Shown piece by piece: positions 1 through 64,000 of a DNA stretch of 64,000 nucleotides. Below the pieces are notes generated by a model. The model saw nothing but the letters and a program-made list of their open reading frames with translations. It did no database searches and had not been told where the DNA came from. The stretch's first letter is position 1. The number at the start of each line of letters is the position of its first letter. The stretch comes from Aedes albopictus (taxonomy: Eukaryota > Arthropoda > Insecta > Diptera > Culicidae), in contig NC_085137.1 in assembly GCF_035046485.1 (NCBI RefSeq), forward strand, positions 503,429,187 to 503,493,186, in the 5' to 3' direction. The position numbers were made by a program, and so were the translations under genes.

Positions 1-70
1 TTACCAATCATCACCATCACAATCATCATTATTTCCAACCAGCTTCTTTGCCACTTTCATTTCAATTTTC

Positions 71-924
71 TCTTATCTCTTATCTCTTATCTCTTATCTC
101 TTATCTCTTATCTCTTATCTCTTATCTCTTATCTCTTATCTCTTATCTCTTATCTCTTATCTCTTATCTCTTATCTCTTATCTCTTATCTCTTATCTCTT
201 ATCTCTTATCTCTTATCTCTTATCTCTTATCTCTTATCTCTTATCTCTTATCTCTTATCTCTTATCTCTTATCTCTTATCTCTTATCTCTTATCTCTTAT
301 CTCTTATCTCTTATCTCTTATCTCTTATCTCTTATCTCTTATCTCTTATCTCTTATCTCTTATCTCTTATCTCTTATCTCTTATCTCTTATCTCTTATCT
401 CTTATCTCTTATCTCTTATCTCTTATCTCTTATCTCTTATCTCTTATCTCTTATCTCTTATCTCTTATCTCTTATCTCTTATCTCTTATCTCATATCTCA
501 TATCTCATATCTCTTATCTCTTATCTCTTATCTCTTATCTCTTATCTCTTATCTCTTATCTCTTATCTCTTATCTCTTATCTCTTATCTCTTATCTCTTA
601 TCTCTTATCTCTTATCTCTTATCTCTTATCTCTTATCTCTTATCTCTTATCTCTTATCTCTTATCTCTTATCTCTTATCTCTTATCTCTTATCTCTTATC
701 TCTTATCTCTTATCTCTTATCTCTTATCTCTTATCTCTTATCTCTTATCTCTTATCTCTTATCTCTTATCTCTTATCTCTTATCTCTTATCTCTTATCTC
801 TTATCTCTTATCTCTTATCTCTTATCTCTTATCTCTTATCTCTTATCTCTTATCTCTTATCTCTTATCTCTTATCTCTTATCTCTTATCTCTTATCTCTT
901 ATCTCTTATCTTTTATCTCTTATC
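71..924. repeat. Heptamer satellite (TCTTATC)n, about 122 copies
   Basis: An almost perfect tandem run of the 7-mer TCTTATC covers about 854 bp. The only obvious variants are three consecutive TCATATC units near 491-511 and a few changed units at the right edge. Because 7 is not a multiple of 3, the frame reads as a 7-residue protein repeat (LISYLLS) with no stop, which gives a spurious long open frame running to about position 1508. I see no sign that this is a gene. Confidence 0.97.
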
Positions 925-1295
925 ATCATCTTTCATCTCTCATCACTTATCATTTCTCATCTTTCATCTATTATCTTTCATTTCTTATCTCTCATTTCTC
1001 ATCTCTAATCTCATCTCACGCACCTTTCAACTCTCATCCCTCATATCTAACCATCATTATGTTTATCATTATCATCACTATCTCTGATCCTCATTTCTCA
1101 TCACTTATCTCTCATCTCAGACCTCTCATTTGTCACCTCTCAACTCTCATTGCCCATCACCCATTCACCTTTCAATTCTCATGCCTTATCTCTCACTTCT
1201 CATCAATAATATCTCATCTCTCATCCCACATCATTTATATCTCACATGTAATATCTCTCATCTCCTTTCTGAACTCTCATCACCCAGGTTCCCTT
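925..1295. repeat. Decayed pyrimidine-rich flank of the heptamer satellite
   Basis: The sequence continues as imperfect TCTCATC / TCACTTATC words for about 370 bp. It looks like an older, mutated edge of the neighbouring satellite. No gene signal is visible. Confidence 0.75.
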
Positions 1296-1299
1296 GCGC

Positions 1300-2450
1300 A
1301 TTCCTCCAGAAATCCATTCAGGAATTTTCGTATGAGCGATGAGAAACTCCTGCAGGAATTTCTGAAGAAACTCTTGGTGAAATTTCTTAAGGAGCTCTTG
1401 GAGGACTTTCCAAAACAACTGCTGGATGAATTTTCGAAGACACTCCTGGAGAAATTCCCGAAAGAACTCGTAAAGTTCCTCTATGCGTTCGTTCGGGAAT
1501 TTCTTTAGGAGCACCATTGAGAAGTCTTCCAGGAGTTATCTTGGAAATTCCTCCTGAACAAAATTTGAGAATCTATCCATAAGTTTTTTATTTCAAAATG
1601 TCAAATCAGGAATCACTCCGAAGTTTTAAATACTCTTCCAGAAGTTGTTCCACGAGTTTTTTAGAGAATTTCTTTATGAATTCTCTAACGGATATGCTCG
1701 ATATTATTTCCAGGAGTTCGTTCCGTTTTAATTTTTATTTTCGTGTATTTTAACTAATGTTAAATTTACACTTCGTTCGGAAACTCCTCCGGAAGCTTCT
1801 TCGGGATTTTTTCTAAGATTTCCAAGACGTCTTATGACACTTGCTCCAGGATTTCTATTGGGAATACCTTCAGGAGTATCTTTGACAGATACTCCGAGAG
1901 TTCTTTCCGGAGTTCATCAAGGAGTGAATTCTTCAGTAGTTTTGATTGCTTTATAAGTTCATACTTGTATTCCTTCATGCATTTCTTCAAACAATTATGA
2001 AGGATTTCTCCCATAAATATTGTCATATTTTTCCAGGAGTTTCTATGAGATTTAGTCGAAACTTCTTCTATGAATTTCTATAGAAATTCTAGAAGAAACT
2101 TTATAAAATTTATGAAGATAAAAATATCTTCTAAAAGAATTTTCAGCAGTTATCCCAGCAGGAATTTCTGGTAGATAACCTGAATGAATTTCTGAAGAAA
2201 TTTCTAGTAGAATCCCTGTAGAAATCTTAGGAAGCATTTTTGACTGAATCCCAAGAAGGCAATCTGGAGATATCTCAGGGAAATTCTTGAAGTAATCATA
2301 GGAGGAATTTCTCAAGAACTTCCTAGGACGAACTTCTCTGGAAACCCTTGGTGAAACTCATGAAAAAAATCATTAAAATCATTAATTTATAGGAAAATTC
2401 CTGAAAGAAGTCTGTGGACGGATTTCTAAAAATAAAACTGTAGGAATACC
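1300..2450. repeat. Degenerate 12-bp repeat field (GAAATTCCTGGA-like)
   Basis: Successive 12-nt words such as GAAATTTCTGAA, GAAACTCTTGGT and GACACTCCTGGA follow one another with heavy divergence. The unit is nearly self-complementary, so both strands read alike. When stops are absent the 12-nt period translates into amphipathic strings rich in L, F, K and E; open frames here are therefore artefacts. The same repeat recurs in at least seven other blocks of the window. Confidence 0.8.
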
Positions 2451-2990
2451 TGGGGAACCGCATAGATAAACATTGTTACGTTTGTAAATTGTTGTGAACA
2501 TTTTGTCTGTTTATTTTGTATGTTTTACTAAGGTTTGTACATTTGTCCCTGAAATTTAATGTGCATTTGTAGCGCTCCAAAAATTTCAGGAGCGATCCAG
2601 TACAAAACGCACAAGCCGTCCCCTAACACGGACATCAAATTGTAGACGGTCTTGTGTTGTTGCCCGAATCTGGATGCCCCTTTAGGATTAGAAATTCCTA
2701 GACCAAAACAAGCTATGAATGCCGCAACAGATGCTGCGAACTAAAAGGCGAACTGCCAGAAAAAATACGATTACAGGATTGACTGATGGACCAAGAACAA
2801 AATGAAACCTCGTCATCCTGGGTTCGGACTTAGTTATCTATTTGGATAACTGGGCACAATTTATGTTATGTGTTGCATGTTTGTGTTTTGTGCATTTGTA
2901 ATGTTCCATTTTGTTTTTCGTATCTAAGTTCCCAGACGTGGGGCCCGATACGGAAAATAAAATGTGCATTTATGAGGTTCCAATGTACCT
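2451..2990. other. Unclassified stretch between 12-bp repeat fields
   Basis: About 540 bp with T/G-rich words (TTTGTATGTTT, GTGCATTTGTA) and a more complex centre near 2560-2850. It has no long open frame and no terminal repeats I can pair. It could be an old transposon tail inside the array. Confidence 0.4.
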
Positions 2991-4215
2991 TTTGTTACAA
3001 CATCTGCAAAGATTCATTAAAAAAATGCCCTTGAAATATTTCTGCAGCAAATTCCGTAGAAATTCTTTGGAAATTTCTTAAAGAATCAGTGCAGGAATAA
3101 CTCCTATATATTCTAAGAGAAAATGTTGGAAAAATATCTGCCGGAATACATAAAATAAATCGTGATTGAATCTTTGCATGAACTCCTGCAGGTATCTCTG
3201 AAGGAATTCCTGCCTGTAATGCAACAGTCTTTGGGGGAATTCCTGTTGGATTTTCGGGATGAATCCCTGATGAAAATTTTGCATACATTCATGTGGACAT
3301 TTTAAACGGGATCCCTGAATAAGTCCCTGGTGGACTGAAGAAATACCTGAACAAATTTCTGAAGGAAAATTCTGAAGAAACTACTGGAAGAGTTTATTAA
3401 AGAATCTTTGAGAGATTTTCTAAAGAAATCCCTGTGTAATTATCCGATAGTTTGATAATTCAATCTCTAGAAAAAGTACCTGAATGAACCCTCGAATCTT
3501 TCCAAAAGAATTTCTGGCATTAAAATCAGCATGTCTTAAAATTTCTTTCGGGAATTCTCCTGAAAAATCCTTAGGAATTTACACCATTAGTCCTTTTGGT
3601 AATTCCTTAAGGAGTTTTTGCTGGTATATCCCCACGAATGCTTTCGGAAATATCTTCAAAATTCCTCTCAGAAATTCTTTTAACAGTATATTTGGATATT
3701 ATTTCTGGAGTTGTGTCGGGAATTTTTCCAGGAGATCCTTTGAAAATTTTTCCAGGAGTTTCTTGGAGAATTCTTTCAAGAATTTCATCAGGGTTTGTCT
3801 AGGGGAAACTTCCACGAGGTTTCGCGTATTTTACATGATTTTTTTTCGGGAATTCTACCAAGGGCTTGACCAAGAGTTCCTTCGAGAATGTCTTCTGTAA
3901 CTTGAGAATTTCCTCAAGATATGTCATTGGGAATTCTTTCAGACGTTCTATAGTATTAGTTAAAGTAGCTTATAAGAAATTCTTCCATCTTCACGGATTT
4001 CTTCGAGATTTTCACTACTAGTTCTTAAACGAAATCCCATATGTTCGATATCATTTCCAGGAGTTCGTCCAGTATCTCCTCTAGCAGTTCGTTTGGAAAA
4101 TCTTCCGGAAATTTCGTCGGGAATTTCGCCAAGATTTCCAAGAAGTTTTTATGGCAACTTTTTCAGGATTTCTTTCAGCAATACCTTCAGGATTATCTAC
4201 AGAAAAAGAGGCTTT
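2991..4215. repeat. Degenerate 12-bp repeat field, second block
   Basis: Same GGAATTCCTGAA-type words as 1300-2450, changing apparent strand around 3500. The 138-codon open frame at 3484-3900 has the low-complexity F/S/N/K composition of this repeat and is not a gene. Confidence 0.78.
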
Positions 4216-5011
4216 TGGTGAAAATAAAGCGTCTGACACGAAAATAGTGACCAAGTCACTAAACAGTGACTCGCTACCAGGCCTATCTATGGCTCTTACT
4301 TTGTCCGTTGTACATCGTTGATTTTTAACTTTTTCAAAAAGGCTTTCAGCCAGACATCATCGGTTCACCTCTCCGAGGTCACTTTTCTATAGACTTCATT
4401 AATGTTTATATTACTCGATTAAGTACAATTTCGTAGCTTAAAAAAATGCTACTAGTTTTGTTTAAGATACAATAATAGTTTGTTAATGCATCTGGGCATC
4501 TGGGCAGTGGCTGGTACTTTGGGCACTTTTTGGCTATTACTCAGTCAATTCCAAACCAATTGACTTGAAATTATGTACACGATTAGACACTATACGTATC
4601 CCACCGCGTTCCAAAAATTATACCAATTGGTTCAACATTGACATTTATCCAAGGTTGCTATTATTCACGTTGTGTTGGTAATTTGTTGGGCTTGTTTGGC
4701 CAAATAATTGTCATGTCTAACCCAACAAACATTTTGGCTGTACAAGAGTGGAACAAACCACTCTTAAGCAAACTTTAGCTTAAGAAACTGTTGTTAAGCT
4801 AGTTCTGTTTCTTGGGAATGGGACCTTGAGTTGTAGCAGAAAAGTGCCCAAAATAGAAGCCCTGCCGAGATGGCTCCACTTCTTTATTAGTTCTAATCCA
4901 CAAAATGCGTGTCATTTCGGGTGTGATATCATCATCAATCAACCCAAGGATACCTTGGATACGACGCCGATGGACATGAGCCATTTTACGAAACGACAAC
5001 AGTGTTGATAA
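4216..5011. other. Unclassified intergenic or intronic DNA
   Basis: About 800 bp with no open frame worth keeping. A direct doublet GCATCTGGGCATCTGGGCAG lies near 4490. Local dyads CAAGAGTGG...CCACTCTT and CTTTAGCTTAAG lie near 4740-4790. No terminal repeats or TSDs were found. Confidence 0.4.
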
Positions 5012-5016
5012 TGATA

Positions 5017-5355
5017 TCACAGAGAACAGACATTTAAGCTCGAACAAAAATACGTCGAAATCGTGTGTAAAGGATTTAAGTGTACCTCAACGCCACCAAC
5101 GGAGACTGCCCCACTTATAAAGTCGACTTGACCCCACGATGGCAGTGTTCATCGTTAAAATACACTAGCCCACAAAGCGACACGAGCGCCAAACGGCCAA
5201 AAAACGGCGAGCACTGGAAACAAATATGACAACACAACAATGTAAGTGATGGGACGCTAGCGCCGCGCAACGGGAGCATAACCACATACTCTGATATGAC
5301 CGTTACAAAGTTTTACACAAGGCAGAAAGCGAAGATAGACGTCTGTTCTCTGTGA
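5017..5355. mobile_element. TCACAGAG-family DNA element, copy 1 (339 bp)
   Basis: Terminal inverted repeats (TIRs) TCACAGAGAACAGAC at 5017-5031 and its complement at 5341-5355. Flanked by TGATA at 5012-5016 and 5356-5360, a 5-bp TSD. The interior is non-coding and differs from copies 2 and 3 apart from the ends. The right TSD is shared with the next element, so the two sit head to tail with only TGATA between them. A 5-bp TSD does not fit hAT, mariner or piggyBac; the superfamily is undetermined. Confidence 0.88.
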
Positions 5356-5360
5356 TGATA

Positions 5361-6112
5361 TCACAGAGAACAGACATCCAGGCTAGAACAAATTTCATTC
5401 AGAAAGTTATGTAAGGATTTGTATTTTCACTTGACTGCCCATAACTGCATAACAGTCACATTCGACAAAAGTAGGCATGGGAGAAAATGGAGTTTAAAGT
5501 TTGCAACATGCGGTAGTATGGAGACGAAACGAAATTTCAAAAATTTGACAATAATTCAAAATTAATCCTATTGCAATGAAATTTTCTACAGCTCTTCTTG
5601 TATGCTGGACGAACAGTCACAAAAATAATCAGACCATAATATGATTGATGGTACGCTATGGGGCCAGTAAGTATTTCCAGTGTGACTGTTATGCGGTTAC
5701 ATTCATGAATATTAGCTAATGAGACAAAACGACTTGGTATTTGTTTCACATTTTACAGAACATACTTATAAAGTTCATTTGGGTAGATGAAAGTATTGAT
5801 GATTAGGAGATGATCCCCAGTATTAACTCAATATTGGCAAAAACTGCAAATGTTACAATTATGCAGTTATGGGCAGTTGAGTAAGGTTACAACCCAATAC
5901 ACTACAACAACACTAACGCCGCCATATTGCCACAGTCAGTGGTGAATTGAAACATTTTAAGTGGTGAATAAAATTAGTATGGGAAACTTTTACACTTTTT
6001 ACTTTTAACCGATTACAGCGCCAGAATTTGGCCACCTGTGTTGCCGATTTAAAATGGTCGTTAAATTCCTTACACAGTTTCGGAACTGGACTTGGATGTC
6101 TGTTCTCTGTGA
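5361..6112. mobile_element. TCACAGAG-family DNA element, copy 2 (interrupted)
   Basis: TIRs TCACAGAGAACAGACATCCA at 5361 and its complement ending at 6112, flanked by TGATA at 5356-5360 and 6113-6117. Subterminal sequence on both sides matches copy 3 at 60177-60875, which lies in reverse orientation. The interior is split by a 442-bp nested element. Non-coding, so presumably mobilised in trans. Confidence 0.88.
5435..5876. mobile_element. Nested MITE with CTGCCCATAA ends, TSD TTGA
   Basis: TIRs CTGCCCATAACTGCATAA at 5435 and its complement ending at 5876; TTGA duplicated at 5431-5434 and 5877-5880. The related copy of the host element (60177-60875, reverse complement) reads ACTTGAGTG at the equivalent position. 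That is an empty site, confirming both the insertion and the 4-bp TSD. Non-coding, 442 bp. Confidence 0.87.
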
Positions 6113-6323
6113 TGATATTGATACTCATGTCAAAACTTCATTCATTCATTCAAAGTGGGTCATAAAATGGCCTATTATTTGTTGTTGTTTTTCAAAGTGT
6201 AGTTCAAAAAAGTTTGATGTTGATTTTTATTTGCGGCTATCTTAGTCATGTTGATGTTGAGGATATTTGGACGTCTAAAAAAACAGAAAAAAAACAAAAG
6301 AAATTTGTTGAATCTGCATAGAA

Positions 6324-6329
6324 TTTATT
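6324..6329 (-). terminator. Poly(A) signal AATAAA for the 6371-6643 reading frame
   Basis: AATAAA on the minus strand, about 42 bp past the stop codon of the 90-codon frame at 6371-6643. A T-rich tract follows on that strand. Position and spacing fit a real 3' end. Confidence 0.55.
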
Positions 6330-6370
6330 CAAACATCCAAAAATATCATTACATCTTTAACTTCAGTAAT

Positions 6371-6643
6371 CTATCCTTCGGATCGTCGCTGCCCGGATGT
6401 CCCCGGAAACGTCGGCACCGGTGGTGACTTCGGTGGTTCATTGACGAGCTCTCCCAGTATGTCAATCACCCTGCGACCATCGTCCGACCGGATTGGACTC
6501 AACCCTCGGCCCTGCCGTTCCATGTCCGCCACCGTCCGTTTGGTTACTTCCTTCTGCGGCTCCGAAACGAGAATGTTGCCATACTTGCGCTTCAGTTGGG
6601 AAGAATTGTGCTGGGACATTTCGTTGCTTCGTTCGCGGGGCAT
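6371..6643 (-). CDS. Small 90-residue protein, function unknown
   Basis: A minus-strand frame opens with ATG in a favourable context (aaATGcc) and encodes about 90 residues, starting MPRERSNEMSQ. It ends after a Pro-rich stretch (PPKSPPVPTFPG) and a basic tail. Composition is mixed and GC-rich against an AT-rich background, unlike the repeat artefacts around it. A possible nuclear-type basic patch (QLKRKYG) lies near residue 17. There is no transmembrane segment or signal peptide. A poly(A) signal follows at 6324-6329. I do not recognise the family. Upstream the frame stays open for 15 codons with no ATG, so this could be the last exon of a spliced gene: the sequence before it has possible acceptors ending in AG. 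It could also be a retroposed copy. Moderately sure that it is coding. Confidence 0.5.
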   Translation of the reverse strand: MPRERSNEMSQHNSSQLKRKYGNILVSEPQKEVTKRTVADMERQGRGLSPIRSDDGRRVIDILGELVNEPPKSPPVPTFPGTSGQRRSEG

Positions 6644-6699
6644 TTCTATTGCGGGAAAATGTGACACGAGACCTGACTGGACCTGCAACTTTAATCATG

Positions 6700-7654
6700 A
6701 CATCATGACCTGCTTAGATTTAACATTTAGCCATATAAATAAAAATTGGCTTTAGAGTAGTCTGACCTAGGTCCTAGGATGGTCTCACAGCAAATTGAAA
6801 ACTACTGTTCGATAACTCTTAGAAATTTGAAGATGTCGAAAATAGTTATTTATGCAACAAAATGCAACGAATTTTGCAACAAATTGCACACATTTTATCT
6901 GAATTGATCCTAAACGTTTGTACGGCGGAGTGCACATCCGCATTCGACCGCCGTCGATTATGTTAGGACTTCTCACGGAATGTCATAACACCCATCATCA
7001 ACACGGGCAGAGGTCGGTCTCCAGTGGTCACCAAAATGATGCTGCCAAAATTGAATATGTATGCCATAATTTTAAGAGTCGCCGTCGGTCGGCCCCCCTC
7101 GACTAGCTATTTGAACCCCCTCGCAGTCGCATTTTTAATCAATTTCTTCTCCTATCTGTCAGTCGGTCGGTCGGTCAGCTGGGGTCCTATACTCTGAAGT
7201 CTGAACACAACGGGTATCGTGTGCCGAGGCTAAATGGTGTTGGCATTTTCTTCAGTTCCGTTGTTCCGCAGGTGGTGGCGGCGCGGTGGCGGTAGCTGCC
7301 AGTGGCGCGGAAGAAAGTTGTGTCACCTATTATGTGCTGATGCCGATGCCGGTCAGACCTATTGCAAAATGTGGGTCTCTGTCTCTCTCTGTTTGTGGTA
7401 TCTTGTGCTACAGACGACTGGCTGGGACCGCTGCTGGTTGCTGCTGCTGTGGTACAATATAAGCAGTAGGTGAGTGGCCCATGTTTGTAGATGAGGAATT
7501 GGCAGCCTCTTTGGTATGCGCTAAGCTCAAATGGTTTGTCACGGGGATCAACATTGTTGATTTAATGGAGTGACGCTGGTTAAATTAGTTAACCTTTCGG
7601 AATGACATTGTGTCTTGTTGCAGGGAGAGTTCGTTACTCCACACCACATCAATT
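6700..7654. other. Unclassified DNA with short GGTC microsatellite
   Basis: About 950 bp. It contains a (GGTC)n run near 7160-7178 and a GC-rich GGTGGCGG-type patch at 7270-7300. It is more complex than the repeat fields and may hold host regulatory sequence, but no exon with clear splice sites is visible. Confidence 0.35.
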
Positions 7655-7668
7655 TAAGATATTATTTT

Positions 7669-7933
7669 CCTCCTCTCCTCTCTTCTTCTTGGCGTAACGT
7701 CCTCACTGGGACAAAGCCTGCTTCTCAGCTTTTAACTGAGAGCTTCCTCTGCCAATGACCATTTTGCATGTGTATATCGTGTGGCAGGCACGAAGATACT
7801 CTATGCCCAGGGAAGTCAAGGAAATTTCCTTTACGAAAAGATCCTGGACCGACCGGGAATCGAACCCGTCACCCTCAGCATGGTCATGCTGAATACCCGT
7901 GCGTTTACCGCCTCGGCTATATGAGCCCCCCTA
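7669..7933 (-). mobile_element. Feilai-like tRNA-derived SINE, copy 1
   Basis: Reads on the minus strand from a tRNA-like head (A-box-like TAGCCGAGGCGG, B-box GGTTCGATTCC) through a unique body to a tail made of GAA-type triplets. A perfect 14-bp TSD TAAGATATTATTTT flanks it at 7655-7668 and 7934-7947. The same SINE recurs at 11586-11868 and, decayed, near 29581-29853. The Feilai name rests on memory of that Aedes family (tRNA head, triplet tail). Confidence 0.85.
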
Positions 7934-8039
7934 TAAGATATTATTTTATCTAACATAAATCCTAAGGAAATCCTTCAATACTCTCGAATCCTGTATAAAT
8001 TAAATTATATTTATAAAAGATTAAATGACGTTATGAAAA

Positions 8040-8910
8040 TAAATTACAAGTTCACTTCTTTAGGAACTTTTGGAGAAATTTCCGAATGATCTCCTGTAGA
8101 AATTCCAGAGAAAAATCCTGAGAACACCTTGAACTCCTTGACAAATTCCCGAAAGAACTCTCGGAGAATTTGTCAAAACAACTGCTGGAGAAATTGAGAA
8201 TTCCGCAAAGGAACTCTTGGATTCTCAACAGAACTTCAGGAGAAAATCTCGAAGGAACTTCTGGAAGATTTCTTGAATAAAGTTTTGGAAGAATACACGA
8301 AACAACTCCTGGTAAACATATCTCAAAAACACCGGAAAAGCTTCGTAAAAGAACTCATTGAGAAATTTCCAAAGAAAGTCATGGACGAACGGCTGGTGAA
8401 ACTTCCAAACCAACTTTGCAAAAATCCGGAGTAATTCTGAAAGCAAACGAAGATATTCCTCGAAGCATTCCAGAAGGAACTTTTGTTGGGATTCCTTCCG
8501 TAATTTATCCTATCGTATTCCGTTGGAAAAATTTCCTGGAAGATATCTCAAAGAAAGTACTGAAGAAATTACATAAACCAGTAAAACTTTTGAAGAAATT
8601 CTCTAATAAAATAACAAAATTTCTGAAAGAATTTTAGAATTTATTCCTAGAGAAATACTCAAAAGAATGCTTGATCGAATTGATAATAGAAATAGAAACA
8701 CAAGAACTCTGGCAGCAATTCACAAAAGAACTCCAGGATGTTCAGAGAAAATTTTAAAATAAACTTTTTTAATAATTTTCCAAAAAACTTAACTAAAAGT
8801 CTCCAAAAAAAAAACTAAAATTCACTTTTGAAGGAATTTTTGGATAAATTCTCGAAGGACTTCCTGGGGAAATTTCTGAAAGATATCCTGAGAATACTGC
8901 GAATATATAC
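8040..8910. repeat. Degenerate 12-bp repeat field, third block
   Basis: Words like GAACTCTTGGAG, GAAATTTCCAAA and GGAACTTCTGGA dominate. The short open frames here (73-codon frames on both strands) have the biased composition of the repeat and are not genes. Confidence 0.75.
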
Positions 8911-9315
8911 TCCTTGACAAATGACGATTTTCTGAAAAACATTGCCAAAATGTAAAGAAAATGTATTTATTCTCTCCCCGTTAGTTATCCTGCGCATCCC
9001 TCGGTTTTCGTCAGTTGTAGGCTCATTCAATCTCAGGGGGCGACACTAGTTTTGCCAGCAAATTATTCGTCATATTTTTTTTTATTAAAATGCTTACAAC
9101 TTTTTAATAGGTAAATCAAATTCGCTGAAAATGTATTTCTGAGTTACTTATATATTAAAGATTATTTGCTGAAACATTCAATGAAAACAGATCATAGTTC
9201 AAAAAGTTTTAGAACTTTTAGTAAAACTTTAGTAAAGATTGTTGAACAAATTTTAAAAACATAATATCCCAATATGTACTTGATGAAACGTCTCTATTTT
9301 TTTCTGTGTCACAGT
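8911..9315. other. Unclassified AT-rich stretch
   Basis: About 400 bp between the 12-bp field and the 1.7-kb palindrome. It has no open frame, dyad or TSD that I can support. Confidence 0.35.
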
Positions 9316-11003
9316 CAGTGCTGAAAAATTCATTTTGTCATATCTAAATTCAATCACCTACAGCTCATTTTAGAAGCTGAACCTGAGAATATGATATATG
9401 AAAAACTTGTGCGGCTAGACCAGTTCTGCAAGAAAGTCACGGAAAATCCGCTATTTTTCGAATATTTAGGGTAAACTAGCTGTACCCGGCAAACTTTGCC
9501 TTGCTTATTGCGTTTTTTGACGTTTCAAGTCCAAGTCCCCCAGTGCAAGACGTATAAAAAATCGATTGCCAAAAACTCTCTATTTCTCAATATTTTTGGC
9601 TCATAAACCTTCGTTGGGTGAAAACTAACAGAACAAAACACATGCAACCGAGATTGGTCGTTCCGTTCATGAGTTATGCGCGGTCCCACGTATGCCACTG
9701 CATTTTTATATATACAGCCATTCCATAGAAAAACGATATAGTGCATCTCCGATTGTCGTGAAACTTGGTGGGCTTGTAGTTCTTCGGAAATAATGAGACC
9801 CGCATTTTTTTATTTCGTCATTAGGGTGACCAATTTTCATATAGTGTGGTCCAAAAAATTAAAGTTTTTCAAAACTAAAAATTTTCAAAAAATCGTAACT
9901 TTTGAACCAGTTGACCGATTTGAAACTTCTTTTTATTTTGTTTGAAAACTATTGAATTGTAGTTTTCAGGAAAAATACGTTAAAATGTAAAAAGTACTAT
10001 AAAATATGCAAATATATTAGTTTTTTCACTTTGGATATTTGGCGTAACATATCAAAAAATCAGAGATGTATGTTTTTTAGTTTTTGAGATATGATTTTGT
10101 GAAAATTAAAGGTCAAATTTTTCCATACAAGACACTTTTTTAAATTTGATTATATTTTGATTCCTTATAATATTATGGGTACCAAAACCACCAGGAATCA
10201 CTTTAAAAAACAATACTGTGCTAGATACTGTGCATAGTTTTATGAGAATTTGCAATTTCAAGCAATTTTAGAGTAGCTAGTACTAAAATATATGACTCTA
10301 TATACAAAAAATCATATCTCAAAAACCAAACAACATACATTTCTGATTTTTTGATATGTTACGCCAAATTTTCTTGAATTTTCTGATAAAAATATAAAAC
10401 CAGGGTACCTCTTTGGTCCCGAGACCATGAAAACGTGAAAAAACTAATATATTTGCATATTTTATAGTACTCTTTACATTTTAGCCCCTTAACGCATTTT
10501 TCCTGAAAACTACAATTAAATAGCTTTCAAACAAAAAAAAAGTTTAAAATCGGTCAAATGGTTCAAAAGTTACGATTTTTAGAAAATTTATAGTTTTGAA
10601 AAACCTTGATTTTTTGGATAACCCTATATGAAAATTGGTCACCCTAATGACGAAATAAAAAAATGCGGGTATAATTATTTCCGAAGAACTACAAGCCCAC
10701 CAAGTTTCACGACAATCGGAGATGCACTATATCGTTTTTCTATGAAATGGCTGTATATAGATGTCACGGACTACCTTTTCGAAAAATGCAAATGATATTC
10801 ACGGTGAATATCATTTGGCATTTTTCAAAGGTAGTCCGTGACATTTACATTACATATTCGAAAAATATCGGGTTTTCCGTAGCTCTCTTGCAGAACTGGT
10901 CTAGCCGCACAAGTTTTTCATATGCCATATTCTCAGGTTCAGCTTTTAAAATGAGCTGTAGGTGGTTGAATTTAGATATGACGAAATGAAATTTTCAGCA
11001 CTG
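9316..11003. mobile_element. 1.69-kb palindromic fold-back element with CAGTGCTG ends
   Basis: Long inverted arms: 9316-9465 pairs with about 10855-11003, and 9720-9850 pairs with 10610-10745. Ends are CAGTGCTGAAAAT and its complement. Flanks GTCACAGT (9308-9315) and GTTCCAGT (11004-11011) match at 6 of 8 positions. CAG ends and an 8-bp TSD suggest hAT, with the TSD partly decayed. The left arm carries an extra block at about 9466-9715 (with CTGTACCCGGCAAACTTTGC), and the right arm carries a separate 84-bp hairpin. No transposase. A partial relative of the interior lies at 18345-18500. Confidence 0.8.
10761..10844. mobile_element. 84-bp hairpin nested in the right arm of the palindrome
   Basis: Two arms of about 40 bp (ATGTCACGGACTACC and complement) meet at a short centre near 10802 with only a few mismatches. 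It is absent from the equivalent point of the left arm, so it is either a tiny MITE insertion or an arm-specific gain. Confidence 0.7.
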
Positions 11004-11161
11004 GTTCCAGTTTATACCTAATATTTTCATATGCAGCTTTGTTGGAATTTTCACACTACCCGTCATAAGTACGGACTCACTTGAAAAAGTATTGCAACAC
11101 TCAGTTGAATATTGCATCACCCCCCAAAAAGTTTAGCATCACCTGAAAACTGCTAAATTGG

Positions 11162-12145
11162 TGCTGCTTTATCTCGAAATCCTGATAATATGCAAAGGAA
11201 CAGTCATCAATCAAGTTTTTTTTACGGAAGGTCGTTGGCATCACAATGGCAAGCAGTTTGGTTCGCAATTCTGCCACTAGGTGACTCTAGAAGGCATGGA
11301 AAAATGAGCATTTTCAACTAGTTCTGTATCGTGATCCTGATGAGATAGAAAGTTCAAGTCTTCGGCAAAGTTGTTTGGAAGGTCATGGACATCATAATGA
11401 CAAGCAGTTTGGCTCGCTTGGTTTGAATCATTCGAATACAAAGTGAATCATACATGTTCAATAGATTTGGGGCTCATTCGCTCCATTAACAAGTTATTCA
11501 GGTCTGATTCATTTTATATTCAAGTGATTCTGTATCATTTTATTCCAAGTGTTTCAAGTATGATTCACTTTATATTCGAATGATTCCTCCTCTCCTCTTC
11601 TTGGCGTAACGTCCTCACTGGGACAAAGCCTGCTTCTCAGCTTAGTGTTCTATGAGCACTTCCACAGTTATTAGATGAGAGCTTCCTCTGCCAATGACCA
11701 TTTTGCATGCGTATATCGTGTGGCAGGCACGAAGATACTCTATGCCCAAGGAAGTCAAGGAAATTTCCTTTACGAAAAGATCCTGGACCGACCGGGAATC
11801 GAACCCGTCACCCTCAGCATGGTCATGCTGAATACCCGTGCGTTTACCGCCTCGGCTATATGGGCCCATCGAATGATTTAAACCAAGCGAATCAAACTGC
11901 TTGTCATTATGATGTCCATGACCTTCGGAACAACTTTGCCGAAGACTTGAACTTTCTATCTCATCAGGATCACGAGATGTAACTAGTTGAAAATGCTGAT
12001 TTTTCGATGCTTACTAGCGTCACTTAGCGGCAGAATTGCGAATCAAACTGCTTGTCATTGTGATGCCAACGACCTCTCGAACAACTTTGCTGAAGCCTCT
12101 GTACCTTTGCATATCTTCAGCATTTTGGAATATAGCAGCACATAT
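11162..12145. mobile_element. Fold-back element split by a SINE
   Basis: Arms of about 280 bp: 11162-11450 is the inverted copy of 11870-12145 (shared words GGTCGTTGGCATCACAATG and CAAGTCTTCGGCAAAGTTG read in opposite senses). The loop holds decayed GATTCACTTTATATTC-type repeats and the SINE at 11586-11868. No coding capacity and no clear TSD. Confidence 0.75.
11586..11868 (-). mobile_element. Feilai-like tRNA-derived SINE, copy 2
   Basis: Same head, body and triplet tail as 7669-7933 but slightly longer: it keeps an internal segment with CACTTCCACAGTTATTAGAT. Flanked by a perfect 10-bp TSD TCGAATGATT (11576-11585 and 11869-11878). Inserted in the loop of a fold-back element. Confidence 0.87.
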
Positions 12146-12203
12146 ATAATAAGGTGGTTCAAAAAAACGTTTTCGCTCTCGATTCATAACCAGTTTTATG
12201 CCA

Positions 12204-12262
<59 letters not shown>

Positions 12263-12583
12263 GACCCACCACTTACCCTCACACCAAAAAGCTCTACATT
12301 GAGCCCCCTGGTAGTGAACTCATCTTATTCTTTAACATTAATAATTAAGCGAAATTATTGGTGTGTGAACGGAAGTGATGACAATTAACAAGCTACAAAA
12401 AGGGGATCCCAGTGGAACTTTGTTCCTTTGAAGGGATCCCGAAAATTGACTAAATAACTAAATTTAAAGAGTTAAATAATATACTAATAAACGCATAGAC
12501 TAAATAATAAACCTAAAAATGTGAAACTAAACAGAGTGTAGACATTACAAGGGAAAACTGGCAGTTGATATGGATTTACATTT

Positions 12584-13362
12584 TTAAATTAGTAGGGTGT
12601 TGATTTTGGATCTATAATACAGTTTCAAGTTTGTTTTGAATAATAACCTATTATTCATCGTTTTAAGTCGCTCAGGTATATTGTTATATGCAGAAGGTCC
12701 GTAGAAAGTTATCCTCGTCTGACCAAGGTTACTCATAGCTCTAGATCGCGCCAAATTGTTTGCATGCCTTGTATTATGATTATGTCCAACACTAGGCCTA
12801 GATACTTGAAGTTGTAGACTCTTTCGATTTCTACCTGTGAAATACAAAGCTTTAAGTTGAGATCAACTTTCTTCCGTGGGGAGTGAAACAACATATATTT
12901 GGTTTTCGACAGGTTTAAAGATAGTGAATTCGAATCAAAGTATCTAATCAGGATCCGTAAGTCGTTTTTCATGCTAGAAATTATGGAGGAAGGATCATGA
13001 CTTGGGTAGAAAATAGCTGTGTCATCAGCGAAAAGTCTAGGTGTTCCTATCAAAGGTAAATTTCCAAGATCGTTGATGTATATAAGGAACAATAAAGGGC
13101 CAATATTGCTGCCTTGGGGTACTCCAATATTGCACGTTTGTATTGAGCTCCGGGAATCCTCGATAGCTACATATTGTTGCCTATCTTTCAAGTAGCTACG
13201 TATTATGTTATTTGCAGTACCACGTATTCCACAATATTCTAATTTCTGCAACAAGATGTTGTGGTTCAGGGTATCGAACGCTTTTTTTAGATCTATGAAA
13301 AGACCACCAATAACACATTTATTATCGATCTTGCCAATTAAATAATCAACTAGCTCTACCAT
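12584..13362 (-). pseudogene. Reverse transcriptase fragment of the LINE
   Basis: Encodes the second half of a non-LTR reverse transcriptase. Visible motifs in order: FIDLKKAFDTLNH (near 13290), GVPQGSNIGPLLFLIYINDL, the catalytic LFADDTAIF (near 13030), SLNLSKTKYM and FKYLGLVLD (near 12800). There the frame changes: the C-terminal part (NTRHANNLARSR ... GPSAYNNIPERLK) follows in a second frame at 12584-12785. The segment normally between them (thumb and start of the C-terminal region, roughly 100 codons) is deleted. With the 5' truncation and the deletion the copy is dead. The first few codons before VELVDYL belong to the inserted hAT-like element. Confidence 0.85.
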
Positions 13363-13765
13363 CAGGGATGGGAACACTCACTTACAAAGAATTGCACTCA
13401 CTTGCTATTTTCTCAGCTCAGAAGCGTGCAATCAAGAAACAATGCATGGACGACTTTTGCCTTGTGGTATGGTCTAAAACTTTGCCGAATAGAGTAGGGG
13501 TCGCACACGCATCTCAAAGCCGTGACAGGGCTGTGAAAGCGACTCTCCACGAGGTGAGTGTAAATTACACTCACCTCGTGGAGAGTTGCCTTCACAGCTC
13601 CCTCATGACTTTGATATGTGTTTGCGACTCCTACTCTATTCGGCAAAGTTTTAGACGAAACCACAAGGCAAAAGTCGTCCATGCATCATTTCTTGATTGC
13701 ACGCTTCTGAGCTGAGAAAACTGCAAGTGAGTGTAACTCTTTGCAAGTGAGTGTTCCCATCCTTG
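13363..13765. mobile_element. 403-bp near-perfect palindrome, hAT-like, TSD TCTACCAT
   Basis: Ends CAGGGATGGGAACACTCACT and its near complement (ending ATCCTTG). Arms of about 200 bp meet near 13566. A perfect 8-bp TSD TCTACCAT lies at 13355-13362 and 13766-13773. CAGGG ends plus an 8-bp TSD fit hAT MITEs. The two arms are so alike that mirrored open frames (about 90-115 codons) appear on both strands; these are artefacts. Inserted in the LINE. Confidence 0.9.
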
Positions 13766-14232
13766 TCTACCATTGCTGTAGAACTTGTCTCCCAAAAATT
13801 GAGCTCATTTGGTTGAAAATTGAGAGTGCAGAAGCCCTTCAAAGTTTGTATGGGAATTACTATGCGAAAACGACGTTTTTCATTCAATTGACCGTAGCAT
13901 TTCCCCAAGTGCCCTAGAGTGTTAGTTGACCCTCGATACTCCTAGGCTACTCTATCAGTTACAACTTTACCGAAGACCACATTCGAATCGGACGCCTCAT
14001 TAATTAGTTATCGATTTTTATCCAACTATAGAAACTTTAAGATCACTGTTCAGCTTCCCAGCAGGCAACATTGCTGCACATGGCGCCAAAGATAGTACAC
14101 AGAAATCGCGGCAAATTGCAGTGATGTCCATCGAATAGTGTAACCAGCATGATCAAAGATTTTCATTCTGGATCATCTTATGCGATGTACGGTGTGCACT
14201 ATTGCGATGTAATGTTGCTTCTAATGCGACTT

Positions 14233-14883
14233 GAGCTTGAGCTTGAGCTTGATTGACCGCCCGTGGATGCTACTCCAGTATCGCCAGACCAGCTACACTC
14301 ACACAAGGACCAATGAGATAACTGCCGGGGACTAGCAGACATCTTCAGTGTGTGAGCGTTGGTGATCTTCTATTTTTAGGCGACAATGGCGCCTGCCACG
14401 TCAGGTTGCAGGTCAATGTGGGGAAGGGGTAAGGAAGTGATGATTGCAATCGTTTGTATCCACATCTTGCCGAATATACCTCTGCGCCAGCACAAATTCA
14501 TGCGGATGTTGGAGTGTTGGTGGGAATTGGTTGGCAGAAGGTTCACACATTGGTGTGTGGATACCAGAGGAAGGTGATAGAATTGTGTGTTTTTATTATT
14601 TTGAAGATGTGCGGCACAGCTCGCTTGATTGCAACTTGTAGGCGTTTTCTAACAGGATTGTGACACTGTGAAAGTTTGGAAGGAAGGGAAACGGCTTTTT
14701 CAACCCGTTTCTGTTCTAGCGACGGTTATGAACATGTTTATATACATCAGTTGTATATGTAGAGAACAGAAAGAAAGTATATAGAAAGATACAAAGTAGG
14801 AGAAAAGGGATGGGCCAGGGATTGAATCCAGGACCTTCTGCACATAAATCAGAAGCGGTAGCCACTAGACCACCAAGCCCGTC
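14233..14883 (-). mobile_element. Long tRNA-derived SINE with (GAGCTT)n tail, 25-bp TSD
   Basis: Minus orientation. The head near 14883-14820 is tRNA-like (GGTGGTCTAGTGGCTACC A box, GATTCAATCCC B box), followed by a body of about 600 bp and a tail of repeated AAGCTC hexamers at 14233-14252. A 25-bp perfect TSD lies at 14208-14232 and 14884-14908. At 651 bp it is long for a SINE. Partial copies occur at 39228-39678 (head side) and 58100-58608 (tail side). Confidence 0.87.
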
Positions 14884-15042
14884 TGTAATGTTGCTTCTAA
14901 TGCGACTTAAGAAAAAAAAATAACTCATTCAAGTTCTTGGTGAAATTTACGATAAAGCATAATTTCCCGCACATTTTTGCACTACATCACCACCCATTGT
15001 GGACTATCATCACCAAGATACCAAAAAAATATAACTTTGTAA

Positions 15043-15213
15043 GGGGCTGTCCATAAACTACGTAGACTTTTTTTCGGTCATCTCAGACCCCCCCCCCCCT
15101 CCGCCCTCGTAGACTTTTGTTCATACAAAATTTTCGAAATGTGTATGGAGCGTAGACTTTGGCCAGACCCCCCCGTCCCCCCCTAAGAGTCTACGTAGTT
15201 TATGGACAGGCCC
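15043..15213. mobile_element. PIF/Harbinger-like MITE, TSD TAA
   Basis: TIRs GGGGCTGTCCATAAACTACG and near complement; TAA at 15040-15042 and 15214-15216. The interior has C-runs (up to 12) and GTAGACTTT words. It belongs with the 165-bp element at 52945-53109 and a fragment near 59530-59628. TAA target and short length fit PIF/Harbinger MITEs. Confidence 0.85.
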
Positions 15214-15499
15214 TAACCATAATAATGGGTTTTTACTTTCACTTTCTAGTAGTTTGTTTTTGCCCACCATCCGCAGTCGCACAGCAGCTGTTTCATTGTT
15301 ACAGGTCGGAGTCGATTATCCGGAGTTAGGCCCATAATAGGCAAGTGGAATGCTGTACAAAGTTGAAATTTTGACTTAATAATGAACGAAATTGGAATAA
15401 CCAAATTTCAAAATTTCAGCTTCATACGATATTCCGTTCTCCAGATATACGTTTGTAAGCTTCAGAACCCGACTCTGGATAATCGAGTCCGACCTGTAC

Positions 15500-15680
15500 T
15501 ACATATTACATTCAAATTACATTGCATTATGTAAACCTAAACGGTTCACGACTATGCGAGTTTGTATGTATACTTTGACCCAATGGCACAGCCGAAGACT
15601 TTTCCTGACAGCTGCGGCGGGAAACGAACTCGCACGATGTTTGGTGACACTAGCCACACGACCACGAAGCCACAACTATG
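15500..15680 (-). mobile_element. Third tRNA-related SINE type
   Basis: Minus-strand tRNA-like head near 15675-15605 (GTGGTCGTGTGGCTAGTGTC A-box region, GCGAGTTCGTTTCCCGCC B-box region), then a short body ending in ATTACATTGCATTATG-type sequence. The acceptor and anticodon stems do not fold as a working tRNA. No TSD was pinned down. Confidence 0.6.
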
Positions 15681-15689
15681 CCACAACTA

Positions 15690-16326
15690 AGCTACACTAA
15701 TGCGAGTTAAACTGGCAAAATAAAATGAAGCACCAAGTGCAGTCATATAATGAACGCTTTACATACTTCCATCCAGTGAAGAGAATTGTCAGACAAAAGA
15801 CGCACAAAACAAGCGAAAAAGATGGTGCGACGATTACTCTTTATCCCTACTGGTGACAGATAATGACATGATCTCGTTTTTTTTTGTTGCAGACAAAACG
15901 GATGCTGAATTTGTTGCGTACTTTTCAACTTGCGAATAATCAATTATTACTAACCCAATGTCGGAACTGTTTGATGATAGAGCTTCACCAGAGTTGCAGT
16001 GTTTACCGACTCGAAGTTACCGTTCGAAAATCGCAATGCAATGCTTAACAATCTCTAAACTCGTTGTGTACGATGTTAATCCCATTATTTTCAAGTTGAG
16101 ACAATCTTATGTCGCATGGGTTGTTTTGTCGTAACAAATACAGGTTGCGACATTGTCATTATTGTTGCGCGATGGTTGAATTTTGATTCACTGCTTCCAT
16201 CGCTTTTTTACACTTTGTGAGTTTGCTAGCATGCTTATGCGCAATAAAACATTGAATGTCGTTTTTTTTTCGATGTACTCCTGCCGTTTATAAATTCATT
16301 TGTATTCTTATTTCACTTTGTCAGAT
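15690..16326. other. Unclassified DNA rich in TGCGA / TCGCA words
   Basis: Repeated short words (GTCGCA, TTGCGACA, GCGATGG, CATCGC) recur here and at 14177-14210 and 16911-17050, some inverted (for example TACTATTGCGATGTA). This suggests the remains of one larger element whose ends lie near 14177 and 17050, now split by later insertions. No coding signal. Confidence 0.35.
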
Positions 16327-16338
16327 ACATCGCAATAG

Positions 16339-16910
16339 TACTGGAAAAACTTGTAATTAGAAGGCACGAAATGTTGCTAATTGACAAATTGAGAGATGAA
16401 ATTTGTGAAAAAAAAATCGCGTTCTGGTGGGATTCGAACCCACGACTCCGCATTCACTAGACTGGCGCTTTAATCGACTAAGCCACAGAACAAGTAATGA
16501 TTCTGCGGAATAGAAAGCCAAACTGACTCCGAAGCCACAGCATGAACACTCCTATTTCACAAACTCATTTCTTTGTCGGCTTAGATGCCAATCCACAACA
16601 CCCTCCCGTTTGTGCCCACTAACTACAAGTGAGAGTTAATTTTTTTATGAAGCCGAGACTTATGCTGTTTTTCTTTTTGATCCAATTCCAATCTGGGTTG
16701 GAACTGGATGAAATCACAGTTTCAACCCCAATCCGACTTCAATTTTATCCTGGTTCAAAGTGTGGCTTCGGAGTTTGTTTGGCTTTTTATTCCACAGAAT
16801 CGTTACTTGCTCTGTGGCTTAGTTGGTTAAAACGAATACGGAGTCGTGGGTTCGAATCTCTCAATTTGTCAATTAGCAACATTTCGTGCCTTCTTATTAC
16901 ATATAATTGT
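16339..16910. mobile_element. Inverted dimer of a tRNA-related SINE, 12-bp TSD
   Basis: Two tRNA-like heads point at each other. One is on the minus strand at about 16426-16492 (CTGTGGCTTAGTCGATTAAA, GGGTTCGAATCCC), the other on the plus strand at about 16811-16860. Arms of about 170 bp on each side mirror one another (CACGAAATGTTGCTAATTG and its complement). Direct repeats ACATCGCAATAG at 16327-16338 and 16911-16922 flank the whole unit like one TSD. The cloverleaf resembles tRNA-Thr(AGT) but the anticodon stem is broken. A third copy is at 52880-53150. Confidence 0.72.
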
Positions 16911-16922
16911 ACATCGCAATAG

Positions 16923-18340
16923 GTTCAAAAACTAACATCATATGCGATGAAAATTGTTCCTCTGCCCGCTCTACTTCCGATAATAACCTAAAAATGAACT
17001 TATTACGATGTCACGCGTGCATTTTTATGCGACTTCTGGTTGTTTGAGTTTTTCTTAATTTGGAACCTTTTTGATTAAAAGCGAAACTGATTAATGAAGT
17101 ATTCTGTTACGTCGTCAACAAACCAACGCGCTACACTTTTATCACAGCGATTTTATAGTGGCATAGAGCTCCGTTTTAAACTTGAAATAAATTGCGAAGA
17201 ATAATATGTTGTTTATGTTACAAGAAATGGAGAAAACAACAACACTGTTGCACAAAGTTTTGCTCAAACAGCATCAAATTAGGCAAGGAATCATAATACC
17301 CACGCTTTTTGCACTATTTCTTTGCAGAAACGGAGAATTGATCTTCTCACCATACAAAAATTCAGCTCATTACTAAAAAATCTAGTACTTCACCGATCTG
17401 TCCTATTGTTTCAGACGTTCTTCCAACAATTCCACTGCAATACATTCGGGAATTTAAGAGTTCTGAGTGATCGTTTCTAAAAAAATAAGAGGATTTCACA
17501 GCAATTTCTATGAAAAAATCACCAGAAAATATTTTAGCAATTTTCTCCAGGAATTTTTCCATTTTATTTCACTGGAGACTTCTCACGAAAATCTTTTGAA
17601 CTTCGTAGCATAACGAGCAGAGGCTTAAATACAACGATGACTCTCAAATTTTCACGACATGAAAATACAAAAGTTCATCGACAAAATGCACCTCCACCAA
17701 CGCTCAAACTTATCATTTCCAAACACATTAACTTTACGACCGTCGCACATTGGAGTTAATCACATCTAAACCTGATCATAAGTGGAAAAACTCAAAATGA
17801 AGTAATTGGGTTTTCCGTTGTGTTTTTGCTAAGTGTAGTTATCGTGTAATCGTTTGACAGCTAAGCAGTGTCCAAATGTTTTGTTTACGCTTATCAGAAG
17901 AGGTTAAGTGAAGCTGAAGTTTAGCCGTTTTCTTTGATATGACTCACAGCGCGTGCTAGTTTTGACCGTACAAAGTAAATGAAATTGATAGTCAATCAAT
18001 TCAATGATGCAGTTTGTTAAAGAAGGTTAATATTGTTATTCTGTTAATTTGAAACCCAAACAAATTGGCGTTGAATTTACATATAATATATGAAAATATT
18101 GAAAAAAATATTTGATGGAATCCTTTACCGCACATTCAAAATGAAATAAGTTGATTTTCCGGCTGTTTCCGGAAAATCTGCTTTTAGTGTATGATAAAAC
18201 TATTGTTCCTCTTTCAAATGCAGAAAGAAAACCTTCCGGATGTTTCCGATTTCAAAAGTTGCATTACTTTGAAAAAATCGTGATAATTATATTATTATAT
18301 GATATTATTTGCCTTAAAACACTATTTGGCCCTCTGAATG
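16923..18340. other. Unclassified AT-rich DNA
   Basis: About 1.4 kb. A weak 12-bp-repeat-like patch lies at 17380-17570. The rest has no open frame above background, no TSD and no strong dyad. Confidence 0.35.
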
Positions 18341-18344
18341 TATT

Positions 18345-18500
18345 TTTGCTGAAAACTAGAATTCAACAGCTTTCCAGCTAAAAAAAAAAGTTTAAAATCG
18401 GTCTACTGGTTCAAAAGTTGTGATTTTTTGAAAAATTTTAGTTTCGAAAAATCTGACTTAAAATTGGTCACCCTAATGACGAAATAAAAAAAATACAAAA
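18345..18500. mobile_element. Fragment of the 9316-11003 palindrome family
   Basis: Matches 10495-10650 in the same sense (AGTTTAAAATCGGTC, GGTTCAAAAGTT, ATTGGTCACCCTAATGACG). No second arm or TSD is present, so it is a relic. Confidence 0.75.
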
Positions 18501-20110
18501 ACTATGAAATACGTTTCATCACTAATTTGGGTTGCATTTGGGTTGCGAAAATGCGTCAAAATAATTTTGATCAGTTTTGATGTACTAGGTGCTCCACTGT
18601 GCGTCGTGACATTTGGTTCCTTTCTTCCGTTTGGCCTAAGACGCCACAGCAGCGATACAGTAGCCTCCACCACACGGTGTTCGTGAACGGAAGGCATCAA
18701 AGAAGACGAAGCCGCCTCACCGCCGGCGCGAAGAAGCTGCATGGCGCGCGCGCCTTCATCCCTTGCATAATACCAACATTATTGAGATGACCACAGCGCC
18801 AGCGGCCGCGGCCGACGACGGTGGTGGCAATTATTACCTACTCTCCATCGTGCGCGATATGGCTTTTTTCCTCGACGGATCGGACGGTCCAAATTTTTCG
18901 GCTCCGTCGGATGATATAACAATCGCATCGGTATCAACAGGAAACGAGCATTCGGCGACCAAGCGGACCTTGTTGCTTTGGTGGATGGTCGGTCGGTCAT
19001 CACAGCCAGCGCAGCGGGATGCATTTTTCTGCGCCGCCTACTATAGGTAGACGAGTTCGGTTGAATTTTATCCATTTCACCTTTTCCCTCGACCACTTTG
19101 TTCGCGTAGTTTGGAGGTGAGTCGCGTTATCAGCGATCAGATATGTTGCAGTAGGCGATGGGTGGCCTACTGATTTTCCACTTCCGTGTACTTATGGAAA
19201 TGGCTCCGACCGGAACCGGAATCTATCATCAAAAATGACTTTTATGAGGTGGAAATTCGACGTAATCTACACAACCTCACGTTGCTACTACGTCACGATT
19301 CAAGGTACTGATGTCATGCCATGCATTCGGTTGCGAAACACCACCTCCTTCAGTGGACAATGTAAATCCAATAAATATCCCACTGGCGTTGATGAAGCAT
19401 AAATTACCGATTGCAACATCGTGGAATGTTTCATCGTTCACCGACCGAACCCCTCAGGGTGGGAATAGTAAATCTTCTTCCTGCTTACTGCTTTGATAGG
19501 CTCAGGTTGTATTGCCATTACACCGCTTACGGTCCCATCCTTTCCCTCGGACCTCGGGTCTTGCAAACAAGCTAATTTCGTACCATTAAATCATCTTCCC
19601 TCGCTCATACTACAAACCAACAAACATGTTACCCCTGGTGGGTCATAAAACAACACAATCCCAGGCGGCGTTGATACCCACTAGCCCGCATATCATAACT
19701 TCACCTTTCTAAACATCTACCGCAGCCAAGACCGCAGCACAGCACACAGCTCCAAGGCGTTCATTCTCCTGGGCCCCGCTCATCTCTGGACGTAAATTCC
19801 TCCCAACATAGTAGGCGCTGTTTGACATTTTTAAGACCTTCCGAAACATCATTTCCTCTGTAGTTACGTCGTCATCGTCGTTATGGATCATCAACAGGCA
19901 GGGGTGTCGTCTTCTGCCTGCCACTGATTACCGACATCACCATTAATCGACCCGCGGGAATATGCATGAGGGCGGATCGCATCTCCACCAGCAAGTGAAA
20001 GCGATCAAAATTGCTAATGTGGGGCGTTGTGTTGCAGAATAATTCAATTTATAGTTCGCATAATTTGTGCAGTCCAAAATGTTTTATCGATTTAGAAAAA
20101 TAAAGGTGTT
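18501..20110. other. GC-richer unique DNA, possible host regulatory sequence
   Basis: About 1.6 kb, markedly richer in GC and CpG than its surroundings at 18590-19020 (GCGGCCGCGGCCGACGACGG near 18803). Several frames stay open for 60-105 codons on both strands, as expected from base composition. None shows a domain or clear splice sites. It could contain a promoter or 5' exon of a host gene; the sequence alone does not decide. Confidence 0.35.
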
Positions 20111-20115
20111 TCACG

Positions 20116-20166
<51 letters not shown>
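20116..20166. repeat. (CAGA)n microsatellite
   Basis: About 12 copies of the tetramer GACA/CAGA without interruption, directly before a CAGTGCTG-ended MITE. Confidence 0.95.
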
Positions 20167-20167
<1 letters not shown>

Positions 20168-20169
20168 CC

Positions 20170-20313
20170 CAGTGCTGAAAATGCCATTTCGACATATCTA
20201 GATTCAATCACCTACAGCTTATTTCTTAAGCTGAATCTGAAAATATGGTATATGAAAAAATTGTTCGGCTAGTGATTGAATCTGGATATTTCAAAATGAT
20301 ATTCTCAGCACTG
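20170..20313. mobile_element. 144-bp fold-back MITE with CAGTGCTG ends
   Basis: Ends CAGTGCTGAAAATGCCATTT and a near complement. The left half matches the end of the 9316-11003 palindrome, including TCAATCACCTACAGCT. Flanks CAGACACC and ATTACACC agree at five of eight positions, compatible with an old 8-bp TSD at the microsatellite edge. Confidence 0.7.
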
Positions 20314-20339
20314 ATTACACCATTTTTCTCGGGTATGTA

Positions 20340-23240
20340 TTTGGAAATTCCTCTAGAACATTAAGAGAATAATTCAGGATGTTTACAAGAATCCCTCCAA
20401 AGGTTTCTCAAGAATGTTTTCCTTGGAATTACTTGCAGATTTTTTTTTTTAGAATAAGAAAGGTATCTTAACCCCTTCGGGACGAATTTTTTAACCTACC
20501 TTCCCGCTGTAGAACACGTCAGCAAGGTGCAAATGACCCAACCGCCCTGAAAGGGTTAAGGTGTTTCTTCAGGTTTGTGAAATGCATTTTTAGAAGAATT
20601 TCTGACAAACTCTTGCTGAAATTCCTAAGCAAATTCCAAAAAAAATTGAAGAATTCTCTGGATATCTCCTCAAAGTGATTTCAGAAAGAATCCCAGAACA
20701 CTGAAGCGAAACTCCACCTTCGGGTGTTATTAAATCTTAGGAAGTGCCTTGGATTCTCTGGAGGAATATCCGAAGAAATCCCACGGAAATTCTTGAAGAA
20801 ATCCCTGGAGGATTTTTTTAAGATTTTGCTGGAGATACTTCTCGGTAAAGCCTTGGAATTGGAACTCCTGAAAAAATGATTGAGAATTAAATAGGAAATT
20901 TCCCATTTAATGAAATTCATGCAGAATTGCAGTTTGAAAGTATCTCTGAAGATATTTCTGGACACTTGGGAATTTTCAATGGACTCTCCAGAACCATTCC
21001 TGAACAAATTTCTGGGGAAATTCCTAAAAAAATAGTTCTACTTATTTCTAAAAAAACCGGAAAACTTTCTGAAGAAACCAATGGGAGAAATTATTAAAGA
21101 ATCTTTGAAACAATTTATAAAAAAATCATGCAAAAAAATAATAAGGAATCCCTAGAGGAGTTTCTAATTCCTGGCGGAGTTTCACATGTAACCCGTAAAT
21201 ATCTACCTACAAAAATTCTCGAAGAGGAAATATATGATGCAAGCTTTGGTTTTTTTAATGCCTGGAAAAAATTTGAAAAATAATGTTCTGAGGAGTTTTT
21301 AAAAGAAATTTTGGGAGATTTTAAGACCAAATTTCTGGAATAATTTTTGAATGAATCTATGTTATAATTTCTGAATAAGTTTGTCGAAGATTTTCTAAAG
21401 AAATGATTGGATAAATTACTGGAGGAACCTTTTATTTTCTTAAGGAGTCGCCGAATGTATTACTGAAGGAATCCAATGATGATTTCCTGGAAGAATTGTC
21501 GTACTGATTCTTGAAAAAAAAATATGCATGTTATTAAAGGGAACCCCTGGAAGCTTTCTAGAGGAATTATTGTGGAAACGAGTATTTCGAATGAAATTCT
21601 AGAGGAATTTTTGAGAAGCGTAGCATGGAAGAACTTAAAAAAATCGGAGACGAATTCCTGAAAGATTTTTTTTTAAGAAATCCATCATGCACCAATATCG
21701 AAGAGCATCCAGGAAAGCTGTTATAAAAGTTATAAGTTGTTATCCAATATAACTCCTGGGGTATCTCTAGAAAGACTTTGACGAAAATTCTAAAGGAAGC
21801 GACGATTTCTAAAAGAAACAATGGTGGAATTCCTGAAGGATTTTCCAGAGAAATCTTCAAATGTATTTATTGCAAAATTTCTGGAATCAACATTCCTGGA
21901 AAATTTTCTGAAGGAATCGCTGTAGGAATTTTTGAAGATATGAGAAACTAAAGAAACTCTTGAGAAAATTTCTGAATGAACCTTTGTTTGATTTGTGGGG
22001 TAATACTTGAATAAACTTCTGAAGATATCTCGAACTTCTGAAAGTGTCCCAGAAATATTTCTTTTATTTGTAAATATTTCTGAAAGAATCCCTGGAAAAA
22101 GTCTTAATATCACAGTGGTGTTTTGTACGTGTGATGGGGCGAAAAAATGGAAAACTAACAAAGGTTACTTACGTTTTCTACATATATATGGCACTACAAA
22201 AAAAAACGTAGACGGTTTCTTATATCAACTTTGTTGGGAAAGGTTCGAGGCCAATAAAATCCATAAAACCCCCCTTGACGAAGAGAACAAAACTGCCGAA
22301 AATACATAAATTCCTCTTGGAGAACCTCTGGAAATTTTAGCTGGGATCGTTAAAGACATTCTTGATGGGATTTCTGAACAAAACTTTTGGAGCGTTAGAA
22401 ATTTATTTAGAAATTACTTGAGATTCATTAAGGATTCCTCCAGAAATTCTTGGCAAGAATCCTCCAAGAGTTCTTGCAAGGTTTCTTCAAGAAATTCCTG
22501 TACAAAACACTGCAGGAGTTTCTGACGGACTCCCGACCGCAATAACTAAAGTAAACCCAGCTGGATTTTTTTGAGAAATTTCAGCAAGAATTTCTGCAGA
22601 AATCGTGGTTTGAACCCTTGGAGAAAGCCAAGGAGAAATCCATTCAGGAAATCAAAGAGAAATTTGCTTCAGGACTCCTCCAGGAGTTTTTTGTGGGATT
22701 CTCATGGAGTTTTTGATTAGATACCTCCAGGGGTTTGTTTAGGATTCCTTCAGAAGTTCCTTCTTCCCTGAGTTTCTTCTGATATTCCTAAAGCGGTTCT
22801 CTGGAAGTTCTTCCAGATTTTTTTCTGGGATTTCTAAAGAAATACCTTTTGAGAATACTTCAGTTCCTCAGTTCCTGAATGCCTTCAAAATTCCATCCGA
22901 AATTTCCCTAAAAACTATTTCCGAGATTCCTCCAGGAATTCCTTCTAGGACATCATCAGCAATTTTTCCTGAGATTCCTCCAAAATTTTCTTCCGTGGTT
23001 TCTCCACAAATTCCAGTAGGATTTCTTTCTGTGATTCTTCAGCTTGCTGAATATCTGCTATTGTTTTTAGGGTTCCTTCAGAAGTTCACCCTGGCATTCT
23101 TTCTGAGATTCCTTAAAGTTCCTCCTGGAAATCCTTTCAGGATTCCTTGAGAGATTTCTTCTGGGACTTCAAGGGATTTCTCTAGGAGCTCCGATAATCC
23201 TTCAGGAATTCCATCCTGGATTCTCCTAATACTTCAGGCC
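20340..23240. repeat. Largest degenerate 12-bp repeat field
   Basis: Nearly 3 kb of GGAATTCCTGAA / GAAATTTCTGGA words. The reading sense appears to flip near 22400, where TTCCTCCAGGAATTC words take over. Open frames of 70-125 codons here have the same biased composition and no conserved domain. A small TTAA-flanked MITE is embedded at 20472-20555. Confidence 0.8.
20472..20555. mobile_element. 84-bp piggyBac-like MITE in TTAA
   Basis: TTAA at 20468-20471 and 20556-20559. Termini CCCCTTCGGG and CCCTGAAAGGG form an imperfect inverted repeat of the CCCTTT type. Target and ends fit piggyBac MITEs; compare 36737-36852. Confidence 0.6.
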
Positions 23241-23262
23241 AAACATTTCTATAGGTCCTAAG

Positions 23263-23747
23263 TGCAGATAAGAGGCTCTCTTTCGAATATAACGTGCTTG
23301 TATTTATGAATTTTGAATAACTTCTTACGTCAGAAGGTAGATAAAACAATCCCTTTCCGATCTACGCATCACAAATTGTCAAAATGTTCACTACGACATC
23401 TGTCGCAGCAAAATCTATCTGTGGTCAGCTATCCTCTATGGTTCAAACCAATTATCATTACCAGCTCAATCTCTTTAGATCGCATTAGGCACTCACTCTC
23501 TTTACACCATTTAGAACCATCGTAGGTACAAACGCAGTTTGTTGAGAACAGTAGTAATCAAACCGCGCGCGGAGAACAACGCTGTTGCGGATACTAGGTT
23601 CCGTGTGATAATTAAATAGAATAACAAATTAATAAACGGAATCCGAATGTTCTAGTCTTTATTCTAATAAAGTGTCGTTCATTTCCTAAACGCCGCGTGT
23701 GATTCTAAATTACCCGAAGTCCGAGAACAGTCGCGAAATCGGTTACA
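23263..23747 (+). repeat. 5' LTR of a BEL/Pao retrotransposon (left edge uncertain)
   Basis: Ends in CA at 23747, immediately before a leader and primer-binding site. It contains AATAAA-type signals near 23630-23670. The left edge is taken at the first TG after the 12-bp repeat field and could be off by some tens of bases. No second LTR is present in the window, so the copy is 3'-truncated. Confidence 0.6.
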
Positions 23748-23752
23748 TTAAA

Positions 23753-23769
23753 TGGTCCTTCGAGCCGGA
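23753..23769 (+). other. Primer-binding site of the BEL/Pao element
   Basis: TGGTCCTTCGAGCCGGA lies five bases after the LTR. From general knowledge it is complementary to the 3' end of tRNA-Tyr (..TCCGGCTCGAAGGACCA). The position is as expected for minus-strand DNA priming. Confidence 0.7.
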
Positions 23770-24422
23770 TTTCGGGGACTCTCAAGTGACCAAAAGTGAC
23801 TAGTGCCATAGCTAACAAAAGCACAGTTGTGCGAAGAAACCCTCCGCTTGGGTTCAGTGAACTCGATCTTCCGAACATCGACCTCGACAGTGTGGTGATA
23901 CCATTTTGGATGCAGTATTGTTCCCGGTTTGCTGATCAACGTGGAGAAGCTGTGGAGAATCAGCCCAACGACGACTACGGCGGCGCAGAGATGATAGCAG
24001 CAGCGTGCTGAAAACGGGGAAGTACTAGGTGCATGGTAATGATTGATGGTGGACTCTTTGCATGCGAGTCACTGGTGCAAATTGAAATTGATTGCGACCA
24101 ATAAATGATGCCTAGGATCGCATGAAGGTGTTTCTATCTCCTTATGGAAATAGTGGGTGTAGGTGAGCCTCTGTGTCTACCATCTCTATGGTTGGTCTTT
24201 CAAATCGCTGCATTTCTGGTTCTGGTATTCTGCTCGGTTGGATCCCCTCGCTGCTGTCAATGGTTGTTGCCCTTCCCCCAATCTCTGTCAATACCGCGGG
24301 TCGTGTGGGACGTCGAGTTGATAATTCGCGTTTCGGGTGCACAGTGGGAGTGATTTGTAGTGAGTGAATTTGTGTGATCAACAACTGAATTTCTGTGAAC
24401 TATCAGTGATTAAAGTGCAAAA

Positions 24423-26405
24423 ATGGCAAATGAACTACGAAATCTAGTCAAACAAGAACGAAATAGTTTAAAAACTTTTGAAGCAGTGGAATGTTTTCTC
24501 GATAATTTTGACTCTAGTGTGCATAGTGTTGAAGTTGAAATTCGTTTGGAACGTCTTGAGGCTGCTTTCAGCGAATTTCATCGTGTTCGAAGACAAATTG
24601 AACTGATTACAGAAGATGTAGAAGAGGATGAAGAAAGTGAAATGGAGAAAACACTCAGTGAAACATCGCAGGCTCGGCTCAAGCAGAAGGAAGCAGAGAA
24701 TGAGAAGGTCGTGCTGGATGTCGAGAACAATCATTGTCGTTTGAAAGCTGCATTGATGAGCCGATTATCGAAACAACCTTCAACTCAGCCCAACCTGCAG
24801 CAGCTAACGGCTCAAGGTACTTCAACTGGTCTGTCTCGTGTCAAGCTTCCGGAAATCCGTCTACCAACCTTCGGAGGACATCTCAAGGACTGGGTGACCT
24901 TTCGCGATACTTTTCGGAGTTTGATCCATAAAACCCACAGCTATCGGAAATGGACAAATTCACGTATCTACGGTCATCGCTCAGTGGAGAAGCTCTTCAG
25001 GAGATCAATTCCGTGGAAATGTCAGACGATGCTGGAGAAGCGATATGAAAACAAGAAATTGATTGTTAAAGCCCATCTTGATGCCCTGTTTTCGATTGAG
25101 CCCATACGCAGAGAAGGATACGAGTTGCTCAGTCGTCTAATCAGCGATTTTGATAAACATCTTCTCATGTTGGATAAAGTTGGAGAAGACACAAATAACT
25201 GGAGTACCATTCTTGTCTACATGGTGTGCTCTCGTTTAGATTTCTCCACGCTTCGAAATTGGGAAACACACCATAACTCAAAGGAAGTGCCCAAGTACAA
25301 GGACCTCATGCATTTCCTAAGAGATCAGTGCTCCGTGTTGCAGTCTGTGGCTCCAGCTAAGGCTATCGTCGTCCCTGAGAAGAAGGCAAAGTTCTCCGTT
25401 ACCAACTCTGTTGTTCAACCAGCGTTCAAGTGCCCATTTTGTGGAGAAGGATTCCATTCTGCTTTCCGATGTCTGAAGTTCCTGAAACTGAAGGTTCCCG
25501 AGCGCAGCGAAGCAGTACGAAGAAGTTGGCTTTGCCTGAACTGCCTGTATCCTGGACATCAGGCGCGTGTATGCAGTAGAGGAGCATGCCACCATTGCCA
25601 GCAGAAGCATCATTCCCTGCTGCACCCGGAACAGCAGCCACCAAGCGAACATCGGAACAGATCCTCCGTCCCACAAGGGCAACCTAGACCCTCAGCAGTC
25701 AATCAGCAACAACCACAGACACAGTTACCAAACCAGAACCAACCTGCACAAGCTCACACTACACAGCAACCCACACGCACACCTTCCGCATCACACTCGC
25801 AATCCACCGCACAACCATCCACCTCACATCAATCAAGTACCAATCAGAACACTGTAGCCCTGCCGACAAACACACAGTTTTCTACGCAAGATATTCTATT
25901 ATCAACTGCTCTTGTCTGCGTACAGGACAGTTACGGCAATTCGCGACTAGCCCGCGCGTTGCTAGATTCGTGTTCGCAGTTTTGCTTTATGACAACACAG
26001 TTCTCTAGCAAACTGAACCTACAAAGTTCGGCTGAACATATGTCGGTTCAAGGCATCGGTGGTTCTGTAACCGTAGCACGGAAGTCGGTGAAAGCGACAG
26101 TCCTCCCTCGAATTTCGGATTTGTCACCATTCCACGAGGAGATGACTTTCTACGTCTTACCCGAACTGACTGCAACCTTACCAGCACGGAAGATTAACGT
26201 CGTCAACTGGAATTTCCCGAGCAACATCACATTCGCCGATCCGCAGTTTCACGAGCCAGGTCGTATAGATCTAATCATTGGAGCAGAACATTATCTGGAT
26301 CTGCTCACCGACGGTCGGGAGAAAATTGTGGATGGAGGCCCTACGCTGCAGAACACAGTTTTCGGATGGATAGTGTCTGGTCGAGCAATCGATCATTCGT
26401 TATAA
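24423..26405 (+). pseudogene. gag: BEL/Pao gag-protease polyprotein, damaged and truncated
   Basis: Encodes 660 residues of the N-terminal BEL/Pao polyprotein. An N-terminal coiled coil (about 35-110) is followed by a DUF1759-like gag region (about 140-310, with LPEIRLPTFGG). Next come cysteine clusters like retroviral zinc knuckles (C337-C350, C371/C374/H379/C384, C389/C392), a Q/P/S/T-rich linker (about 402-485), and the DUF1758 aspartic protease (about 495-650). The protease motif reads LLDSCSQ, where the family normally has DSG. Residues about 174-203 are in a shifted frame: the usual sequence sits in the +1 frame, and a small deletion near 25030 restores phase. The frame stops soon after FGWIVSGR; reverse transcriptase, RNase H and integrase are missing. 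Leader 23770-24422 is non-coding. Defective copy; a host gene is unlikely. Confidence 0.85.
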
Positions 26406-26439
26406 TTTAAAAAGAATCCGAGCAAAGAGCGTCGCTTGT

Positions 26440-26690
26440 CGTCACTTTCTTGTGGAATGTCTTCAGAAGTTTTTTTTGCTTTCAGAAGGTATTCCTGGAA
26501 AATGTTCCAGAAATTTCACCCAAGATTTCTTCCGGGATTTCTCCAGGGGTTCGCTTAAAGATTACTTCAGAAATTCGTTCCAAGATTCCTACAGAAGCTT
26601 CTTCTGAAATTCCATGTTCCTTATGGGATTTCTTCAGGATTTTTTTTCTGATATCCTTCCTACAAGAACTTCTTTCAATATTCTAGTCCA
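26440..26690. repeat. Degenerate 12-bp repeat patch
   Basis: TTCCAGAAATTTCACC / GATTTCTCCAGGGG words resume directly after the truncated BEL element. Positions 26692-26715 then hold five copies of the pentamer GTCTA. Confidence 0.7.
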
Positions 26691-26770
26691 GTCTAGTCTA
26701 GTCTAGTCTAGTCTAAACATACATGTGTGCACAGCCATTCATTGAAAGAATCCTGGAAAATGATGGAATC

Positions 26771-26925
26771 CCCAGTCAACCAGTGATCGTATAAGATGTT
26801 GCATAGGATGTTAAAGTGGAGGCGATATGCGTACATTTTACATGCTCCTAAATGGAGGCATGCACGCATATGGCCTTCACTTTATCATCTTATGCAACAT
26901 CCTATACGATTACTGGTTGTCTGGG
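26771..26925. mobile_element. 155-bp fold-back MITE
   Basis: Arms CCCAGTCAACCAGTGATCGT and near complement, extending about 55 bp each side (GATGTTGCATAGGATG on the left, inverted on the right). No clean TSD. Confidence 0.72.
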
Positions 26926-26929
26926 TCGA

Positions 26930-27670
26930 CTAGTTCCGTCATTTTTCTTGTCATTATTAATCCTTGCAGCACATCTGTGATGTATAACAAACATTAAAGC
27001 AGCCAGGCCTACTGTGCAGCGTTGTTAATGTTATTGAAACCAAAGAACGGGGACATTTCGTACCCTAGGATAGGATGCGTCACGTAGTCAGCCGATTTGA
27101 GACCATTTTGCTGTTAAACGGAGACCAGTCGCTGATTGGTCGAAATTGATGCCCGTTTGCTGCGATCAGATCGCTTTGTTATTGGTTTGGCCGTGTTGCT
27201 AGTTTGTCGGTTTAGCATGTGATACAAAGCTCGTACCAACCGTTCCGTATACGAAGCATGAATATGAAATATTAATGGTGGGAGTGAACTGCCTATGATC
27301 GCATATCAGTCCCATATTTGCTGGGTTTCCTATTCATATGGGCGATCATAGGCAGTGAAGTTGCTATGAAGCTTAATGTCACTCCTTGGTCCTTGGAATC
27401 CTGGGATGGGACACAGGTATTTACCCCTTCCTGGCCCTCGCTCTCTGAAACGAAAAGAAAATACTTATCCCTCCCCCTTAATACAGGAACAAGAACTTCT
27501 TTCAGTATTCCTCCAAAAATTTCTCCGGGATTCTTTCAGGAGTTACTTCTGGGATTGCTTCAAGAATTCCTTCCGGGATTCCTACGGTAATTTCGCCGGG
27601 AATTACTTCCAGGATTGTTTCAGAATCTGCTTCTGATATTTCTTTAGGAACTTTTTCCTGGATTCCTCCA
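26930..27670. other. Repeat fragments and a 12-bp patch
   Basis: 26935-27070 resembles 35185-35345 (CATTTTTCTTGTCATTAT and GCAGCGT...CATT words), a dispersed repeat. 27285-27360 is a dyad (ACTGCCTATGATCGCATAT and its near complement). 27365-27425 resembles 37480-37545. 27490-27670 returns to the 12-bp repeat. Confidence 0.5.
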
Positions 27671-27930
27671 AGAAAACAAAATAAAAATTACATTTGTTTG
27701 ATGTTTACATCTTGAGATTTGTGTAATCTAAGAGCTGATGCAATATTGAACTGGGATTACAAGTCCTTTGTTGTTGGAAATAAAATTTCATTATTTCTCA
27801 CAATTGTTTTCATACATTTGTTAAAATAGGTTTTATTAGTGTGTTATTGCGTTTCGTTTACGTTTTACCTAACGAGTTACTAGGCAAATATCATTAACAT
27901 ATTCTTCTCGTTCTCCTCCCCGCTATTCCA

Positions 27931-28111
27931 GGTCCTCCAGCGAATCGACGACGTCCAGTTAATGTGCGACAAGCGAGTGACCGTGCTCAAGAAGCTCACC
28001 CTGAAACCACCACGTCCAGTGCAAACCGTAACACCGGAGCCGGCAGTCCCGTTGCAACCCCCCGGAGGAGCACCTCATCCCATCTTTCGAACCCGCCGCT
28101 CGTACAACAAG
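27931..28111 (+). CDS. Internal exon of a DBL/MCF2L (DBS)-like Rho GEF (putative)
   Basis: A pyrimidine-rich acceptor (CCGCTATTCCAG) precedes, and a consensus donor (AACAAG|GTAAGTAAG) follows, 181 bp of open, GC-rich sequence in an AT-rich setting. It reads VLQRIDDVQLMCDKRVTVLK, then KLTLKPPRPVQTVTPEP, then a Pro-rich stretch and RTRRSYNK. Family knowledge: DBL/DBS-type exchange factors have a spectrin-like repeat ending in a KKL helix, a RPVQPVxPxP motif and a basic linker just before the DH domain that activates Rho GTPases. This exon fits that junction. It runs 60 codons with one extra base, so it starts in phase 0 and ends in phase 1 if this frame is right. No neighbouring exon was found, so the flanking DNA would be large introns. 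The identification rests on one short motif. Confidence 0.62.
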
Positions 28112-28150
28112 GTAAGTAAGTGTGTTCTTCGACATTTTCAAAATACCATT

Positions 28151-28314
28151 AGGGAATCGCGCCACTTGGGCGGTGGCTTCTATATTCGTCTGTTTTCCAC
28201 TATAAGTCAGTCAAATTTGAACCAATTGACATAACTTTTGGAATGTGGTGAGATAGGTATATTATCTACCCGTGTACAACATTTCAAGAAGCCACCGCCC
28301 AAGTGGCGCGATAC
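28151..28314. mobile_element. Fold-back MITE just after the exon
   Basis: Arms ATCGCGCCACTTGGGCGGTG and complement (about 27 bp, perfect) around a unique centre of about 100 bp. It lies about 45 bp past the exon's donor site, inside the presumed intron. Flanks ATACCATT and ATACCATA are near repeats. Confidence 0.8.
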
Positions 28315-28319
28315 CATAC

Positions 28320-29580
28320 CTCGTTCCGAAAATGTATCAGAGCCAGTAGCAACGAACGGTTGTTATGCAAGTACCTACCTACCAACCAAGTGACTGAAAC
28401 GGCAAATTAAATGTGCCCCCAAAACGACGAACCCTAAATTTTGCGAAATCGACCAAAAAACCGTTGCGCGGTTGGCCTTGGCCAACGTCGACGACGACGA
28501 TTAGCTGCTCCGAAAAAACAACACTTGGGTGAATGCAGAAAGTCAAGCTGTGAAAAGGTAATTTCCCTTCCAACAACCAACGAACGCCGCGCTGCGGCGT
28601 GTGGTTTTCAATTTGCGAAAATGCTTCACGACGCGCTCTGGCTGGGAATGTAGAGTGGCTAGAGAGGGGAGATTGGGGTCAAATGACTTTCACGCAGTGT
28701 TAGCTTTAGGTATATTTGGATTCTGTTTTGTCACAGACAAACACTTTCGAGATTATGTCATTATCCGAGCTAGTTGGGACTTGGGACAAAGTATAATTCC
28801 CGATTTGTCGTTTGTTTTGTGTTTCTTTTATGCGATATCAGATATTTTTAGCTTATTTTACCCCACATTCCCCGCAGCTCCACGCGAGTAAAAGCAACAT
28901 CTGATTGAATTGCTGTTGCTGCTTCTGCCTACTAGGTATAGTGCTGCCTGGACCGTTTAGTGGCCGTTGTTGATGTCAGTCAGGTTGTTCGAAAAATGCA
29001 GAGAGGTAATTTTTTATGCCATGCAGTTTTATCATTCCCACATTACGGCACGGCAAACAGCGTCGTCGACAACGTCCACCGCTCGGTGACTAGCAGAAAC
29101 ACGTAGGATGATAGTAGATGATAATGTGCAATCTCTGGGTGGTGATGGACAATTGGGGATAAGAATTGAAGGCGAACAGCGCCGAATCTCCCACAAGAGT
29201 CGAAACAGCAGCGAAACAGTTGTTGTTTTAGAAAGTGGTCTGGCAATGTTACACGATGGATCCATCCATATCACCTACATACATGTTGCGGCATTTTTGA
29301 GTATGAGTATGAGAAGCGATGTTTTATTGCTCGTTGTAGGAGCATAATGACATATGAGGAGGAGTTGCATAAGCCATGCTGGTTTCGAACATATTTCATC
29401 TTGCGTGGGGAAAATGTCTGGATAATTTATGATGATGTATTGGGCTATACAAGTTTTTGAAAGATGACATATGTTTTTAACGGGTACTTTGTTTTGACTG
29501 AGGTATAGATTTTTATCTATTGATATCATAACAAGTATCTAATAATGTTACAGCCTATAATTCACATACATGGACCATTG
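28320..29580. other. Unclassified presumed intron
   Basis: About 1.26 kb. Short GC-rich patches lie at 28470-28510 (GACGACGACGATT) and 29040-29110. Open frames reach about 96 codons with no recognisable domain. Confidence 0.35.
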
Positions 29581-29853
29581 TAGTCTTCTTTTTCTTGTCG
29601 CGTCGTCTCAACTGGGACAAAGCTTGCTCTTCAGCTAAGCGCTTCAACAGTTGAAAACTGAGATCTTCCTCTGCCAATAACCAAACACGATGTGTCGATA
29701 TGCAACGTGTAGAAGACACGATGTTACTCTATGTCCAAAGAAGTCAAAGAAATTTTCATTACGAATAGTTCTTGGGCCGACCGAGAAAAAAAAACCCGTC
29801 ACTTTGAGCATGGCCATAGTGATACCCACGTCTTTACGTCTGTGGTTATTGTA
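29581..29853 (-). mobile_element. Feilai-like SINE, copy 3 (strongly decayed)
   Basis: Alignable by eye with 11586-11868 over its length (CTGGGACAAAGCTTGCT, CTCTGCCAATAACC, ATTACGAATAGTTCTTGGGC) but with many substitutions. The tRNA head is barely visible. No TSD remains. Confidence 0.72.
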
Positions 29854-29859
29854 GGGATT

Positions 29860-30818
29860 ATAAGGGATAATAAATATAGATTAAGAGTATAATCCTGTTC
29901 TAGGAACTACGGCATAAGAAAATGCATGAAGGAGTACCCGCATAACCATGAACAGTACTAGTACTGTTTCCCATAGCATCCGCAACAGCTTGAAACAATA
30001 TCTGAACCATTTCGTATAGCACCCGAACGAACAATAAACCAACTCCACCACAAACTGTTTTGACAGTGTGGTAAACGGTAATTGGGGAAAATACAATATG
30101 TGGAATAGGCGGTTAAGTTCAGTTACCATAAAAAATCGTCGATTTTCTCGAACAAAATTTCACGCGTACAGTTTGTCAAACGGTGGACATACTATCAATT
30201 TTTCTTCCCAATTAATTGTAAGACAAACGGCTCGAAAACAGTTTGACCATAAAATTGAAATGAAACCGAATAATGTATGTGTAACTGTGTACTTATGATG
30301 CTTTATGGTATTCAAACTCTATAGCATACTGTTCCATCGCCGTTAAATCATTAAAAAAATAATGTAATGAAGGTAATAAAAATGAATAAAATAAAAATAC
30401 TTTACTTCAGCAGTAAGGGAAATGCAAGTAAATCGTGTTATGTAAGGTAAAAACATAAATGTTTAAAGATCATAAATACAGCTGGATATTAACCCACCGG
30501 TCTTATTTTGATCTTTCCGCATTATTTTACCATTATTACATTTTATGATCTGCTAACATTTCTCCAACTACTGGCGTAGAGTACCTTCACCTAAAATTAA
30601 TTCAAATTAATAGTGTTTTTATTTAATAAATTTGTGTGTTGTGTCGGCTGCCGTTCGGCTTGTTGATTTATCTGCTCTCCGAAATTTGTTCTATTTTTAA
30701 TTGAAATTGTCCTGTAAAATCGTCTAAGTCATTTTGTTAAAAGTGTATTCGCCAGTAAATAGATTGTGCAATACCAGAACTTTCAATCGATTACCGCTCT
30801 TTGTTAAAACCTTTGATT
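29860..30818. other. Unclassified AT-rich DNA
   Basis: About 960 bp with no open frame above background and no paired repeats. Confidence 0.35.
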
Positions 30819-32075
30819 AAGGTGAAACATCAAGAAAGCCCATTGCAATTTTGCATACAAACTTTAGAGGCACAAATCTGACGAACAAAGCATCAAACCA
30901 AGTCGCACTTGATTATCCTGGCTTTGCTCACTTGCAAAAAGAGGCAGCTTTTCAAAATCGACCGCATTTGTTTACGAATTTTTAAGATTTGTGCTTTTGA
31001 AAACGTGAGTAGGGGTGCAAGTCGGCCATTGTGGCAACCATATTGGTACTCTCTGAAGTTTCTCCTTAAACTGTGCGTCGAAATAATGGAATGCAAAAAA
31101 TGCCTTCACGACATCGTAACGCGAGAGCAACCGTTCATCTATTGTAATGGCTCGTGTTCTCGAGTATATCACGCGGCATGTGTTGGACTGAACGATGACG
31201 AGCTTGCCGTTGTGTCACCGCCAAAGAGGAACAGTTTTTGGCTCTGCGATGATTGTTTTTCCGGATTTCTACAGTGGAGAGAGGATCAGAAAGCATCTAC
31301 CGAACCGAACCAAAACGAATCAAAGTGTGCGTTGCAACGCGACGTGGATGAGCTCAAATCTAAAGTGGAAGCAATAATGTCTGTTCTTGGTTCAAGTACT
31401 ACATGCCATTCGGATAATACTTCTGATATGCGACATTCAACTCCTCGTTCATCGCCGCAACGGAAAACGATCTCGCACACTGCAATGTCACATGTACCCG
31501 ATGTTACACGATCACCACAGTCGGCCTCATCTTTAAATACCTCTGATGATAGTTTCGCCTTATTGTTGACAAATATCGATGCCAGTGTATCTGAGACAGA
31601 CGTTCAACGATTGGTTTCTCGATGTTTGGGTGCCTGCGACGGTGATTGTAGAAATGTACGAAAATTGGTTCCGCGATGGGTCGATTACGATAATTTGGAT
31701 TATGTTTCATTCAAAGTAGTTCTAAGCAAAAAATGGAAACCTTCCGCTATGACATCGTCCACTTGGCCAAAAAATGTTAAGTTTCGAGAGTTCGTTAGAA
31801 AACAATGCACATGGAAACCCGATATCATGTAAATTTGATGTACTATATGTAAATGTTAAAAACGAATGTTGTTTGCTTATATTTTTTGTTTGTAATATGT
31901 AAGATAAGGCCGTTTGATGATGATATATGTGAGATTCTGTTATGTGTTATTGGTTTAGTATTTAGTACCTACTGTCTTTGTTGTATTGGATCTTAGAATA
32001 AGTATATTCAATTAGACTGAATAATGTCCGTTGAATTAATTAAATAAATACAAATAAATACAAATAATAAATGGG
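30819..32075 (+). mobile_element. ORF1-only non-LTR retroposon with PHD-finger protein
   Basis: A 5' UTR of about 265 bp (begins TTAAGGTGAAACATC; a second copy of this UTR lies at 47583-47820) is followed by one ORF1, a 3' UTR of about 240 bp and a tail of AAATAAATAC-like repeats ending near 32075. No reverse transcriptase lies between ORF1 and the tail, so this is an internally deleted, non-autonomous copy. The right edge comes from the tail; no TSD was found. Confidence 0.65.
31086..31832 (+). CDS. Retroelement ORF1 protein with PHD-type zinc finger (248 aa)
   Basis: Begins MECKKCLHDI. An N-terminal Cys4-His-Cys3 finger (residues about 3-56) shows CxxC, then YCNGSC, YHAACVGL and LCDDC, the spacing of a PHD finger. 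A short coiled-coil-like helix follows (about 82-100), then a Ser/Thr-rich linker (about 104-155). The C-terminal domain of about 90 residues contains LLTNIDASVSETDVQRLV and LDYVSFKVVLSK and ends KQCTWKPDI. Family knowledge: CR1-group non-LTR retrotransposons often carry PHD fingers in ORF1, a probable RNA/chromatin-binding protein. The frame also stays open for 59 codons upstream, but that part matches the UTR copy at 47583, so the inner ATG is preferred. A domesticated host gene is the alternative. The frame is intact. Confidence 0.72.
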   Translation: MECKKCLHDIVTREQPFIYCNGSCSRVYHAACVGLNDDELAVVSPPKRNSFWLCDDCFSGFLQWREDQKASTEPNQNESKCALQRDVDELKSKVEAIMSVLGSSTTCHSDNTSDMRHSTPRSSPQRKTISHTAMSHVPDVTRSPQSASSLNTSDDSFALLLTNIDASVSETDVQRLVSRCLGACDGDCRNVRKLVPRWVDYDNLDYVSFKVVLSKKWKPSAMTSSTWPKNVKFREFVRKQCTWKPDIM

Positions 32076-32109
32076 AAATAAGCTTGTTTTAGTCCCAGTT
32101 ACCCTACAG

Positions 32110-32487
32110 TTAATTATGATCTTCACAGTTCTCCAAATTCATCTTTCGTAATCGTATTTCTGTTGAACAATGAGTTTCTTCATATTCATCCTTAGCTTGC
32201 GGATACATATTTAAACACATGATCTCCTCGTTCTTGATGGCATCGATTGTCTAGGATAACAGTTTTCACTTTGCTCTATTGTCCATCTTTCCTGGGTCCT
32301 TTTTCGTGTAGAGCGTCCGGTGGTCATCTGGAACCTTTATGTCGTTCCGGACGAAAACTGATCCGTGCCCGGGGTAGAATTTGTAAACGCAGAAGTAGCA
32401 TGATTCCGGACCGTTTTCTGTCGGAACGGCAAGATTAAATCTTATAATAATATAAAAACTACAAGTTAATCAAATCCGCTTACCAAT
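32110..32487 (-). pseudogene. RSL24D1: Decayed copy of ribosome-biogenesis factor RLP24/RSL24D1
   Basis: On the minus strand a degraded start (TRI, where the family has MRIE) ends at a donor AATTG|GTAAGC (32484/32483). A 66-bp intron-like gap follows to an acceptor ...CCGACAG (32418). The next exon (32266-32417) reads SCYFCVYKFYPGHG and FVRNDIKV, close to the RLP24 signature CYFC..IYPGHG..FVRND.KV. A weak echo (KKDPGK) of the KKNPRK motif follows, then a stop at 32266-32268. Past the stop, DAIKNEEI and NMKKL-like fragments appear in other frames down to about 32110, in the same order as in RLP24. Conserved Cys residues after FVRND are lost. RLP24 normally binds pre-60S ribosomes in the nucleus. 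The retained intron argues for DNA-level duplication or an old gene, not a processed copy. Confidence 0.6.
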
Positions 32488-32700
32488 TCTTGTTGCTGGA
32501 GGAGGTAACAGCGGCACCTATTGTGGCGGATACTCTAGCAGCCGGCCCACCGCCCTGTCCACTTCGTGTGTGTTGGGTGGAAGCAGAGACCGGATATTGT
32601 TGGGAAGAACAACTTCGTCTGTGGAATAATTGCGCAACGCGTATTTAAATTTAATAAAGGTCGATTTCACACCATATTTTACAACAATATTTACCGAGAG
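32488..32700 (-). other. Open stretch upstream of the RLP24 pseudogene, unknown
   Basis: In the same minus-strand frame, about 40 codons read STDEVVLPNNIRSLLPPNTH and on to a TAG at about 32507-32509; after that the frame runs into the RLP24 start. A second frame is also open across an acceptor-like site at 32618 (TTATTCCACAG). Codon content looks coding, but I cannot name a family. It might be the 5' part of the old gene or another captured gene fragment. Confidence 0.35.
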
Positions 32701-33349
32701 CGAGGAACTTTGACTTGAAAAAACGTAAACCCGATGTGACGATTTGTTTTGGCAGACAGCGCGAAGCGAAGTGAAGTCGGTTACATATACTCATACATGT
32801 AACAGTTTGACAAATTGTTGGGCACTCGTAAAATATGGTTAAATGCAAGTGTGTAAGTGTGTTTCGCAAATATAAAACAAACCATTTGTCATAATGTGAT
32901 TGCATATTGCCACCATTTCTCACAAGTGTCTATCCTTATATGATTCAACAATGTGTTAACACTATAACATATTGTCACAGTTTGCTATGGATGATTGATA
33001 CTGTTTTTAATAATAAAACATGTTAGTCTTCATATTGTTCAGCATTATGACAACTGTTTGAGATAAGCTAACACTAACAGATAGGACACATTTACTGTTT
33101 GGAATGTGAGACATATTGTATATTTCTATGCGGGTAGAGATGAGAATTGTAAAGACCGTCGTTATAGAGAAAAGTTGAATCATAGTAGGCGTCTAATGAG
33201 GATTCAAATATGAGCGTCAGTTTGTTGGTTAGCTTTCGCGAAAATGAACGTGTTTAAAAGAAAAAATGTTTTGAATTGAAAATTAAATCATTCACAAAAA
33301 CGATCCAAGAATATTCCGATCACTACAGGGCCATAACCATAGGAATCTA
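32701..33349. other. Unclassified AT-rich DNA
   Basis: About 650 bp containing repeated ACAT/TGT words (CATACATGTAACAGTTTG, AACATATTGTCACAGTTTG). It has weak internal similarity but no clear TIR or gene. Confidence 0.35.
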
Positions 33350-33352
33350 TTA

Positions 33353-34029
33353 CACTAGTTTACAAAATAAAACGAAAGTCGTGAACTTCTGTCAACGACC
33401 AAAATTTTTGAAGCATAATCTAGCGCTGATTTCGAAACCGTTCTTCAAAAAATTTAAAGTAGAACAGTTTTTGAGTTTTAGCTCAATATCGAGTTTTACA
33501 ACTTTTTAAAATATGGAATTTACTAAAATTCAAATATATTGCGTTTTGTTCAACCAATTTCAAATCTTTTTCCATAAATTAAGAGCTGAATATCATACCA
33601 TTCGATCATCTGAATACAGGTTTTGCGTCAGATTGATGAAATTCAAGATATTGGCGAGTTTTGCGGACGATCTCCTTAAATTTTAGCAAAATTTCCAAAA
33701 ATATATGAAGAAATGTATTTTTTCCAATGAGAAAAAAACAATTCAAAAATTCTTTCTCAACGTTTATTTGACATATCATATGTAGGCGAGTTACATTAAA
33801 AAAATTAGCTCAATTGGAGCATTGGTCACGGAGACTGAGATGTTTCAAGTGAGCGACATTGCTTTAAAATAGAACAAAAATCGATTTCAAATCATCAGCC
33901 TTGTATGGAAAGTCGAAAAAAATTCCGCTCTACTGTAATTTTTTTCCTTCGCGTTTTCGAATTCAGGGTATGATTCTACACCAAAAACGATCATCAACTT
34001 ACCGAGTTCAAAAATGCTGTAAACTAGTG
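33353..34029. mobile_element. PIF/Harbinger-like element, copy 1 (677 bp), TSD TTA
   Basis: TIR CACTAGTTTACA at 33353 and its complement ending at 34029; TTA at 33350-33352 and 34030-34032. Non-coding. The interior is highly similar to the copy at 56926-57524 in the same orientation. TWA targets fit PIF/Harbinger. Confidence 0.9.
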
Positions 34030-34068
34030 TTATTATCATTAAGAATTTACTAAATTTAAAGCTCACAT

Positions 34069-34346
34069 CGATGTTTCGGGTGATTTTCTCAGTCTTTAAG
34101 TCGAGAATGATTGTTTTCTACTTTCCCCACGTTTCGGCCGATAAGGTTTGGCCTTTCTCAAGGGTCGCAATGTCTATCGTCTCCCGCATGGATTGTTTCC
34201 TGAACATTTGCAATGATCGATACGGGAACGAGAGAAAATAGACACTATGACCCTTGAGAAAGGCCAAAACCAATCGGCCGAAACGAGGGGACAGTAAAAA
34301 CCAATAGTTCTCTACTTAAAAACTGAGAAAGCCTCCCGCAACATCG
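34069..34346. mobile_element. 278-bp fold-back element
   Basis: Arms of about 110 bp: GATGTTTCGGGTGATTTTCT at the left end, mirrored at the right. Inner parts CGTTTCGGCCGAT and CCTTTCTCAAGGGTC are inverted at 34245-34290. No clean TSD. Confidence 0.75.
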
Positions 34347-34739
34347 ATCACACATCCATAAATTACGACTTTGTTGAACTGTACATTCGATGACAGATCA
34401 GTAGTGATATACACTGTGGTGCATAATTGAGCGGACAAACTCCGATTTCCATACAAAATGACCAAACTTGAGAAGCTGTAACTACATGGCTTGCTTTGAT
34501 GGGTGAGCTCAATTTTTAACACTGAACTACTAATATGATGAGTGTTACGTGTACGGAGTACAAAATGTTTCCGTTCACAGGCGTGGGCGTGACAAGGCGT
34601 TGGAAAATGTGCAAAAGTGTTCGGACAGCGGTTCGCGTGTCAAAGGGGTACCGCTGTTCGATCACTTTACCGCATTTTTCAAAGCTTCTTTGCCTGCCAT
34701 TGCCTGAATTTTTATATTGTGAGGTAAGTTCATTTATGC
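34347..34739. other. Unclassified; possible transposon end
   Basis: Contains CACTGTGGTGCATAATTGAG near 34410-34435. That resembles ends of mosquito mariner-type elements, but no partner end was found. Otherwise nothing supportable. Confidence 0.3.
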
Positions 34740-34815
34740 ACTATGTCCAGGAATCGATCCCGTCGTCTCTGGATGGCGATCCAAAGTCTTATCCACAAGC
34801 CTAACTGGAGACCCT
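34740..34815 (-). mobile_element. tRNA-like SINE head fragment
   Basis: Minus strand: TAGGCTTGTGGATAAGAC (A-box-like) and GGATCGATTCCTGGAC (B-box-like), about 33 bases apart. Stems do not close, so it is a relic and not a tRNA gene. Confidence 0.5.
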
Positions 34816-35498
34816 AGGTTTCTCTACTTTACCATATTTTAGCTTACGAAAGTCAGTGAAAGTTTAGATAAAGACATCATCTGTATCTGTAAATACGTGT
34901 CCACAGTTTTTGTTACTCAGTTTTTTAATTTTTGGAAAAATAACAAGAACTGTAACTTAAAAAAAATCTCACAATCAGTGGAAAATTTGGATATGCACTT
35001 CCATGCACAACTTTCATGATTTGTGATTTATGCTTATAGCTACAACAAACCAAATCAAAACTGCTCCATTTGCACAACAGTCCCATATGAATGGGTTACC
35101 CCCTGTTTTGATCTTTCCAATTGAGCACATACACAGCAATCTCTTGGAAGAGTACAGGAAAATAATAAAAAACGACTACTTTTATCATTTTTCTTGTCAT
35201 TATCAATATTTACTTGTAATGTATCAGAGATGCATTACATACAAGAAGTATTGACGCTGCCAGGTCTACTTTGCAGCGTCATTAAATGCAATTCAACAAA
35301 ATCATAGAACGGCGACATCTCGTCAACCGTCCCATATAATATCATACATGTTGGGGACTCTGAGGGGGACATTCGACTAAAACACTGTTTTCACAGTTCC
35401 CAGTGAGGCAGCTTCTAAGCTGTAAATTTTATTAAACGAGATTTAGAGCTAATTAGTGGTGTTTGCGTATAACATATCGATAAAATTACATTTCCAGT
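34816..35498. other. Dispersed repeat fragment and AT-rich DNA
   Basis: 35185-35345 matches 26935-27070. The rest is AT-rich with no gene signal. Confidence 0.45.
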
Positions 35499-35507
35499 GT
35501 TGATATT

Positions 35508-36575
35508 GGTTCTGTCACATTCGCCCGAAAACCATTCGCCCGAATTCCAAATGCCCGAATGACAAACGCCCGAATGTAACAAACGCCCGAAAAGACCATT
35601 CGCCCGAAATACCATTCGCCCGAAAAGACCATTCGCCCGAAAGACCATTCGCCCGAAATCCATAATAGTCTTGAAACACTTTTCTGAAACAATTTAGGCG
35701 TCGTCCAGGCGTATGGCTGAACGCCATTTTCAACTAAAAGTAACTGCAACCTTTTTCGGTTTTTGTTTTTTTTTCAAACATAGTCTGATTTAAGACATAT
35801 ATTGTTACAAACATTTTCGGCAATATAGCTGTGGAAACATTTATTGGAATTGTCCCTTCTTTTGTTAATAGGCTTTTCTTTCTAGTTTCACCTTCAAGGA
35901 AATTAAATTTAATTTGATGTAATTTTTTACCAGAAATTTGCCCTTCTTTCAATCATGAATTGTTCTTTAAAGTACCTCTGTTATGGAGAACCTTGACGTT
36001 TTATATTTTTACAACTTCTGGATTCCAAACATGGTTTCAAAAGAACAGCTTGTTTTAATAAGAATGCTGTATTCTCACGATTTTTATGTTTTTTTTTCTA
36101 CATCCGTTAGCTCACGCGTTTTAATTTTTATCAATTATTGTTCATTTAAACGAAACGTAGTTATTCCGACTACATCAGTCGTGAACACTTTCAACTTAAA
36201 TGTGTTGACTACACTGTGCTGAAGTTTTGTCTTTATCCTTTCGATCAACAATGCCATAACAATTAATTAGCTATTATGAGCAAGCAATTAGGCCTTCTTC
36301 AAAACGTAGGTCGTTCTTTCAAACTAAGCTAATATGATTATTATTGGCGCCAATCAAGCTGTTCTTGCGATTGGTCGGACACTAAGTACATCATGCGTCT
36401 GTCCTTAAACTTCCATCATGGCAAACCACAAAAAAAAATGCATGGAATCGGTGGATCACTTTCGGGCGAATGGTCTTTCGGGTGAATGGTCTTTTCGGGC
36501 GATTGGAATTCGGGCGTTTGTCATTCGGGCGTATGTTATTCGGGTGAATGGTTTTCGGGCGAATGTGACAGAATC
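35508..36575. mobile_element. MULE-like fold-back element A with TTCGCCCGAA array ends
   Basis: 1068 bp. Each terminus is an array: nine GCCCGAA-type motifs at 35520-35660 and seven in inverted orientation at 36458-36570, about 15-17 bp apart. The outermost bases are GGTTCTGTCACATTCGCC on the left and the complement of GATTCTGTCACATTCGCC on the right. A perfect 9-bp TSD GTTGATATT lies at 35499-35507 and 36576-36584. A 9-bp TSD and long TIRs fit Mutator-like elements. The interior is AT-rich with no transposase, so the element is non-autonomous. Frames through the array give a spurious FGRMVFRANG repeat. Confidence 0.88.
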
Positions 36576-36736
36576 GTTGATATTAGTTGATGCGAATCGA
36601 GGTTATATCTCCGCTTCCTCGGAGTGATGAACTAGAATTATTCAAAATAAAAATCAGAAATCGATTCTTACACATTACAAACGGTCGCTCACCGAAGTAT
36701 CGAATATTGTGTTATTACAAGAAATAGTACTATTAA

Positions 36737-36852
36737 CCCTAAAAGGGATACCTGGGGTCCATTGGACCCCAGGCGCCTTTCAGAGCTCGTCTTTGATGGA
36801 ACACACTCAGCGAGGTGACGAAACTGAGGCCATGAAGGTATCCCTTTTAGGG
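36737..36852. mobile_element. 116-bp piggyBac-like MITE in TTAA
   Basis: TTAA at 36733-36736 and 36853-36856. TIR CCCTAAAAGGGATACCT and complement. CCCT ends at a TTAA target are typical of piggyBac MITEs. The interior includes a short dyad GGGGTCCATTGGACCCC. Confidence 0.9.
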
Positions 36853-36856
36853 TTAA

Positions 36857-38640
36857 TTCAAAGTAAATGTTATCTTGTTTTTAAGCGAATTCACTTCGAT
36901 TAATATCAACATACGTTGCACGCTATTGCACGTTGTTTTCTTCCCCTTAGTCCGTAAGAAGATGACGCAATGAGAGTATATTACAGGTAGGGAAGATGAA
37001 GCTATGCATATATGGAGCTATGTATTAGTAACCAAAAAAAAATGTAAACAAAAATAGTGACATCACTATTTGACACGCGTTCTTATGGGCGCTTGCTTTG
37101 CATGTAGTAGTGAGATTATGAATTTCCAATAACTCAACGTACATATTATTAAGGGTCGTGAGTTCAAATCTCACCTGAGCTGTGGATTTTTTCCCAATTT
37201 AATCAATAATTTACCCATCTGTACATATGTACGTTGAGTTATTTGAAATTCATAATTGACCACACGGATTGGAATTACCGAAAATTTTCACTTTGAGTGA
37301 GTAGTGAGATGTTTTGCATCAAACACGGATCTCACGCACACGAAGTATCCTCTTACACATTATTAAACTTTATTAAACTCTCATTGAGTATGACGTACGA
37401 GGGAATGGTTGGCAACTATACGTCAAATGTGCCCAGCGAGTTCGGAAACAATACAGACGTGAAGCAGAAACGATGAGAGTGACGTAGTTAAGAAAGTTAA
37501 TGCCACTCCATTGAAGTCCTTCTTCCTGGGATAGGACATAGGAATTTCCTCCCAATGTCCTTGCTCGAAGGCCTGAAACGAGAAAAAGTGTTGCTGCCAT
37601 CCCATCCGTTCGGGTCACATCACGCAACCCGATGAACGCCATCACAGGACAAAAATGAAAATATAAACCGGTCTCGATCTCTTACAAACTTTGGGATAGT
37701 TTTACACTTAATTGTCACACAGAAAAACGCTAGAAATACAAATACGTTTTCACCCTATCACGGCACTAAGTGTCATCAATGGTATTAGTTATTTTAGCGT
37801 GGCTAAGCAAACCGAACTTGTATCTGGGCACATTTTGGAGGTTTGGTAGCAGCCTGACTGCCGGCAAATTTCAGACCACAATTCTCAGCTAATGAGCATT
37901 TAGCATTGCTTCAGTATTATAGTTGTCTTCACTGTAAGGCGTTCAGTTCTTATTAAGCTGAATTTATCAGCAATTTTTAGGATTTTCACGGCATACTCTG
38001 TCCCATGTCATGCAAGATTTTCAGCATAAGGTGCCCCACGTAGAGTTTTACAGATGATCACGATTCCTGGAGAATGAGCAACTGATATCTCAGTTAATAG
38101 TCAAGTATATTTTAAGCAGCACCCATATGGGTACCGCTGCCATCAAACATTAAACGTCAAACATTTAGCCGAGATTTCAGTATTTTTTTTAAGTGTGTAT
38201 TGTTAGAGTTTCTGGAGAATATTTTCGGCATAAGGGAGGGCGGCGTAAACGTTGCCGTGGTGCTGTTCCGCAAAATTCCTCAAGTTTTTGAAAGTTTAAT
38301 TTATATTTTTGGAACGGACTTTGCAAGAAGTTGTTGGAAAATGATGTCCGACACCATGTTTAAATCCTAGATGGTGGCTTCCAGTTTTTTTGTAAATCCA
38401 TGAAAACTCGCACAATATAGGTATTCTGGGACAGGCTTGACGAGTCCATTGTAAAAATCAATGATCGGTGCTTTTTTAAATAAAAAAAACTTGCATGAAT
38501 CTGTATCTAAACTTTTAAAAACCATAATTTTTCAAAGTTTTTTTTCCTTTGCGTTGCATCTCATGAACTTGTCACTTCCAACTTTGTACTCCTCAACGCT
38601 TCGCACTCTTTGCTTTTTATTATTTTTTTTTAATTTCCTC
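36857..38640. other. Unclassified DNA with a tRNA-like palindrome
   Basis: 37125-37255 is a dyad (AATAACTCAACGTACAT and complement) enclosing a T-arm-like GTGAGTTCAAATCTCAC, probably a SINE relic. 37480-37545 resembles 27375-27425. The remainder to 38640 has no supported gene. Confidence 0.45.
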
Positions 38641-39125
38641 TCATTTCTGATTCTTAACTGCTCACTTCTCATACCTCGTCGACCACTCTTCGATCCAAAC
38701 TGATTCACGTTTACATGGATTCCCTTTTCAATGCTCATGCCTGCTTATTTCTCACGCCTCATCCATTGCTTTTTGCTGCTCACTCTTAATTCCTCACACT
38801 TTACTTTTCACTTCCCATTTCTTACAGTTAACTTCTTACTTTTTAATGATCACTCCTCACTACTCACAGCCTATAGCTCCACATTCCTCATTGCGCAGTC
38901 TTCACTGCTAAAATCTCACTTTTCACTGCTCACTCCCCACTGCACACTACTTTCTGTTCACTCCACACTACTTCTTCTAACTCATCACTTTTACTCACTC
39001 CTCACTCTTCATTCCTCACTTCTCACTCCTTCATTGCCTATTCCTTACAATTCACGACGCACTATTCATTGCTCATTTCTCACTCTTCTGGGTAGTAAAA
39101 ACCTTACTCCTTACTCTTCACCTCA
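38640..39125. repeat. Degenerate CTCACTNCTCA pyrimidine repeat
   Basis: About 490 bp of TCACTCCTCACT / CTCATTCCTCA words with no purine-rich interruption. Its style is like 925-1295 but the unit differs. The 161-codon frame across it (38731-39216) is an artefact of the absence of stops. Confidence 0.8.
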
Positions 39126-39227
39126 CTTTTGCGGCCTGTGCCCTGCGAGCTCACCAACCCTTGAGCTTACAGTATTTCCCTGCTTCTCGGACGTTGATCA
39201 GCCGCCCCTGACTTGAGGATCAGATGC

Positions 39228-39678
39228 TACTGTGAGGTTGGAGCGCAAACGCTCAGGCGAGATACAACCTTGGCTCGCTTGGTGGCATAACTTGTAGGCG
39301 TTATATGATTGATTGTCAACTGTGCTATGCAAATTGGAAGGTCGTGAAACGGCTTTTTCAACCTTTCTATTCTGACGATGGCTATGCATTTATGAATGTA
39401 AATTACATGTAACATGTTGATAACCAATTAGTCTTGTAGAGGTTTTTAGAACCGTCGTTATAAAGCCTTATGCCTTTTATTTTGGTTTTATGGTGGTGTT
39501 GAAAACTTCTAATCTGTTAGACTAAATAAATGTACTTGGGATGAGATATATGTAAAGAAGAGGAAGAAAGAAAGTAGATAGAAAGATACAAAGTAGGAGG
39601 AGAGGGACGAGCCAGGAATTGGACCCAGGATCTTTTGCATTCGAATCAGAAGCGGTAGCCACTAGACCACCAAGCTTG
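39228..39678 (-). mobile_element. Long tRNA-derived SINE, partial copy (head side)
   Basis: The head at 39678-39600 (CTTGGTGGTCTAGTGGCTAC, then B box) and the body to 39228 match 14600-14883. The hexamer-tail half is missing. Confidence 0.8.
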
Positions 39679-39679
39679 T

Positions 39680-40996
39680 TTATGCCTGATGTATGCATGA
39701 CTATTCCTATACAAAATCACTCAATATATCAAATCTGTATCCGATATAAACATGTTTAATTCCAAATTCGATTCGAATAAAAGGATCGCGAAAGTTACTG
39801 TCTTCAAAGTACCACGCATCCGCATGATCGTTTCGAGCGATTCGTTTGTAATTCGCTTTGAATTCAAGAAGTCAAAGAAGCTTTTCCCACCCATTAAACG
39901 TTGGACGAATTGCTCTTCCATCACTCATCCACCACCGCACAACTGTGGCGTGGTCTTTACTGACAGTCTCGAAGAGGAGGAAAAATTGACTAATTACCAT
40001 AAGAAATTGCCCGCTCGACTTATGCGCCATGGCCACGGTGCTTCCTCCTGTCACGCCGTCACCACCGGCATCCGTCAACAAACAATCGCCCGTTCATTCC
40101 TCGCACAAATAACGGGCGGGCAGGCGGAAAGATCATTTTCAAATTTTATCCGCGATCACGATCACGATCGCATCAACCGATGCGCGACGCCTCCACCGCC
40201 ACCACACCCGGATGCAAGTAGATAACAAATCAAAACACAAAACGGTAACAATTTTTGCTAGGGGTTTTATCTAATTCCCGTCTAACTAAGCACGGACCAG
40301 TAATGATCGAGTTTATTCTTGCACCTCGCCTAATGTCTCATGAACAATTTGGAATCAATTACTAATTTTTAAATAAGCTTCCACATCATGTTAAACATAT
40401 TGTGATTGAATAATTCGGTTTGCGAATGCGAATTTTGTTTCCGTCTTCTCCACGTCTATTTCGGGCACAAGCTAAATTCAATTCCCGGCACACCTTATAG
40501 GGCACTGCATGAAATTCTCTCCTTCTCTTTCACTCTTACAGAAATTATGTAAACAACAAGGCCAAGAACCGTCAAAATCCCATACTAAATCAAAACAATG
40601 CAGTGCCCTATACGTGACACTGTGGTACATAGGATGGTCAAAAATTATGATTTAACCGTAGGTGTTTATTCGAAAAGTTGGTCCAATACTTCGCATTCCA
40701 AATCAAATCATGTGTTTAAAGTACGATTGAGCAGAAACATTTAAATTAAAATTGTTGTAGCTTCAGAATAATTAAATTAATATTTTGGCTCATCAGATCA
40801 TAATACGCCAACACAGTGCAACGCAGAAATCTTTCTCTGTGGTTGTGAAATACGATGTTTCGTATTCAGAAAATCGAGAGACACATTTGGTTGTATCTAC
40901 GCTAGACGAAAACAACTTGTTGTTTACAATTTGACAACGGGAAAAATATTTATTTAAATTGGTGCACAGCTTTTTCTGCATTCTGCAGCGGTAAAA
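39680..40996. other. Unique DNA, part GC-rich
   Basis: 39890-40215 is GC-rich with CACGATCACGATCACGATCG. A 157-codon plus frame (39752-40225) lacks any domain or clear splice sites and I do not call it. The rest is AT-rich. Sequence from 40790 on is the undisturbed flank of the retroposon at 41011. Confidence 0.4.
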
Positions 40997-41010
40997 TCTA
41001 ACTTCGAAGT

Positions 41011-42031
41011 TATTATTATTATTATTATTATTATTATTTATTAGAGACACTTTATACCGAAAAGGTGCATTCGTGTCTGATTATTTAAAGTACATATACA
41101 GCTATGACATAGTTTTTTTCTTCGATCTCGTGATCACTTTCCAAGAAGAATCGGAATTCTGAGCATTCTCGTTGCACGATCGCTTGGCTAAATTTTCGTC
41201 TCGCGTTTCATTCGTTGACTCGGTTGACAACCGCCGCTTCGCAGAATCGGGCTCCGGGTTTACATCGTTTTCGTTTTCAACATCGGTATTTCCATCATCG
41301 TTATCGTCGTCATCATCATCACCACCGTCTCTATCAGATCTAGCCGCTTCTGGTTCAATTGTATCGCACTGGTCATCGTCGTTCTTCTGTCCCTTGACCG
41401 AGCTGGATGGTGTTTTTTGTTGCTTTTGTTTAGTGCTACGGATCGCTGGTTGATCGTTATTGTTGGGATAGCTAACGTACGTGCCGTGGCTGTTCACAAC
41501 AATATGCGACGGTATCGGTTTATCCAACCGCATCCGAACGACGCGTACACCATTGGGTATCCCCGAGAAGAAGTTCTTCCACACTTCGTTGTGAATGGAG
41601 ATCACTCTCCCGTACTGCTGCAAGTGGTCGGCGATGGAGTTGTTGCACATTTGCGGCGGAAGATCATGAATCCTCACGGTCGTTGTTGGTCCATCCACAT
41701 ATACCGGGATGTAGTATTTTACTCCCTCGAGAACGAAGCAGTGTTGTAGGTGATGCAGTTTTTGTAGCCGTGGGGCTACACCAGGGTCGTTCATCTCGAT
41801 AAATAGGCAGTTTTTAATGTTATGGATCTGAATGCTCCTAACATCGGCCATATCAAGTTTTACAAAACACTTCAGGAACTTTTCCACTTCTTCCAAAGCG
41901 GGGCGCCTTGGCAAGACACCAAAATCCACTACCAACGTGTTTTTTCTGTATTGTGACATCTTGCATCGATACAAGAGCAACCAAAGGAAAGGAAAAAAGA
42001 CGTCTGTCGCGCACGAAGAGTGGTTGTCAAC
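41011..42031 (-). mobile_element. ORF1-only retroposon, complete, 14-bp TSD
   Basis: A 1021-bp insertion in minus orientation: a 72-bp 5' UTR at its right edge (begins GTTGACAACCACTCTTCG), ORF1, a 3' UTR of about 60 bp, and a (TAA)n tail at 41011-41040. Perfect TSD TCTAACTTCGAAGT at 40997-41010 and 42032-42045. It has 5' and 3' ends and the TSD but no ORF2, so it must have been moved by another LINE's enzymes. Structure and ORF1 resemble LOA/Jockey-group LINEs. Confidence 0.88.
41102..41959 (-). CDS. LINE ORF1 protein lacking its zinc knuckles (285 aa)
   Basis: Starts MSQYRKNTLVVDFGVL. Residues about 5-165 form an RRM-like nucleic-acid-binding ORF1 core (VYVDGPTTTVRIHDLPPQM, then IADHLQQYGRVISI and VWKNFFSGIPNGVRVV). 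After HGTYVSYP, where related ORF1 proteins continue into CCHC knuckles, the sequence jumps to a linker. It contains an acidic run (DGGDDDDDDNDDGN, about residue 207) and a basic C-terminus ending RSKKKTMS. The frame stays open upstream to 42172, but that part is host flank beyond the TSD, so the ATG at 41959 is the start. Intact and free of stops despite lacking its knuckles and an RT partner. An alternative is a newly exapted gene, but the TSD and tail favour a retroposon. Confidence 0.78.
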   Translation of the reverse strand: MSQYRKNTLVVDFGVLPRRPALEEVEKFLKCFVKLDMADVRSIQIHNIKNCLFIEMNDPGVAPRLQKLHHLQHCFVLEGVKYYIPVYVDGPTTTVRIHDLPPQMCNNSIADHLQQYGRVISIHNEVWKNFFSGIPNGVRVVRMRLDKPIPSHIVVNSHGTYVSYPNNNDQPAIRSTKQKQQKTPSSSVKGQKNDDDQCDTIEPEAARSDRDGGDDDDDDNDDGNTDVENENDVNPEPDSAKRRLSTESTNETRDENLAKRSCNENAQNSDSSWKVITRSKKKTMS

Positions 42032-42264
42032 TCTAACTTCGAAGTGACACAGAGCTTTTGTGGGTTTTAAAGGTGCAACTGACCAACTGAAGAAAATCTG
42101 GCGAAGTGGAAATTGAACGGTGATGAAGAACAATTCAGCTTGCTGATGTTTAGGTGCGGTTGCTTTCGTCATACGGAAATGAGAAAATTTGTTAAGTCGT
42201 TAGTGGAGTAAGTATTCGAATTCCAGTGCTATCGACTGGTTATCGATAGTCTACATCTCTTGAT

Positions 42265-42483
42265 GAACATTTGAAAAGGGCCTATCTGCTTTTTGTAAAC
42301 AAACATGTTTCTGTCCCTGTAGGGTCCATCTGCATCCACCCACGCACATCAACATCCTTACTATCTGTTGAAGAACACTCTTTCTGATAAGGGTGTTGAT
42401 GTGCGTGGGTGGATGCAGATGGACCCTACAGAGACAGAAACATGTTTGTTTACAAAAAGCAGATAGGCCCTTTTCAAATGTTC
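42265..42483. mobile_element. 219-bp near-perfect palindrome
   Basis: Arms of about 90 bp: GAACATTTGAAAAGGGCCTA and complement, with only one or two mismatches, around a loop of about 30 bp. Probably a young fold-back MITE. Flanking CTCTTGAT / GTCTAGAT agree only in part, so the TSD is not certain. Confidence 0.82.
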
Positions 42484-42484
42484 G

Positions 42485-43927
42485 TCTAGATCTTTTTGCT
42501 TTCACTTAATGAGTCATTGGCAAAGGTAAGTTGGAATATCTTGAATTATTTTCCACGATATGACGGGAATTAGCGCATATGATGAAGCAAATTTCCAACC
42601 TATTACATTTGAATATGTAAAAAAAATCTCGATCTTCATTTGTAATCCCTTCCCACTCGGGTCACACTGCGTCTAATGAAGCTTTGACCCATTGGCTCGC
42701 TCGGTCTATAAAGCCGCGCGTGGTGCTATGCGGAAAAGCGCGAAGGCGAAAGTGAAAAATTCGGTCACCAGAGTGTGCAAGTTGATGACGGGGGTAGCCG
42801 CAATTTGTATCCAAAAACGAAACAAAGAAAACCTCCGATCCGAAGAAAGTGTTTTCCTCCCGCCCGCCTGTGTGTGTTTGTGCTGAAAACAAGCCCACCA
42901 ACATCGGCGCGGTTCGGCAATGCCTCCATCCAAACGATGATTAGAGACTTGCGCGTTTTGATCGCTCATTAGGGGAAAATTAGTGCCAAATCCACATTCG
43001 GCGGACCTCACTGACCAGTGCAGTCAGTTTGGGCGGAGAAAACTCTATTTGGCACCTGATCGATTGGGCGAAATTGGCGAAAAAACCGATCGTTTACGGT
43101 GGTGATTGCCGGAGTGTGGGCCCACGCGAGAGGGGCCCAACGAAAGATGCGAATGGGCGTATGCAAAATCAGGGCAAACTGCCCGACGCAAGATCACCTT
43201 TGTGAATCGAATGTTTTACGTTTTCTTTATGTTATTTTTTTTTTCTTGGGAACATTGATTCCCGAAGTGCCCTGCCCACAAGGCTTGTTATTCAAACCGA
43301 GAGCTGGTTGAAATGTGTGCACTAAATAAGATGATGAGCAAACAGCAGTTTCAAGTGGGCAAACGCGGGGAAAAAGTTATGAACAGTAGTTGATCACTTT
43401 TTGCTTTCGAATCAATGGAAGTACCTTAGACGGAATCAACGAGTGTATTTGATTTTAATGGTCAAAAACTGTCATTATGATATCTAAAATGATTACCCAA
43501 TTTAGGTGTCAGTTTTTAATGTAGAAATCGTCTCTACATGAAAACACACCGGGGAAACTAGGAGTACTCGAGGAACTAAGAGTATGTTCGAGCGGTTGCC
43601 CGTGTGGTTAAACCAAAATCGGTACTAAATACTTGAATATTTCATTCAACTGAAACCTCACAGTTAAAAAATGTTACAGCATATCACCTGTAACAAAAGG
43701 ACCCCGTCATATCGCACACATTTTTCCATCTGCTTATAAATTTACAGCTTGCTCTCAGTATGAAGCTTGTATTCAACTTTCCATACAAGAAATTCTTTAA
43801 TGTAAAATTCAGTGAAATAAAATAGAAATTTATATGTTATTTATTTTTTGCAACTTCTCATCGTAATAGGCCATTTTACCTTACGCAAATCTGACAGGAA
43901 AAGGCCTACTTTCCCACACCAAATTAA
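42485..43927. other. Unique DNA with a TATA-like box
   Basis: A TATAAAG at 42707 sits in a GC-rich context (42690-43200), with short open frames on both strands but no recognised product. 43200-43927 is AT-rich and featureless. It could be a host promoter region, but nothing proves it. Confidence 0.35.
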
Positions 43928-43989
43928 CAGTGCTGTAATGGTTCATTACAGCACTGATTTGCGTTGCGTAATGAACCATTACAGCACTG
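43928..43989. mobile_element. 62-bp CAGTGCTG palindrome
   Basis: CAGTGCTGTAATGGTTCATT at the left end, with its complement ending at 43989. The left arm itself is a smaller palindrome, so CAGCACTG also occurs at 43949-43956. No TSD. The terminal octamer is the same as in the 9316-11003 and 20170-20313 elements. Confidence 0.7.
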
Positions 43990-44160
43990 TTTTCAGTTTT
44001 GATCAACTTATTGATGCTTTCTGGACGCAGGTTTGAAAAATTGTGACAACTGCACAGTATAACCTGCTATGATCAGACTTCCTTAATCATGGCTATGAAC
44101 ATCAGTGTGCAGTCTGATGAAAAAGTTTAGTTAAAAACTATCCTCAAGTGGTAATTTATG

Positions 44161-44292
44161 AAGGTGCAAAAAACGTTGTACACAACTCGGTGCAGAACTC
44201 GATTTTTACAGCACTCGTCGTAATTATCCAACTCGGCAAGCCTCGTTGGATAAATGTACGACTCGTGCTGTAAAAATCTTCATTTTGCACCT
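44161..44292. mobile_element. 132-bp fold-back element
   Basis: AAGGTGCAAAA at the left end and TTTTGCACCTT at the right. Inner ATTTTTACAGCACTCGT and TTATCCAAC are mirrored at 44245-44275. No TSD. Confidence 0.7.
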
Positions 44293-44366
44293 TGTTGCGT
44301 AAACTACTATTACGTCTGGTGTAATTTTCAGAAAATTTTGCTGTGCTGTCTGATTAATATCCGAAC

Positions 44367-44444
44367 TGTAGGATCTAGTTAGCATAGCATTTAAGTTCTG
44401 GAAATTATGTCATTCTAATCCTTACCACCGTCCAAAACACTACA
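44367..44444 (+). repeat. 5' LTR, 78 bp
   Basis: TGTAGGATCTAGTTAGC ... CAAAACACTACA. Identical to 48375-48452 except for one base. The TG/CA ends and the position beside the primer site identify it. Confidence 0.9.
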
Positions 44445-44446
44445 TT

Positions 44447-44464
44447 TGGCGACGAGGATGGGAT
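44447..44464 (+). other. Primer-binding site, tRNA-Ser type
   Basis: TGGCGACGAGGATGGGAT starts two bases past the LTR. From memory, animal tRNA-Ser(GCT) ends ATCCCATCCTCGTCG plus CCA, which would pair over all 18 bases. Confidence 0.78.
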
Positions 44465-44810
44465 ACATTGGAGAAAAAATCGAGGAGAAATTCAAGAAGG
44501 AAGATTATCAAAATGTTTTCGGATGTTTGAGAAGCAGTTCAACTATTTCAAGTAATCTTTGTGGGCTTTGGTATCGCAGCAAGAGTCATTCACATTCTCG
44601 GGACCATCCTTCTTATGCAAGATTTCGTGCGTCAAGGAACGCGAGAGGGACGCTAAAAGTGCAGACCACCGCGGACAAGCAAATGGCTGTTTCCATGGTA
44701 TGTATTGTACACATGAGTAATTAGTGACAATGTGAATGATTGAGAAACAATTTTAATGGTAAACTGAGATCGCGAAAAGTTGTTCAGCCTGAAGTTTTTG
44801 ATTCGTGCTA

Positions 44811-45121
44811 GGAGGCCCGACGTGGTCGGGATGAACCTCCTCGTATATAGTGAGACCCGGGACGCCGGGATGCGCCTCACAGAGAGAAAAACTGAACGGA
44901 GGCCCGTTTGACGGGATGATCCTCCAAGTGAGACCCGGAAGATCCGGGATGGCTCTCACAGTGTCGCGTGTTGAGGCCCGGTCTTCGGGATGGCCCTCAA
45001 TATTTTCGAGAGACCCGTGAAATCGGGATGGCTCTCTCGAAAGAAGTTCAGTTCATTGAGGCCCGGATTCGGGATGATCCTCAAGTAAACAGAGAAACCT
45101 GTAGTGATCAGGATGAATCTC
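44811..45121 (+). ncRNA. Array of eight bulged RNA hairpins in the LTR-element leader
   Basis: Units at 44811-44840, 44850-44880, 44898-44925, 44928-44959, 44971-45000, 45007-45039, 45056-45084 and 45092-45121. Plan: outer stem, inner stem CCCG(N)...(N)CGGG, 3' bulge ATGNN, outer stem close. Outer stems vary with compensation: GGAGG/CCTCC, GTGAG/CTCAC, GGAGG/CCTCC, GTGAGA/TCTCAC, TTGAGG/CCTCAA, CGAGAGA/TCTCTCG, TTGAGG/CCTCAA, GAGA/TCTC. Inner stems also covary (CCCGAC/GTCGGG, CCCGT/ACGGG, CCCGGA/TCCGGG; CCTG/CAGG in unit 8). Odd units have G-C and even units A-T (A/C mismatch in unit 2) next to the inner stem, so the array is four dimers. The role is unknown; packaging, dimerisation or translation control of the element RNA are possibilities. 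Confidence 0.85.
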
Positions 45122-45564
45122 AGGAAAGCTCGAATCAATTACTGGGGGAACAATTTCGCTTTATGGAAAAAAATCTAAAATTGTTTGTCGGTTGTCATCA
45201 TCACTGTTGCTAACAAGGTTGGTAAGATGTGCAAAGGATTGACAGAAATAAATGATTTCGTACGTTTAGTCTTAGAAAGTGTTAAAAAGCAATCAGCTAT
45301 CCACTATACGGAAAACGACGGGAGCACTGCGGCACAAGAAAAGTGTGGTTGATCAGAAAACCATAGAAGAGAATAATTTCGAAACAACAGATGGATAGCA
45401 TGGTTGTATTTCATTGAACCATAGACACATTTTGTTTGAAGGAAAAAAAAACTCGAAGTTCAAAAGATTTTCTCTGGTGTGGAAGCATATGTAAAATTAG
45501 TAAACATACAAGTTTTGAAATGCATTTTATAAATAATGTGCTAATTCTATATTTAAAACTAATA

Positions 45565-46554
45565 CCGTAAAACGGGGTATCTTTGATAATGCGGGTAACT
45601 TTGATAGTGCGGCAGGCATTGTGTAATTTATCTTATAACTATGATTTTTTCAATTAGTTAAGAAAAAGGTAAACGTAATTCAATTATATACATATGAAAG
45701 TTCATCTTAGACGTATTTTCATTAAATTCTAGTTTATATACAACCTTTTGGACAAAAAATAAAAATTGTTGATATTTTTGTCATTTATCAACCCCTTCAA
45801 ACAATCTGCTATACGACTTCGTTACAACTATTTTTCCAATGAATGGACGCTTATTCTCGATAGATTCATCATAGTAGATTCCAAATCTGGCCTTGAATCT
45901 CTTAACGAAGTGTGTTTTAACGAAATGGAAGCAATTTTGTAAATTGGGATATTAATCTCCATACATTGATAAACGCCTAAAAGTATGCAATGTCCTTGTA
46001 ATTTCATGTAGATAAATATGTGTTGTTGAAAATTTGTTAATAAAACATTAAAAAAACTACCCAAAAAAAGAATACTAACCATGAATAACATGTAATCATA
46101 TGTTGATGTACCGTTAAGGATTTATTATTACAAAGGTAATGATTTTTGATAGCTAAATTTATTGTGTTTTGCACTCAATACTCCACAAACTCATTTTTAT
46201 ATGTAGAATTTAGTAAAAAATCAATGTTTTGATATAAAAATTCTATCTAATATATTCCACAAGCCTTCTCTCATCATGTTCATACTCCTAAGATTTCAAT
46301 GTGTGATTATTTTTTGGGATTTGATGTGTTTTTGGAGCATTATCAAAGTTACCCCAAAATGAAAATCTGATTTTCGGTTATATGAAAAACTAAAAGTTTT
46401 CCAAAATATTTCAGATTATCGAATCTTTTAATTGCAATTGATAACTAATACCCCAGTACTTGTTTTAAAAATATAAAACTCGGGGAAATACTGTTACATG
46501 TAAAAATATTGAGAAAATTCGCTGAAAAACTATCAAAGTTACCCCGTTTTACGG
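45565..46554. mobile_element. TA-flanked element with CCGTAAAACGGGG ends (990 bp)
   Basis: TIR CCGTAAAACGGGGTA and complement; TA at 45563-45564 and 46555-46556. Subterminal repeats of AACTTTGATA. Non-coding; TA target fits Tc1/mariner. Nested inside the LTR element. Confidence 0.85.
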
Positions 46555-46559
46555 TACTT

Positions 46560-47582
46560 TGAAACAAACATTCAAACATTTTTGGACTCGATGAAAAAAA
46601 AACAAACAATTTCTACTTTATTCTCTTAGACTAAAGTTCATGACCAGTAGTGGGTTGAAGCAGGGCGAAATTGTACAAGTAACCGTTATATTTTGAATAG
46701 TTTTATTCTATTGAACATTTGTATCTAGATCTGATAACATAAAATATTGTGCATTGAATATATTGCAATTATTTGTTTTATAAGTTTGAACTAAAATCCT
46801 AATTCAAAATAATTTTCCAGTCAAATTTAATTTATATTCATGAAAAAAAAAAAACAAATGCTGATTCAGTGTAATTGATTTATAGCTTTGGTTAAATATT
46901 AGACTTCAATGTACAAATCGTACGATGTACGATTGAAAAAAAAATCGTCAAAGACATATAGAAAACCAGTACTACAGTAGGTGGCGATACTGTTTACTTT
47001 TGTATATAACTATCAATTTGGTTAGGATCCAGAGGATCATGTCCTGTTGCTTCAATGTACTACACTGACAATGAATTATTTCATTCATAAGGAATAACGG
47101 TTTCAACAAAAAAGAAAAAAAAATCTTTGCAATAGAAACTACCATAAAATGCATAGCACGGTCCGCAAATATAAATAAAATTTGAATCGATTATGCAATA
47201 TATTTTAAGTGATGAAATATTAATATTTAAAGACCAAAGTATAATGATCTCGTGAAAAAACACAACCTAGTATGGTGGAATTTGCTTGAGGGGCACTTCA
47301 TGGGAATAAATTGAACAATGTTATCTAGGTTGGTCTTGTAAATTTTAGACAATTGCCAATAGCGTATTTTTGTGTCTGATACACATTTAATCACAAGATT
47401 TAACATGTGTATGAAACAAAATAACTGTTTATTCCATGGTGCTTTCAAACGAAGTTTAGTTAGTTGCCGTTTTGAAAAAGTTTCTCCGTTTTGATGCTCA
47501 GAAGATACAGCGTGCATTTAAACATTCATTTTCTTTTTCAACCTTTATTAAGACATTCGCAAACTATTTCATATTTCAATAT
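46560..47582. other. AT-rich interior of the LTR element
   Basis: About 1 kb of strongly AT-rich sequence with long A runs. Open frames stay below 100 codons and none resembles a retroelement protein. Confidence 0.5.
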
Positions 47583-47820
47583 TAAGGTGAAACATCATAT
47601 AATTCAATTTCAAATATTAATACTAACTTCAAGGACATGAATCTGACAAATTAGCAATGCACCAAAGTGCATTTGTTTAGTCTGGTCCCGGATCAGTTGA
47701 TCAGGGGCGTTGATCTATGAATTTTTAAGATTCAAACTCTTGAAAACATGCGTAAGATTATAAGTCAGCCATTTTGGCAGTCATGTGATTTGGATTCTTT
47801 AAAGTTAATTCTTAAGGTCG
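47583..47820 (+). mobile_element. Second copy of the PHD-ORF1 retroposon 5' UTR
   Basis: Matches 30817-31075 by eye (ATTAAGGTGAAACATCA, TGAATTTTTAAGATT, AAGTCAGCCATTTTGGCA) and stops just before the ORF1 start point. It lies inside the LTR element. Confidence 0.72.
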
Positions 47821-48357
47821 GTACACTGCTATTCTGGGATTGAAAATGTGAAAACAATACCGGTTTAGTTCTGCCGAAATGAGTACATACTGGAATAGTT
47901 ATCATTATGACAAGCATACATATACACCGGGAAATATCCCATTCCTCAACAAAATTTGCACATTCTAGCTGGTGTAAAAGGAGGAAAGAAATAGTATTTC
48001 ACAACAACCCGCAAGATTGAGATTGAGTTGTTAAATTCGAATAATCAAGAAGAAAAATAGCATGAGAAAAGCTAACTCTAAAATTGCAATCCTAGGAACG
48101 CCATGTTGTCGTAAAGGAAGAAGAACATTTGTATGTTTTAAATCATATTCATACGCTGAAGTTTATTGAGTAGGGACATGGTTGTTACACAATTTGAAAC
48201 TAGAATAAAATCAAACCAAAACTCAAATCTCCGCGTGAATCCAGTCCACAGAATAGAATCGACATGAAAATATTGAAGTCAACAACAATTAACTTCGACT
48301 ACTCATGTTATATATAAATGTTGATGTGAATTAAATACATAAATACATATAGATAAT

Positions 48358-48374
48358 AAAAAGAGGGGAGAGAA
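48358..48374 (+). other. Polypurine tract
   Basis: AAAAAGAGGGGAGAGAA directly before the 3' LTR, the expected plus-strand primer. Confidence 0.85.
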
Positions 48375-48452
48375 TGTAGGTTCTAGTTAGCATAGCATTT
48401 AAGTTCTGGAAATTATGTCATTCTAATCCTTACCACCGTCCAAAACACTACA
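48375..48452 (+). repeat. 3' LTR, 78 bp
   Basis: One mismatch to the 5' LTR; followed by the CGAAC target duplication. Confidence 0.9.
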
Positions 48453-48633
48453 CGAACATAACAGAAGAATAGACGGCTTTATTGTATGCATATCTTACAG
48501 ATCGGGGAATTATAACACATGAATCCCTAGTCATTAGTTCTGAGACTGTAACAACGGAAGCTGTTGTTGACAAGCACACATGCTCGAGGCGTGACACGCA
48601 AGACTGTCATCTCCAAGTACCAATATTCAAGTA

Positions 48634-49123
48634 GGGTGCCTGTACCAGTTATCGCACCAGCTAAGAAAAACTATTTCTACAAAAATAAGAAGAAGACCGA
48701 CGAATGTGAACAATAAGTCAAATGATTGATTAGTTTCCATACTTTACAGGAAAAATATAAAACCGGAGCCAAAACTACTTTTAGTATTTATTACAGCGTG
48801 TGCCAATGATAGGAACCCTGTACCAGTTATGGACACATTTGCTAATTTGGGTTCCACTTCGCACTATTTACATGCGTTCCTTATGGGATTTGCCATAACT
48901 GGTACACTATGGCGAAATAGGGTGCAAGGAGGCCGAAAAGTTAAGGAAAATGATTTATTTCTACCATAATTTGAGCAAATTGTGAAGTTTGAATGATTGC
49001 AATCATCTTTTGTGATCGTGATCTATTGTTCACGAAATTTTTCTTGTTGATTTATATCTTTAAAGGTTGAAAATCAACTATGGCGAATTTGAGGTACTAT
49101 AGTCATAACTGGTACACTGAGCC
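48634..49123. mobile_element. TA-flanked element with TACCAGTTAT subterminal repeats (490 bp)
   Basis: Ends GGGTGCCTGTACCAGTTAT and, at the right, the complement of GGCTCAGTGTACCAGTTAT; TA at 48632-48633 and 49124-49125. Further ACCAGTTATGG and ATAACTGGTACAC copies are internal. Non-coding; mariner-like by target. Confidence 0.7.
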
Positions 49124-49125
49124 TA

Positions 49126-50159
49126 ATGTTTTTCTACATTCCATTGTGCTGGACACGTATGACTGGAATTCAATTATTTGTAATAACTCTACTTACTTTG
49201 TGGAACATATGTAAACTTCCAACTACTACTTGCATGATAACATTTTTATAAATGGCCTTCAAGGTTTTAGACGATTTTCTGATAATAATTACGCCGTACA
49301 CCTCAAAAGCTCATTATGAAATTTGAAAGCACCTTTCAATTAGCAAAGCTGGATCAACTACGATACGACACCATAACCCACAAATTTCGACAACCATCAC
49401 AAACATTTATACTTTTGCCAACCGTATATTGCCTAAACATCGCTTTTCTTGTTCGCCTAAACACACCAAATCCCACTAATTGAATTTTAAACCTCGTCGT
49501 CGTGACGCCAATTTCGATCCATTAATCATTTCGTCAACAGTGGTTGGGGATCCCTTTGCTTGCCAAACACTTTCGGAGAGCGCGCCCCACAGTAATCTCA
49601 CGCACAAAATATTTGCGCTGTCGTCATGAAGCAAAACAGAACAAAACAAAACGATGATGCCAAAGCCGCGAGTAAATTGAATTTATCCGAAGCAATAATC
49701 TTTTGCCGTCGTCAAGTGGCAAATAAGTAGCGGGTATCATGCTGTAACCGCCACACAGACACCGATTGCATCTCGACATCGACAGACATCTTCTAAAAAA
49801 CTACAGACGGCGGTCGCCACTTGATCGGATCATCACTACTCCAAAGAGCTCTAAAGGTACGGCTCTTCCATTAAGTAGCTCTTTGCGCGTCAAGTCGTGT
49901 GATTAAAATTCAGTCCCCGGTCCCTCCCTGGTAAAACAAATCTCCGTGAAAATTTGATGTTGAAAATTTTGTGAGGGGGAACTGGTGTAATATGCACCGT
50001 TGAAGAAAATCCACCTTCTCAGAGTCCACATAAATTGTTGAGCCGGTAAAAGAGCAGTTATTCAGCTGTAGGTGTCAGCGCTCTATTTTTGTTACAGCTT
50101 AAAATATTCTAGTACATCCAAACCCTAAATAGAGGTTTAATGAGTCGGGACAGCCTTAA
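49126..50159. other. Unclassified DNA
   Basis: About 1 kb. Moderately GC-rich at 49495-49830 without a domain or splice pair. No TSD-bounded element. Confidence 0.35.
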
Positions 50160-50670
50160 TAGGATTTTTACCTAAATGGGTTTGAAGATTGCAAAGAAGT
50201 TTAATAAGGGTGAGTGGTCTGGAGATTTAAAGGGTCATGCGGGATTTCAGAGTGCTTTCAAGGGAGTTTCAGAAGAAGGGGGTGTTGTTTTGGTTAGAGG
50301 CGTTGCATGGGGACCTCAGGGGCGTTTTAGAGGGGTTTCAAAGTGTCTCAGTTGCGTTACATGGAATCTGCTGGGATTTCGAAGACATTTGGTCGGCGTT
50401 AAGTCAGACCGGACCATCTGTTTTTCAATATTTAATTTTGAGAAAATGTCCTGCAAACACTTGAAATTTCAAATCTCTGGTATTATTTTCAGAAATACTA
50501 TTATTCTTTTATGTGATGACACATCTGCATCAAAATAACATCGAAAAGTTCAGGTTTAACAAAATTTTCATGAAGCTTCAGAGGATTTTTGGCGGGTTTC
50601 AGAGGCGTTACGCAGGCGTTTTCGGGGGTTTTGGAGGGTCTCAGGGGCGTTACTGGGGGTTTTGAGAAGG
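50160..50670. repeat. Degenerate G-rich repeat (GGGTTTCAGAGGCGTTAC-like)
   Basis: Words TTTCAGAGGCGTTACG, GGTCTCAGGGGCGTTAC and GGGGACCTCAGGGGCG recur at 50215-50400 and 50580-50670, around an unrelated block at about 50410-50575. The 120-codon frame over it is an artefact. Confidence 0.6.
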
Positions 50671-51562
50671 TTGGGCCTACAGTTTCAGAAAATACATTTT
50701 AGATCACTGCTCTGAAGTGAGCTTTAGGGAGACTATTCGGAAGATCGGGAGATTTCTGTACCGCCGAGCAGAACGGCTGCTCTGCGGAAGAGATAGAATC
50801 ATCCTGCTGCGGTCGCTGTCAGAAGTGACAGACGTCAGATATGGTTCAGTGGAACCGTGAGTATGTAGTCAAATTCGCGACTACGAAGTTGAAAGAGATT
50901 CCAACTCTTTGTCTCACTAATGAAAAACGTCGTAAGGAACTGTCAAAATGTGCGTGAAAAAAAACAAAACATATTTCCCTCTCTTTTTTTTCTCACGTAA
51001 ACCTTCACGCACATTCTGCAACTACGAAGTCGCGAATAAGAAGAAGATCTATAAAACAATTATCAAAGAAACGCGTTCTAAACTAAAATCCCAAAATTAA
51101 CTTCAATTTGGCTAATTAATCTACCATAAATTCGTAATTTGTTATACCAAGTTCAAATTACCGAATGTTCAGCAACATATTACCGAATTTCGTCAAAAAA
51201 ATACCGAACGTTCGGTAATTTCTACTGTATCTTCGGTAATGTTAGACAAACGTTCGGTAAAAAATAGCCGAACATCGGTAAAACTGTGCTGAACTTCGGT
51301 AATCCGAACTTTTACAGAAAATAGAACAGCCGAACAAGTAACTCTAAAATAAGTGTGTATCCGTATGTAATATTTATGAAATATACTTTATATTTATATT
51401 ACCTATATCTATACATTTGATTCTACCTAGATGCTAAATTTTATAACCTACGTCGACACACTTCTGAATTTGATAATCTATTGTTCAATACTAAGTAAGT
51501 AATATACTCTCAAATCTATGTCTCCTACAATTTGCTAATTTAAACCCAAATGTAGCGCTAAT
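50671..51562. other. Small inverted repeats and a TTACCGAA cluster
   Basis: 50880-51025: ATTCGCGACTACGAAGTTG and a mirrored form with an inner GTGCGTGAA/TTCACGCAC dyad. 51164-51350: at least ten ACCGAA / TTCGGT half-sites, some joined as ACCGAACGTTCGGTAA, in an AT-rich context. The rest is featureless. Confidence 0.6.
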
Positions 51563-51566
51563 TTAA

Positions 51567-52471
51567 GGCCCCTTAGCGTGTCATCTCAAATTTTGCTCTT
51601 CTTATTTGATTCTTATTCCAAACAATCATCAAGCACGATAGTAGTTGTGTAGCCTTTCTATACCAATTTCATAAATAAACAAACAAAAATAGAAGCTCTT
51701 TGTCTCGGTACCTCCCACGTAAACATTTCGAGAATATGAATCATTTGAAAGCAACTCAAGCAGTAAACCACCTCTACTTCAATGAATAACAAGAAAACAT
51801 ATCCAAATGTCACGAAAAAATGCTAGATTTTATATGTAACAAGCTAGAAATGATCGAATTATTTTGGTACGCTCTCCCACTGTGTATGTTTGCTGCAACA
51901 GCAGTGCTGTCGGACCGCTTGGTGAAGATTTCGTAAATTATATTTAATGCTTTGCTTATTTCACTAACAATTGTGGTAAAAAAGTAAAAAAATAATCACC
52001 CCATAAATTATTTTTGATTTTATGACGCATAACCAATGGGTTTGACTTGACTTTCTGATTGATTTCGATCAATTTTATTGACGCCTTGGCTCGCAGGATC
52101 GACATCACTGCGTGCAATGATCGATGATTGTGCGCGCCAAAAGACATCACCGCGCTGCCGCCGTCGTCGTTGGTACTGCGGTGGGTGGTAAACACCGCCA
52201 ACCACATTTTGAGTGCGGTCGAAACAAATCGTTAAAAAATTCTACTTTCGAGTGAAATAATGCTTAGTATCGTGATTATTTGGAAAGAGGCTTGTATTTG
52301 AAGCAGTGTGAATACATTTTTATGCCAAATATCTTGCGTGAAATTGATTTTTTTTTATAGAATAAGATAAGTGTCAATTTTTTACAAATGTGTATTGGTG
52401 CAATGTTGTGTAAAATTGATTTCGATAAATGATTTTGAAGAAGCCATTTTGCGATGACACGCTAAGGGGCC
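51567..52471. mobile_element. 905-bp element in TTAA with GGCCCCTTAGCG ends
   Basis: TIR GGCCCCTTAGCGTGTCATC and complement (19 perfect, extending to about 24 with one mismatch); TTAA at 51563-51566 and 52472-52475. Fits piggyBac or Kolobok targets. Interior frames (83 codons on the minus strand, GC-rich 52080-52200) show no transposase. Confidence 0.85.
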
Positions 52472-52475
52472 TTAA

Positions 52476-52879
52476 GCACCTACCGATAACCACAGATTTC
52501 TGCCAGTAGAACCTCCTACTGAAGAAAAACCTATTGTAAGTTACAGTAAAATGTATGAACCTATGAACTACTAATAAATTTCTTTCAACTTTAAGTTGTC
52601 TAAACCGGACTGCTAAAAGGAGGTTGAAGTTCATAAATTCCGTTTTAAAGCGTTTCATCCAATGACCTACACTCAAGGGAGCTGTTAGAGATTCTTAAAC
52701 CAACATTGAACTTACCACTTTGTCAGCACACAGTAGTTGCATGAGGCTGTAAGCATGACTTTCATTCAATCATTTAAGCACACAAGTTATACATGTGGAT
52801 TCGATGGCTTATGCTCAAGAAAGATTTTAGGAAACCTTAAACAGTTACACACAATGTTACTAATTGAGATGAATTTTGT
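52476..52879. other. Unclassified AT-rich DNA
   Basis: About 400 bp, nothing supportable. Confidence 0.35.
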
Positions 52880-53150
52880 GCGCGTTCTGGTGGGATTCGA
52901 AACCACGATTCCGTGCTCGATAGGCAGGCGCTTTAACCAACTAAGGGGCTGTCCATTAATTACGTAAGGGGATTTTTGCGATTTTTCGACACCCCCTCCC
53001 CCCGTTGTAAGATTTTTTGTATGGGAACCCAAATATTTTTGTATGGCGTGTAAGATTTCTCGAACTCCCCCTCCCCCCATAAACCCTTACGTAATTAATG
53101 GACAGCCCCTAATCCACAGAACAAGTCACGATTATGCGGAACAAAAAGCC
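52880..53150 (-). mobile_element. tRNA-related SINE copy split by a MITE
   Basis: 52880-52944 plus 53110-53150 together match 16426-16535 (GCGTTCTGGTGGGATTCG, GGCGCTTTAACCAACTAA, then CCACAGAACAAGTC). The split falls in the D-arm region of the tRNA-like head. Confidence 0.75.
52945..53109. mobile_element. PIF/Harbinger-like MITE, TSD TAA (165 bp)
   Basis: TIR GGGGCTGTCCATTAATTACG and complement; TAA at 52942-52944 and 53110-53112. Same family as 15043-15213, with ACGTAAGG replacing ACGTAGAC. Interior C-runs are conserved. Confidence 0.9.
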
Positions 53151-53159
53151 AAACATAAA

Positions 53160-53615
53160 ATTTATTTCACGCCATTTTTCTTGCTATTATGTTTTGAATT
53201 CCTTCCGGAAGTTCTTCTGAATTTCTACTGGCATTTTTCCAAAACTTGAAGAATGCTCTCCTTGATTGTCCCTTTTAATCTTTCAGAATTTCTGAATTCC
53301 GATCGGTTTTTTTTCCAGAATTCCTTTCAAATGTTTTTTTTTTTCGGTATTGTGCCCAGAATCCCAGAAAATTTTCTCTGAGTTTCTCTGGCGTTTTTCC
53401 CAAAGTTATTTTAGTGGTTTTTCCAGGGTTTATCCTGAGATCTGCACAAGAGTTTCTCTCAGGATACATCGCAAATGTTCGTACGGAAATTAACTCCTAA
53501 CTTTTTTCGGGATTCCTCTTGAAGATTTTCCGTGATTTCCTCCGGTGTTCCTTGTGGTACTACCCAAAAAGATATTTCCGGGGTTTTTCCTTGGATTGCT
53601 ACCGAAATTATTCAT
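53160..53615. repeat. Degenerate 12-bp repeat patch
   Basis: GGAATTCCTTTC / TTTCTCTGGCG / GATTTCCTCCGG words, as in the other fields. Confidence 0.7.
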
Positions 53616-53629
53616 GATAAAGCCTGTAT

Positions 53630-55343
53630 CCGCAATAATCGGGACACAGAAGTATGGCTGTAGCTCTGAAATGAATCGATAGAATTGGTCAAATAATTGA
53701 CTGAGAACTCTTTGAAGTATGTTTATTATTTGTACCAAATTTCATAGAAATCGATGCATTACTTTTAACTGTGGATGAAAAACAAACAGACGTGGTTTTA
53801 AGCATTTTGTACACTCATGATCAATTTTCATTCGCATATTAGATGGTTCTTTTACGCTACAGTTCAAAGTTCTGCGATGACAATTATGAAATTTCGTTAG
53901 CAGTTATGATACTTATAGAGACACTTTCTTGCAAAATTTCATCAATTTTGATCAATTGATTTGGAAGCTGCTGGTGTTGATAGGGATGAGTGTTAGTGAA
54001 ATTTTTTCGTGTTTTTCATGTGCGATGTTTGCCTATTCATAACTTTTGAATTTCTCTCCAAATTTCCATGAAATTTTCACAGAAGGTAGTTGATTATATG
54101 TATTAGCGTGGTTCAAAAAATCGTTTTTGCTCCACACCGCTTATTCGATTTGTAACCAGATTCTAAGCCTTCTCCCAAAAATTGAGCTCATTTGGTTGAA
54201 AATTGAGAGTGCACAAGCCCTTCAAAGTTTGTATGGGAATTACTATGGGAGAAGGACGTTTTTCATTCAATTGACCATAGCATTCCTCCAAGTGCCCTAG
54301 AGTGTTAGTTGACCCTTGGTAGTCTTAGGCTACTCTATCAGCTACAACTTTGCCGAAGACCACATTCAAATCGGACGAGTCATTAATTAACTATCGATTT
54401 TTATCAAACTGGAGAAACTTTAACAGTGATCGTTCAGCTTCCCAGCAGGCAACATTGCTGCACATGGCGCCAAAGATAGCACACAGAAATCATGGCTACT
54501 ATGTTTCAAGGCAAATTGCAGTGATGCCCATCGAATAATGTAACCATCATGATCAATGATTTTCATTCTGGACAAAAATCAATAACTAATTAATGAGGCG
54601 TCCGATTTGAATGTGGTCTACGGCAAAGTTGTAGCTGATAGAGTAGCCTAGGAGTACCAGGTATCAACTAACACTCCAGGGCATTTGGGGAAATGCTACG
54701 GTCAATTGAATGAAAACGTCCTTTTCCCATAGTAATTCCCATACAAACTTTGAAGGGCTTGTGCACTCTCAATTTTCAACCAAATTAGCTCAATTTTTGG
54801 GAGAAGGCTTAGAATCTGGTTACGAATCGAATAAGCGGTGTGGAGCAAAAACGATATTTTGAACCACGCTAATATGTATATTATGCCTACAAAATTTGAT
54901 GATTATTGGTATAATACTTTTAATAGTACAATCGAAACAATAACGAGTACTGACTAATTGCCCTTCGAGGGGCTAAAATAACGTTCAGTTCCAATACATG
55001 TTTCGACTTTAAAATTGTTGATAGTGCATCGACTTTTTTGAAATTTTGCCTATGCAATAAATGTAGATTGACAGGTTTGTTTTCAAAATTTCAGCCATTT
55101 CCTTTGCCAAATTCAGAAGTTACAGCGCTGACTAGGTTTTACTAGGGGCTGTACAAAATTCAATGAGGCACGTTCTACTCTATCATTGCTACAACAAAAA
55201 GTACTGCACCGATTCACATGAAATTTTATAGGTGAACTGAACATATCTTATGATGTTATTAGGCCAAATTTGAGCAGTTTTAATGTATTCATTGCAGGGT
55301 TACAGCTGTATTTCTATGTCCCGATTATTTCGGATACAGGCTT
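53630..55343. mobile_element. TA-flanked element with AAGCCTGTATCCG ends, interrupted
   Basis: TIR AAGCCTGTATCCGCAATAAT and near complement at the right end; TA at 53628-53629 and 55344-55345. A relative of the ends continues inward for about 50 bp. A 770-bp fold-back element is nested inside. Non-coding. Confidence 0.75.
54103..54872. mobile_element. TTAGCGTGG-type fold-back element, complete copy (770 bp)
   Basis: Ends TTAGCGTGGTTCAAAA and TTTTGAACCACGCTAA. Arms of about 300 bp are inverted around an asymmetric centre (54440-54570). TATGTA abuts both sides, but the TA-only reading is equally possible. It supplies the intact reference for 12149-14176. Confidence 0.85.
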
Positions 55344-55349
55344 TATTTC

Positions 55350-56900
55350 TTGTAGAGCTCCTTCAAGGATTTCTGAAACATTTTATCACGATTTTTGTCT
55401 GCAGGAGTTCCTGCCAGGATTTCTTGAAAAGTTTCTCCTGTAATTTCTTCAAGAAGTTTCCGTGAGCTTTTTTATAAAGTTCCTCCCCGGATTGAGAGGT
55501 TCGACCGAGATTTTTTTTTGATGTTTCATCCGAGTTTTCTTCCTGAAGTTTCTCCCGAGAAACTTCTTCCAGAAGATCCCATCCTTTGTTGCTCCTGTGA
55601 TGCCTCTCAAAGTTTTTTTTTTTCTGAATTTATCCTAAACTTTCCCCTAAGTTTTTTTTTCGGTGTGCCTTTTGCGATTTCTGCAGGAGCTATTGCACAT
55701 ATTTCTTATGAAATTCTTCCCGTGAAAGCTTTTTTTCCAGGCTTTACCTCGTAATTGTCTATTGCATTTCTTGCAGTGATCATCCTAATTTTATTTTTTA
55801 CGGATTTTCTCGGGGTTATTCCCAGAACTCTACCTAGAGTTCACACCAGAAATAGTCCAGAGATTCTGGTTGTTTTTTTTCAGGATTTCTTTGATAGTTG
55901 CTTCTGGCTTTTTTATATGAGCTTTTTTTTATCGGAATGTCTCCTGGGATAACTAACAAAATTACTTGCAAGAAACTCCCGGACCAATATCGAAAGGATT
56001 TCAGCTAAAAACATGTGAGAAACCTACAAAGAACTATTAAAGAAATTTCGAAGGGAATTCAGAAGAAATGCCATGAAAACCTGAGGGACATCGCGGAAAA
56101 ATGATCTGGATGTAATCCCGGGAGGAAATATTAGGAAAACTCAATATGAAACCCTGGAAACCTTTAAGAGTTATCCGGAGAAGAACGACGGGCGAAATCC
56201 CGCTAGGAAATGTCGAAAAAAAATGTCGGAGAAACAATTTGGGAGAAATCCCTAGAAGAACTTCTGCATGAACCTTGTGAAAATCCCGAGAGAAACTGTT
56301 GGAAAGCTATCCGGAAAAATCCTTAAGAGAACTTCCTGAAGAAACTTAGGATAAAATTTGGAAGGATCTCCTGACTCTAGTAGCACACATGTTCTGGCAA
56401 AGCAAATGCAACTCCTATATGACCAAATTGAGTCATACAAGAGTTGCATATACTTTTATAGAACATGTGTGCTACTCGGGGAAGGAATTCAGCGATAAAC
56501 TCTGGAAGCATATCGGAAAAACTTCTGGAAGAAATCCTGGGAGATACTCCAGCTGAGACTCCTGCAGAAATTCTGGGAAAAAACTCTGATAGAAATCTCA
56601 GGAAAGAATTATTTATGAAAGAAACTGCTAAAAAACATGTGGATGGAACTGAAGAAAGTCAGCAATAAATTCCGCAAACCTCTCTGGGAAAAGTTCTGTG
56701 AGAAACTGCGAAAGAATGTATAAGAGGAATTCCGGTAGAAACCCAAGGAGGAATTTTGGAAGGATTCAAGGAAGTATCATGGATACAATTTCGAGAGAAA
56801 TCCTCAATGGAATCTCGCAACGAATTCTAGATAGACTTCCAATGAAATTTCTAAACAAATCTCTGAAGAAATTCCGCATTTTTGAAAGAGTTCTTTAGAA
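55350..56900. repeat. Degenerate 12-bp repeat field, last block
   Basis: About 1.5 kb. The reading sense flips near 55960. A short dyad around AGTAGCACACATGTTCT (56379 and mirrored at 56460) interrupts it. Open frames here are compositional artefacts. Confidence 0.75.
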
Positions 56901-56925
56901 GTATTCATCGAAATGGACACGTTAA

Positions 56926-57524
56926 CACTAGTTTACAAAATAAAACGAAAGTCGTGAACTTCTGTCAACGACCAAAATTTTTGAAGCACAATTTAGCGCT
57001 GATTTCGAAACCGCGTTTCAAAAAATTTTAAGTAGAGCAGTTTTTGAGTTTTAGTCAAATATCGAGTTTTACAACTTTTTAAAATATGAAATTTATTAAA
57101 ATTCAAACATCTTGCGTTTTGTTCGACCATTTTTAAATCTTTTTTCATAAACTAAAAGCTGAATACAATACCAAATTTTAGCAAATTTTCCAAAAATATA
57201 TGAAGAAATGCATTTTTTTCAATAAGAAAAAAGCAACCTAAAAATTCTTTCTCAACGTTTATTTGACATATCATATGTAGGTGAATGACAGTAAAAAATT
57301 CAGCTAAATCGGAGCGTTGATTACGGAGAATGAGATGTGTGAAGTGAGTGACTTTGCTTAAAAATAGAACAAAAATCGATTTCAAATCATCAGCCTTGTA
57401 TGGAAAGTCGAAAAAATTTCCGCTCTACCGTAATTTTTTTCCTTCGAGTTTTCGAACTCAGGGCATGATTCTACACCAAAAATGATCATCAGCTTACCGA
57501 GTTCAAAAATGCTGTAAACTAGTG
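56926..57524. mobile_element. PIF/Harbinger-like element, copy 2 (599 bp), TSD TAA
   Basis: TIR CACTAGTTTACA and complement; TAA at 56923-56925 and 57525-57527. Same family as 33353-34029; it lacks a segment of about 75 bp present there (near 33600-33680). Confidence 0.9.
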
Positions 57525-57527
57525 TAA

Positions 57528-58099
57528 TCGGTACCACCATCTTCTATTGGTTTTCATTGAAATCTTAACATTAAACACCATCAGCACAAAGAACAAATCT
57601 TCATGTCCAGTTTCAAAACTGTGTAAGGAGCTTAAAGACCATGACTCCTGAATGATTTTATCTTGATTTTTAGAGTGTTTGAATGCGATTTCTTTTAAAA
57701 TGATATTTTTGATGGAAATGCCAAAGCAATTTTTTGCAATTGACCCAAAAGAACGATGGGTTAAGTCTGGAAATACTCCTTAACTGGTTTTTGTTATATT
57801 TTTGAAGGAGATAATTAAAAAATCTTGAAATAATTTAGTTATTTGATGGAATTTCTTGGATTATGAATCTTAAACTTGAGGAAATCTCAACTTTTTACTT
57901 ATTTTTAGGAAATTTCTGTACAGTTTCTTGAAAATACATAAGTTTAATAAAATTTGGGCCAGTGAAAATAAAAACTTCTTTTCTGTCTAGAAAATACGAT
58001 TTCAGAATTGCTTAAAAAATGTTGGATGATATCCACAAACCATTCAATGATGCTCATAGTCTCATGTTCATCATGCAATTCGTTGTTTTGGAAGTTTTT
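57528..58099. other. Unclassified AT-rich DNA
   Basis: About 570 bp, no gene or paired repeat. Confidence 0.35.
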
Positions 58100-58608
58100 A
58101 AAGAGCTTGCTTGATTGACCGCCCGCAGTTGCTACTCCAACTCCAGTATCGCCAGATCGGCTCACACAAGGAACCAATGAGATAGCTGCTTGAGGCTAAC
58201 AGACATCTTCAGTGTGTGAGCGTTGCTGGTCTACTATTTCTAGGCGAGAATGGTGTCTGTTGCGTCAGGTTGTCGGTCTATGTGGGGAAAGGGAGGGAAG
58301 TGATGATTGCAATCGTTTGCTCATATCAGGCCGTTGAGTCCTCTGCTCCTGCACAAGGTCATGCGGATGTCGGAGTTTTGGTGGGAAATGTTAATTTTGG
58401 GCATAGGGTTCACGCATTGGTGCATGGATGCCAGGCGTAAGTTATGAGTGTGAAGATTACTGAGAAGCAACACAGTTTGCTTGGTTGCATAAATTGTAGC
58501 CGTTATATGATAGATTAACACTGTACAGTTATGAAAGTTGTAAACGGTTTCTTCAATCCGTTTCTGGTTCTAGCGATGGCTTCGAACATACGAATAGAAG
58601 AAAGAGAA
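58100..58608 (-). mobile_element. Long tRNA-derived SINE, partial copy (tail side)
   Basis: Matches 14250-14740 in the same orientation (TTGATTGACCGCCCG, ACATCTTCAGTGTGTGAGCG, GGAAGTGATGATTGCAATCG). The tRNA head is missing and the hexamer tail is reduced. Confidence 0.8.
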
Positions 58609-59327
58609 AGTAGATACTTCACACTTTGCACGTTTGCCATCGATCACCTCTTCAACCGTTGCACCACGAGTGGTCAATTGACCAACTACCGAAAATGTGA
58701 ATCAACCTTTAAAAAGCTGATCGATGGGAAGCGACCGGAGTGTGACGTCTATTTCACTATGATGCGACCAAACAGCATGATTTTGACATGATTAGCATGG
58801 CACAAATTTCCCAAATGGAGGCGAACGTGCCTCTGGAGCTGTCCTACTGATGATCAGCATTGGGCGATCTACTGAATCAAATTCCATCCATCGCGCAAAG
58901 ATAATAACGATGTTGCAGCCTGCATATGCTGCGACAATCCGACATAGGTTTGTCCTAATTTAAACAGAATGGGATAAACATCGTACACCACAGTTCAGCA
59001 TTTTAAGCCTTGCATTGCGATTTTCGAGAAGTAACTTCGAGTAGAAAACATTGCATCACTGTTGAAGAGCCACCATCAAATAGTTTCAATTTTGGGTTAG
59101 TAATAATTAAATATTGAAGATTTGAAAAGTACGTAACAGATTTATGTTATGTTTTGTCACCAACAAAAACTTTCGAACTGATATAGGGTATTGGTTCCCT
59201 TGTTAAGCATGTGGCTCCCATTTTCATCCTACGAAAAACAAAGGATTGAAGCGCTGTTTGTTTTGTTTCTTATTTTTGTATTTTTTGTTAGAAGTGAGCA
59301 CCCATGAAAACAAAAAGAACGGAATCA
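58609..59327. other. Fragment of a CACAGA-ended element and unclassified DNA
   Basis: 58640-58780 is related in inverted sense to 62205-62300 (CATCGATCACCT, GTGGTCAATTGACCA, GATGGGAAGCGA). The remainder to 59327 has no gene. Confidence 0.5.
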
Positions 59328-59335
59328 ATCGGTGC

Positions 59336-61780
59336 GATTGTACGACATTTCCCCGAAAACCAGTTCCCCGAATGAAGTTTCCCCGAAAGTTTTTTCCCCG
59401 AAAAACGATTCCCCGAATGAACCGTTTCCCCGAAAAGACCATTTCCCCGAAATATGTATTAAACTTTTTTCAAAGCTGTTTTCTGATAAGTTTTCTGATG
59501 AAAACGATCTGGACGAATCATTCATTCATTGGAACGAAAAGGTAGGCTAGGCCAATGTGCCCGGAGGGAGAGGGGTGGGGTCTGAGATGATCATAAATGA
59601 GTCTACGTAGTTCATGGACAGCGCCTTAGCTTGCATGAGACACAAAAACTTGATAGTCGGCCAACTGACCATCCATGGCGCTCGCATCAATTTTGTTCGA
59701 GTTTCACGTTTGCCCACTACCGCCACCTAGTTGATGGTTAGCGGTTCTTTTAGCATTGGGCGAATATGTTTTTGTGGCTTTGATTTGAATCCAAAAATGT
59801 TCGAAGTGTTACGTCTGTTTGTCTGTGTTTTTTGGTATTATGAGCACCCTGGATTTTCCCTTGAGTCATTTTTCAAGACAAAATAATAATACGGAGGTTA
59901 TGACGTTTGCTCTTCTTCTGAACAAAGGTGTTTTTTTATTTGTTCTAATAGAAAATGATAGTGCTTTTAACTCAAAACACGCTCATCAGAGATTATCCCT
60001 TCTTCGATTCATAGACTGTTCTTTCGAGTGTTGTTGAATATTCAATCACTGAAAACGCTCTTAAAACATGTAATGAAAGGAGTCATCGAGGTTGAGGTAA
60101 TCTGCTAAAGATCATTATCAACATAAAAGATGTAGATTAGCTGTAACACGTGCGATACGGAAAATGTAAGATATGATCACAGAGAATAGACATCCAAGTC
60201 CAGTTCAGAAACTGTGTAAGGAATTTAACGGTCATTTGAAATCGGCAACACAAGTGGCAACATCGTGGCGCTGCAATCGGTTAGTTTCCCATACTAATTT
60301 AATTCACCACTTGAAATGTTTCAATAGATCGACATTCCAAGCTAAAAATATCACAGATGGCTCTTTTTTGTGTGGTAGTAAAATCAAATTTTCGCGGTGA
60401 AGAAACTGTTCCGGAACATGAAGTAAACACAAAACGTTGCCTTTTCAAACTATTCTTGATTTCTATTCACTAACTTTTCAAAAAACTATCCCGTTTTCTA
60501 ACAATTAACGTTTTTCGCGATTTTTCCATACAATTTGACAATTCTTGACTACAATGCTTCCGTGAGCTTGAGGAGAAAATTTTAGAAAGCTGACAACCGA
60601 GAGTAGCACAGACGATGCATTGAATACAAGCGATAGTGTCGCCGCCAGACTGTCAGCGCTGGAAACTAGATGCTATAAAAGTTCTTGCATGCAATTTTCT
60701 CTGCTGGCGCCAACTGATAGCAATCAATAAAAATGTACACAGCAATCAATCTAATCACCACTGACTGTGGCAATATGGTTTTCGGTGGCGTTAGTGTTTT
60801 CATCGTGTATTGGTTTGCAATCTCACTCAAGTAAAGATTCAAATTTGTTCTAGCCTGGATGTCTGTTTTCTGTGGTATGATTGCTTTAAAGTCACAGCAC
60901 AATTTGTATATGTATTTTTTGTTAATCGATGGATTATAGCCAAACTGTACTGAATTAACATTTGGAATCGTTTATGTTGAAAGAAGGGAGAATCTCTGAT
61001 GGCGATTCATACGATAACGCCCATAGACACTAGAACAGTTTGACACCAAAGAACAAAACATCAATATTAAATATACCAGCTAATTTGACTGGTACTTCTG
61101 ATGATAAATTCAACAGGTCAACTTGAAAGAACAGCCTATGTTTGAAAGAAGGGAAATTTATTATGAAAAGGTTATCAATCAGGTGAAGACACTAGGTCAA
61201 TGCCCATTCGGTCTACTGATCATCATTCAGCTTAACCCTCCTAAGATGTTACGCTAGACAACTAATAGACCTATGGACATTTACCAATACTTCCTACCTC
61301 ATCGTTTATACCCCGTGGATGACGCTATTATTGCCAGAAAACCATCTAGGTTCCACCCGTGCACATATATCCAAATAGTTAACTCTCTCATTTCCTTGAA
61401 GCTTTCGTGCAATGTATTAGGACATCGGTGAGCTGAATGTATGTATGGTGAAATGATATATTCTCCACTTAATTATCATACCTCGCAATGAATATTACAA
61501 ATGCCAAAATTCTGCCTAAAATAATAAGAATTTGTGAACGAAAAGTAATGTTTAGTTAACCCTATTGGGCTCATGATGACCCAGACAGGTTACGCTGTGC
61601 ATACGCAGCGTTGTGTGCTTCAGCTAATTCCCAAAGAAGGTTAAATGGCAGATTACATACACTTTTCGGGGAAACGGTAAATTTGGGGAAACATTTTTCG
61701 GGGAAATGGTACATTCGGGGAAAAAACTTTCGGGGAAACTTCATTCGGGGAACTGGTTTTCGGGGAAATGTCGTACAATC
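59336..61780. mobile_element. MULE-like fold-back element B with TTTCCCCGAA array ends
   Basis: 2445 bp. Termini begin GATTGTACGACATTTCCCCG and are arrays of seven TTCCCCGAA motifs on the left (59345-59455) and seven in inverted orientation on the right (61663-61770, one reading TTTGGGGAA). TSD ATCGGTGC at 59328-59335 and 61781-61788. The layout is the same as element A (35508-36575). The interior holds a PIF-MITE fragment (about 59530-59628), a CACAGA-family fragment (about 59690-59826) and the complete TCACAGAG copy 3. No transposase. Confidence 0.87.
60177..60875. mobile_element. TCACAGAG-family DNA element, copy 3 (699 bp)
   Basis: TIR TCACAGAGAATAGACATCCA and near complement (one end GTCTGTTTTCTGTGG); TSD TATGA at 60172-60176 and 60876-60880. 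In reverse orientation it aligns with both sides of copy 2 and lacks copy 2's nested element. The interior is non-coding. Confidence 0.88.
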
Positions 61781-61862
61781 ATCGGTGCCGTATTCGCTTG
61801 TTTTCGAATAGGATGAATATGGGAGCGTGAGATTAATGATGGAACACATACCCTATTATATT

Positions 61863-62703
61863 CGAGCAGGAACAAATAACTGACACATAACTACTGCATA
61901 CCAATGTCAGGTGTCATACCAAGACAAGGTACTGAAAATGACTATTTTAGCATTTTATAGGTATTGATAAAATACCGCAACGAGTTATTGGTTAGGTGTT
62001 GAGGACTGCTTGAGGTATTACTCAATTATGGAAAAATCGCTATTTATATGGGAAAATCGCCGTTATTTATTTGGGTATTGCCATTCCTGATATTATTATT
62101 CACGTGTTATGCACAGAATATACACCAGTTATTATTTTAGGTATTTTACTTCATATGCAGGGCTTCTTAATGCCTCATTCAGGTTGTAGGCACAGATAAA
62201 CAGACGTCACACTCTCATCGCTTCCCATCGATCACCTTTTTTTACCGGTTGATTCAAATATTCAGTAGTTGGTCAATTGACCACTCGTGGCGTTGGCATC
62301 GTTTTTGCTCCTGTTTGACATTAGCTCACTACCGCCACCCAGTGGTGGCCCGGCCAAACACAGTACGTTTAGCAGTGGGCGATTACGTTTTCGTTAAGAT
62401 GTTTCTCAATGAAATTTGTTCTTAATGTTTCGTCTGTTTCTCTGTGTTGTAGGTATTCGGTTTTCCATACTCAGCTGAGTTTTGTATTCTTCAGATATTT
62501 TCTCCTCGGATTAATTATGATTTTTCCATAATTGAATAATACCTCTAGCAATCCTAAACACCAAACCAATAACTTATTGAGGTATTTTATGTATTTTTCA
62601 ATACCTATACAATACCAAAATGAGTTATTTTCAATACCTTGTCTTGGTATGATACCTGACTTAGGTATGCTGCAGTTATGTGTCAGTTTTTCGTTCCTGC
62701 TCG
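61863..62703. mobile_element. 841-bp fold-back element with CGAGCAGGAAC ends
   Basis: Arms of about 175 bp: 61863-62040 mirrored at 62524-62703 (TAACTGACACATAACT, GGTATTGATAAAATACC-like, AATACCTC). No TSD found. A 256-bp element is nested at 62191-62446. Confidence 0.78.
62191..62446. mobile_element. 256-bp element with CACAGA ends, 7-bp TSD
   Basis: TIR CACAGATAAACAGACG and near complement (CGTCTGTTTCTCTGTG). TTGTAGG at 62184-62190 and 62447-62453. Fragments of the family lie at 58640-58780 and 59690-59826. A 7-bp TSD is uncommon; P-like or hAT-like origin is possible. Confidence 0.78.
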
Positions 62704-64000
62704 GGAAGTACTGACTCGATGCTGAAATTTAACTTTTTGAGGCGCGTTTTTCACCGCCTCTCACTACCCATAACAAAATCGACTGAAGAAATGTGACGGC
62801 AATAAAAAAAATAGGCACCAAAAACAACCAGCTACAAGTGGACTTATCACCAATGATCCAGCTGATCTTGTTTTCTACGGATCTCTCTGTTTCACTGTGT
62901 CTCTAAGTCAGTTGGTTAGCCATTTGGCGAAATGATGTCACCCGAAACGATTTGCTTGTGGTGGCATGGCAGTGGATGATGCAACAATTTAAGCTCTATT
63001 TCCCATTGTAGTAGGTAGGTATCCCCCGTGCCAATAGTAGGTAATAATAAAATTCAATGTGGCCTACTGCGAGAAATTGTCATTTGTTGGATGCCACGAT
63101 TCCACCAGTGCTGTTGATGGCACGAACTTTGCCATCATTGCTGGTCTGTCTTTTGATTGATGATCGCGGAAGGTCTCTTCTTTCGAAGTCTTATGATTGT
63201 CGGTAATTTACCATACAGCAACACCTAACGGTTAACTTAAGGTTGTAATAACAAAGGTAAAGCCCTGCTTTGAAGCGTTATTGTGATAACTTAGTCGTCA
63301 TTGCAAAGAAGAGTGACAGGCCCAAATTCTTGGTTTGCCTTTTGGAAAATTTGGAAATGGAAAATAGTATTGCCTTGAAAGTTTGTCCCTAATGTTTGAT
63401 AATTATTATGATCAACTGTATGGTCTTTTCAAAATCAATTTTGAAAACCATTTATGTTCCAACGGCGACAGCGTTTCAGCAAAAACATTTTCTGTATTCA
63501 ACATTCTATTTATTTCCAACAATCAACTTATCACAGACCTTGCGTTAAACAGCTGTAATGACTACTGTGCAATCTAAAGTCCAACAAATCATTGTCCAAT
63601 AATTTACAAATCGATTTGTTTATCCAAATCAAAATGTTCGATGTGTGCAAACGCCAGAATTAAAAATGATGGCACCCCGCCCGGACAGACACACTAGGCC
63701 TATCATCATTTTCACCCAAATTCAAAGTGGCAAAAAATGATCCGATTAAAAAATACCACCTCATGCTGAGTTCGGCCTAGCTGTTGATGGAATCGATAAT
63801 CACCTTCGCCACCAAATCATGATGATCATTATGCACGGTTTATGGTTCAAAGCAGCTGCGCCTCAACAACCGAGTGATCATCAAGATAATTGCGTCCACG
63901 AAAGATATGCTACCCGTCCGTATGCCAAGCTACATACTCGGCCTGGCGGCGACGCATCACATCTGTGATCTACTTTACTTCTCTTTCGGACCGCATGCAT
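62704..64000. other. Unique DNA to the window edge
   Basis: About 1.3 kb, more complex and less AT-rich after 63620. No domain-bearing open frame, no splice pair I trust and no bounded element. Confidence 0.35.

Follow-up and report, generated by a model that had tools for sequence, protein, structure and literature searches.

The closest described counterparts of the RNA discussed here are the packaging signals (psi) of retroviruses (MMTV, FIV, MLV, and HIV-1): structured leaders that hold a few unlike stem-loops and are usually located between the primer site and gag. In these signals, Gag reads unpaired purines or G, and zinc knuckles favor an exposed G next to a pyrimidine. For MMTV, the features read by Gag are reported to be single-stranded purines and the primer-binding site (PBS) (PMC8096270). 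In yeast, according to the portions of the literature covered, Ty1 packaging sequences lie in the 5'-most 580 nt, the terminal cis sequences of Ty1 and Ty3 suffice for mobilization in trans, and the zinc finger of Ty3 NC is needed for packaging (PMC4974528); the packaging sequences of both are described there as not precisely defined (PMC4974528, PMC11381356).

Non-coding LTR elements form another group of relatives. TRIM and LARD elements carry LTRs, a PBS, and a polypurine tract (PPT) (PMC10886601, PMC3532108, PMC3286476), which the parts of these articles covered name as all that is kept, with TRIMs staying under 1 kb (PMC10886601). The Culex element cqUNK represents mosquito non-coding LTR elements with PBS, PPT, 5-bp target-site duplication (TSD), and tandem repeats, while Mag-lineage elements have repeats in their 5' UTR that may be common to several families; the gypsy insulator, also with tandem leader repeats, is named in the same text, as far as its covered sections go (PMC3286476).

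The locus that we describe resembles each of these systems and departs from each. With retroviral psi it shares the structured leader, the interval between primer site and gag, and the stem-loops, but here a single bulged hairpin is repeated 6-10 times inside a closed domain, with putative binding by Gag. Trans mobilization via terminal cis sequences is common ground with Ty1 and Ty3, for which the accounts covered mention no hairpin array. The cqUNK/Mag repeats are likewise tandem, from mosquitoes, and in elements without coding, whereas RNA structure is not discussed in the sections covered; moreover, they were found with Tandem Repeats Finder, which leaves the present array unlisted, even at score 30. 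The insulator repeats (Su(Hw) sites) are DNA sites, whereas here the hairpin arms and a closing helix are kept paired, and unlike the TRIM/LARD inventory, the elements below keep a structured third signal as well. A literature search of titles and abstract openings, with most subscription papers outside its range, retrieved no description of such an array.

The window, i.e., the whole stretch of 64,000 nucleotides of the Aedes albopictus genome that was analyzed, contains a complete LTR retrotransposon of 4,086 bp (44367-48452) with two LTRs, TSD, PBS, and PPT, and with the array 3' of the primer site (Table 1). All eight bulged hairpins reported in the first-pass annotation are present at their place; that description was incomplete in that it lacked the closing helix P1, the inner helix P2, the 78-bp LTRs, the TSD, the PPT, and the nested insertion. 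The latter has inverted ends (CCGTAAAACGGGGTA) that are 96% alike and a G+C content of 28%. No open reading frame (ORF) of at least 110 codons between stops occurs in the element, none of eight window ORFs exceeds the Pfam cut-off (best ARMET_C, E 0.087), and no homologue was found for a 93-aa ORF across the array. The primer site is putatively complementary to tRNA-Ser(GCT), which together with the short LTR may hint at the Mag lineage of Ty3/gypsy. The LTR end and the first 11 primer-site bases (TTTGGCGACGA) are common to the copies discussed below; the following bases differ by family, the longer site being present in some copies only (the window copy among them), and primer choice may vary between families.

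Table 1. Features of the array-bearing LTR element (window coordinates)
Feature	Position	Strand	Remarks
Target-site duplication CGAAC	44362..44366	+	second copy 48453-48457
5' LTR, 78 bp, TGTAG...CTACA	44367..44444	+	99% to 3' LTR
Primer-binding site TGGCGACGAGGATGGGA	44447..44463	+	directly 3' of 5' LTR
P1 closing helix, 5' strand	44798..44809	+	8 bp + T.T mismatch + 3 bp
Hairpin unit 1	44811..44840	+	class G-C, bulge ATGAA
Hairpin unit 2	44850..44880	+	class A-T with A/C junction, bulge ATGCG
P2 helix, 5' strand AACTGAAC	44890..44897	+	
Hairpin unit 3	44898..44925	+	bulge ATGAT
Hairpin unit 4	44928..44959	+	bulge ATGGC
Hairpin unit 5	44971..45000	+	bulge ATGGC
Hairpin unit 6	45005..45041	+	bulge ATGGC
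P2 helix, 3' strand GTTCAGTT	45046..45053	+	
Hairpin unit 7	45056..45084	+	bulge ATGAT
Hairpin unit 8	45094..45121	+	degenerate outer stem, CCTG/CAGG inner stem, bulge ATGAA
P1 closing helix, 3' strand	45127..45138	+	
Nested insertion	45563-46556		26-bp terminal inverted repeats; inside LTR element
Polypurine tract AAAAAGAGGGGAGAGAA	48358..48374	+	before 3' LTR
3' LTR	48375..48452	+	

Other repeats and one ORF lie elsewhere in the window. The heptamer TCTCTTA occurs 134 times in 69-1012, short-period arrays of the CGCCCGAA / TTCCCCGAA type (partly in opposite orientation) are located at 35518-35663, 36459-36565, 59348-59452, and 61659-61768, and a 103-nt inverted repeat, 96% complementary with arms 27 nt apart, occupies 42258-42490. 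On the minus strand, 41102-42172 encodes a 356-aa ORF with no Pfam match, whose relatives are mosquito proteins labeled 'translation elongation factor EF-1 alpha/Tu', a label that looks doubtful. One protein encoded in the window matches an Ae. albopictus protein with 96% identity across 80% of its length. A stretch noted as similar, 30816-31069, turned out to be a dispersed repeat of ~250 bp in which no LTRs or array were found.

Each unit comprises an outer stem, a CCCG/CGGG inner stem, and a 5-nt 3' bulge ATGNN. The pattern CCCGN{3,9}CGGGATG has seven matches in the window, all in the array, where shuffles lead us to expect 0.02; unit 8, with its variant inner stem, falls outside this set and is degenerate (z -0.47, 58 of 200 shuffles folding equally well). 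A TGATCA palindrome (45105-45110; 45113-45116 region) overlaps the loop and inner stem of this last unit and could possibly act as a kissing site. Hairpin loops range from 4 to 7 nt, so that the spacing of the half-sites is variable, and the AUGs, one in every unit of the window copy, head short open frames of 4-61 codons.

When the eight units are compared with each other, 89.4% of 94 cells are paired against 78.4% after shuffling, and 12 cells are changed on both sides against 4.8 (0/500 shuffles reach either value); the number of further pair types (10 vs 8.1) is reached by 76/500. The 5' outer arms tend to match their own 3' arms best, with 40 of 40,320 permutations reaching the observed sum, a tendency that is weaker within classes only (40/576). 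Given an assumed dimer tree, parsimony requires at least one pair-state change at 7 of 13 pairs.

The array is not unique to the window copy. A search of the same genome gave 22 matches at 19 loci, each with 6-10 units (8 in 12 copies, 10 in five, 9 in one, and 6 in one, L051). In our own grouping of these, four families are non-coding and a fifth is gag-pol (Ty3/gypsy): F1 (window, L057, L058), F2 (L060, L062, L069, and L065, whose array partner is L047), F3 (L061, L063, L064, L066, L067), F4 (L059 alone, resembling F1 over much of its length), and the coding family B (L068, L070-L074). Queried by tblastn with the coding-family gag, RT, and integrase, all 11 non-coding elements tested gave nothing (L061 and L065 lay outside the test), L070, L071, and L073 proved to be coding, and L068 has an internal deletion (L072 and L074 outside). 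Three ORFs of L073 hold, in order, gag-asp protease (below its cut-off), RVT_1, RNase H, and rve, i.e., the Ty3/gypsy arrangement of protease, RT, RNase H, and then integrase. The Gag ORF of this family has a CCHC knuckle (C-x2-C-x4-H-x4-C) and a relative named K02A2.6-like, and related Ae. albopictus gag families match it at about 45%. Here, too, the array lies between primer site and gag, where it had been proposed to look for it in coding relatives.

An identical 5-bp TSD flanks 12 of 15 elements as trimmed (exceptions L059, L064, and L071), and in 7 of the 15 elements with a detected LTR pair, the LTRs are 100% alike over the matched stretch. At 2.4-8.3 kb, the non-coding elements are not TRIMs; being kilobases long, with LTR, PBS, and PPT and no coding found, they are LARD-like. 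With F1 (window) compared by blastn against F2, F3, and B, matches fall on the LTR/primer site, where those to F2 extend up to 166 nt, and on the array region plus at most about 110 nt 5' of it; F2 and most of F3 also match at the 3' end. Unlike families resemble each other at the DNA level only at the LTR/primer site, over the array region, and, if non-coding, at the 3' end.

Seen across these copies, several generalizations of the first-pass annotation hold within narrower limits. The ATG, said to be invariant, is so in the eight units of the window, whereas among the 19 arrays it is kept in 154 of 161 units: unit 1 has ATA in six copies, including the coding family, and unit 7 has ATT in one. 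Strict alternation of the two classes is a property of the 8-unit arrays; the coding family departs from it by repeating units of the unit-4 type. Growth by dimers likewise fits the 8-unit arrays (for the eight units of the window copy, the odd/even split is the best of the 35 possible 4/4 splits), but not the single repeats of unit-4 type or losses such as the six-unit array of L051. The A/C junction mismatch of unit 2 recurs in every copy having that unit (17/17 distinct rows).

Constraint on the array is graded. As means over ten family pairs (L051 left out, L047 kept in F2), divergence between families amounts to 2.0% for the AUG, 3.2% for the inner stem, 4.7% for P2, and 6.2% for the outer stem, against 10.9% for the bulge NN, 22.1% for spacers, 24.4% for loops, and 25.1% for P1. 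The AUG and the inner stems hence come out as the most constrained parts. Random, uncompensated change in the stems, the alternative raised beforehand, is not what we find (3-6% vs 22-24% in loops and spacers), and the diverged loops show that a simple recent transfer does not account for the array. Measured in 90-base windows, divergence inside the non-coding group is 5-8% for the array and 34-45% for its flanks (44471-44740 and 45191-45460); when this group is compared with the coding family, it amounts to 6, 12, and 23% in the array windows and to 42-61% in the flanks where alignable. The array is the best conserved stretch of related coding and non-coding elements.

Covariation, claimed for the stems, is seen among the eight units, but among copies it mainly concerns P1, which is paired in 251 of 301 cells (slid controls 44-137); when whole 3' strands are exchanged among copies, 6 of 5,000 trials reach the observed value. 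For the whole structure, cells changed on both sides and paired cells exceed the shuffles (reached by 0/500 and 2/500), whereas the number of pairs with change on both sides (5 vs 4.5, reached by 249/500) and of further pair types (26 vs 28.1, reached by 479/500) does not. RNAalifold marks two pairs as covarying, each of them within P1. The hairpins covary only weakly between copies, and copy covariation supports P1; it is the conservation against diverging loops, together with the comparison of unit with unit, that supports the hairpins. Selection on the array as an RNA structure in a retroelement leader, as first proposed, is well supported by these comparisons.

P1 encloses all units, and P2 pairs spacers 2 and 6, giving the layout P1 [units 1, 2; P2 [units 3-6]; units 7, 8]. 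An 8-bp P1 is reached by 50 of 4,000 shuffles, its 11 pairs with one mismatch by 8 of 4,000, and the 8-bp P2 by 1 of 4,000. Predicted pair probabilities in the window copy are 0.90-1.0 (P1) and 0.41-1.0 (P2), and both helices are predicted in all five groups, with means of 0.89-0.98 and 0.88-1.0, respectively. In the full-length fold of the window copy, the outer stem of unit 2 and units 7 and 8 face competing pairings (0.05 to 0.36). When a 1-kb stretch is folded, the array AUGs are unpaired at 0.76 against 0.42 for other AUGs, those of units 5, 7, and 8 being only partly open. Among the stretches folded, the domain alone is unusually stable, on both strands (z -4.5 on plus, -5.5 on minus; neighboring stretches +1.1 and -0.6 on plus). 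Because G.U and A.C cells are equally frequent across copies (41 and 41) and the minus-strand z is lower, the fold does not single out the functional strand. Prediction plus conservation show P1 as the helix that closes a multibranched domain 3' of the primer site.

How far does the array reach? All 18 junction matches of a query with the coding-family LTR and primer site lie upstream of arrays (its other matches being six 3' LTRs and two 3' fragments), and the window LTR adds two solo LTRs with TSDs. A 17-nt junction pattern matches 34 times, and never in the reversed control; the matches comprise the 18 known arrays, L084, and 15 further loci, of which about 960 bases each were read. A second LTR family (L084, L087, L088, L091, L093) has 12-14 GGGATG and 0 CATCCC per leader, where shuffles average about 0.3, and in each leader the window-built model detects two or three hairpins (E 1e-7 to 4e-4). 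Its units are looser since only some GGGATG sites form two-stem hairpins (by a simple rule, 7 of 13 in L084). No array follows 11 of the 34 junctions within the bases read (0-1 GGGATG each), so that the array is lineage-specific and not required by the primer site. Ten of these loci have other LTR types; the eleventh, L086, ends its LTR like the second array family, yet shows only one GGGATG in the part read.

Searches further afield stayed empty. In the window, Rfam at its gathering score gives only a tRNA, and a relaxed search of the array region gives one match far below its cut-off (E 0.47). Three patterns hit 19, 5, and 6 stretches of viral contigs, with one match each; a covariance model run on these 30 loci revealed no array; of its seven matches with E not above 1, five are by construction the 5-stretch pattern set. 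One of the loci, L030, is a viral contig that carries long ORFs and lacks an array. The dimer pattern is found in neither viral nor genome contigs (0 each), and four isolated genome matches outside arrays, among the matches listed of 123, hold no array according to the model (reversed control 4). A kink-turn, a self-cleaving ribozyme, and protein coding were dropped on sequence alone.

Among the functions suggested at the outset, packaging or Gag binding seems to fit best. We consider it about an even bet (roughly 0.5) that the array is a cis-acting RNA domain recognized by Gag for packaging, based on its position, its conservation, and its sharing in trans. In the genomic RNA of this short-LTR Ty3/gypsy lineage, P1 is predicted to close a multibranched domain of 8-10 bulged hairpins, and next to the C:G inner stem of each hairpin an AUG is left unpaired. 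These AUG bulges would be bound by the CCHC zinc knuckle of Gag, many low-affinity sites could sum to selective packaging, and non-coding families would retain the domain as a ticket into the particles of a coding relative. Having several insertions, the non-coding families must have been mobilized in trans; because the shared LTR/primer site and 3' end already serve promoter, priming, and integration, RNA recognition would fall to the array. Packaging is further favored by the array's place before gag in the coding family, the 19 arrays in one genome, the graded constraint that keeps AUG and stems rather than loops, the prediction of P1 and P2 in five groups with P1 paired despite sequence change, the CCHC knuckle in the coding-family Gag ORF, and the 12-14 GGGATG in the equivalent place of the second LTR family. 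It is weakened by stems that hardly covary between copies, by the 11 of 34 junctions whose elements can do without an array, by the ATA in unit 1 of the coding family, and by a fold that does not indicate the functional strand.

The main rival, which we consider rather unlikely, is an element for nuclear export, stability, or localization, with a host RNA-binding protein reading the hairpins so that unspliced RNA reaches the cytoplasm or germline, much as NXF1 reads the CTE. Coding and non-coding elements would need it equally in cis, and it would account for a multivalent domain, but the interval between primer site and gag is the usual place of packaging elements and nothing points to a host protein. 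Should the array instead act as DNA, either as a tandem row of zinc-finger protein sites, like those of the gypsy insulator, or as a downstream promoter for the 78-bp LTR, the conserved CGGGATG core and the known regulatory roles of tandem leader repeats would make sense; this is nonetheless a long shot, as the half-site distance varies with loops of 4-7 nt, both arms are kept while loops diverge, the arms of the eight units change together, and P1 pairing persists through sequence change.

Control of translation before gag (decoy AUGs, shunt, or internal entry) is very improbable. It can draw on the AUG-headed frames of 4-61 codons in every unit of the window copy; however, the array is kept equally well in the 11/11 non-coding elements tested, where there is no gag to regulate, making decoy AUGs, another early suggestion, a poor fit, and unit 1 of the coding family has ATA. 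Least probable of all is a mutational origin, in which RT template switching perfects inverted repeats and shuffles modules free of selection. Unit number does vary (6, 8, 9, 10), and co-packaged RNAs could recombine modules, but palindrome correction would erase an asymmetric bulge that is in fact kept, and loops and spacers have diverged by 22-24% where stems have not.

Returning to packaging, the array is probably a tag by which the proteins of the coding element recognize their own RNA and on which non-coding parasites hitch a ride. How LTR retrotransposons choose RNA for packaging is poorly defined even for yeast Ty1 and Ty3, as far as the covered portions of the literature tell (PMC4974528, PMC11381356). 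The mosquito elements offer a natural deletion experiment, with unlike elements sharing the LTR/primer site, the array, and partly the 3' end; they name a compact RNA motif and a way to pair non-coding families with helpers, in the form of a repeat that standard tandem-repeat software passes over. More tentatively, the array might be a multivalent RNA barcode in which the number of AUG-bulge hairpins sets Gag affinity, a module of competing coding and non-coding elements that grows or shrinks by the unit. If so, parasites and host element would race by hairpin copy number, and the two LTR families in one genome would represent two stages of its divergence.
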